IMG/VR virus record: IMGVR_UViG_3300022929_000106 | Location: 1 to 33,307 of that record | Reading direction: 5' to 3' (one strand) | From: a virus | DNA length: 33,307 nucleotides | In this document: positions 1 through 33,307 of the stretch, one piece after another | How the letters are laid out: each line of letters starts with the position of its first letter | Numbering within the stretch: the first letter of the stretch is position 1 | Notes under the pieces: model-generated | Databases searched by the model: none | What the model was told of the DNA's origin: nothing | The model's input: the letters and a program-made list of their open reading frames with translations, nothing else | Position numbers and translations under genes: made by a program

Positions 1-1
1 T

Positions 2-1204
2 GGTACGCAAGATATTATCAAGTGTGGTTCTTTTACGACTGATAGTGGTGGTAATGCTTCTGTTGACATTGGATTTGAACCACAATGGATAATTTATAAA
101 AGATCAGATGGGACATCTAATTGGGGTATGAATGATAATATGAGGGGGTGGGCTGATACCTATTGGAACCCCTTATATGCCGATGTAAGCAACGCAGAAA
201 GTGGATTTGCGGCTACTAGAAGTTGGCCTACGGCAACTGGATTTGAGTTTGAAGGACAGTTATCAGCTTCAGCTAACTACATCTACATAGCCATTCGCCG
301 TGGCCCTATGGCTGTGCCTGAGAGTGCGACTGATGTGTTTGATGTTGCCACAAGGGGTGCATCTAGCGGTGAACCTAATTGGAAAAGTGGGTTTGTAACA
401 GACTTTGCTATAATAAGAAATGTTGATACAGCAGATAATTGGCAATCTTCTGCAAGGTTAATACAGGGCAAGTCACTAACACCTAATGACACTTCCGCTG
501 AAAGCTCAAATAGTAACTATGCTTTTGATTATATGAACGGGTTTTTCTCTTCAACATCTACGGATAGTACGTTTTACTCTTGGATGTGGAAACGTGCCCC
601 CAACTACTTTGATGTCGTTGCTTACACGGGGAACGGAACAGCAGGGCGTACTGTAAGCCATAACCTTGGTGTTGCACCTGAGATGATCTGGGTGAAGTCT
701 AGGGATGCCGCTTATGATTGGCGTGTTTATCATTCTTCTACAGGGGCAACAAAATCACTTGAGTTAAACAACACTGTTGCAGCAGCAGCAAATTCATATA
801 TCTGGAATGACACAGCACCAACTGACAGCGTGTTTAGCCTTGGAACCCACACAAATGTTAATAAGTCTGGAGATGATTACATAGCCTACCTATTCGCAAG
901 CCTAGATGGTGTGTCTAAGGTGGGGAGTTTTAGTCATACAGTAGGCTCTAATACCGATGTAGATTGTGGGTTTAGCAGTGGTGCTAGGTTTGTTCTTATA
1001 AAGAGAACAGATAACGTAGGTCACTGGATAACTTTAGATACGGAGCGTGGTATTGTTGCTGGCAACGATGCTTGGTTGAACCTAAACACAACAGGTGCGG
1101 AGAATACAAGTTACGATTTTATAGACCCTTTAAGTTCTGGGTTTACAGTAGATGGCTCAGGCTTAATCGCAACTGGAACCTACATCTTCTACGCAATCGC
1201 ATAA
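2..1204 (+). CDS. Tail fibre / receptor-binding protein, C-terminal part (continues from 32468-33307)
   Basis: The frame is open from base 2 to the stop at 1204, and the first 135 bases repeat the right end of the window, so this is the C-terminal part of a protein of about 635 residues that starts at 32468. It is rich in Gly, Ser, Thr and Asn, as beta-rich fibres are. Around 586-700 it carries a block (FDVVAYTGNGTAGRTVSHNL) that is nearly repeated in the N-terminal half at about 32849-32910. The later segments 'VLIKRTDNVGHWITLDTERG' and 'IWVKSRDAAYDWRVYHSS' resemble modules of marine phage fibres annotated, as I remember, DUF7483. It probably acts at the tail tip in host recognition. The next gene starts 27 bases after the stop and looks like a tail-fibre chaperone. 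Confident on fibre role, not on receptor. Confidence 0.75.
   Translation, partial: GTQDIIKCGSFTTDSGGNASVDIGFEPQWIIYKRSDGTSNWGMNDNMRGWADTYWNPLYADVSNAESGFAATRSWPTATGFEFEGQLSASANYIYIAIRRGPMAVPESATDVFDVATRGASSGEPNWKSGFVTDFAIIRNVDTADNWQSSARLIQGKSLTPNDTSAESSNSNYAFDYMNGFFSSTSTDSTFYSWMWKRAPNYFDVVAYTGNGTAGRTVSHNLGVAPEMIWVKSRDAAYDWRVYHSSTGATKSLELNNTVAAAANSYIWNDTAPTDSVFSLGTHTNVNKSGDDYIAYLFASLDGVSKVGSFSHTVGSNTDVDCGFSSGARFVLIKRTDNVGHWITLDTERGIVAGNDAWLNLNTTGAENTSYDFIDPLSSGFTVDGSGLIATGTYIFYAIA
11..136. repeat. Left copy of 126-bp terminal overlap
   Basis: Bases 11-136 are identical to 33182-33307. The ten bases before it differ from those before the right copy (they encode G-T-Q instead of G-D-A). The overlap lies inside the fibre gene and keeps frame. 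It is most simply the closure of a circular map, in an assembly from a population that varies at this spot. Confidence 0.9.
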
Positions 1205-1231
1205 TCAAGCTCATATGAAAGGATCAATCTA

Positions 1232-1741
1232 ATGAGTGAATACAGAAACAGAACAACAGGTGTCGTAAAGACCCAAGGGCAGTGGCGCAATGAGTTCGCC
1301 AACATGTCCTTGCCTCGTGTCTGGAAAGCAGCAACCCTAGACGCACTAGACCTAGACCCTGTGCTACGCAGCCCAGCGGCTACAGTAGGCGCATATCAAA
1401 CGTCAGTGCGTGATGGTGTTGTTCAAGACGCTAATGGTAACTGGGTAGAGAACTACGTTGCCCGTGACATGTTTGCAGACACCACAGAGGATGGCGTTAC
1501 GACAACCAAGGCAGAGCATGAGGCGGCTTATCAAGCTGGCTTGGATGCCAAGGTTGCCGAAGGTCATCGTGCCACACGCAATAAGCTATTGGCTGACAGC
1601 GATTGGACGCAGATGAATGACAGCCCTCTCAGCAATGAGGACAAGACAGCTTGGGCAACCTATCGCCAAGAGTTGCGCGATATGTCAGACTTGGCATCAT
1701 GGCCTAATATTGCCGATGATGATTGGCCTGTAGCACCATAG
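1232..1741 (+). CDS. Tail assembly chaperone-like protein (Phage_tail_APC type)
   Basis: 169 residues. The C-terminal third (about residues 112-169) has the pattern of the phage tail assembly chaperone family: 'RNKLLADSDWTQMNDSPLS', then 'W..YRQELRD', ending 'WPNIADDDWPVAP'. Such domains sit at the end of fibre-associated proteins and just downstream of fibre genes, where they help fibre folding or attachment. The first 110 residues match nothing I recognise. It follows the fibre gene by 27 bases, with AAGGA upstream of ATG 1232, so it is probably co-transcribed. The family match is from memory of its C-terminal motif; the exact role is inferred. Confidence 0.65.
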   Translation: MSEYRNRTTGVVKTQGQWRNEFANMSLPRVWKAATLDALDLDPVLRSPAATVGAYQTSVRDGVVQDANGNWVENYVARDMFADTTEDGVTTTKAEHEAAYQAGLDAKVAEGHRATRNKLLADSDWTQMNDSPLSNEDKTAWATYRQELRDMSDLASWPNIADDDWPVAP

Positions 1742-1750
1742 GGATAAGAC

Positions 1751-1942
1751 ATGGATAAGCGTACTGTTTCATCAGCGCATGAGCGCATTGACACAATAGA
1801 AAAACAGATCGTTGCTATGAAGACTGAAATGGATATTCAGTTCAAAGATTTGTTTAACCGTGTGAAAAGACTAGAGGCTATTATGATCGGCTCATCGGCA
1901 GCTATTATTGCTATGTTGTTGCGCCTTACTCTAATGGGCTAG
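1751..1942 (+). CDS. Small coiled-coil membrane protein, XhlA-like
   Basis: 63 residues. The N-terminal 40 form a charged heptad-like helix (HERIDTIEKQIVAMKTEMD...RVKRLE), followed by one transmembrane segment from about residue 45 (IMIGSSAAIIAMLLRLTLMG). Short coiled coil plus C-terminal anchor is the plan of the XhlA family, which helps holins and endolysins in cell lysis. Its position 10 bases after the chaperone-like gene and upstream of holin and endolysin genes fits. The family is weakly conserved, so the assignment rests on topology and context. Confidence 0.55.
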   Translation: MDKRTVSSAHERIDTIEKQIVAMKTEMDIQFKDLFNRVKRLEAIMIGSSAAIIAMLLRLTLMG

Positions 1943-1946
1943 ACCA

Positions 1947-2435
1947 ATGCCTGATCCCATTACCATAGGTGCTGCATTATCTGCCGCAAATATGGCATTT
2001 AATGGGTTGAAGTCCATGATCTCAACTGGTCGTGAGATACAAGATTGTGCGGGGCAGCTTTCCAAGTGGGCCTCGGCAATGTCTGACATTACCTACCTAG
2101 AGAGCAAAGCAAAGGAGAAACCATCCTTGTGGCAGACCATGCGTGGGTCTGTAGAGGCTGAGGCTTTGGAAGCTTTTACCGCAAAGAAGCAAGCAGATCA
2201 TCTTAGGTCTGAGTTAAAGTCGTATATTTCTGCTTATTGGGGGCCGTCCCATTGGGAAGAATTAGTGCGCTTAGAAGGTCAGATACGCAAGGAACGCAAA
2301 GAGCAACTGTACCGAAAGCAAGAAGCAATAGATGCGATTATGAGTTGGATCATTGGCAGCATTATAGCTGTTGTTGGTGCTGGGATATTGGGCGGGATTA
2401 TCTTTTTAATTGGTGCTGCACGAGGCCAGTGGTAA
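1947..2435 (+). CDS. Hypothetical membrane-anchored helical protein
   Basis: 162 residues. The body is mainly helical and charged (residues 60-125, many Glu, Lys and Arg), ending in a long hydrophobic segment at about 131-158 (WIIGSIIAVVGAGILGGIIF) that should cross the inner membrane once. The Ala/Gly-rich start (MPDPITIGAALSAANMAF) may be a membrane-active helix. I do not recognise the family. It starts 5 bases after the XhlA-like gene and its stop overlaps the next start (TAATG), so it belongs to the late lysis-region operon. A role in lysis or in membrane interaction during DNA entry is possible. Confidence 0.6.
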   Translation: MPDPITIGAALSAANMAFNGLKSMISTGREIQDCAGQLSKWASAMSDITYLESKAKEKPSLWQTMRGSVEAEALEAFTAKKQADHLRSELKSYISAYWGPSHWEELVRLEGQIRKERKEQLYRKQEAIDAIMSWIIGSIIAVVGAGILGGIIFLIGAARGQW

Positions 2436-2611
2436 TGATTTTTGTCTTAGTCTTTATACAATACATTCCATCTGCTGAGTTAAAGTATTACCAGATAGGG
2501 CCAACCCATGCGACTTATGAGGAATGCGAACAAGAACGCAGAAAGGCAAGAGAGGGTTTGGTAGTTCACAACAGCCAAACGGTGGTCTGTCTTGAGGTTA
2601 GTAGAGATTAA
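2435..2611 (+). CDS. Small putative exported protein with two cysteines
   Basis: 58 residues, starting at the ATG inside the TAATG overlap with the preceding gene. A short hydrophobic N-terminus (MIFVLVFIQYIPSAEL) looks like a weak signal sequence. A hydrophilic body follows with 'ATYEECEQERRKAREG' and a terminal strand 'QTVVCLEV'. The two Cys could form a disulphide in the periplasm. The minus-strand gene at 3678-3950 has a similar plan. Function unknown; position next to lysis genes may mean a role at the cell envelope. Confidence 0.6.
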   Translation: MIFVLVFIQYIPSAELKYYQIGPTHATYEECEQERRKAREGLVVHNSQTVVCLEVSRD

Positions 2612-2647
2612 GTCAGGTGTGTGGTGTGTATACAAAAATGGAAAAGT

Positions 2648-2656
2648 TGTTATAAT
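2648..2656 (+). promoter_or_regulatory. Extended -10 promoter (TGTTATAAT) for lysis genes
   Basis: TGT-TATAAT is a perfect sigma70 -10 hexamer (2651-2656) preceded by the TGn extension. No convincing -35 box is seen 17 bases upstream, as is common for extended -10 promoters. It lies 33 bases before ATG 2689 in the only sizeable gap (2612-2688) of this region, giving the holin/endolysin genes a likely separate start. Confidence 0.6.
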
Positions 2657-2688
2657 CACCACGCATAAACGGATAGCGGAGCGTTTAT

Positions 2689-2901
2689 ATGCCAGCAACA
2701 GTGATTGATGAATACAAAATATTCCCACGGCTGATGATGCTAGTGGTTACTATTTTAACTTACCAAAGCGTACACTGGTACATGTCATTGCCTGATCCTA
2801 CGAATGGACAGGCTGGTTTGGTTTCAGTTTGCATGGGCGCATTAACTGGTTGCTTTGGAATCTGGATGAACAAAGAAGCTAAGACGGATAGAGGTGCATA
2901 A
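2689..2901 (+). CDS. Putative holin (small two-segment membrane protein)
   Basis: 70 residues with two hydrophobic segments, about 14-32 (LMMLVVTILTYQSVHWYM) and 43-59 (GLVSVCMGALTGCFGIW), joined by a short turn with 'LPDPTNGQ', and a charged C-terminus (NKEAKTDRGA). The size, charge and 'DEYKIFPRLMM' start resemble small holin-like proteins beside endolysins in marine podoviruses, as I remember them. GGAG stands 7 bases before ATG. The stop overlaps the next start (TAATG). Holin function is inferred from topology and position. Confidence 0.65.
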   Translation: MPATVIDEYKIFPRLMMLVVTILTYQSVHWYMSLPDPTNGQAGLVSVCMGALTGCFGIWMNKEAKTDRGA

Positions 2902-3293
2902 TGTTACAGGCATTGATAGGCCCACTAGGTAATCTTGCTTCTTCTTGGCTTCAAGGAAAAGCAGATGCAGCAAGCGCAGCAGCTAATCTAAAGTTAGTTG
3001 AGGCTGAGGCAAAAGCTACCATTATGAAGTCGGCAGCTACATCCGAAGCTGATTGGGAACGCATCATGGCACAGGGTTCTCAGAACTCTTGGAAGGATGA
3101 GTGGCTAACAATACTGTTTAGTGTGCCATTGATCTTATGTTTCTTGCCATTCTCATGGGCAGAAGAAGCTGTGCAAAATGGTTTTGCTGCATTGGAATCT
3201 ATGCCTGATTGGTATCAGTACACGTTAGGTGTTATTGTGGCTGCATCATTTGGTGTTCGATCAGCAACTAAATTCTTTGGAGGAAAGAAATGA
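2901..3293 (+). CDS. Holin of GTA_holin_3TM type
   Basis: 130 residues. The N-terminal half is an Ala/Glu/Lys-rich amphipathic helix (WLQGKADAASAAANLKLVEA). The C-terminal half has 'WKDEWLTILFSVPLILCFLP' as a membrane segment, then 'MPDWYQYTLGVIVAASFGVR' as a second. This matches the family named for the gene-transfer-agent holin, common in alphaproteobacterial elements. It would form the inner-membrane lesion that releases the endopeptidase encoded next. Starts overlap on both sides (TAATG at 2899, ATGA at 3290) show translational coupling. Confidence 0.7.
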   Translation: MLQALIGPLGNLASSWLQGKADAASAAANLKLVEAEAKATIMKSAATSEADWERIMAQGSQNSWKDEWLTILFSVPLILCFLPFSWAEEAVQNGFAALESMPDWYQYTLGVIVAASFGVRSATKFFGGKK

Positions 3294-3760
3294 GTTTTAA
3301 TTTAAGTAAGCGCAGCCTTGGTAAACTGGAGGGTGTTCGCCCTGATTTAGTTGAGACTGTAAAGTTAGCTATTAAACTAACGCGCGTTGACTTTGGTGTG
3401 ACTTGCGGGTTGCGCACAGTTGAAGAGCAAAAGAAACTTGTTGCCTCTGGTCGCTCTCAAACTATGAACAGTAAACATATTCCACAGTCAGATGAATACT
3501 CTCATGCTGTCGATGTATTAGCTTATATTGATGGTGATGTTTGTTGGGAGTTGAATGTATATGACGAGATATGTGATGCGATGGCAGCGGCTGCCAAAGA
3601 AACTGGCGCGTCAATTAAGTGGGGTGCGGCGTGGAGCGAGGGCGACATACGCGCGTATAAAAGCACGGCTGAACATGCTATGAATTGTTACATTGATCTT
3701 CGTCGATCTGAGGGCAGACGTCCGTTTCTTGATGGGCCTCACTTTGAGTTGATGGCCTAA
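3290..3760 (+). CDS. Endolysin, M15-family L-alanyl-D-glutamate peptidase-like
   Basis: 156 residues, a zinc peptidase cutting peptidoglycan stem peptides. Seen: 'GLRTVEEQKKL' (40-50), 'SKH' with H63, 'HAVDV' with D75, and C-terminal 'GPHFEL' with H151. H63, D75 and H151 are the expected zinc ligands, and 'WGAAW' at 111-115 is also typical. No signal peptide, so it needs a holin. GGAGGAAAGAA before ATG is the best ribosome site in the region, and the start overlaps the holin stop by ATGA. Its 3' end overlaps a convergent minus-strand gene by 83 bases. Confidence 0.9.
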   Translation: MSFNLSKRSLGKLEGVRPDLVETVKLAIKLTRVDFGVTCGLRTVEEQKKLVASGRSQTMNSKHIPQSDEYSHAVDVLAYIDGDVCWELNVYDEICDAMAAAAKETGASIKWGAAWSEGDIRAYKSTAEHAMNCYIDLRRSEGRRPFLDGPHFELMA

Positions 3761-3950
3761 GTTTAGGTCGCAAAGACTTAGATAATATACCAGTATCTTT
3801 GCAAAACAAATCGGCTGGCAAAGCATCCGATAGTTCTTCACTGGCACGAATAACTTGCTGACACTTGGCACTACTATCGAGTAGTATATTGGACTCCATT
3901 GGATAGCCATTTAGCATGTAAACTATTGTAAATATAAAGTAATTTTCCAT
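3678..3950 (-). CDS. Small putative exported protein, last gene of the minus block
   Basis: 90 residues from ATG 3950, chosen because GAGAGAACA precedes it, close to the GGAGAACA leader of other minus genes; a longer reading frame to 4028 would run through an inverted repeat. The N-terminus (MENYFIFTIVYMLNGYP) is hydrophobic. A body with two Cys follows (SSAKCQQVIRASEEL ... DLFCKD), then a polar tail with two more. The plan matches the plus-strand gene at 2435. The last 83 bases overlap the endolysin gene tail to tail, so the C-terminal part may be shaped by that constraint. Function unknown. Confidence 0.5.
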   Translation of the reverse strand: MENYFIFTIVYMLNGYPMESNILLDSSAKCQQVIRASEELSDALPADLFCKDTGILSKSLRPKLRPSTQSEAHQETDVCPQIDEDQCNNS

Positions 3951-3983
3951 TGTTCTCTCTCTTTTTTTTGATAGATTGTCGCA

Positions 3984-4042
3984 GTGGGCAGTGGCGTCCA
4001 AGCCAGCAGCTATAGTCCGACCATTCACATAGCACTGCCCAC
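3984..4042 (-). repeat. 59-bp element with 10-bp perfect inverted ends (GTGGGCAGTG / CACTGCCCAC)
   Basis: The arms at 3984-3993 and 4033-4042 pair perfectly around a 39-base centre. The element begins 4 bases after the stop of the gene ending at 4047 and ends 33 bases before the next minus-strand start. It resembles the element at 4449-4499 in its ends and an inner GCTATA..GTC block. It may be an RNA stem-loop in the minus transcript. Confidence 0.6.
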
Positions 4043-4046
4043 ACGA

Positions 4047-4400
4047 TTACCCATCATTGTGCTGTGGAAGTTTCCACTTTTTTATTTCAGACATTACAAC
4101 ATTGTCTGTAACGCCAAGGATGTATGCTATGTCATCTATTCTTACTTGAACGATTAGCATACGGTTAATCATTCTTGCCATCTTTGGCGCGCGGTAAGGC
4201 CACTTACGAGTGTCAGTCTTTTTGGGCAATGCCTTTGGTGTCACTGGCTCTTTGTTTCTTTTGATGCCACACGTTTTTTCTTTTATTAATTGCTTTTTGA
4301 ACCCCTCTTGCTCTCGCTTCATCTGCCACATTGCAGCAAGCTCTTTCTCACTTGGAGGTCTGCCGTACATCTTAGTGAAGGATTCTGTAATATTTACCAT
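4047..4400 (-). CDS. Putative DNA-binding protein with C-terminal HTH
   Basis: 117 residues, very basic in the centre (about residues 38-75, many Lys and Arg). The C-terminus (about 83-112) reads 'VQVRIDDIAYILGVTDNVVM' followed by 'SEIKKW', which has the spacing of a helix-turn-helix. The N-terminus has 'YGRPPSEKELAAMW', a short helix pair. It starts 17 bases downstream of a strong terminator, so it needs its own promoter or readthrough. AAGGA precedes ATG 4400. It could be a late-gene or lysis regulator; nothing shows its target. Confidence 0.6.
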   Translation of the reverse strand: MVNITESFTKMYGRPPSEKELAAMWQMKREQEGFKKQLIKEKTCGIKRNKEPVTPKALPKKTDTRKWPYRAPKMARMINRMLIVQVRIDDIAYILGVTDNVVMSEIKKWKLPQHNDG

Positions 4401-4416
4401 GCGTCGTTCCTTTTAG

Positions 4417-4442
4417 AAAAAAAGGCCAGCCCGAAGGCTGGC
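4417..4442 (-). terminator. Intrinsic terminator with UUCG loop, end of recombination operon
   Basis: Read on the minus strand, GCCAGCC-TTCG-GGCTGGC is a perfect 7-bp stem with the very stable C(UUCG)G tetraloop, followed by a C and seven T. It lies 73 bases after the stop of the SSB-like gene. Confidence 0.9.
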
Positions 4443-4448
4443 AGTTTA

Positions 4449-4499
4449 GTGGGAAGCAGTGAGGCTATAAAGTCTATGTCAAGCAGTGTAACTTCCCAC
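4449..4499 (-). repeat. 51-bp element with 8-bp inverted ends (GTGGGAAG / CTTCCCAC)
   Basis: Arms 4449-4456 and 4492-4499 are perfect inverted repeats. AGCAGTG occurs twice inside (4455 and 4482). It sits between the SSB-like gene stop (4515) and the UUCG terminator. It shares ends and a central GCTATA(AA)GTC with the element at 3984-4042. Confidence 0.6.
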
Positions 4500-4514
4500 G
4501 GAGAACATCTCTAT

Positions 4515-5066
4515 TTAAAAGGGAATGTCATCATCTTTCAAGCTTTGTGATGCTGCCTTACCTTGTGGCTCTGAGATATTGAATGACATGTATGGCTTGC
4601 CATCCTTCATTCTGCGCCATCCCGCAAGTCTACGGTTGGGATGTGGGTCAGTCCACGGCTGCTGTTTGTCATTCATGTTATACATATTGCCAGTATAATC
4701 AGGCGCACCTTCTTTGCCACCTTCTTGTTTAAACATTACACCAACTTTTTCGTAGACCTCCATGATCTCACGACCACCTTTGGTTTCACGACGAACAATT
4801 GCATAGCGTCCTTCTCTGCCCTCAACATTCATCTTGCCTTGCAAGATCATCTTCATGTCTTCAAAGGGTGGGAATGCCACGCCATCATTTGTGTTGTCAT
4901 ATTCTGCCATGCTTCTGGCTCCTGTATTAAAGTGTTTTTGTGCAGCTTCTAATCTACTGTGGTGACTTCTGGACTTATCCTTTCTGTGACCACATGACTT
5001 CCCTGCCTTAGCTGCACACTTGGGGCAGGGAATCTGTTGTACCATTTCTCTGGTAACTGTTACCAA
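4515..5066 (-). CDS. Zinc-finger / DUF736-like protein with SSB-type acidic tail; candidate ssDNA-binding protein
   Basis: 183 residues. Residues 14-40 hold a short zinc-binding motif (CPKC, then C25 and His residues, 'GHRKDKSRSHHSRLEAA'). The middle resembles DUF736-like small beta proteins ('GAPDYTG', then 'AGWRRMKDGKPYMSFNI'). The end is DDDIPF, the exact style of the C-terminal tip by which bacterial SSB binds its partner proteins. It lies directly after the exonuclease and annealase genes. I infer an SSB-like role; an OB fold is not visible by eye. Start: TTG 5066 has GGAGG six bases before it and overlaps the ERF stop; ATG 5045 (MVQQIPCPKC) is the alternative. Confidence 0.7.
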   Translation of the reverse strand: MVTVTREMVQQIPCPKCAAKAGKSCGHRKDKSRSHHSRLEAAQKHFNTGARSMAEYDNTNDGVAFPPFEDMKMILQGKMNVEGREGRYAIVRRETKGGREIMEVYEKVGVMFKQEGGKEGAPDYTGNMYNMNDKQQPWTDPHPNRRLAGWRRMKDGKPYMSFNISEPQGKAASQSLKDDDIPF

Positions 5067-5491
5067 GCATCGCCTCCGCTGCTCTGCGCTTGGCCTCTTG
5101 GGGGGCCGCTTGAGCGCGAGGCTGCATTGCCATCATCATCCTCAGCTGGAAGATTAAGTAAAGACATAATGCCATACCGACGAGCGTAGGTAATGGCACT
5201 ACCCAATCCCTGCATGTCATTCTTACCGAGTACAAGTGGCACATGAGAAACTATTTCCCAAGTGGGATCATCCTCATGCATAAGAATAGTATCTACAAAC
5301 GAGCCATGCTCATTCGTGAATACTTGTTGGCTGAGAAAGAAACCGTGATTAGCCAATGGCTGTGTCACTGCTTCAATGCAACCTTCGAGCGTTACATAGC
5401 GACTACGAAAGTGTGGGTTGGTGCCAGTCTTGGCTGGCGGTTGTATATCTTTACGCGCTTTGATTAACAGGCTTACTATATTTTTAGACAT
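5060..5491 (-). CDS. erf: ERF-family single-strand annealing protein
   Basis: 143 residues. The family core is clear: 'KTGTNPHFRSRYVTLEGC' (21-38), 'LANHGFFLSQQ' (46-56) and the hallmark 'GLGSAITYARRYG' (95-107) followed by 'LPAEDDDGNA'. These proteins form rings on single-stranded DNA and anneal complementary strands, working with an exonuclease in phage recombination. The exonuclease gene lies 9 bases upstream and the SSB-like gene overlaps its end, so this is a three-gene operon. It is shorter than the roughly 200-residue P22 Erf, with only a brief Ser/Gly/Pro tail. TAGGAGAACACA precedes ATG 5491. Confidence 0.93.
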   Translation of the reverse strand: MSKNIVSLLIKARKDIQPPAKTGTNPHFRSRYVTLEGCIEAVTQPLANHGFFLSQQVFTNEHGSFVDTILMHEDDPTWEIVSHVPLVLGKNDMQGLGSAITYARRYGIMSLLNLPAEDDDGNAASRSSGPPRGQAQSSGGDAW

Positions 5492-5500
5492 TGTGTTCTC

Positions 5501-6274
5501 CTAGTTACGTTTGGTTATGCGCAAGGCTCCGCGTTTGTCACGCTTGATTGTTATGTAGTCGCAGTACACCTCACGCTCATTATCTGCGACCATAGCTTTT
5601 AACTGTTTTTTGGCATTCTCGAATGTTCTGTTGTGTTCGATACCATTAACGTAAGTAACGGCTGCGTCGACGAATTGGTTGTCGAGCGTTGCGTCACGTA
5701 CGACCATGTCATCAACCTTGATTTGGTTAGTTGAGAGTGTTGGTGTGTCAATACCAATCGGCTCTTCATCGCGAACAACGTAACCCCAGAAGTCTGACAC
5801 CACTGCCCACATTGAATTGAAATACTCTTCATCATACGCGACATGTGCGCTTTCCCACTTACTATTACCAAAAATTACAGAGAGGTAGGCACCTTCACAG
5901 TTTGCCAAGTGGCAATACAACTGTATCTGTGGCATGTAACGTCCGATTTGTTCGTCCATATTGGTGAAGGCATTAGTATGCTTGGCCTCAACAATGTTGC
6001 GTTCACCTCGAACGCCAGCATCTATTGTGCCTTTGACTGGTACTTCACCAACCTTGCTGATAAATTCTTTCTGATGTGCGGCAAGCACTACGTTGTGTTG
6101 CTTTTCAAACCATTGCAGGTTGAAGTCTTCAGTGAATGTACCAAGCTGTACTGGCAAATTATTAGACAAGTCTTCTGATTCAGCACGACCAGTCTTTACT
6201 TGCCATAGCTCGTACCATTCACCGTTCATAATTTTAACGCAGTCACTACCGCCTATGAAACCTTTGCGGTTCAT
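5501..6274 (-). CDS. YqaJ-type phage recombination exonuclease (PD-(D/E)XK)
   Basis: 257 residues. The family pattern is present: 'GFIGGSDCVKIMNG' (5-18), 'LWQVKTGR' (23-30), 'LGTFTEDF' (44-51), then the nuclease core D85 in 'GTIDAG' and E96-x-K98 in 'IVEAKHTN'. These form the D..ExK metal site of lambda-exonuclease-like enzymes that resect a strand from DNA ends. The ERF annealase gene follows at once. Residues 205-257 are an unfamiliar C-terminal extension. A sigma70-like promoter with an operator inside its spacer lies just upstream (6297-6325), and AAGGAGAACACA precedes ATG. Confidence 0.9.
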   Translation of the reverse strand: MNRKGFIGGSDCVKIMNGEWYELWQVKTGRAESEDLSNNLPVQLGTFTEDFNLQWFEKQHNVVLAAHQKEFISKVGEVPVKGTIDAGVRGERNIVEAKHTNAFTNMDEQIGRYMPQIQLYCHLANCEGAYLSVIFGNSKWESAHVAYDEEYFNSMWAVVSDFWGYVVRDEEPIGIDTPTLSTNQIKVDDMVVRDATLDNQFVDAAVTYVNGIEHNRTFENAKKQLKAMVADNEREVYCDYITIKRDKRGALRITKRN

Positions 6275-6296
6275 TGTGTTCTCCTTTTTTCTTTTG

Positions 6297-6325
6297 ATTC
6301 TACTGCATATGTGCAGTTAAGGCAA
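6297..6325 (-). promoter_or_regulatory. Promoter of the recombination operon with palindromic operator in the spacer
   Basis: On the minus strand TTGCCT (6325-6320), 17 bases, then TAGAAT (6302-6297) form a -35/-10 pair. The spacer is filled by the perfect palindrome ACTGCA-N4-TGCAGT (6302-6317), so a bound dimer would block polymerase. The same palindrome occurs at 9230-9245 and, imperfectly, at 7811. The start of the exonuclease gene is 23 bases downstream. Confidence 0.7.
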
Positions 6326-6688
6326 GTTATATTGTTCTTTTGCTGCCTCATGTCTGGACGTTAGATCACCAATGTGAATGTTGTACTGGTGTTCTGAGTA
6401 CAGTTCTTTGTACTCATCCATGTATGACTTGCGATGAGCGTCGAGAGTTTCTTCGAGGATCATGCCAAGCTTAATCATTTGCACAGCACGGCGACCCCAG
6501 AGATACTCTACGCCCACAAGTTCACCGCGCTTGATGCGCTCTGCGTTTACTTGCAAGCTGTCTGGTCGCCATGACTTTGCACGTTCTTTTTGTGCCTTGC
6601 GATCTTCTTCATAGATTTTGTGTGATGGACGGTTGACGCTTGCTGCCCAAACGTCATCTTCAATAGCTCTGCCAATGTGTTTACTCAT
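6317..6688 (-). CDS. Hypothetical early protein, mostly helical
   Basis: 123 residues, highly charged and predicted helical, without Cys motifs, membrane segments or a fold I recognise. Visible blocks are 'GRAIEDDVWAASVNRPSHK' (6-24), 'VGVEYLWGRRAVQMIKLG' (58-75) and 'YSEHQYNIHIGD' (97-108). Its start (GATAATGAG) overlaps the stop of the winged-helix gene by 8 bases, so the two are coupled. Its stop codon touches the promoter/operator of the exonuclease operon. Confidence 0.65.
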   Translation of the reverse strand: MSKHIGRAIEDDVWAASVNRPSHKIYEEDRKAQKERAKSWRPDSLQVNAERIKRGELVGVEYLWGRRAVQMIKLGMILEETLDAHRKSYMDEYKELYSEHQYNIHIGDLTSRHEAAKEQYNLP

Positions 6689-6974
6689 TATCTATTAGCT
6701 TCCAGATTGTGATGTTGGTTCCGTATTTTCCCATCTTCACATCGCCTGAATCTTCAAGCACACCTGCATTCTTTAGTTCAGTAATTCTTGGCTGCACAGA
6801 ACACTTCTCACGCTGCAATACTTTACATACTTCTTCGACTGTCATGTTGCCGAATGTTTCAAAAGCAATCTTTACTCGATCACGTATTGTTAACTTGCCT
6901 TCGATATTAAACATTGCTGCTTCATGGCTTTGTTTATTTTTTTGGTATCCTACGTTTTGGTTGTTGTATGGCAT
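6681..6974 (-). CDS. Winged-helix DNA-binding protein
   Basis: 97 residues. Residues 28-90 show a winged-helix outline: 'TIRDRVKIAFETFGNMTVEE' helices, 'VQPRITELKNAGVLED' as the recognition helix and turn, and a beta wing 'YGTNITIWKL'. This resembles phage domains that read sequence in small regulators. GGAGAACAGCT precedes ATG 6974. The gene overlaps the 3' end of the resolvase gene by 41 bases and the next gene by 8, in a tight minus operon. It is a third candidate regulator beside the two HTH proteins at 7411 and 7547. Confidence 0.65.
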   Translation of the reverse strand: MPYNNQNVGYQKNKQSHEAAMFNIEGKLTIRDRVKIAFETFGNMTVEEVCKVLQREKCSVQPRITELKNAGVLEDSGDVKMGKYGTNITIWKLIDNE

Positions 6975-7296
6975 AGCTGTTCTCCATTAGCTTTTTGAAT
7001 TGATCTCCAGTCATTATGACCAGTGTTTGCGGCTTGCCTCGCCGCCGTTTGTAGAAAGCAATGTCTCTGCCTTCTAATACTTTGAAGGGGCTGGGGAAGT
7101 TGGACGTATCTCTGTACTTAACTTCGCCTACCAACTTTCGTCCGTTGATGAAGAGGTGGATGTCCCCTGAATACTCGCCTCCCAAGCTTCCTGAGAGGGG
7201 GACGCGTTTCGCTTCGATCTTCGCTTTGATTTTGTTGAGCCAGTCGACAAACCACTTTTCGTGGTAAGTTCCTTTTGACTTGTTACGGTTTGCCAT
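6934..7296 (-). CDS. Hjc-like Holliday-junction resolvase / PD-(D/E)XK endonuclease
   Basis: 120 residues with the small-resolvase layout: basic start 'NKSKGTYHEKWFVDWL' with E13, 'RVPLSGSLGGEYSGDIHLF' with D45, then 'LVGEVKYR' with E58-x-K60. These give the metal site of Hjc-like nucleases that cut branched DNA. Usual length for the family is about 100-140 residues. GAGGAGGACAG precedes ATG 7296. Resolving branched DNA before packaging fits a phage that depends on recombination. It overlaps the zinc-ribbon gene upstream by 169 bases, an unusually long overlap. Confidence 0.8.
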   Translation of the reverse strand: MANRNKSKGTYHEKWFVDWLNKIKAKIEAKRVPLSGSLGGEYSGDIHLFINGRKLVGEVKYRDTSNFPSPFKVLEGRDIAFYKRRRGKPQTLVIMTGDQFKKLMENSYAIQQPKRRIPKK

Positions 7297-7448
7297 CTGT
7301 CCTCCTCATAGCAATGAAGACAAACAAACCAATGCTTCTCCATTGTGCGACGATGCTTGCGCTTTAGTATGGCAACAAACCATTCGGTAATGGTGCCACA
7401 CGCAATGCAGTTAATCGTTTGTCTTTTTCTTTTTGACTTCGATGTCAT
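7128..7448 (-). CDS. Zinc-ribbon protein overlapping the resolvase gene
   Basis: 106 residues. The first half looks real: basic start, 'CIACG' (14-18) and 'CLHCYEED' (43-50) give a CxxC...CxxC zinc ribbon with aromatic residues between. After about residue 51 the frame runs inside the resolvase gene, and its sequence (many Ser, Thr and Lys) looks like a shadow of that gene. Either a tolerated C-terminal extension is made, or the frame is disrupted in relatives. Its start overlaps the end of the XRE gene by 38 bases. Moderate certainty for the ribbon, low for the tail. Confidence 0.5.
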   Translation of the reverse strand: MTSKSKRKRQTINCIACGTITEWFVAILKRKHRRTMEKHWFVCLHCYEEDRWQTVTSQKELTTKSGLSTGSTKSKRRSKRNASPSQEAWEASIQGTSTSSSTDESW

Positions 7449-7644
7449 AGTCTAGTGCCTCAAGCCAACACATTAGAAAGAAGCCAGACGGAACACGTTT
7501 GTGCTGCTCCCATTTATGAATCAGAGATTCGGTGCAGCCTATGATTTTAGCTAAGTCTGGTTGACTTAGTTTCTTTTCGTGTCTCGCTTTGACCAGCATC
7601 TTGATTAGCTGATCGTAGTTTTGAGACAGCCGAGTGTTCTTCAT
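7411..7644 (-). CDS. XRE/Cro-type HTH regulator
   Basis: 77 residues from ATG 7644. Residues 13-50 are a classical Cro/C1-type helix-turn-helix: 'LVKARHEKKLSQPDLAKIIG' then 'CTESLIHKWEQHKRVPS'. Proteins of this size are dimeric repressors. The ACTGCA-N4-TGCAGT palindromes near early genes are plausible targets, but only by context. The first 98 bases overlap the 3' end of the neighbouring HTH gene in another frame. AAGG lies seven bases before ATG. Confidence 0.75.
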   Translation of the reverse strand: MKNTRLSQNYDQLIKMLVKARHEKKLSQPDLAKIIGCTESLIHKWEQHKRVPSGFFLMCWLEALDYDIEVKKKKTND

Positions 7645-7810
7645 AGATCGCCTTGTAGATACGACAAGCTGTGTCGTAACGCATCTCTGTTGTTCCGTTG
7701 ACTGACCGATAGTAAGTAGAAGTTGGAACCTCTGCTCGTGCAAATGCATCGAGCAAAGGTACGTTTAGCTCATTAGCTAATACTTGCAGTTGTGAAAAGT
7801 ATGGTTTCAT
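7547..7810 (-). CDS. Small HTH-like protein, candidate regulator
   Basis: 87 residues from ATG 7810. 'LANELNVPLLDAFARAEVPT' then 'STYYRSVNGTTEMRYDTACR' (11-50) has helix-turn-helix spacing and the 'TYYR..NG' recognition-helix look of phage regulators that act like Cro/C1. The polar tail overlaps the XRE gene by 98 bases. A TTG at 7825 directly after the upstream stop is an alternative start, and no good ribosome site is visible for either. An imperfect ACTGCA-type palindrome sits at the start codon (7811-7826), which could let it or its partner control its own expression. Confidence 0.6.
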   Translation of the reverse strand: MKPYFSQLQVLANELNVPLLDAFARAEVPTSTYYRSVNGTTEMRYDTACRIYKAIYEEHSAVSKLRSANQDAGQSETRKETKSTRLS

Positions 7811-7826
7811 ACTGCATGTATGCAAC
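7811..7826. promoter_or_regulatory. Imperfect operator copy (ACTGCA-TGTA-TGCAAC)
   Basis: It matches the left arm and four of six bases of the right arm of the perfect palindromes at 6302 and 9230, with the same 4-base spacer. It touches the ATG of the HTH-like gene. Confidence 0.45.
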
Positions 7827-8020
7827 TAGTAAGGATCGTAGTCAACTTCTACTTCACCAGAGCCTTTGCAATTCCAACAGGTATCTCTATATTCTTCAAG
7901 GCTTGGCGGTGTGTCACGACTTATCCACGGTTCACGCCGTTCATATGTTAGCTTGCCATCGCCCAGACATTCTGGGCAAGCGACAGTTTCAGTAGGGTAT
8001 TTCGTCGTTGAGTGGGGCAA
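7826..8020 (-). CDS. Small CxxCxGxG zinc-finger protein
   Basis: 64 residues. 'CPECLGDGK' (15-23) and 'CWNCKGSGE' (48-56) are two halves of a DnaJ-type zinc finger, separated by a Glu/Arg-rich linker. Single fingers of this kind are frequent in phage early regions, of unknown role. TTG 8020 is the only suitable start; GGGAGG lies about nine bases before it within the upstream gene. The stop is immediately followed by the HTH gene leader. It overlaps the upstream gene by 32 bases. Confidence 0.65.
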   Translation of the reverse strand: MPHSTTKYPTETVACPECLGDGKLTYERREPWISRDTPPSLEEYRDTCWNCKGSGEVEVDYDPY

Positions 8021-8189
8021 GGTGATTTTCCTCCCATGATTGCATGCAACGAGCTAAGAACTTGTCTGCATTGAAGTTAGGATTGATTGACTTGATTGCG
8101 TCTGCAATAGCCATGTGTGCATGTGGTGATAGGTCTACACCCAGCTTATCGCTGAGTGCATCCACTTGTTCGGTTGATAGATTAAGCAT
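7989..8189 (-). CDS. Hypothetical early protein
   Basis: 66 residues from ATG 8189, the ATG inside the TAATG overlap with the DUF932 gene; ATG 8204 is possible but would begin inside that gene. The sequence 'STEQVDALSDKLGVDLSPHA' suggests a short helical domain, followed by 'FNADKFLARCMQSWEEN' and an acidic end 'PLNDEIPY'. No family recognised. GGGAG upstream supports the start. Confidence 0.6.
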   Translation of the reverse strand: MLNLSTEQVDALSDKLGVDLSPHAHMAIADAIKSINPNFNADKFLARCMQSWEENHLAPLNDEIPY

Positions 8190-9016
8190 TAAGCAAACTC
8201 CCATTCTTTGTTGCGCATTGCAGATGCAATGGCTGCTTCACGATTGTAACGCGCAGTGTGCGGTGAACGCAGTTCGCCAGTGTGCGTTGCCCAATAGGTT
8301 AGCGTATTGTACGCAGCCCATTTGTTATGGCCTAGAGCAGCCGCTTCGTTGCTCCAGATAGACAGCAAGTTCTCAAGCTGCTTCTCGTTAGTCTTAGAGA
8401 CTGTCACTTGGCGTGTGAACGCTTTGGCTACAGTCTTCTTAAAGAAGTTCTCTATCTGTGCGTCTGTCACTGGTGTGCGCATCCATGACTGCCACACTTC
8501 TTTGCGTGACATGAAGTGTTGCAAACCATTAATCATTTTATTGGCACTGCCTTCTACATTGATAGACGCAGTATGTTTGTAACGCGTCTTGGCTACTGCA
8601 TCAGGCGTGGTGCATCCGTTCTTGCACCATAATCTAAAGGCATCTGCGATTTGAGAGAAAGGCCAAGAGGCATCGTAACTATTAAAGAAGTTGACTCTGA
8701 ACTTAACGTGGTCACCGACCTCAGGCTCTACCACTAAATCGTTGAATAGAATCTGACCGCGTAATTTGCGTCCATTTTCTAAGACTTCAACGTCAACGGT
8801 GTAGTCATTCGATAAGTCTGCTTGTGACACACCATCTAAGATTGAATTGACAACATCATCATGGCTTACTGCTTTGTAGCGAGAGCCGTGTACGCCCAAC
8901 ACTTTGTTGGTGTCAGTGCGCATGATGCATTGTTGCCCATCAATCTCATTGCCATGCATGTCAAAGACAGGTTGCGTTTCAATTGGAAAGTTCCATTCGT
9001 TTGTCATATCAAGCAT
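8189..9016 (-). CDS. DUF932 (phage/plasmid-like) protein
   Basis: 275 residues from ATG 9016, preceded by GGAG and CTATCACA. The family core is clear: 'GVHGSRYKAVSHDDVVNSI' near the N-terminus, 'NGRKLRGQILF', 'VKFRVNFFNSYDASWPF', 'AFRLWCKNGC' and the C-terminal 'AYNTLTYWATHTGE'. DUF932 proteins occur widely on plasmids and phages near recombination and replication genes; their biochemical role is not established. Here it lies in the early block, overlapping its neighbours by 8 and 1 bases. In a genome without its own polymerase it is one of the few candidates for a replication-linked early function. Confidence 0.85.
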   Translation of the reverse strand: MLDMTNEWNFPIETQPVFDMHGNEIDGQQCIMRTDTNKVLGVHGSRYKAVSHDDVVNSILDGVSQADLSNDYTVDVEVLENGRKLRGQILFNDLVVEPEVGDHVKFRVNFFNSYDASWPFSQIADAFRLWCKNGCTTPDAVAKTRYKHTASINVEGSANKMINGLQHFMSRKEVWQSWMRTPVTDAQIENFFKKTVAKAFTRQVTVSKTNEKQLENLLSIWSNEAAALGHNKWAAYNTLTYWATHTGELRSPHTARYNREAAIASAMRNKEWEFA

Positions 9017-9203
9017 TGTGATAGCTCCGTTCTGTTTTAAGTGGTGCAATTGCACGTTCATCTTTTTCAGTGAAGAAATTGATTTTAAATTCATTACCGC
9101 TTTCATCTACGATAATCAGATTGCGGCAAATGAACTTAATGCCACTAGTGTAGTGGCTGATTTGTTCACGCACCTCTTTCACTTTGTGAATGTTTATATC
9201 CAT
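9009..9203 (-). CDS. Hypothetical small early protein
   Basis: 64 residues from ATG 9203, chosen because GGAGAACAACA precedes it. Alternating strands (GIKFICRNLIIVDESGNEFK, INFFTE) suggest a small beta fold with a helix 'KVKEVREQISHY' in front. No family recognised. It is the first gene after a 107-base gap holding an operator palindrome and CGTCA repeats, so it probably heads a transcript running through the DUF932 gene. Confidence 0.65.
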   Translation of the reverse strand: MDINIHKVKEVREQISHYTSGIKFICRNLIIVDESGNEFKINFFTEKDERAIAPLKTERSYHNA

Positions 9204-9229
9204 TGTTGTTCTCCGTGGATTGTTGTTGC

Positions 9230-9245
9230 ACTGCAAGTATGCAGT
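9230..9245. promoter_or_regulatory. Perfect operator palindrome (ACTGCA-AGTA-TGCAGT)
   Basis: It has the same arms and spacer length as the site at 6302-6317. It lies 27 bases before ATG 9203; the other lies 28 bases before ATG 6274. I find no clear -35/-10 pair here. Confidence 0.7.
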
Positions 9246-9266
9246 AGTTTAATAGCTAATAGTTGT

Positions 9267-9304
9267 GTGACGTAGCGTCATTTGTATTTGTTACGTTACG
9301 TCAC
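9267..9304. promoter_or_regulatory. Cluster of CGTCA/TGACG half-sites upstream of the 9203 gene
   Basis: GTGACGTAGCGTCA (9267-9280) is a near-perfect inverted repeat TGACG-N3-CGTCA. A second group, TTACGTTACGTCAC, follows at 9291-9304. The same inverted repeat, in the other orientation, is the centre of the long palindrome at 11080-11114. It is a likely binding site for a regulator shared by both loci. Confidence 0.5.
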
Positions 9305-9310
9305 TTTTCT

Positions 9311-9499
9311 TTAGCACTCGATGTTTACTGAAACATTATCTCTAATGTATTGACCAATAAGATCATCTATCTTTTCAGTTTGAGCATCGGTGAACGGCTC
9401 TGCGTTGGGTTCTTTGTCTCGAACATAGAGTGCCAGTTCAATCTCTTGCTTAATGATGCCACGCAAGGTGGTAACTAAGGTGTTGTCACGAGTATCCAT
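9311..9499 (-). CDS. Hypothetical small early protein
   Basis: 62 residues from ATG 9499, with AAAAAGGAGAACATT before it. Acidic and helical: 'DNTLVTTLRGIIKQEIELAL' then 'FTDAQTEKIDDLIGQYIRDN'. No family recognised. It stands alone between a terminator (9597-9620) and the regulatory gap at 9204-9310, so it needs a promoter in 9500-9596. That stretch contains an AT-rich TGCAAATATATGCGCA block but no clear box pair. Confidence 0.6.
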   Translation of the reverse strand: MDTRDNTLVTTLRGIIKQEIELALYVRDKEPNAEPFTDAQTEKIDDLIGQYIRDNVSVNIEC

Positions 9500-9596
9500 A
9501 ATGTTCTCCTTTTTGGATTCGTTTTTCACAGCGTACATACGTTGGCCGCTGCGCATATATTTGCACGGTTGCGGTGAACCCAACCTATGCAAGAAG

Positions 9597-9620
9597 AAAA
9601 AAGGGGGGACTTGCCCCCCT
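9597..9620 (-). terminator. Intrinsic terminator after the 205-residue early gene
   Basis: Minus strand: AGGGGGG-CAAGT-CCCCCCT, a perfect 7-bp stem with a 5-base loop, followed by an uninterrupted run of T (9602-9597). The stem begins 5 bases after the stop at 9625. Confidence 0.92.
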
Positions 9621-9624
9621 CGGT

Positions 9625-10242
9625 TTATGCTGTCTTCGCGCTATCAACGCCATTGGTGTTGGCAGCATTACCCACTGCCATATCAAGGCCTCGCTCGGCA
9701 AGCCGTGCCGCAATCTCTGCCTCTTTGTCAGAGCTTGCTTCTGGCTTAACCTCGACTGCTGTTGTCCATGGTTCCCATGGTTTGTGGGTGCTTCCACATG
9801 CAACCTCCATAAAGTCGGCAAACATGTGGTACATCTCCTCGAACATCGCAAGCTTCTCTTCGAGTTGCTGCACCCACATCTCCGCTCGATCAAGGGCCTC
9901 AAGGGCGATCTCGGTACCATCGTACTGCGCACTGGCCTGTTTCAAGTTGACCATCGCTTTGTCCAGCTTGTGCTTGACGCCCTTGACGTACCCTTTTGTG
10001 TTGGTACGTGTGTCATACATTGCTGCCCACAAGTGGTTCGCAATGTGTTGCATGAAGAAGAGCTGTTCCCACTGGTGGCTGTTGACTTCCTCATATGCAC
10101 CAGTGTCTTGGTTCAGCTTCATGCGCGGATCGTACATCTCCGCACACAAGCGAGCTATCGCTGCGCTTAGTGCTACGTTGTCCTCACCTGTGTAAGCAGA
10201 CTGAAGTGTTGAGTTGATTAGTTTCGCTTGTTTCTTATCCAT
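9625..10242 (-). CDS. Hypothetical helical early protein
   Basis: 205 residues from ATG 10242, preceded by TGGAGAACACA. Nearly all helical, with long amphipathic stretches: 'KGYVKGVKHKLDKAMVNLKQ', 'EIALEALDRAEMWVQQLEEK' and 'LAMFEEMYHMFADFMEVACG', ending in an acidic disordered tail. It may form a coiled coil or helical bundle. I recognise no family. It is the largest gene near the divergence point and ends in a strong terminator, so it is likely an early protein made in quantity. Confidence 0.7.
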   Translation of the reverse strand: MDKKQAKLINSTLQSAYTGEDNVALSAAIARLCAEMYDPRMKLNQDTGAYEEVNSHQWEQLFFMQHIANHLWAAMYDTRTNTKGYVKGVKHKLDKAMVNLKQASAQYDGTEIALEALDRAEMWVQQLEEKLAMFEEMYHMFADFMEVACGSTHKPWEPWTTAVEVKPEASSDKEAEIAARLAERGLDMAVGNAANTNGVDSAKTA

Positions 10243-10301
10243 TGTGTTCTCCATTGTTGATAAGTTTCATTATGTCTTTCGACACCTTCGCGACCGTCCG
10301 A

Positions 10302-10357
10302 CTGCATCGAGCAGACGCAAGGCCGCTTGCGCCTCGGCTCTGCCGAGGTTGCCTTGC
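10302..10357 (+). ncRNA. Small predicted three-way junction (candidate structured RNA)
   Basis: A 7-bp stem GCAAGGC (10317-10323) / GCCTTGC (10351-10357) encloses a short CG-CTTG-CG hairpin (10324-10331) and CCTCGGC-TCT-GCCGAGG (10332-10348), leaving only TT unpaired. CTGC-ATCGA-GCAG (10302-10314) precedes it. The plan, including the CGCTTGCG hairpin first, repeats that at 10731-10783. It lies in the 144-base gap between the genes at 10242 and 10387, where I see no convincing gene. Direction is inferred from the CUUG loop. Confidence 0.45.
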
Positions 10358-10386
10358 TTCTGGTCGATCAGTTGGCAGCGGTTCTC

Positions 10387-10509
10387 TCAAAATTCTATTG
10401 TATCTTCATCATCCTCTTGCTTCTGCATCCAGCAGTCGCAAAAGAATGTGAAGGCTGGTATTGTAAGCTGCGTTGCTTCTATCTCTACCCAATCAATATC
10501 TTCACTCAT
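10387..10509 (-). CDS. 40-residue acidic protein, first gene of the minus block
   Basis: It begins MSEDIDWVEIEATQLTIPAF and ends in a run of acidic residues (EDDEDTIEF); there are two Cys (CDC). GAGGAGATGAACA precedes ATG 10509, close to the leader of the other minus genes, which is the main reason to believe it. Small acidic first-expressed proteins in phages often inhibit host enzymes or mimic DNA; that is only a suggestion here. The frame after the TGA stop stays open for 43 codons, probably by chance. Confidence 0.6.
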   Translation of the reverse strand: MSEDIDWVEIEATQLTIPAFTFFCDCWMQKQEDDEDTIEF

Positions 10510-10730
10510 TGTTCATCTCCTCTGATTATTTTGAACGGTTCCCGAACATCCTTTCGAGGGTCGAAGTCAAACCCTGACACACTTGGTGATGTTCCATCAC
10601 GAAGTGTTTCAGCCGTAGGTGAGGAAACAATGAGACTCACTGCGCGAATAAACTAAAGAGCGTCACGCTGTGCGTGACACAATAACGCTTGCGCATTGAC
10701 CGAGTTGTTTCTGAAGGTATTGACACAGAT

Positions 10731-10783
10731 GATATGGGTAAACCGCTTGCGGTTTAGTGGCGTGTCCCGCCACGGCCCATATC
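10731..10783 (+). repeat. Perfect three-way junction of inverted repeats
   Basis: Outer arms GATATGGG (10731-10738) and CCCATATC (10776-10783) pair over 8 bp. Inside, TAAACCG-CTTG-CGGTTTA (10739-10756) and GTGGCG-TGTCC-CGCCAC (10757-10773) follow with no gap, then GG. Every base except the loops and GG is paired. G(CUUG)C is a known very stable RNA tetraloop and exists only on the plus strand. Confidence 0.85.
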
Positions 10784-10825
10784 TATCCCTCGATACGGAT
10801 AACCTCACGCGATAGCTGACCGCAG

Positions 10826-10851
10826 TAAATCCGCACCCGCGTGTGGATTTA
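10826..10851 (+). repeat. 11-bp stem-loop with one G.U pair
   Basis: TAAATCCGCAC pairs with GTGTGGATTTA around a CCGC loop. The eighth pair is G.U on plus and would be A.C on minus, so the fold is complete only in a plus-strand RNA. The next hairpin (10852-10877) begins at the very next base. Confidence 0.8.
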
Positions 10852-10883
10852 GGACGACAAAAGCGGGAGCGTCGTCCGTCTGC

Positions 10884-10918
10884 CAGAGTCGCATGCCCTC
10901 GATGGGCATGTGCCTCTG
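10884..10918 (+). repeat. 15-position stem-loop with a G.U pair and one mismatch
   Basis: The arms CAGAGTCGCATGCCC and GGGCATGTGCCTCTG enclose TCGAT. Thirteen positions are Watson-Crick, one is G.U and one is U.C on plus; on minus the G.U becomes A.C. Confidence 0.8.
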
Positions 10919-10988
10919 CTTGGTGGTGGACTCCAGTGTGCCACTGGAACTAGGCACTTCAGTGCCACTGTGACTTGGCGAATAAGTT

Positions 10989-11029
10989 GAGGGGAACGCA
11001 AACGCGCAGCTGCACGTGCGTATCCCCTC
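10989..11029 (+). repeat. 12-bp stem-loop with single bulged A
   Basis: GAGGGGA-ACGCA pairs with TGCGT-A-TCCCCTC, the A at 11022 being bulged. The 16-base loop holds the palindrome GCAGCTGC, which could pair between two molecules. Confidence 0.8.
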
Positions 11030-11079
11030 GGACTGATTCGACAATGTGTCAAGGGGTGCAACACCAGCAATCACTCTTG

Positions 11080-11114
11080 TTGACAAGAAGTGACGCTACG
11101 TCACATCTTGACAA
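11080..11114. promoter_or_regulatory. Long interrupted palindrome centred on GTGACG-CTA-CGTCAC
   Basis: From the centre outward: GTGACG/CGTCAC, an A/A position, CAAGA/TCTTG, an A/A position, TTG/CAA. Fourteen of 16 positions are symmetric. Its core TGACG-N3-CGTCA also occurs at 9268-9280. TTGACA -35-like boxes occur at 11080 and 11108. Placed at the divergence of the two blocks, it looks like an operator for the early/late choice, or the last stem of the structured region. Confidence 0.55.
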
Positions 11115-11137
11115 CTTGTCAGTCAATCGGCTTATCT
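11108..11137 (+). promoter_or_regulatory. Possible promoter for the small terminase gene
   Basis: A perfect -35 TTGACA (11108-11113) is followed after 18 bases by TTATCT (11132-11137), a poor -10. It lies 40 bases before ATG 11177. Confidence 0.3.
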
Positions 11138-11160
11138 GGGGGGGAAGAGGGAAGGGGGGG
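11138..11160 (+). other. G-rich tract in terminase leader (possible G-quadruplex)
   Basis: G7-AAGA-GGG-AA-G7 provides at least four runs of three or more G, enough for an intramolecular quadruplex in DNA or RNA. It is 16 bases before the small terminase start and just upstream of its GAGAGG ribosome site. Confidence 0.55.
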
Positions 11161-11176
11161 CGATAGAGAGGATACA

Positions 11177-11554
11177 ATGACTGACCTTGTGAATAAGAAA
11201 TTGACTGACAAACAGACTCGCTTGGTGGATACACTCGTAGCATTAGGTTGTAGTGTCACTCAAGCTGCTAGAGAAGCGGGTTATGCAGAGGGCGAGTCTG
11301 GAAGAGTGAGTGCTTCCAAGGCCTTACGGCAACCACATGTGCAACAGTATATGATGCAACGGGTGTCAGAGCAGTTAGGTATGAATGCTACAGTTGCCGC
11401 TGCAAAGGTCTTGAAGCTCGCTTCAGGTGCCAAGAGTGAGTACGTTCAGCTAGAAGCATCCAAGGATATACTTGATCGTGCTGGATTCAAACCGATAGAT
11501 CGCTCGCAGGTACAGGTAGCAGGGGATATTAGAGTATCCATTGACCTGTCATAG
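11177..11554 (+). CDS. terS: Terminase small subunit
   Basis: 125 residues from ATG 11177, with GAGAGGATACA before it. 'LTDKQTRLVDTLVALGCSVT' then 'QAAREAGYA' (9-37) is the N-terminal helix-turn-helix of small terminases, followed by 'ASKALRQPHVQQYMMQR' and a long helix. It recognises the packaging site and presents DNA to the large subunit encoded at 13423. It directly follows the hairpin-rich gap; a packaging site near this gene would be usual. A terminator-like structure follows. Confidence 0.88.
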   Translation: MTDLVNKKLTDKQTRLVDTLVALGCSVTQAAREAGYAEGESGRVSASKALRQPHVQQYMMQRVSEQLGMNATVAAAKVLKLASGAKSEYVQLEASKDILDRAGFKPIDRSQVQVAGDIRVSIDLS

Positions 11555-11558
11555 TAGG

Positions 11559-11616
11559 TAGGGGGTCAAAAAGTTGCCATTAGGACAGTGTCAGTAGTCC
11601 TTCCCTAGCATTTTTT
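11559..11616 (+). terminator. Probable terminator after the small terminase gene
   Basis: An outer pair TAGGG (11559-11563)/CCCTA (11603-11607) and an inner AGGAC (11582-11586)/GTCCT (11597-11601) precede six T (11611-11616). The stems are short, so termination may be partial. The first TTTGTGCGTTG element follows 12 bases later. Confidence 0.45.
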
Positions 11617-11627
11617 CCATTAAAGGT

Positions 11628-11638
11628 TTTGTGCGTTG
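11628..11638 (+). promoter_or_regulatory. Late-block element TTTGTGCGTTG, copy 1
   Basis: It precedes the group of small genes starting at 11706. TTGCTT at its 3' end, 17 bases and TAGAAA (11659) could form a weak promoter, with an AAAAAATATTTTT run between. The 11-mer occurs four times, always shortly before a late gene group. Confidence 0.6.
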
Positions 11639-11705
11639 CTTCAAAAAATATTTTTCCTTAGAAAGGTACGCAGGTGAACTTGGTTTACCGAATAGGAGTT
11701 TAGCT

Positions 11706-12005
11706 ATGAGAACACCAGCTTGGACGCGTAAAGAGGGTAAGAACCCTAGGGGTGGCTTGAATGCCAAGGGCCGTGCGTCTTACAAGGGTGGCACGTTGAA
11801 GCCTCCAGTGAAGAGTGGTGACAATCCTCGTCGTGCCAGTTTCTTGGCAAGGATGGCTGGGATGCGTGGCCCAGAGCGGGATGCCAAGGGTAAACCTACT
11901 CGTCTTCTTCTCAGCCTAAGAGCGTGGGGTGCCAGTAGTAAGGCTGACGCACGTGCCAAGGCTAGGGCTATTAGTAAGAGAAATAAGAACAAGGATACTG
12001 CATAA
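11706..12005 (+). CDS. Small basic DUF6321-like protein
   Basis: 99 residues from ATG 11706 (AGGAG upstream); a longer frame begins at 11631 but lacks a ribosome site. The first 70 residues carry 'WTRKEGKNPRGGLNAKGRAS' followed by 'YKGGTLKPPVKSGDN' and 'ARMAGMRGPERDAKGKPTRL', a pattern I remember from small phage proteins labelled DUF6321. The C-terminus is Ala/Lys/Arg-rich. It is strongly basic. Role unknown; position between the terminase subunits suggests packaging or head assembly. Confidence 0.7.
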   Translation: MRTPAWTRKEGKNPRGGLNAKGRASYKGGTLKPPVKSGDNPRRASFLARMAGMRGPERDAKGKPTRLLLSLRAWGASSKADARAKARAISKRNKNKDTA

Positions 12006-12241
12006 TGCCTATGGGTAAAGGAACGTATGGATCGAAGGTTGGTCGTCCACCAAAGAAACGTCAATCTCTTCTCAGCCAATACGATGCTGCCGAAGCAGAG
12101 CTAGAAAAGATTATGAATAATGTGCCAGAGGGTGGGTTGAGCAAAGAGAAGGATGATCGTGCTCGCAAGCTCCGCAGCCTTCTTAGCAAACTTGGCACTC
12201 AGCTTTCTGACATGCCTGACACAGAGAAAAGGTTTCCGTAA
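12005..12241 (+). CDS. Hypothetical small basic protein
   Basis: 78 residues, starting in the TAATG overlap with the previous gene. The start 'MPMGKGTYGSKVGRPPKKRQ' recurs, as I remember, in marine phages; it contains a GRPPKK patch like an AT-hook. A charged helical part (EAELEKIMNN... RKLRSLLSKLG) follows. Binding of DNA is plausible but unproven. Confidence 0.6.
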   Translation: MPMGKGTYGSKVGRPPKKRQSLLSQYDAAEAELEKIMNNVPEGGLSKEKDDRARKLRSLLSKLGTQLSDMPDTEKRFP

Positions 12242-12408
12242 TGGCAGTTAATGCAGCGGGTAATTACACTAAGCCAAAGATGAGAAAGTCTTTGTTTAGT
12301 GCCATTAAAGCCAAGGCCACGCATGGCACTGCTGCTGGACAATGGAGTGCCAGAAAGGCGCAACTTCTTGCCAAGGAATATAAAAAACGTGGTGGAGGAT
12401 ACCGATAA
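12241..12408 (+). CDS. 55-residue basic protein
   Basis: It reads MAVNAAGNYTKPKMRKSLFS at the start and ends 'GQWSARKAQLLAKEYKKRGG' plus GYR. The end is a compact motif that I remember in several small phage proteins, so the gene is real despite its size. Starts and stops overlap neighbours by TAATG on both sides. Net charge is strongly positive. Function unknown. Confidence 0.75.
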   Translation: MAVNAAGNYTKPKMRKSLFSAIKAKATHGTAAGQWSARKAQLLAKEYKKRGGGYR

Positions 12409-12758
12409 TGAATGAGATGAACTCTTTTTTAGAAGAATTGCACACTAGAGAGTCGGGTGGTCGCGGCGAAAAGAACAGAACAAAAGGTGCAATTAGAAGA
12501 TGGCTGCGCTCAGTTATTGCAGAAACAAAGGCTAGAGAAAAGTCTTTGATGAAAAACCCAAACAAAGAAACTGTAGTGGTTGATCCTGAAGATGGTCCTC
12601 AGCCTGCTAAAAACAAAGACAAAGCCAAAGAGCAGAAAAAAGTTCGCATGAAAGCAACTAAGATGCTTAGTGGCATGGGCGGTGGAGGCGGCAGCATTAA
12701 GTCACCTGATGAAACAGCGCGTGGTCGTATGTCACTTTTGAAAAAGAAGCAAATGTAA
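12408..12758 (+). CDS. Hypothetical charged protein
   Basis: 116 residues, rich in Lys, Arg and Glu, with a 'GRGEKNRTKGAIRRWLRSVI' segment near the N-terminus, an acidic 'VVVDPEDGPQ' and a Gly-rich turn (GMGGGGGSI) near 90. Probably largely disordered. No family recognised. TAATG overlaps on both sides place it in the same transcript as its neighbours. Confidence 0.6.
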   Translation: MNEMNSFLEELHTRESGGRGEKNRTKGAIRRWLRSVIAETKAREKSLMKNPNKETVVVDPEDGPQPAKNKDKAKEQKKVRMKATKMLSGMGGGGGSIKSPDETARGRMSLLKKKQM

Positions 12759-12994
12759 TGAAGGCTCCTCAGAAGTCACTACTCAATTGGGGAAAGCAGA
12801 AATGGCGCACCAAGTCTGGCAAGAAGTCTAGTGAGACTGGTGAGCGTTACCTTCCTAGCAAGGCTATTGCTGCTCTTAGTGATTCTGAATATGCAGCTAC
12901 AACCAGAGCTAAACGAGAGGGCAAGGCAAAGGGTAAGCAGTTTGTGGCTCAACCGAAAGCGATTGCTCGGAAAGTAAAGAAGTATAGGACATAA
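12758..12994 (+). CDS. Small basic DUF5872-like protein
   Basis: 78 residues. 'KSLLNWGKQKWRTKSGKKSS', 'TGERYLPSKAIAALSDSEYA', 'ATTRAKREGKAKGKQFVAQP' and 'IARKVKKYR' make up nearly the whole protein, matching a motif I remember as DUF5872, seen in phages and large eukaryotic DNA viruses. The label is from memory. Strongly basic; no enzyme motif. Lies between terminase subunit genes. Confidence 0.65.
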   Translation: MKAPQKSLLNWGKQKWRTKSGKKSSETGERYLPSKAIAALSDSEYAATTRAKREGKAKGKQFVAQPKAIARKVKKYRT

Positions 12995-12995
12995 C

Positions 12996-13226
12996 ATGGC
13001 ATGGTATTTACCCACTGGTGAACTCTATACTGGCGAGACACATGAGCTTGCTGGAACAACTTATAGCGGCAAAACGAGAACCCCTGACTCGCGCCGCTTG
13101 GTGGAAGGGCCAGAACCAACACGTTCTCGCAGCTCCAAGGGACGATTGAAGGCAGACGACCCTTCCACTCCTGATGTTAATGAGGCTTATTCTAAGCCTA
13201 AAAAGAAAGTCACAAAGAAGAAATGA
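12996..13226 (+). CDS. Hypothetical small protein
   Basis: 76 residues starting 'MAWYLPTGELYTGETHELAG', a short beta-hairpin-like motif that I remember from other marine phages. The rest is polar and Lys/Arg-rich, ending KKKVTKKK. The start is one base after the previous stop, and the end overlaps the next start (ATGA). Function unknown. Confidence 0.6.
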   Translation: MAWYLPTGELYTGETHELAGTTYSGKTRTPDSRRLVEGPEPTRSRSSKGRLKADDPSTPDVNEAYSKPKKKVTKKK

Positions 13227-13423
13227 GCTTTGTAAATTCACTGAAGCCAGAAGAACTTCGTATGCTTCGTGGCATTGTAAAGAAAGTTCACTTCCAGCAT
13301 GTAGATGAAAAGCATGGGAAGATGTTTGTAACAAACTATATGCTAGACCAAGTGATAGACAATATCGGCCCTGATGTGGCAGAGTGCATGATTAAGGTCG
13401 GAGTAGACAAAGGACTGCGATAG
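13223..13423 (+). CDS. Hypothetical small protein before the large terminase
   Basis: 66 residues with helices 'SLKPEELRMLRGIVKKVHFQ' and 'MLDQVIDNIGPDVAECMIKV'. Similar short proteins precede terminase genes in other podoviruses, as I remember. The start overlaps the preceding stop (ATGA); its TAG overlaps the GTG start of the terminase gene. Function unknown, possibly head assembly. Confidence 0.65.
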   Translation: MSFVNSLKPEELRMLRGIVKKVHFQHVDEKHGKMFVTNYMLDQVIDNIGPDVAECMIKVGVDKGLR

Positions 13424-14946
13424 TGGTTGATTTTAAGTACAAGCCTGACGGTGAAGTGCTAAAGTCCTTTATGAAGGACGATACTTTCTTTCGTGGGATT
13501 CGAGGGCCAGTAGGGAGTGGTAAAAGTGTTGGATGTTGTGTTGAGGTTTTTCGGAGAGCACTTCAACAAAAGAAAGGGCCAGACGGATTACGAAAGTCTC
13601 GATGGGCTATTATACGGAACACAAACCCACAGCTACGAACTACAACTATTAAGACATGGCTTGACTGGTTCCCAGAAAACGAATGGGGAAAGTTCACATG
13701 GTCAGTCCCATACACCCACAATATCAAGCGCGGCGAAGTCGAACTTGAAGTAATCTTCCTTGCCCTTGATCGTCCCGAAGATGTCAAGAAACTCCTCTCT
13801 CTCGAACTGACTGGCATCTGGATCAATGAGGCAAGGGAGATACCGAAGTCTATCATTGATGCGTGTACCATGCGTGTTGGTCGTTACCCTTCTATGCGTG
13901 ACGGTGGCCCAAGCTGGACTGGTGTTATTGCAGATACCAACGCGCCAGAGGAAGATCATTGGTGGCCTATCATGTCTGGCGAGGTGCCAATCCCAGACCA
14001 CATTCCGCGCGAACAAGCCAAGATGCTGGTGAAGCCCGATAACTGGCAGTTCTTTACGCAACCTTCTGGGATGCTAGAGGTTCGCAGTGAAGAAGGTGAG
14101 ATTGAAGATTACAAGCCAAACAAGGATGCTGAAAATCGTCGGCACATGCTTGAGAACTATTACCCTAATCTTATACGCGGTAAGACCAAGAGTTGGATTG
14201 ATGTTTATGTAATGAACAAGTTGGGTGCCATTCAGGATGGTAAGCCTATCTATCCGATGTTTGCACAAGATGTTCATGTGGCTAAGGAAGAAATACCAGT
14301 TGCAGCCTCTCAGCCTCTTTATATTGGCTTGGACTTTGGGCTTACCCCTGCTGCCACTATAGGTCAGAAGGTGCGTGGCAGATGGTTGATTCAGTCTGAG
14401 ATCGTTGCCTTTGACATGGGCATTGTTCGTTTTGCAGAAGTTCTACGCCAAGAGATTGCCACACGTTTTTCAGAAGTATCTGATGTGTATATCTATGGTG
14501 ATCCCGCTGGTGACTTTAGAGCGCAGACTGATGAATCTACTCCCTTTCACATTCTGCGTGGGGCTGGCTTGAGGGCGTTCCCTGCACCCTCCAACTCTGT
14601 TGACCTCCGTCTTGAGTCAGTCTCCTCCCAGCTGAACAAGATGGTAGATGGTAAGCCAGCCTTCTTAATTGATCGTAGGTGCCAACAGTTAATCAAAGGG
14701 TTTGAGGGCGGCTATCAGTACAAGCGTATGGAGGTTAGTGGTGAGAGGTACGCTGATAAACCTGACAAGAATATGTATTCGCATATCCACGACGCATTAC
14801 AGTATATGATGCTTGGTGCTGGTGAGGGTCGCGCACTTATGACCAATCAGAAACCAGCCAAAGTTGTTAATGCATCAAGGAACTTTAATGTCTTTGGGAA
14901 AAACAAGACACAGAAGAAGCCAAGCGTTTGGTCTTTTGTGCGTTGA
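13423..14946 (+). CDS. terL: Terminase large subunit
   Basis: 507 residues. The ATPase domain has Walker A 'GPVGSGKS' (28-35), Walker B 'GIWINEARE' (131-139) and 'GVIADTNAP' (167-175) as the coupling motif. The nuclease domain has D304 in 'YIGLDFGLTP', D360 in 'VYIYGDPAGD' and D457 in 'SHIHDALQYM', the three-acid RNase H-like site. It drives DNA into the prohead and cuts it. Length is as usual. GTG start overlaps the previous stop (TAGTG). The last codons contain the TTTGTGCGTTG element (14935-14945), which controls the next group. Confidence 0.95.
   Translation: MVDFKYKPDGEVLKSFMKDDTFFRGIRGPVGSGKSVGCCVEVFRRALQQKKGPDGLRKSRWAIIRNTNPQLRTTTIKTWLDWFPENEWGKFTWSVPYTHNIKRGEVELEVIFLALDRPEDVKKLLSLELTGIWINEAREIPKSIIDACTMRVGRYPSMRDGGPSWTGVIADTNAPEEDHWWPIMSGEVPIPDHIPREQAKMLVKPDNWQFFTQPSGMLEVRSEEGEIEDYKPNKDAENRRHMLENYYPNLIRGKTKSWIDVYVMNKLGAIQDGKPIYPMFAQDVHVAKEEIPVAASQPLYIGLDFGLTPAATIGQKVRGRWLIQSEIVAFDMGIVRFAEVLRQEIATRFSEVSDVYIYGDPAGDFRAQTDESTPFHILRGAGLRAFPAPSNSVDLRLESVSSQLNKMVDGKPAFLIDRRCQQLIKGFEGGYQYKRMEVSGERYADKPDKNMYSHIHDALQYMMLGAGEGRALMTNQKPAKVVNASRNFNVFGKNKTQKKPSVWSFVR
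14935..14945 (+). promoter_or_regulatory. Late-block element TTTGTGCGTTG, copy 2
   Basis: It overlaps the final codons and TGA stop of the terminase gene. As in copy 1, AAAAAATATT follows. The next gene begins 48 bases downstream. A related TTCTGTGC...GAATAGAC lies in the remaining gap. Confidence 0.6.
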
Positions 14947-14992
14947 AAAAATATTCATTCTGTGCTTTTGAATAGACAAAGAGGATTTTGTT

Positions 14993-15610
14993 ATGTGCGG
15001 AAAAGAAACTAAAGCTGCAAGTGAAAGCAAGAGTAAGAGCAAAGCTCCTACAATTGTTAAGAATATCTCAACAGATGTTAAGATTGCAACAAGTACATTT
15101 GGATTAGGTGGTCAAGCACAAAAAGATAAAATTGTTTCGCTTGGTTACAGTCCAGAAGCAGCCGAGGACTACCAAGCACGATCAAAGGCAAGTATGGCAA
15201 GAGCTTTAGCTGAAGAAAAAAGAATTTCTAAGAAGAGAAGTAAACAGGCAGTTGCAACCACAACAACCGACACTGATGACACTGAAACTACAGAAACAAC
15301 AGCAACAACTACTACTAATACAACAACAGAACGTGAAACAGATATAGGCGGGGCTGGCACAACAAGTGTAACTGCTGAGTCAATCTATACTCGTGATCCA
15401 GAAGAAGCGATGAGCGACCAAGAGAAGTTGGCGCAAGCAGAGCTTCGTCGGCAGCGTCAGCAACGTGCTATTGGTAAAGCTGAGAGATTAAGAACACGCC
15501 TAGAAAGCGCACAGAAGTTTGGGCCACAAGGTCGCCGTGGTGGTCGTGGTCGCCGTTCATTAATGACAGGTTCTCGCGGTGGGATCGGATACTATAGTAG
15601 GTTTAAATAA
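14993..15610 (+). CDS. Hypothetical Thr-rich protein before the portal gene
   Basis: 205 residues. A low-complexity Thr/Glu/Asp linker covers about residues 84-118, between a Lys/Ser-rich N-terminal part and a helical, Arg/Gln-rich C-terminal part. The end 'GRRGGRGRRSLMTGSRGGIG' plus YYSRFK is like a short motif I remember in marine podovirus proteins next to the portal. The end overlaps the portal ATG (TAATG). Probably a minor virion or head-assembly protein; not identified. Confidence 0.65.
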   Translation: MCGKETKAASESKSKSKAPTIVKNISTDVKIATSTFGLGGQAQKDKIVSLGYSPEAAEDYQARSKASMARALAEEKRISKKRSKQAVATTTTDTDDTETTETTATTTTNTTTERETDIGGAGTTSVTAESIYTRDPEEAMSDQEKLAQAELRRQRQQRAIGKAERLRTRLESAQKFGPQGRRGGRGRRSLMTGSRGGIGYYSRFK

Positions 15611-17154
15611 TGCATGATCCAAAAAAATACCTAGAACGGTACGAGAAAGCTAAGGCGCACCGCCAGAACTTCGTTGATTTGTTTGAAGAGTGTTACGAAT
15701 ACGCGCTGCCTCAACGTGAATCCTTCTATTATGAAACCGCAGGTCAGCGTCGAGATGATAAGATATTCGACGAGACAGCCGTTGTTGGCGTTCAGGAATT
15801 TGCATCTCGCTTACAGTCTGGCCTTGTTCCTAACTTTGCACGTTGGGCAGACCTAGCCGCTGGATCAGAAATACCTCCGCAAGAGCGCGACATTGTAGAC
15901 AATGATCTTGATGAAGTGACGGAATACGTCTTTGAGATTCTTCAGAACTCTAACTTTGGCCAAGAGGTACACGAGTCATTTATGGACTTGGCAGTTGGCA
16001 CTGGCATTCTTTGTGTAGAAGAGGGCGATGCCCTTAATCCTATTGTCTTCTCAGCAATCCCGCTTCCACATGTAGTGTTGGATACTGGCCCAGATGATAA
16101 GATTGACCATGTTTTCCGTGAGCGTAAAGGGATTCGCAACTCAGACCTAAAGTACATGTATCCCAAAGGAACATTCGATGCGCGTGTAGAGCAGCGCATT
16201 ACTCGTGATCCAGAAGGCAAATGCACATTGCTTGAGGTGGTTTGCAAAGACTACACAAAGAAAAACCAAGAGGCATATCTTTACTATGTAATTGATATGA
16301 ACACTAAGACTTACATCATGGATGAAACCTTTACTGGCGTTGGCTCAAATCCATACGTTTGTTTCCGTTGGTCTAAGTGTGCAGGTGAAGTCTATGGTCG
16401 TGGGCCGCTTATCAATGCGCTGTCTGCTATTAAAACAACTAACCTTACCATCCAATTGATCCTAGAGAATGCACAAATGGCTATCTCTGGCATCTATCAA
16501 ATGGATGATGATGGCATTATTAACCCCGATACAATTAACTTAGTGCCAGGGACAATCATTCCTAAGTCACCACAATCCGTTGGATTGCAGCCAGTACAGG
16601 CCGCTGGTCGCTTTGATGTAGCTGATATTGTTCTAAGTGACATGCGTTTGAATATTAAACGCGCCTTATACAATGATATGCTTGGCAACCCAGACCGAAC
16701 ACCAGCAAGTGCCACCGAAGTAGCGGAGCGTATGGCAGACTTATCTCGTCGTATTGGCTCTGCCTTTGGTCGCCTTCAAGCTGAGTTGGTTCAGCCAGTA
16801 TTGCAGCGTGTTATTCATATCTTGAAGAAGCAAGGCCGCATTGAAATACCAACTGTAAATGGTCGTGAGGTAAAGATTCGCTCTGTTTCCCCACTGGCGC
16901 AAGCACAATCGAACCAAGATATTACTTCCGTTTCTCGCTTCTTAGAGCTTGTGAATGGATACTTTGGCCCTGACATGACTAACATACTAATCGACTCAGA
17001 AGAGACAGCAGTATTCCTTGCTAAAAAGTTTGGTGTACCAGAGGGCTTGATTCGTGATGCAGAAGATCGTAGACAGATAGTTGCAATGATGCAGCAAATG
17101 CAGCAGATGCAACAACAGCAACAGATCGCAGGACCACAGCTTGCCGCAGAATAG
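15610..17154 (+). CDS. Portal (head-to-tail connector) protein
   Basis: 514 residues, close to the 536 of T7 gp8. Recognised by 'FVDLFEECYEYALPQRESFY', 'DDKIFDETAVVGVQEFASRL', 'GLVPNFARWADL' and, in the middle, 'YGRGPLINALSAIKTTN' and 'TPASATEVAERMADLSRR'. It forms the ring at one head vertex through which DNA passes. The C-terminus is Gln/Met-rich. It is followed, with a 14-base overlap, by a small gene with a TTG start. Confidence 0.95.
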   Translation: MHDPKKYLERYEKAKAHRQNFVDLFEECYEYALPQRESFYYETAGQRRDDKIFDETAVVGVQEFASRLQSGLVPNFARWADLAAGSEIPPQERDIVDNDLDEVTEYVFEILQNSNFGQEVHESFMDLAVGTGILCVEEGDALNPIVFSAIPLPHVVLDTGPDDKIDHVFRERKGIRNSDLKYMYPKGTFDARVEQRITRDPEGKCTLLEVVCKDYTKKNQEAYLYYVIDMNTKTYIMDETFTGVGSNPYVCFRWSKCAGEVYGRGPLINALSAIKTTNLTIQLILENAQMAISGIYQMDDDGIINPDTINLVPGTIIPKSPQSVGLQPVQAAGRFDVADIVLSDMRLNIKRALYNDMLGNPDRTPASATEVAERMADLSRRIGSAFGRLQAELVQPVLQRVIHILKKQGRIEIPTVNGREVKIRSVSPLAQAQSNQDITSVSRFLELVNGYFGPDMTNILIDSEETAVFLAKKFGVPEGLIRDAEDRRQIVAMMQQMQQMQQQQQIAGPQLAAE

Positions 17155-17395
17155 TCACATTGGATTAGATGGAATACATCGAACCAAGGAAGATGAAGAC
17201 AAGATTAGCCTGAACATAGCTTCTTTATTCTCAGAACCTACTGGACAGGCAGTCTTAAAATACTTGCGTAGTATTACAATTGAAATGGTTGGTGGCCCTG
17301 AGATTACTGACGCATCACTGCGTCACCTTGAGGGTCAGCGTCACATTGTTGGCCTGATAGAACGACATGTTCAGAGAGGGCATAAGATCAAATGA
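17141..17395 (+). CDS. Small Bbp19-like conserved phage protein
   Basis: 84 residues. 'LFSEPTGQAVLKYLRSITIE' (29-48) and 'HLEGQRHIVGLIERHVQRG' (62-80) match the short family named, as I remember, for Bbp19 and found beside portal genes of podoviruses. TTG 17141 is the only in-frame start before the conserved part, with AGGA seven bases upstream. The end overlaps the scaffold start by 4 bases. A head-assembly role is likely from position. Confidence 0.65.
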   Translation: MPQNSHIGLDGIHRTKEDEDKISLNIASLFSEPTGQAVLKYLRSITIEMVGGPEITDASLRHLEGQRHIVGLIERHVQRGHKIK

Positions 17396-18135
17396 ATGAG
17401 CAAGTAACAGAAACGCCAGCACAAGAAGAAGGCTTACCGCCAGCCGAAGAACGAGACTTTGTGGTAGCCGAGGACGTTCAGCCAGAACGTCCCGAATGGC
17501 TACCTGAGAAATACAAATCAGGCGAAGACTTGGCTAAGGCATACAAAGAATTGGAGTCTAAGCTTGGCACACGCGAAGAGGAGTTTCGTGAAAAGTTCAT
17601 CGAAGAACTGAATGCAGAAGCATACAAAGATCGACCAGAGTCATCAGGTGACTATCAACTTCCTGACTTTGTGGACGAAGGTGAGGCAATAGATAGCGAC
17701 CTTGTTAAGTGGTGGGCAGAGCTTTCATACGAGAATGGCTTTAGCCAAGATGAGTTTGCCAAAGGCATTGAGATGGTGATTGGCTCTATGAATGCTGATG
17801 TGCCAGACGTAGAAGCTGAGATGGGTAAGCTTGGTGACAATGCAAACGCGCGAATAGAAGCGGCTGCTTTGTTCTCAAACAAGTTTTTCCCAGAAGAACA
17901 TATGCCTTCAATTGAGCGTTTGACAGAAACAGCCGATGGCTTAATAGCACTTGAGTTCATTATGGATCAAGTCAAAGGTGCGTCAGTTAATGGTGAATCA
18001 ACACCTGTTGACCAGATCACGGAAGAAAGCTTGCGCAGTATGATGCAAGATGAACGCTACTGGAATCCAGCGCGTAGAGACATGGATTATGTAAAACAGG
18101 TTGATGATGGCTGGCAAAAGTTTACAAGAAGTTAA
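17392..18135 (+). CDS. Capsid assembly scaffolding protein
   Basis: 247 residues, very acidic, with 'RPEWLPEKYKSGEDLAKAYK' then 'ELESKLG' (33-59), the signature of T7-type scaffolds, and a long helical centre. The end 'WQKFTRS' carries basic residues as expected for binding the shell. It guides assembly of the major capsid protein and then leaves the head. T7 gp9 is about 300 residues. The next gene begins within its last codons. Confidence 0.88.
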   Translation: MNEQVTETPAQEEGLPPAEERDFVVAEDVQPERPEWLPEKYKSGEDLAKAYKELESKLGTREEEFREKFIEELNAEAYKDRPESSGDYQLPDFVDEGEAIDSDLVKWWAELSYENGFSQDEFAKGIEMVIGSMNADVPDVEAEMGKLGDNANARIEAAALFSNKFFPEEHMPSIERLTETADGLIALEFIMDQVKGASVNGESTPVDQITEESLRSMMQDERYWNPARRDMDYVKQVDDGWQKFTRS

Positions 18136-18634
18136 GGTAATCAAAAGGGGGTTGTCATATCTAACCCCCATGCAACACTATCACATAGAAGAGTTCTATG
18201 AATGTGTGCATCCCTACAATGCCAGTGAAATGATTGAGCTTGGCTATGAAAGCCCACATCACTGCCTTACAGAAATGTATAACAATTCAGAAGCTTACGT
18301 CTGTCGCAACCAAGATGGCGATATAGCTTTTGTTGGAGGGCTTTGGTTTGGCGGTGAGTCACCACAGATGTTCTGCATGTTTGCTAACAATCTAGCAAAG
18401 AACGTAGTTCTTACTGCTAAGATGTCAAAAGCAATGCTCAGAATGTTTGATGAAGTGCATCCAGTAATGACAATGACTGTCTTTTCTAAGTTTGAACACA
18501 TGCTAAATTGGGCTGTATGGCTTGGCTTTGAACCTTGTGGGATAACAGAAGATGATCGTTATGTTGAATTTGTGCGTTGCCTTTTAATAGAAAATAGTGT
18601 TACGGATAAGTCATTGCGGCCCGTAGTGCATTGA
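18107..18634 (+). CDS. GNAT-like protein between scaffold and capsid genes
   Basis: 175 residues from ATG 18107 (AGG six bases upstream); ATG 18170 just after a GC hairpin is the other option. 'AYVCRNQDGDIAFVGGLW', 'MFANNLAKNVVLTAKMSK', 'AMLRMFDEVHPVMTMTVFSK' and 'WAVWLGFEPCG' follow the strand order of acetyltransferase-like folds, as in the T7 gp13-type virion assembly protein. Acetyl-CoA-binding residues are not clearly kept, so it may be a structural relative. The third TTTGTGCGTTG element is inside its last codons (18569-18579). Confidence 0.7.
   Translation: MAGKSLQEVKVIKRGLSYLTPMQHYHIEEFYECVHPYNASEMIELGYESPHHCLTEMYNNSEAYVCRNQDGDIAFVGGLWFGGESPQMFCMFANNLAKNVVLTAKMSKAMLRMFDEVHPVMTMTVFSKFEHMLNWAVWLGFEPCGITEDDRYVEFVRCLLIENSVTDKSLRPVVH
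18147..18169 (+). repeat. Hairpin GGGGGTT / AACCCCC just before ATG 18170
   Basis: A perfect 7-bp stem with a 9-base loop ends exactly where an in-frame ATG begins. No T-run follows, so it is not a terminator. It could hide a ribosome site or separate translation of the scaffold and GNAT-like genes. Confidence 0.6.
18569..18579 (+). promoter_or_regulatory. Late-block element TTTGTGCGTTG, copy 3
   Basis: Inside the 3' end of the GNAT-like gene, 137 bases before the capsid start; CCTTTTAATAGAAAATAG follows. A promoter here would feed the most abundant virion protein. Confidence 0.55.
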
Positions 18635-18647
18635 TCGGCCCTTAACA

Positions 18648-18682
18648 GGATACCCGAATTGAGATGAGAGCGCGGATACCCG
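18648..18682 (+). repeat. Direct repeat GGATACCCG in capsid leader
   Basis: Copies at 18648-18656 and 18674-18682, 26 bases apart, lie in the 82-base leader of the capsid gene. CGGCCC is also doubled just upstream. Confidence 0.7.
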
Positions 18683-18716
18683 TAGCAATCAGGAAACTCA
18701 AACAAGGACTGTTAAA

Positions 18717-19526
18717 ATGGCTAATACAATTGACCAAGCCTTCATCAAGCAGTTTGAGACTGAGGTTCACATGGCGTACCAGCGTATGGGTTCCAAGCTA
18801 CGGAACACCATTCGTTCTACGAATGTGACAGGCTCAACAGCTCGATTCCAGAAGATCGGAACAGGTTCCGCTTCTACTAAATCACGTAACGGTGACGTTA
18901 CAACAATGGAACTAGCGCACACCAATGTCGAAGTAACTATGGCTGACTACTATGCAGCGGAATACATCGACAAGCTAGACGAATTGAAAATCAACATCAA
19001 TGAACGTCAAGCTGTTGCTCAATCTGCTGCTGCTGCTCTAGGTCGTCAAACAGACGCGCTTATCGTTGCTGCAATGGATGCTGGTGCAAATGCTACTGCA
19101 ATCGCTGATACATCTGGCGCATTGGTTAAAGCAGACTTGCTAACATTGTTTGAAACATTTGGTACTGCTGATATTCCAGAAGATGGACAGCGTTACCTAG
19201 CAATGTCACCTGCTGGTTTTGCTGACTTGTTCAACATCAACGAGTTTGCATCATCAGACTTCGTTGGACCGCAAAACCTACCGTTTGCTGGCGGCATGAC
19301 AATGAAAGAGTTCTTGGGCTTCAAGATTTTCTCAACGTCTGCTGTAGCTGGTGGTAAGAACTTTGCGTACCACACAACTGCGGTTGGTATCGGCATTAAC
19401 TCTGACGTACAGACAGAAGTTAACTATGTACCACAGAAAGTTGCACACCTAGCAACCTCAATGATGTCAATGGGTTCAGTCGCTATCGACGCGAACGGCA
19501 TTTATGAAGTTCTAGACAACAACTAA
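18717..19526 (+). CDS. Major capsid protein
   Basis: 269 residues. 'ANTIDQAFIKQFETEVHMAY' start, 'GRQTDALIVAAMDAGANATA' centre, 'MSPAGFADLFNINEFASSDF' and 'NYVPQKVAHLATSMMSMGSV' are typical of short HK97-fold capsid proteins of marine podoviruses. It is smaller than T7 gp10A (345). AAGGA lies 8 bases before ATG. Codons are regular, as in a highly expressed gene. It follows the scaffold and a repeat-bearing leader; a hairpin terminator lies after the next small gene, as in T7. Confidence 0.9.
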   Translation: MANTIDQAFIKQFETEVHMAYQRMGSKLRNTIRSTNVTGSTARFQKIGTGSASTKSRNGDVTTMELAHTNVEVTMADYYAAEYIDKLDELKININERQAVAQSAAAALGRQTDALIVAAMDAGANATAIADTSGALVKADLLTLFETFGTADIPEDGQRYLAMSPAGFADLFNINEFASSDFVGPQNLPFAGGMTMKEFLGFKIFSTSAVAGGKNFAYHTTAVGIGINSDVQTEVNYVPQKVAHLATSMMSMGSVAIDANGIYEVLDNN

Positions 19527-19538
19527 GGAGATTAGACT

Positions 19539-19808
19539 ATGGCTTATAACTCAGCTAATCTATCTCGTGTTGCTGGTGCGTCTGGCTTTTCAATGTGGCA
19601 CTATACTACAGCGGATGCCATTGCAGATGTTAATACAGTGGGTTACTTCAACGATGCGGCTGGCATGATTAAAGTAAACGATTACATGATTATCGTTACT
19701 TCAACTGGCGGCACACCTGTTGTTTCTCATGCGTATTGCAACTCAAACACTGGTTCTGTTGTGGACATTGTGAATGGTGTTGCAATTACAAATACTGACA
19801 CAGACTAA
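19539..19808 (+). CDS. Small virion protein, probable head decoration
   Basis: 89 residues, beginning 'MAYNSANLSRVAGASGFSMW' and continuing with beta-rich, Thr/Val-rich sequence (NDYMIIVTSTGGTPVVSHAY). Proteins of this size and start lie after capsid genes in many phages and are often head decoration proteins. AAGGAG precedes ATG. It shares the capsid transcript and is followed at once by a terminator. The decoration role is inferred from position. Confidence 0.65.
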   Translation: MAYNSANLSRVAGASGFSMWHYTTADAIADVNTVGYFNDAAGMIKVNDYMIIVTSTGGTPVVSHAYCNSNTGSVVDIVNGVAITNTDTD

Positions 19809-19813
19809 TGATT

Positions 19814-19833
19814 GGGGGCTACGGCCCCCTTTC
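19814..19833 (+). terminator. Hairpin terminator after capsid genes
   Basis: GGGGGC-TACG-GCCCCC followed by TTTC. The T-run is short, so termination may be partial, giving high capsid and lower tail expression. Confidence 0.7.
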
Positions 19834-19848
19834 ATATAAGAGGTTGAT

Positions 19849-20436
19849 ATGGCAAGTACGGCAGCAAACAGTGGCATTGATATTTGTAGTAGGGCTTTGA
19901 TCCTGATTGGCGCAGAGCCAATTACTTCGTTTGAAGACGATACTACAGAGGGTCTAGTTTCGAGTAACATGTATGAAGACATTGCTCGTTCCAACTTAAC
20001 ATCTACACGCTGGCGTTTCTCAACAAACCAAGCCGTTCTTAACAGATTGAGCGATGCGCCAACTGGTCGATTTGATGCAGCCTATCAGCTACCATCTGGA
20101 TATTTGTTTGTTCACGCAGTGACAGTGAACGACTTTCAGATTGAATATGATATTTACGGCGACAAGATTTATTGTGACGCTGGCCCTCAAGACGAACTTA
20201 TTATTGACTACACCTACAGAGCAGAAGAACAAGACTGGCCTTCTTACTTCTCAGTTTGTGTAGAGTATGCAATGGCAACTGTGTTTGCGACAGCTATTGC
20301 TCGTGACCAAGGTTTAGCAAACTTAATGAATCAACAGTATAATGTAGCTTTAGCAAAGGCTCGATCTATTGATTCCCAGCAGCAAAGCACACGGAAGCTT
20401 GTTACTTCTCGGTTTATTACTAATAGGAGAAGCTAA
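19849..20436 (+). CDS. Tail tubular protein A (T7 gp11-like)
   Basis: 195 residues, almost the size of T7 gp11 (196). 'DICSRALILIGAEPITSFED' and 'ARSNLTSTRWRFSTNQAVL' at the N-terminus, 'YQLPSGYLFVHAVTV' and 'DYTYRAEEQDWPSYF' later, are the family marks. It forms the ring joining portal and nozzle. Its stop overlaps the next start (TAATG), coupling the two tail proteins. Confidence 0.92.
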   Translation: MASTAANSGIDICSRALILIGAEPITSFEDDTTEGLVSSNMYEDIARSNLTSTRWRFSTNQAVLNRLSDAPTGRFDAAYQLPSGYLFVHAVTVNDFQIEYDIYGDKIYCDAGPQDELIIDYTYRAEEQDWPSYFSVCVEYAMATVFATAIARDQGLANLMNQQYNVALAKARSIDSQQQSTRKLVTSRFITNRRS

Positions 20437-22673
20437 TGCAGAAGGCCAGAATCCCACTGACAAACTTTCAGTATGGTGAGATTAGTCCGTCCCTGTCATC
20501 AAGGACGGATTCTGCCATTTATAATTCTTCTGCGCAAAGCGTTAAGAACTTCTTTCTTATGTCGGAAGGTGGGGTTCAAAAACGTGGTGGGTTTAAGATT
20601 CTGCATGACTTTACTGGAGTAACAGAGGACACAAGCATTACTCAGCAGGTTCGGATTATTCCGTTTAACTTCTCAGATGATGAGCAGTATGTGACCGCAT
20701 TGAGTGATGGCAAGGCAGAGTTTTTCTTCATTGATCCAGTGACACAAGCTGTTAGCAGTGTTGCAAGTCTTACCACAGATATTAATGGAGCAACCGTTCC
20801 TTGGACAGAAGAGTATCTGCATGAGATTACCTATGCTCAAGGTGGTGATATTCTGTTCCTCTGCCATCCTACATTCCAGTGCCAACAGATTGTTCGCACG
20901 GGTCTAAGTAGCTTTGAGGTTCAGCCGTTTGAGTTTCAAGTTCGGGCGGGTGGAGCAAAGACGTATCAACCCTACTTCCAGTTCCAAGCTAGTGGCGTCA
21001 CTCTTGATCCTTCTGCAACAACAGGCAGCATTACACTGACAACAAGCGCAGCTTACTTTGACACAACAGGTAAGCATAACGGCGTTAAGCTTTACTATCA
21101 TGGCTCTGAGATAACAATTAATTCTGTAACTAATAGCACAACTGCAAGCGCAACTGTCACTGATGAGTTATTTGCATCGCTTGATCCAGATGCCATTCGT
21201 ACTGTTGATGGCTCTGCTGATATTAAGATTACTCAAATTAATCATGGTATGGCGGTTGGTGATAGTATTACTATTCGTAATGCAACGACTGTTGGTGGTA
21301 TTAACGCCAGTCAGATTAATGGTACCCGATCAATTATTTCAATTATTGATGAAAATACTTTTGAAGTAACTGTTGGGGCGGCTGCAAACACAACCGAAGA
21401 TGGTGGTGGAAACATTGAGATTGTTACTCATGCTGCAACCGAGCAATGGTATGAGCAATCATACTCTGATCTAAGAGGCTACCCTGCCGCTGTTGGATTC
21501 CACGAAAACAGATTGTGGTTTGGCGGTACTACTTCTCAGCCTGATACAGTGTGGGCAAGTAAGTCTGGTTTGTACTACAACTTTGATATTGGTACTGCAT
21601 TAGACAATGACAGCATTGAATTGGTTATGAGTATTGGCGAGGTGGCAACAATCCGTCACTTTGTATCTAACCGCGATATTCATATCTTCACCGCTGGCTC
21701 TGAGTTTTACATTCCAACATTCCAGAACCAAGCTATTACGCCTACGAATGCTGTGGTTAAACGGCAGACTTCTTTTGGTAGTAGCTTTGCCAGACCTCAA
21801 CCGTTTTACGGTGCCACTCTATTTACTCAGTTTGGTGGCAGTACAGTTCGTCAGTTTATCTACAGTGATGCAGAAGATGCTTACAAAGCTGATCCTATTT
21901 CATTGCTATCCTCACACTTGATTAACAACCCAATACAGTCTGCGGTTACTATCAGTGAAGTTGGTGCATCTGATGCTGCGGTATTCTTTTTGAATGAGAA
22001 TGGCACCCTTGTTACTTACAACCTAAACCGTGTTGAGAACATTGCAGGTTGGACTAAGTTTGAAACGGCTGGCGAGTTTCACTCGATTGCTTCTGTAGCA
22101 GATCATCTCTTTGCAGTTTTGAAGGTAGACATGGGCAGTGGCACTAATAGCTATGTGCTTTGCCAGTTAGACGAAGACAGGAATGTAGATTGTTCAGACA
22201 CATACACTGGTAGTGCTGGCGTGTTTGATGTGTCTAATTTCTTTGAGGATGGTGCTGTATTGGATGTCATTAATGGCTCTGATTATCTTGGCACCTTTAC
22301 CGTTGCGAGTGGCAACTTAGATGTTTCTGCGGTTGACGCTACGTTAACTTCTTGTGAGGCTGGCTTTGCATTTGACGTTGAGCTGAAGACCAATCCCATT
22401 GATTTAAACACAGCAATTGGGCCTGAGACTGGAAGGGAAAGAACGCTTGGCAGCGTGATTGTTAATATGACTGACACACTCTCAGCTTCAGTGAATGGCA
22501 CCAAGCTAATTATTCGCAGAACTAATAGCGACTTCAGTCAACAAAGAACGCCATTTACTGGCAACAAAGAGTTCAGATTGCTTGGCTATAGCCGCGATCC
22601 ACAAGTCACCCTTACACAAACCGCACCGTTAAGCTTGCAAGTAAACGGTATAGTAGCGGAGGTATCGTTCTAA
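20436..22673 (+). CDS. Tail tubular protein B (T7 gp12-like nozzle)
   Basis: 745 residues (T7 gp12 has about 794). The start 'LTNFQYGEISPSLSSRTDSA' and 'SVKNFFLMSEGGVQKRGGFK' are the classic nozzle N-terminus. Later come 'HENRLWFGGTTSQPDTVWAS' and 'DNDSIELVMSIGEVATIRHF'. The region between about residues 185 and 340 (Thr-rich, beta) looks like an insertion. It forms the tail nozzle. TAATG overlaps join it to both neighbours. Confidence 0.92.
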   Translation: MQKARIPLTNFQYGEISPSLSSRTDSAIYNSSAQSVKNFFLMSEGGVQKRGGFKILHDFTGVTEDTSITQQVRIIPFNFSDDEQYVTALSDGKAEFFFIDPVTQAVSSVASLTTDINGATVPWTEEYLHEITYAQGGDILFLCHPTFQCQQIVRTGLSSFEVQPFEFQVRAGGAKTYQPYFQFQASGVTLDPSATTGSITLTTSAAYFDTTGKHNGVKLYYHGSEITINSVTNSTTASATVTDELFASLDPDAIRTVDGSADIKITQINHGMAVGDSITIRNATTVGGINASQINGTRSIISIIDENTFEVTVGAAANTTEDGGGNIEIVTHAATEQWYEQSYSDLRGYPAAVGFHENRLWFGGTTSQPDTVWASKSGLYYNFDIGTALDNDSIELVMSIGEVATIRHFVSNRDIHIFTAGSEFYIPTFQNQAITPTNAVVKRQTSFGSSFARPQPFYGATLFTQFGGSTVRQFIYSDAEDAYKADPISLLSSHLINNPIQSAVTISEVGASDAAVFFLNENGTLVTYNLNRVENIAGWTKFETAGEFHSIASVADHLFAVLKVDMGSGTNSYVLCQLDEDRNVDCSDTYTGSAGVFDVSNFFEDGAVLDVINGSDYLGTFTVASGNLDVSAVDATLTSCEAGFAFDVELKTNPIDLNTAIGPETGRERTLGSVIVNMTDTLSASVNGTKLIIRRTNSDFSQQRTPFTGNKEFRLLGYSRDPQVTLTQTAPLSLQVNGIVAEVSF

Positions 22674-23182
22674 TGCCCATTGGCCCACTTGAAATAATAA
22701 CAACTGGATTGAGTATTTTTGGCGCAAAGAAAACTTACGACTACCAAAAAGCCGCCGCTGAAAAAGAAGCAAAGGTTGGTAAACTAGAAGGTCGTCAGTT
22801 CGTTAACGAGCTATTTTTAGCTAAAGCGCAAGCTATTGGTGCTGCAAATCGTAGACGAGAAGAGCTTACTCAAGCAGAAGCAAGCAATCTTGCTTTTTTA
22901 ACTGGCAAGCTTGAGCGCGATGATAGATCAGTAGACGCTTTTTTAAAAAGAAACCAAGACATTGCGGCTGCTGATATTGCTGAAATTGACCGTCAATCAG
23001 AAATACTTTCGGCTAAGTATGCCACTCAAGCTGCGGTTTCTTATACTTATGGTCAAAACACAGCCAGCGGCATGAGGGCGCAAGCAACAGCAAACTTGTT
23101 TACTAATATGGCTGATATTGCTAAAAACCTTGGCCCTTCTTTAGTGAAGCCTAAAAGAGGCGGTGGTGGTGGAGGAAAATAA
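22673..23182 (+). CDS. Internal virion protein B-like (T7 gp14-like)
   Basis: 169 residues. Hydrophobic start 'PLEIITTGLSIFGAKKTYDY' then a long helical Ala/Glu/Arg-rich body and a Gly-rich end (KRGGGGGGK). The position after the nozzle gene and before two very long genes equals that of T7 gp14, which forms the outer-membrane pore during DNA ejection. Sequence similarity to T7 is not visible by eye, so this is mostly by order, size and composition. Confidence 0.7.
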   Translation: MPIGPLEIITTGLSIFGAKKTYDYQKAAAEKEAKVGKLEGRQFVNELFLAKAQAIGAANRRREELTQAEASNLAFLTGKLERDDRSVDAFLKRNQDIAAADIAEIDRQSEILSAKYATQAAVSYTYGQNTASGMRAQATANLFTNMADIAKNLGPSLVKPKRGGGGGGK

Positions 23183-26100
23183 TGCCAGTAATTAGAGAAA
23201 AACGGCAGGTAAAAAGCGCAGGACCAGTAGGTGTTGTGCGCATGAACCTTGGTGAAAGTGAAAAGTATTCTAGAATTGCTGACGCTACTCAAAAGCTAAC
23301 AAGTATTGGCATTAAAGAAATGGGTCGTCAGGCACGAATCCAAGGCGAAAAAATGGCACAGGAGGTTACTGAGGCCCAAATCATTGCCTTGAATCCTGAG
23401 ACTGGCAAACCAAAAGCTTTAGATTGGGTTGGTGAAGGTCGCTTCTTTGGACGTACTGGCGCAGAAGCATATGAGCGCGTTGTTAAAGAACGCTTTCAAT
23501 CTTCAATGGAAAATGAGCTAAAGCTAAAAGCTGGTGAGATAGCTCTTAAGTTTAAGAATAATCCATATGGTGCTGAACAGTACAAGCAACAGATGGACGA
23601 GTATCTTAAGTCTATGGCTCTTGGCTCAGAGGTTGATGGCAAGCCGACTTACTATACTAACTTTATTATGGAGCAAGGAGCGCAGTACATCGCGTCTACT
23701 ACGCTTCATATGCAAGAAGAACAGATTAATCGGCAGCGTCAGATCACAGCAAACTCTATTATCGAGAATGCAGACGCTAGACTAGATGCGGTTCGTGACT
23801 ATGCCAAGCTTGGCAAGGATGCCAGTGTACTCATCGAGTCTATTATTAATAGCGTTGATGATGGCGAGAACTCGTTTCTTTTAAATCAAGGGGCTTCCTC
23901 AAAGTATCGGCAAGCGGCGGCTGCTGCTTACGCTCAAGGTATTATTGACAAAAACTTTGAGGACTTGGGTCACATTTCTGCGGGTAAAGTTGCCAGTGCA
24001 ATTAAGCTTGGCGACTCTACTGGACTTAGCGCACAAGAAAAGAATGTATTTGATGAAGCTGCTAAGTACATGTTCCGCACCGTTAAGATTGATGGAGAGG
24101 AAACATCTGTCTTAGATTATGATGCTTTATCTGCTGTGTCTGGATATGCAGATGCTTCTGCTAAATCTGTAGCAGATGATTATAACTCAGACATTCAGGC
24201 CAGACGCTTTGAGATTGAGGTTGCAAATGAGCGTTATGTAACAGACGTTGTCCTTGATGTGTCAAAGACTGTATCAATCTTAGATAATGAAGATGTTTCT
24301 AGTGATGCTGCTGTTGACTCTATTGTTGGTGCTTACAATGCAGATCAAGCTTTAATTCAATCTCGTGCAGAAGATTTAAGTACGGCAACAACTGTTGCTG
24401 AATTTACTTCACAGCGACAGGATGTAAAAGAAGCTTATGCTAAAAGATTAATCGCTGCTGCTTATGAGGCTATTGATGGCGATCCTCAAAGCGTAAAAGC
24501 AATGATTAATCGCGCTTTAGATAAGCAATCTACTGATGAGTTGAGTGGCAAGGGTAAAGCTGCAATTGAGGCATTGCTTCAAATTACAACGGTTGATGAC
24601 AACAACTTTCTTGACGGAGTAACGAGTGACTTTGCCTCAGATGACGTAAGGTCAACTGCTGCGTTTGCGTCAGAAAGGGCTTTGTTTCAACAAGAACTAT
24701 CAACTGGATATATTCGCAATATTGGCAACTCTACATCTTCTGTAACTGCAAATGAATTGCTTGCTGAATTTGAGACTAGAGTTCGTGACTTTGATTTTCT
24801 AAGCCCTACTCAAAAATCAAGATACATTGAGGAGGGACGCAACCAAGCCGTTAGTGTATTCCTTGCTTCTCAAATTGGCTCTTATGTGACTGAAGCTGAT
24901 GGCACTCGTAGAAAAGTAACATCGGCTGACTTGGCTGCTGCTGCTCAATATGCTGCTAATCCAGATGATAAAGAGGGTGTACCACCTTCTCTTATTGATG
25001 CGGTAGATACCGCTAAGGTACGCGCTGGTAGTGCTGGTTATGTTGAGTCTCGCCTTGTTCAGTTAAGTTCTCGCCTTGGCACTGAAGAAGGTCGTATTGC
25101 TCAACGCAATAAGAACAAAGAGCAAATATCAAGAATGCTATCCTCAACAAAGACAGAAGATAGTAAGTCTAATCGCGATCTTTCTGAAAGACTTATATCT
25201 GAATCCCTTGAAGACCCAGAGGCTTATTTTAGAAGCACTGATCTTTTAGACTATAGCAACCCTGCGACTCAAAGATTGTATTCAGTTATTGAGTCAGGGG
25301 TTGTTCCGACTACGCTTGCTAATAACTTTCAGCAACTTGCTAACGGTACATTTACTGGCAATGAGGAAGAAGCAAGAAGCTTAATATCTTTATATGCTCA
25401 CTTCTCAAGTCAACCTCGTGGTCAAAGCACAGTAAACGTATGGAATGATTCTAATATGTCTGAGGCTACAAAAGCTAAGTTAGAAGCTATTTCTATATTA
25501 GGTACAGCTATCGAAGCTCCAATTCAAAATATTGCAACGCAACTTAGTGAAGCAACAACACCAGATGCTAATGCTGCACGATTAGCTGCATTCAAAGATG
25601 TGGATAATTCTAAAAGCGATGCTGAGTTTGTAATCAATGCTGTGCCAGATGCGGCCACAAATCCAAAAGCTAGAGCATTACTTATAAACTTAGCTAAGTA
25701 TTTACATGGGCCTATGGAAGCTGGTGAGATTCAAAAGTCTCTTGCTGAGTATTACAACAGGACTTTTGTAGATACAGAGGGTTATATTAAAGACTATGCT
25801 TCTATGTCTGGAACAAAGTCACAGTATGCTCTTGATGCAGTGTTTGCCAATCAAGAGCTAAAGTCATACTTTATCAACAAGGTTAATGTTGAGGTAGCAA
25901 TTGCTGCTGCTAGGTTTGGTGGTCAGGCTAAAATGATCTCAAATAGCAACATTAAAAACAGAGCATTCTTAATGCCATTAGGCTCTTCTAGCGGTGGCGT
26001 AGTAAACTTTATGTTGGTTGAAGAAAGATCAGGCACAATAGTTCCAGTTCAAAACCCAGAAACAGGAATACCATTTCAGTTCAGTACTGCCGAAGAAGAT

Positions 26101-26274
26101 GTTGTAAAAGAAGCGCAACGTCTTGCAGTTAAAACATACAACACACTACCAACTATAGAACAAGTTAAAGACATGCGTTCGCAAAGAGCTAAGAACGCAA
26201 ACAAACTTACTGGCACAGGTACTACTGGTGTTGGTGTGTCACCTGCTGGCAGTGAGTTCCCTGGCCTCAACTAA
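23182..26274 (+). CDS. Internal virion protein C-like (T7 gp15-like)
   Basis: 1030 residues against about 747 in T7. Mostly helical, with many Ala, Glu, Lys and Asp and few hydrophobic runs, as for an ejected periplasmic tunnel protein. 'RIADATQKLTSIGIKEMGRQ' near the start resembles N-termini of such proteins in marine podoviruses. It lies between the gp14-like and gp16-like genes. No catalytic motif seen. A Thr/Gly-rich tail ends the protein. Assignment rests on order and length. Confidence 0.75.
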   Translation: MPVIREKRQVKSAGPVGVVRMNLGESEKYSRIADATQKLTSIGIKEMGRQARIQGEKMAQEVTEAQIIALNPETGKPKALDWVGEGRFFGRTGAEAYERVVKERFQSSMENELKLKAGEIALKFKNNPYGAEQYKQQMDEYLKSMALGSEVDGKPTYYTNFIMEQGAQYIASTTLHMQEEQINRQRQITANSIIENADARLDAVRDYAKLGKDASVLIESIINSVDDGENSFLLNQGASSKYRQAAAAAYAQGIIDKNFEDLGHISAGKVASAIKLGDSTGLSAQEKNVFDEAAKYMFRTVKIDGEETSVLDYDALSAVSGYADASAKSVADDYNSDIQARRFEIEVANERYVTDVVLDVSKTVSILDNEDVSSDAAVDSIVGAYNADQALIQSRAEDLSTATTVAEFTSQRQDVKEAYAKRLIAAAYEAIDGDPQSVKAMINRALDKQSTDELSGKGKAAIEALLQITTVDDNNFLDGVTSDFASDDVRSTAAFASERALFQQELSTGYIRNIGNSTSSVTANELLAEFETRVRDFDFLSPTQKSRYIEEGRNQAVSVFLASQIGSYVTEADGTRRKVTSADLAAAAQYAANPDDKEGVPPSLIDAVDTAKVRAGSAGYVESRLVQLSSRLGTEEGRIAQRNKNKEQISRMLSSTKTEDSKSNRDLSERLISESLEDPEAYFRSTDLLDYSNPATQRLYSVIESGVVPTTLANNFQQLANGTFTGNEEEARSLISLYAHFSSQPRGQSTVNVWNDSNMSEATKAKLEAISILGTAIEAPIQNIATQLSEATTPDANAARLAAFKDVDNSKSDAEFVINAVPDAATNPKARALLINLAKYLHGPMEAGEIQKSLAEYYNRTFVDTEGYIKDYASMSGTKSQYALDAVFANQELKSYFINKVNVEVAIAAARFGGQAKMISNSNIKNRAFLMPLGSSSGGVVNFMLVEERSGTIVPVQNPETGIPFQFSTAEEDVVKEAQRLAVKTYNTLPTIEQVKDMRSQRAKNANKLTGTGTTGVGVSPAGSEFPGLN

Positions 26275-26285
26275 GTGAGATAAAA

Positions 26286-29200
26286 ATGGCTGTTGATCTA
26301 AGATACCAAGCTTTTCCACTGCACACTCTTCCAGAGGTTGCGGTTGAAGAAAAGCCGTGGAGTCCAGAAATGTGGCAGGTTATGCGCAGTTCTTGGGATT
26401 ACAGCTACGGTGGCATGGTTGACTATGTTAGAAACCAGCAACGCTTTGGCCACTTAGACTTGGACTTAGAGTACAATCCTCTTGATGATATTGAAGGATA
26501 CGAAGATCACTTTGATAGTTTGGTATACGCTAAAAACGCAGAGCATATGGAGGTTCTTAAGCACCAAATTAATGAGCGCAATGATTCACGTGAAACATTA
26601 GCTAATGCAACTTTGGTTCAGGGTTTGGCGGCTGGACTAATTGATCCAATCAATCTTATTGCCCTTCCTTTTGGTGGCCCAACCGTAGGTCTTGCTAGAT
26701 CATTTGCGCGTGGTGCTGCTTCAACTGGACTTACTCAAGCTGGCGTTGAGGCTGGTCGTTACCTGACAGACCCAACTGCGACTGCTGGTGAATTTGGTGT
26801 GAACGTAGGTGCCACTGCTGTGTTTGGTGGTATGATTGCATCTGCGGTTAGTGTACCATTAACGCGCCGTGCTGCTGCAATTAAGAGTTATGAAAAGACA
26901 CATCAAGAGTTTCTTGAAGCTGCTGGCATTACTGACGAGCTAAACGCATTAAGCATTGATGACATTTCTACCAAGCTATCTCGTGAAAACAGAGACTTTG
27001 GATCTTCTACTGACAAAGAGATAGCAACAGAGATTGCTAATCAAGAGCGCAAAATGTTTGGCATTGAAGAAAAAATGCCTGAGATAGAAGATCAGATTGC
27101 GGCTGCACAAGCGCGATACAATAGCGAGGGTACATCTAAGGCTGCTGACTTTGAGGAGTTAGAACAACTCCGCGCTAGAAAGCAGGGTATGATAGATTCA
27201 AAAGAACAGGCTGAACAAATGGTTTCTGTTCTTAAGCATGAAAAGGCACTTCGATCAATTGAGGATGCACAGATAGATAATATCACTGATCCTTATAACT
27301 TTGATCCAAACATTTTTATTAACAGCCCAATGTTTAAGTTTGTCACAACTCCTATGAAAAGGATTTTGCAATCAAACATTACTAACTCTGGCAAGAAAGC
27401 AATTCTACAACTGGCAAACGATAGCGGTTTGGCACTGACAGCTAATAGATTTGGTTATTCAATGGGGCCATCTGTTTACCAAAAGGCTAAAGTAATGGAG
27501 GCTGAATGGGTTCAGTCACATAGAACACTTCAGAACATCTGGGCAAAAAGCATTGGCACCAAAGCTGTTGAACCTCTTGGCATTGATGTAACTAATCTAG
27601 TGGAAAACACTGGCAAGATTAAAGCTAAGATTACTGGAACAGGTCAGTCGCGCACATATGGTGACTTTCTAAAGCAGGTAAGTGAGAAGCGCGTCAAGGG
27701 CATTGATGGTGCAAATGACTTTGAAAAAGAAGCCATTGAAGCCATGAATAAGTTTTACAAGAAGTGGGAAGATCGGCTTGAAGATGCTGGTTTACTTGGC
27801 TCTCGTAGAAGTTTAGAAGCTGACAATAACATTATTGAGATGCGTCTTCGCCAACTAGAAGATGATATTACAAAATACAAAAAAAACTCTCGTGCTGTTA
27901 AGCACATTCAAAAACGCATTGATGATTACAAGCAAAGAGTAGAAGAAAACAATCTTACAATTGAAAGCTTGAAAGACATAGATATTAGCCCCGCTAATGA
28001 AGATGTCTTTATGCCTCGCTATTGGGATATGAATGCGATTAAGCGCGACCGTGCTGGTTTAGAAAAGATTCTTCGTGATTGGTATACTCGCCATCCCAGA
28101 GTCTATCAAACGGTAGATGGTAAGATGACTCGGATTGATCTTAAAGCTGACGCAGACTCAATTGCAGAACGTGCCAAGCAGACTGTGGATCAGTTGTTGG
28201 GAATTAAAGATGTTGCTGATCCTGAGCTTGTTTCATTTGGCTATGGTAAGTCCAAACATTTGCGCAGCCGTGAGTTAGATATTCCAACTAAACTTGTTTA
28301 CGATTACGTTATTCAAGACCCGATGGCGTTGATGAAGACTTACTCTCATAAGACTGCTGCGGTTTATCAGTTCCACAAGATGTATGATGGTAAGCGTTTA
28401 CCAGAAGTTCTTGATGAGCTAGAACAGTCTATGATTATTGAAGGCAAATCTCAAAAAGAAATTAATGCCTACAGAAAAGACTTTGATTCATTGTACCGCC
28501 GTATTGTTGGCTCTCCTTTAAGCGATCCAAGCCGTTGGGATAATACGATTACAAATGTAATGAAGGACTTTGCTTATCTAAACTATCTTGGTGCTAGTGG
28601 ATTCTCTGCTATTCCCGACTTTGCTCGTATTATTATGGAGCATGACATGGGAGATATTGTTAAGTCTCTTACCTCTATGCTTGACGATCAAACAATTAAG
28701 CTAACAAAGAAAGAGCGTGACTTCATTGGTGAAGGCTTAGAGATACTACAAGGCAGCTCTCACATGCGATTTACTGAGCATTTGAGCAACAACCCATTGC
28801 AAAACAATGCGTTTGATGTGGCCCGTAATGTTTATAGCATTGCCAATCTTCTTGGCCCAATGACTGTAATTGCTAAAAATATGGATACAATGGTTCGTGG
28901 TCACACAATCATTAAGCTTTCTAAGCAGTGGGCTGATGCCAAAAATGGCAAAATAACCAATAAAGATGCCACATACTTAGCACGATACAATATTGACGAA
29001 GCAATGGCTAAGAAGATTGCAGCGCAGCCATATCAAACAACTTCAAAAGGATTGTACCTTCCAAACACAAGTGAGTGGGCAGAAGGCGAAGTCACTGAAA
29101 CATTTAGAACGGCAATGCAAAGCGGCGTTCTAAACACAATTATGATGGGTACACCAGCTGATCGTCCAATTATTACTGATGGCGTTGTTTATGTACCCCA

Positions 29201-29801
29201 CCGTATTGCTAAAGCTTTTGGTTATGAAGAGGACTCAATAGCTAAAGGATACTCTCGTATTGAATCTGGAATCCTTGGCTTGCCGTTCCAGTTTATGTCT
29301 TATTCTATGGCTGCAATGAATAAAGTTACAGCCTCTTATAGCCAAAATCAAATTAGAAACAGAACCGCTGGTGTACTAGCTGCAATGGGTCTTGGCTATA
29401 TGGCAGTAAAGATTAAGACACCTGATTTTGCTTGGGATGAAATGAGCGCATCAGATAAGTTTGTAAGAGCATTTGACCAAAGTGGGCTTCTTTCTCTGTA
29501 TTCTGACTTAATGTATACATCTATTAATACTTCGATGGCACTTGGGCATGGTAACTTTATGGAAGGTTTGGTGACTGAGAAGTTTCCTCAAGAGCCAGAT
29601 ATGTTGGATGCTATTACTGGAGTTCTTGGTGCTGGCCCTAGTATTGCTACTGACCTTACTATTAACCCTGCTATTGATTTTATTAACGGTGATTACGGTG
29701 AGGGCATGAAGACTTTTCTTCGGAACCTTCCGTTTATGAGGCTGTGGTTTTGGAAAGATGATATGAACGAAATGACTAGAGGTATATCTAGAGCGTTCTA
29801 A
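26286..29801 (+). CDS. Internal virion protein D-like (T7 gp16-like)
   Basis: 1171 residues (T7 gp16 has 1318). Residues about 105-195 are Gly/Ala-rich and hydrophobic (VQGLAAGLIDPINLIALPFG, 'GVNVGATAVFGGMIASAVSV'), a likely membrane-inserting part. A coiled coil follows at about 230-330. A lytic transglycosylase domain, present at the N-terminus of T7 gp16, is not apparent here. It would be ejected to form the inner-membrane channel. Identification is by order, length and the hydrophobic part. Confidence 0.78.
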   Translation: MAVDLRYQAFPLHTLPEVAVEEKPWSPEMWQVMRSSWDYSYGGMVDYVRNQQRFGHLDLDLEYNPLDDIEGYEDHFDSLVYAKNAEHMEVLKHQINERNDSRETLANATLVQGLAAGLIDPINLIALPFGGPTVGLARSFARGAASTGLTQAGVEAGRYLTDPTATAGEFGVNVGATAVFGGMIASAVSVPLTRRAAAIKSYEKTHQEFLEAAGITDELNALSIDDISTKLSRENRDFGSSTDKEIATEIANQERKMFGIEEKMPEIEDQIAAAQARYNSEGTSKAADFEELEQLRARKQGMIDSKEQAEQMVSVLKHEKALRSIEDAQIDNITDPYNFDPNIFINSPMFKFVTTPMKRILQSNITNSGKKAILQLANDSGLALTANRFGYSMGPSVYQKAKVMEAEWVQSHRTLQNIWAKSIGTKAVEPLGIDVTNLVENTGKIKAKITGTGQSRTYGDFLKQVSEKRVKGIDGANDFEKEAIEAMNKFYKKWEDRLEDAGLLGSRRSLEADNNIIEMRLRQLEDDITKYKKNSRAVKHIQKRIDDYKQRVEENNLTIESLKDIDISPANEDVFMPRYWDMNAIKRDRAGLEKILRDWYTRHPRVYQTVDGKMTRIDLKADADSIAERAKQTVDQLLGIKDVADPELVSFGYGKSKHLRSRELDIPTKLVYDYVIQDPMALMKTYSHKTAAVYQFHKMYDGKRLPEVLDELEQSMIIEGKSQKEINAYRKDFDSLYRRIVGSPLSDPSRWDNTITNVMKDFAYLNYLGASGFSAIPDFARIIMEHDMGDIVKSLTSMLDDQTIKLTKKERDFIGEGLEILQGSSHMRFTEHLSNNPLQNNAFDVARNVYSIANLLGPMTVIAKNMDTMVRGHTIIKLSKQWADAKNGKITNKDATYLARYNIDEAMAKKIAAQPYQTTSKGLYLPNTSEWAEGEVTETFRTAMQSGVLNTIMMGTPADRPIITDGVVYVPHRIAKAFGYEEDSIAKGYSRIESGILGLPFQFMSYSMAAMNKVTASYSQNQIRNRTAGVLAAMGLGYMAVKIKTPDFAWDEMSASDKFVRAFDQSGLLSLYSDLMYTSINTSMALGHGNFMEGLVTEKFPQEPDMLDAITGVLGAGPSIATDLTINPAIDFINGDYGEGMKTFLRNLPFMRLWFWKDDMNEMTRGISRAF

Positions 29802-29804
29802 CTT

Positions 29805-29815
29805 TTTGTGCGTTG
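29805..29815 (+). promoter_or_regulatory. Late-block element TTTGTGCGTTG, copy 4
   Basis: It starts 4 bases after the stop at 29801 and 50 before the fibre start. TTGTGC (29813), 17 bases, TAGATT (29836) form a weak sigma70 pair. Confidence 0.6.
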
Positions 29816-29865
29816 TGCTTATTTCTCCTTAATACTAGATTGACTACAAATCTATAGGTGAAAGC

Positions 29866-31677
29866 ATGACAATTAACATAGCAGACAATTCCCCTCGTGT
29901 GTCATACTCAGTGGCTCAAGGTGTCACTCAAACTTCGTTTACTGTGTCATTTGAGTTCTTCGACAATGATGATTTGAATGTCTATGTTGATGGCACACTT
30001 AAGACTTTAACTACTGATTACACTGTCACAGGTGGGGATGGCTCTACTGGCACCGTTACAATATCTGTCACAGGCGCGTCAGGGGGGTCTACAGTCGTTA
30101 TTACGCGTGACATTGACCTAGAGCGCACAACTGACTTTCCCGCTTCTGGTGCCTTTAATATTGCTACACTTAATACTGAGCTTGATCGGATCATTGCTAT
30201 TACTGCTGACCTTAACGATTTAGCTAGTCGTGCAATTACACCACCAGACTATGACCCAACTGTTAGCTATACACTTCCTGTTGTTAATGATCGTAAAGGT
30301 AAGACTCTTGCTTTCAATGCTGTAACTGGTGCTGTTGAAGCTGGCCCATCTACTGCTGATGTTCAATCTGTCTCTGATACTGCTGCTGACATTGCTTTGC
30401 TTGCTGACATTGAAGATGGAACGTTAGCAACTAATGCCATTACTAACGTCAATACAATCCGCACTGATGTATCAACTGTGTCTGGCATATCAACAAACGT
30501 CACTACGGTTGCGGGCAACAATGCAAATGTTACCACAGTGGCAACCGATCTAAGCGGATCAAATACAATTGGTACTGTTTCTGGATCAATTACAAATGTA
30601 AACACTGTTGCTAGTAGCATCTCTGATGTGACAACTGTAGCGACAAATTTATCTGGCTCTGATACAATTGGAACAGTGGCAACAAATATTGCCAACGTAA
30701 ATACTGTTGGCGGCATATCAGCGAATGTCACTACTGTTGCTAGTATATCGGCAAACATTACAACACTGGCTGGCCTAACATCAGACATTACTGCGGTAGC
30801 AAATGTTGACACTGAGCTTGCTGCGGTAAGCGCAAAAATTACAGAAGTGCAAACTGTTGCAGATGATCTTAACGAAAGTATCTCTGAGATTGAGACTGTT
30901 GCAAACGACTTAACGTCTGGAAGCTTTATTGCTGGGACTGAGTATGACTTTGGTTCTGTTGCGGATGCAACAAGTGGCACATCGGGATCACCAGACGGAT
31001 TTATAGTTACTGTTTACAACAATCTTGCTGACATCACATCGGTTGCTGGTCAGGTTTCTAACATCTCAACGCTTGGCTCTATCTCAGCAAACATTACGAC
31101 TGTTGCGGGTATCTCAAGCAATGTGACAACGGTGGCTGGCATAAGTGCCAATGTAACAAGCGTTGCGGGTGTCAGTGGCAGCATTCCAACTGTGGCAGGT
31201 GTCGCATCTGATGTGTCAACGGTGGCAGGTATTAGCTCTGCGGTTTCAACTGTTGCTTCAAACGTATCTGGGATAAATAACTTTTCTGAGCGTTATCGTA
31301 TTGGAACAACTGAGCCAACAACAAGCCTTGATACTGGTGATTTGTTTTACAATACGTCTTCAACAACTCTAAAGGTTTATAATGGTTCTTCTTGGGAGGC
31401 GGGTGTTACTGCTGGATCAGGATTCCTTTCTCAGTCTAGTAACCTTTCAGACTTGCAGAGCGCAGCAACGGCTCGAACAAACTTAGGATTGGGAACGGCT
31501 GCAACATCTGACACTGGAGACTTTGCAGCCGCGGTACACAATCACGATGCAGACTACGCTGCATTGTCACACACTCATACATTGTCTGACATTACAGACA
31601 GTGGAACCATGGCATCTCAAAATGCTAACAATGTAAACATAACTGGCGGCATCATTGATGGCGGCTCAATCGTGTAA
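29866..31677 (+). CDS. T7-like tail fibre protein with decapeptide repeats
   Basis: 603 residues. The first 150 match the T7 fibre N-terminal domain that binds the tail ('RVSYSVAQGVTQTSFTVSFE', 'YVDGTLKTLTTDYTV', 'VVITRDIDLERTTDFPASGA'). Residues about 195-475 are repeats of about ten residues with the pattern [IV]-S-x-N-V-T-T-V-A-G, probably a trimeric shaft. The C-terminus has 'ATARTNLGLGTAA' and 'AAVHNHDADYAALSHTHTLS' with HxH motifs that bind metal in other fibres. It acts as an adaptor for the following fibre proteins. Confidence 0.88.
   Translation: MTINIADNSPRVSYSVAQGVTQTSFTVSFEFFDNDDLNVYVDGTLKTLTTDYTVTGGDGSTGTVTISVTGASGGSTVVITRDIDLERTTDFPASGAFNIATLNTELDRIIAITADLNDLASRAITPPDYDPTVSYTLPVVNDRKGKTLAFNAVTGAVEAGPSTADVQSVSDTAADIALLADIEDGTLATNAITNVNTIRTDVSTVSGISTNVTTVAGNNANVTTVATDLSGSNTIGTVSGSITNVNTVASSISDVTTVATNLSGSDTIGTVATNIANVNTVGGISANVTTVASISANITTLAGLTSDITAVANVDTELAAVSAKITEVQTVADDLNESISEIETVANDLTSGSFIAGTEYDFGSVADATSGTSGSPDGFIVTVYNNLADITSVAGQVSNISTLGSISANITTVAGISSNVTTVAGISANVTSVAGVSGSIPTVAGVASDVSTVAGISSAVSTVASNVSGINNFSERYRIGTTEPTTSLDTGDLFYNTSSTTLKVYNGSSWEAGVTAGSGFLSQSSNLSDLQSAATARTNLGLGTAATSDTGDFAAAVHNHDADYAALSHTHTLSDITDSGTMASQNANNVNITGGIIDGGSIV
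31081..31260 (+). repeat. Six tandem 30-bp (10-residue) fibre repeats
   Basis: Units start at 31081, 31111, 31141, 31171, 31201 and 31231, encoding ISANITTVAG, ISSNVTTVAG, ISANVTSVAG, VSGSIPTVAG, VASDVSTVAG and ISSAVSTVAS. DNA identity between units is much lower than protein identity. More degenerate copies lie at about 30490-30800. Confidence 0.85.
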
Positions 31678-31687
31678 GGACTGAAAC

Positions 31688-32464
31688 ATGGCAACATCTA
31701 TTAGATTACGCGGCGGTACAACATCACAGCATTCAACATTCACTGGTGCTGCTAAGGAAGTAACCGTTGATACAGACAAAAATACAATCGTGGTTCACGA
31801 TGGATCAACGGCTGGCGGCTTTCCATTAGTTGCTAAAGACTCAAGTGGCAATGCTACATTTGCTGATAATGAGAAAGCGTTGTTTGGCACTGGTAGTGAT
31901 TTAGAGGTGTACCACGATGGATCAAACAGCAACATTAAAGATGTTGGAACAGGCTTTTTGAGCTTAGATACTAATGGATCAGATATACGTCTAACAAGTG
32001 ACGGGCAATCCAAGACAATGGGCTATTTTGCAAAAGATGGTGCTGTTTATTTATACCATAATGGTAATCAGAAAATTTCCACAACCTCAGTAGGCGCAGA
32101 CGTAACAGGCGAACTAATAGCCGACAGCTACAACGAAACCTACGCAGCGGTCACATCATCCTCTAACGCCACTACGGTGGACTGCCATAACGGTAACGCA
32201 TTCAGCCACACACTGACAGAGAACACCACGTTCACGTTCTCTAACCCCCCTGCCAGCGGCACTGCGTATAGCTTCAGCATTGAGATCATTCAGGATGCCT
32301 CTGCGTCTGGTTACACGGTCACTTGGCCTACCTCAGTAGATTGGCCTGCGGCAACTGCACCTACACTGACTGCAACAGCAAGTGCGAAAGATGTCTTCAT
32401 CTTCACAACGCGGGATGGCGGGACTACATGGTACGGATTTACTGCTGGACAAGCATTGGGGTAA
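31688..32464 (+). CDS. Fibre-associated protein with Mtd-like N-terminus
   Basis: 258 residues. 'ATSIRLRGGTTSQHSTFTGA' and 'EVTVDTDKNTIVVHDGSTAG' (about 2-45) form the short N-terminal domain known from the major tropism determinant family and many phage tail proteins. The centre has 'DLEVYHDGSNSNI' and 'GAVYLYHNGNQKISTTSV', beta repeats of fibre shafts. The C-terminus is a beta sandwich-like part (NTTFTFSNPPASGTAYSFSI). Probably a distal fibre or receptor-binding piece. It lies between two other fibre genes; no diversity-generating reverse transcriptase is present. Confidence 0.75.
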   Translation: MATSIRLRGGTTSQHSTFTGAAKEVTVDTDKNTIVVHDGSTAGGFPLVAKDSSGNATFADNEKALFGTGSDLEVYHDGSNSNIKDVGTGFLSLDTNGSDIRLTSDGQSKTMGYFAKDGAVYLYHNGNQKISTTSVGADVTGELIADSYNETYAAVTSSSNATTVDCHNGNAFSHTLTENTTFTFSNPPASGTAYSFSIEIIQDASASGYTVTWPTSVDWPAATAPTLTATASAKDVFIFTTRDGGTTWYGFTAGQALG

Positions 32465-32467
32465 ACA

Positions 32468-33307
32468 ATGGCAACTAAGAAAAAGTTACTTCAGGCAGCG
32501 GCAGGCACGGCAGCGGCTGGTGGTGGTGGCCTGAACGTAGAAGAAGTGTTCAGCACTTATTTGTATGAGGGGAATGGCTCTACACAGACGATTACCAACG
32601 GCATTGACCTTGATGGCGAAGGTGGTTTGGTTTGGGTTAAGGACAGGAGTGGTCAAGATCATTATATATTTGATACAGAAAGAGGAGTGGGTAAGAAGCT
32701 AGCATCTAACAACTCGGATGCTGAGTTTTCATATCCAACAGGATTAAGTGCATTTAACTCTGATGGGTTTTCCCTCGGTGGTGGGTATGGAACAACTGGA
32801 AATACATTACCATTTGCCTCTTGGACATTCCGCAAAGCCCCTAAGTTCTTTGATGTGGTGACTTATACTGGGAATGGAACTTCTGGTAGGACAGTTAGTC
32901 ATAATCTTGGTAGTGTGCCTGGGTGTATAATTGTTAAAAGAACAGACACAACAGGATCATGGAGGTCTTATCATACCTCTTTAGGTGCCACAAAGTATAT
33001 TGATATTAATTCAACATCGGCAGCGGGGACTTCTAACACTAGTTGGGCAGACACTGAACCCACTTCTACAGAGATCACTTTAGGTTCTAGTGTAAATGTA
33101 AACGCCTCTGGCGGCACCTACGTAGCCTACCTATTCGCCCACAACGATGGTGACGGTGAGTTCGGCCCTGATGGTGATGCTGATATTATCAAGTGTGGTT
33201 CTTTTACGACTGATAGTGGTGGTAATGCTTCTGTTGACATTGGATTTGAACCACAATGGATAATTTATAAAAGATCAGATGGGACATCTAATTGGGGTAT
33301 GAATGAT
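32468..33307 (+). CDS. Tail fibre / receptor-binding protein, N-terminal part (continues at 2-1204)
   Basis: 280 residues from ATG 32468, open at the window end and in frame with 137-1204 across the closure. It starts Ala/Gly-rich (ATKKKLLQAAAGTAAAGGGG), a flexible or membrane-like start, then 'LVWVKDRSGQDHYIFDTERG' and 'FDVVTYTGNGTSGRTVSHNL', modules repeated in the C-terminal half. GGGG lies 7 bases upstream of ATG. Together the parts give a protein of about 635 residues at the tip of the fibre group. Confidence 0.75.
   Translation, partial: MATKKKLLQAAAGTAAAGGGGLNVEEVFSTYLYEGNGSTQTITNGIDLDGEGGLVWVKDRSGQDHYIFDTERGVGKKLASNNSDAEFSYPTGLSAFNSDGFSLGGGYGTTGNTLPFASWTFRKAPKFFDVVTYTGNGTSGRTVSHNLGSVPGCIIVKRTDTTGSWRSYHTSLGATKYIDINSTSAAGTSNTSWADTEPTSTEITLGSSVNVNASGGTYVAYLFAHNDGDGEFGPDGDADIIKCGSFTTDSGGNASVDIGFEPQWIIYKRSDGTSNWGMND
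33182..33307. repeat. Right copy of 126-bp terminal overlap
   Basis: Identical to 11-136. See the left copy for interpretation as circular closure in the fibre gene. Confidence 0.9.

Follow-up and report, generated by a model that had tools for sequence, protein, structure and literature searches.

What is the long, hairpin-rich gap that separates the early from the late genes of this phage: the gene of a large structured RNA, as a preliminary description had proposed, or a control element that acts as DNA? The window, that is the whole stretch of DNA analysed, is a linear record of 33,307 bp from a tailed phage with many marine relatives. On its left lies a block of leftward small genes, including those for a RecE-like exonuclease, an Erf-like annealing protein, an HTH protein and a DUF932 protein (8189-9106, minus strand); the first leftward ORF as read from the sequence, of 40 aa, occupies 10387-10509 on the minus strand. 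Another early protein (4515-5066, minus strand) has a zinc-finger match and a C-terminal DDDIPF that resembles the tip of single-stranded-DNA-binding proteins. The rightward late genes begin at 11177 with terS, the terminase small subunit (11177-11554, plus strand), and continue with terL, a head-tail adaptor and the major head protein. Between the two blocks, 10526-11176 is free of genes: the ORFs that cross it are short, no frame is preserved among relatives, and in none of them does an open coding frame run through the region.

The gap had been described as a succession of stem-loops between the early and late blocks, and this holds. Within 10400-11300 we found 24 inverted-repeat pairs, many of them nested or head to tail, including 10574-10612, 10662-10678, 10739-10756 (within 10731-10783), 10826-10851, 10852-10877, 10884-10918, 10932-10948, 10989-11029 and 11079-11115. 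Measured against dinucleotide shuffles, the fold has a z of about -8 as RNA and -10 to -11 as DNA. In detail, the RNA fold of 10551-11176 reaches -258.6 kcal/mol on the plus strand (z -8.14) and -245.2 kcal/mol on the minus strand (z -8.11), with 0 shuffles as good on either, and the DNA fold of 10551-11076 gives z -10.8 on the plus and z -9.9 on the minus strand, so that a stable single-strand fold is available to both. The span first delimited, 10551-11124, is structured and gene-free as stated; it does not form one unit. Rather, the structured element covers about 10551-11045, and a promoter zone of its own occupies 11079-11176.

Related contigs that extend far enough carry a gene-free gap 5' of terS, mostly of about 280-700 nt, and the fold z of such gaps ranges from +1.5 to -11.6. 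Sequences of the window type recur at 94-99% identity in several contigs; over about 800 nt, contigs L087 and L089 are 82% and 76% identical. A search with the invariant loop ACGNCAAAAGCGGGAGCGNCGT uncovered further lineages, which a profile then joined with contigs found by a core motif (see below). The resulting family of homologues of 10551-11045 comprises about 24 distinct sequences from IMG/VR phages of at least three lineages, up to 746 nt long as extracted, situated with leftward early genes on one side and rightward late genes on the other. Members of groups C-F have other flanking genes and the same plan of leftward small genes, element and rightward late genes; in L302, terS lies on the opposite side, beyond the early genes, and on the right the element is followed by a large gene and terL. 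Among annotated phages, the sole similarity is to terS of Pelagibacter phage Hodr (L081). Its terS-upstream gap is structured (z about -5) but cannot be aligned with that of the window. Aligned with its reverse complement, the Hodr gap matches at 68% over 523 nt, forming one long imperfect hairpin instead of many small ones. As a cultured pelagiphage, Hodr offers a cultured model for the equivalent gap.

The stems of this family are under selection. Alignment A2 holds 15 sequences with identities down to about 45%, and in its consensus of 39 pairs 97.8% of the cells are paired and 17 pairs have changed on both sides. Because the consensus was derived from A2 itself the paired percentage is inflated, which does not explain the double changes. 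The covariation score is 0.431, compared with 0.160 +/- 0.015 in shuffled and 0.03-0.13 in slid controls. That the stems outlast divergence to 45% identity through compensatory change points to selection on the structure, and the search for compensatory changes suggested at the outset thus gave a positive answer.

Followed along the plus strand, the window copy opens with a hairpin with 18-nt arms (10574-10612), whose loop-closing pairs covary with respect to L087 and L089 (GTGATG/CATCAC to GTGATC/GATCAC). A long-range helix pairs 10624-10631 with 10704-10711, positions that we transferred by hand from A2 to the window; it encloses the hairpin 10662-10678 and is present in all groups with double changes. 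Then comes a three-way junction (10731-10783), in which the stem 10731-10738/10776-10783 surrounds two hairpins; it is seen in the inverted repeats and in both RNA and DNA folds. The hairpin TAAATCC/GGATTTA (10826-10851) is another single stem that is exactly compensated in L087 and L089, as TAAACCC/GGGTTTA. Next to it, the hairpin GGACGAC/GTCGTCC (10852-10877) presents the invariant loop CAAAAGCGGGAGCG on a stem that covaries in all groups, and the hairpin 10884-10918 occurs in the window, L087 and L089 types only. At the 3' end, where covariation is strongest (10975-11044), the helix 10975-10986/11033-11044 (GGCGAAT...ATTCG) wraps around the helix 10993-11006/11013-11025. These last two helices, the long-range helix and the hairpin 10852-10877 are the best supported of the family.

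Most full-length homologues, including L087 and L089, end in a common module. We recognized it in eight phage gaps as an 87-position motif of fixed orientation near the 3' end, and built a covariance model (R1) trained on these eight phage gaps only. Strong matches occur in only about 11 of 94 terS-linked gaps. Searched against the F plasmid (L297), R1 yielded two matches on the minus strand, one at 10082-10178 (E 4.4e-21) and one at 15470-15566 (E 4.8e-20). Both fall within a pair of 559-bp repeats, 89% identical, that precede ssb and the 64032 gene, the latter with a DUF932 gene behind it; in the F segment, the core is some hundreds of nt away from a long AT-rich hairpin. Frpo elements are single-stranded-DNA promoters of conjugative leading regions (PMC9849209, PMC11541004), in which promoters of this type are widespread (PMC11541004). 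On F, Frpo2 precedes ssbF and Frpo1 precedes ygeAB; the two are separated by about 5 kb and share 92% identity, and deleting Frpo1/Frpo2 is reported to abolish early expression after conjugation (PMC9849209). The repeat segments fit Frpo1 and Frpo2 in position, spacing and mutual similarity, and it is on these features, not on published coordinates, that we base the assignment.

The core is not peculiar to F. A genomic copy matches 4,372 PLSDB plasmids, 3,454 of them typed as conjugative, mostly in unannotated DNA and often several times per plasmid; the leading region of one E. coli conjugative plasmid holds four copies in one orientation, together with ssb, DUF932 and a TrfB-like gene, and here as in F a DUF932 gene is found downstream of Frpo-type copies. 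The motif is also found in alpha-, beta- and gammaproteobacterial contigs, where several copies lie near, and several upstream of, ArdC- or DUF932-like genes (recognized from sequence). Matches of bacterial genomes to a 16-mer from the core could at first be put down to chance, since about 120 exact ones are to be expected in 257 Gb, but many of the copies proved to contain the whole motif. Of 33 viral cores, 28 have predominantly minus-strand genes on the 5' side; on the 3' side, plus-strand genes prevail in 32 of 35. In this arrangement the early genes are transcribed from the core strand, and the same holds in F. Two records stand out in arrangement: a 63-kb virus record (L332) has two Frpo cores, 700 bp from each other and oppositely oriented (7309-7404, minus; 8072-8170, plus), and L122 is the only terS-linked case in which the core (891-989, minus strand) is found on the opposite strand, shortly after terS. 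With a profile of the full family, similarity to plasmids is restricted to the 87-nt core, none being detected beyond it.

The window copy itself has no core: R1 finds none in it up to E 10, and the whole gap has no match among plasmids. In L087 and L089 the core sits at the place equivalent to 11045 (between 11045 and 11046 of the window), and L164, 96.6% identical to the window sequence, has about 146 nt there that resemble the pre-core module of group E/F members. The window copy has thus most likely lost its 3' end. Lacking the core, it is not classed here as an Frpo; by sequence, it is a member of a homologous phage family whose members mostly bear one. Its placement is of the Frpo type, upstream of the early genes and with the folding plus strand of 10551-11045 as their template strand.

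If not an Frpo relative, the element could be a large non-coding RNA that is made from the plus strand, acts as RNA and belongs to a class not yet described. Its size and its ornate, nested and covarying structure would suit such an RNA, as would the aligned-family fold, which is better on the plus strand (z -11.0 versus -7.2 on the minus), where the family also aligns better. Strong covariation alone, we caution, is no proof of RNA. We looked at wobble pairs, on the premise that the stems of an element acting as RNA should show more G.U than A.C states. The G.U pairs and CUUG loops of the window had been taken to favor a plus-strand RNA, a preference that disappears family-wide: the ratio of G.U to A.C is 11:13 by pairs (stems predicted on both strands) and 47:58 by cells, with other cell counts at 60-63 versus 65, whereas RNase P RNA in the same pipeline gives 28:10, 19:10, 24:7 and 26:5 by pairs, or about 3:1. 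This near-equality supports, without proving, a function other than as RNA. The counts are uneven among sub-groups (pairwise 8:15 in A/B), and the 110:38 in groups C-F is RNA-like. We had also considered the pairwise total of 280:165 as a sign of RNA and downgraded it, given the RNase P calibration and its shrinkage to 36:22 (p 0.087) once dependence was removed. Because cGNAg and C(UNCG)G are reverse complements, a hairpin with a DNA mini-loop of the first kind appears in the opposite strand with an RNA tetraloop of the second; loop types thus fix neither strand nor chemistry, and we dropped them as strand evidence. Further against an RNA, an Rfam search at gathering and permissive thresholds (E up to 10) returned nothing beyond chance hits, which leaves the suggested likeness to GOLLD and ROOL RNAs without a match; no plus-strand terminator was seen at the 3' end of the element; and the family has its core in common with Frpo, which is known to work in the form of single-stranded DNA. 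Of the initial proposal, the structure is thus real and selected, the identity as RNA is not established, and a Frpo-related DNA element is more likely. We regard an RNA as unlikely, with an appreciable residual chance.

The reading that we favor, at about even chances, is that the gap belongs to a phage family of hairpin-rich control elements that are related to Frpo and drive RNA synthesis into the leftward early block when the plus strand is single-stranded. Covarying structure, homologues in several lineages, a core in most of them, and an orientation and gene context (DUF932) as in plasmids support it. In this mechanism the plus strand, from which the leftward early genes are transcribed, would become single-stranded and fold into the conserved stems; host RNA polymerase would start at the folded element and proceed leftwards into the early block; and its product would serve as early mRNA, as a primer for complementary-strand synthesis, or as both. 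Folding of the single strand in the cell, recruitment of polymerase, transcription or priming, and activity of the core-less window copy are the steps that we infer. Tailed phages normally inject double-stranded DNA, which speaks against this reading; replication or RecE/Erf-type recombination are candidate occasions on which the plus strand could be exposed. Also against it are the absence of the core from the window copy, the restriction of plasmid similarity to that core, the small share of terS-linked gaps with strong core matches and the unevenness of the wobble counts; by eye, moreover, we identified no -35/-10 pair inside a stem of the window copy. In its favor, a consensus scan found no minus-strand sigma-70-like promoter inside the gap, and the family aligns and folds better on the plus strand. 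All told, we consider a DNA switch or priming site the likelier identity of the element, ahead of a new giant RNA.

A narrower alternative would restrict the element to replication, as an origin or a single-strand initiation site (ssi) that primes or loads replication proteins and has no role in early expression. The replication origin named in the preliminary description overlaps with our preferred reading in this respect. The single copy at a fixed genome position would agree with an ssi, as would the early genes scanned, among which we found none for a replicase; Frpo, too, gives both transcripts and primer RNA, as Masai and Arai (1997; cited in PMC11541004) state in their title. Yet nearly all cases have the same orientation to the early genes, and we saw neither an initiator gene nor an iteron array. 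A purely replicative role is, in our judgment, likewise unlikely, slightly more so than an RNA.

The conserved promoter zone forms the last ~70 nt before terS. A probable late promoter on the plus strand (11108-11160) combines TTGACA (11108-11113) with G7-AAGAGGGAA-G7 (11138-11160). The pair of G tracts is present in 91 of 94 related gaps, and TTGAC lies 20-40 nt ahead of it in 89 of the 94, in 86 of these at 30-32 nt. Late-gene transcription probably starts in this zone; this being 3' of the structured element, the element would not be the leader of the terS mRNA from that promoter. Just before it, the dyad GTGACG-CTA-CGTCAC (11090-11104), which recurs in other clades, is a possible operator. 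The near-mirror polypurine G7-N9-G7 at the start of the late operon, at its nearly fixed distance from the TTGAC box, has an activator-dependent start, a G-quadruplex and a packaging cut as candidate roles. In four contigs (L057, L069, L142 and L015) an extra long-range stem, CATTCCTTCTTAG...CTTAGAAAAAAGGAATG, lies between the G tract and terS, possibly a structured terS leader. Ten contig ends among the related loci lie between 25 and 75 nt upstream of terS, an excess over neighboring bins that packaging ends or assembly breaks could explain. A packaging site, also raised early on, or a recombination site (pac/cos) draws on these frequent ends and on the adjoining terS, but is very improbable for the element, which in groups C-F is not directly before terS and in L302 is separated from it by the early genes, and outside of which, at the G-tract/promoter zone, the contig ends cluster.

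Should the Frpo-related reading be correct, the early template strand would be exposed as single-stranded DNA during infection, and a single-strand expression system with DUF932-type genes would be common to phages and plasmids. The broader proposal, that abundant marine double-stranded-DNA phages start their early program at a promoter or priming element made of single-stranded DNA and akin to the one in conjugative plasmids, we put forward tentatively, somewhat short of even chances. It would mean that single-strand promoters are not confined to conjugation and that such phages pass through a single-stranded stage for early reading or for priming of replication. In the literature searched we found no report of Frpo-like elements in phages. 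The roughly 24 diverse full-length sequences with mapped stems make the Frpo-type structure, and the unexplained 87-nt core, directly testable.

Among known systems, GOLLD and ROOL RNAs (PMC12286853) resemble the element in being phage-borne, several hundred nt long and ornately structured with covariation. They differ in what surrounds and marks them: the element has no Rfam match and, over the family as a whole, no RNA-like wobble bias, it has a module in common with a DNA promoter element, and the usual location near tRNA genes does not apply, as a search of the window found no tRNA or tmRNA and hence no tRNA island. CUP elements of IncN leading regions (Delver and Belogurov 1997, as cited in PMC6289460) are repeated non-coding control elements associated with ssb, DUF932 and ArdK/TrfB-like genes. 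The core is present in such a leading region, a context which suggests that CUP and core may overlap. Frpo1 and Frpo2 of F are single-stranded-DNA promoters and also ssi. Unlike these, the phage element is a single copy beside a late promoter in a double-stranded-DNA tailed phage, its similarity is confined to the core, which the window copy lacks, and its activity is predicted from sequence. Shared with them are the 87-nt core, borne by the relatives of the window copy, transcription of the downstream genes from the core strand, a hairpin-filled interval of several hundred nt that separates core from genes, and a DUF932 gene downstream.
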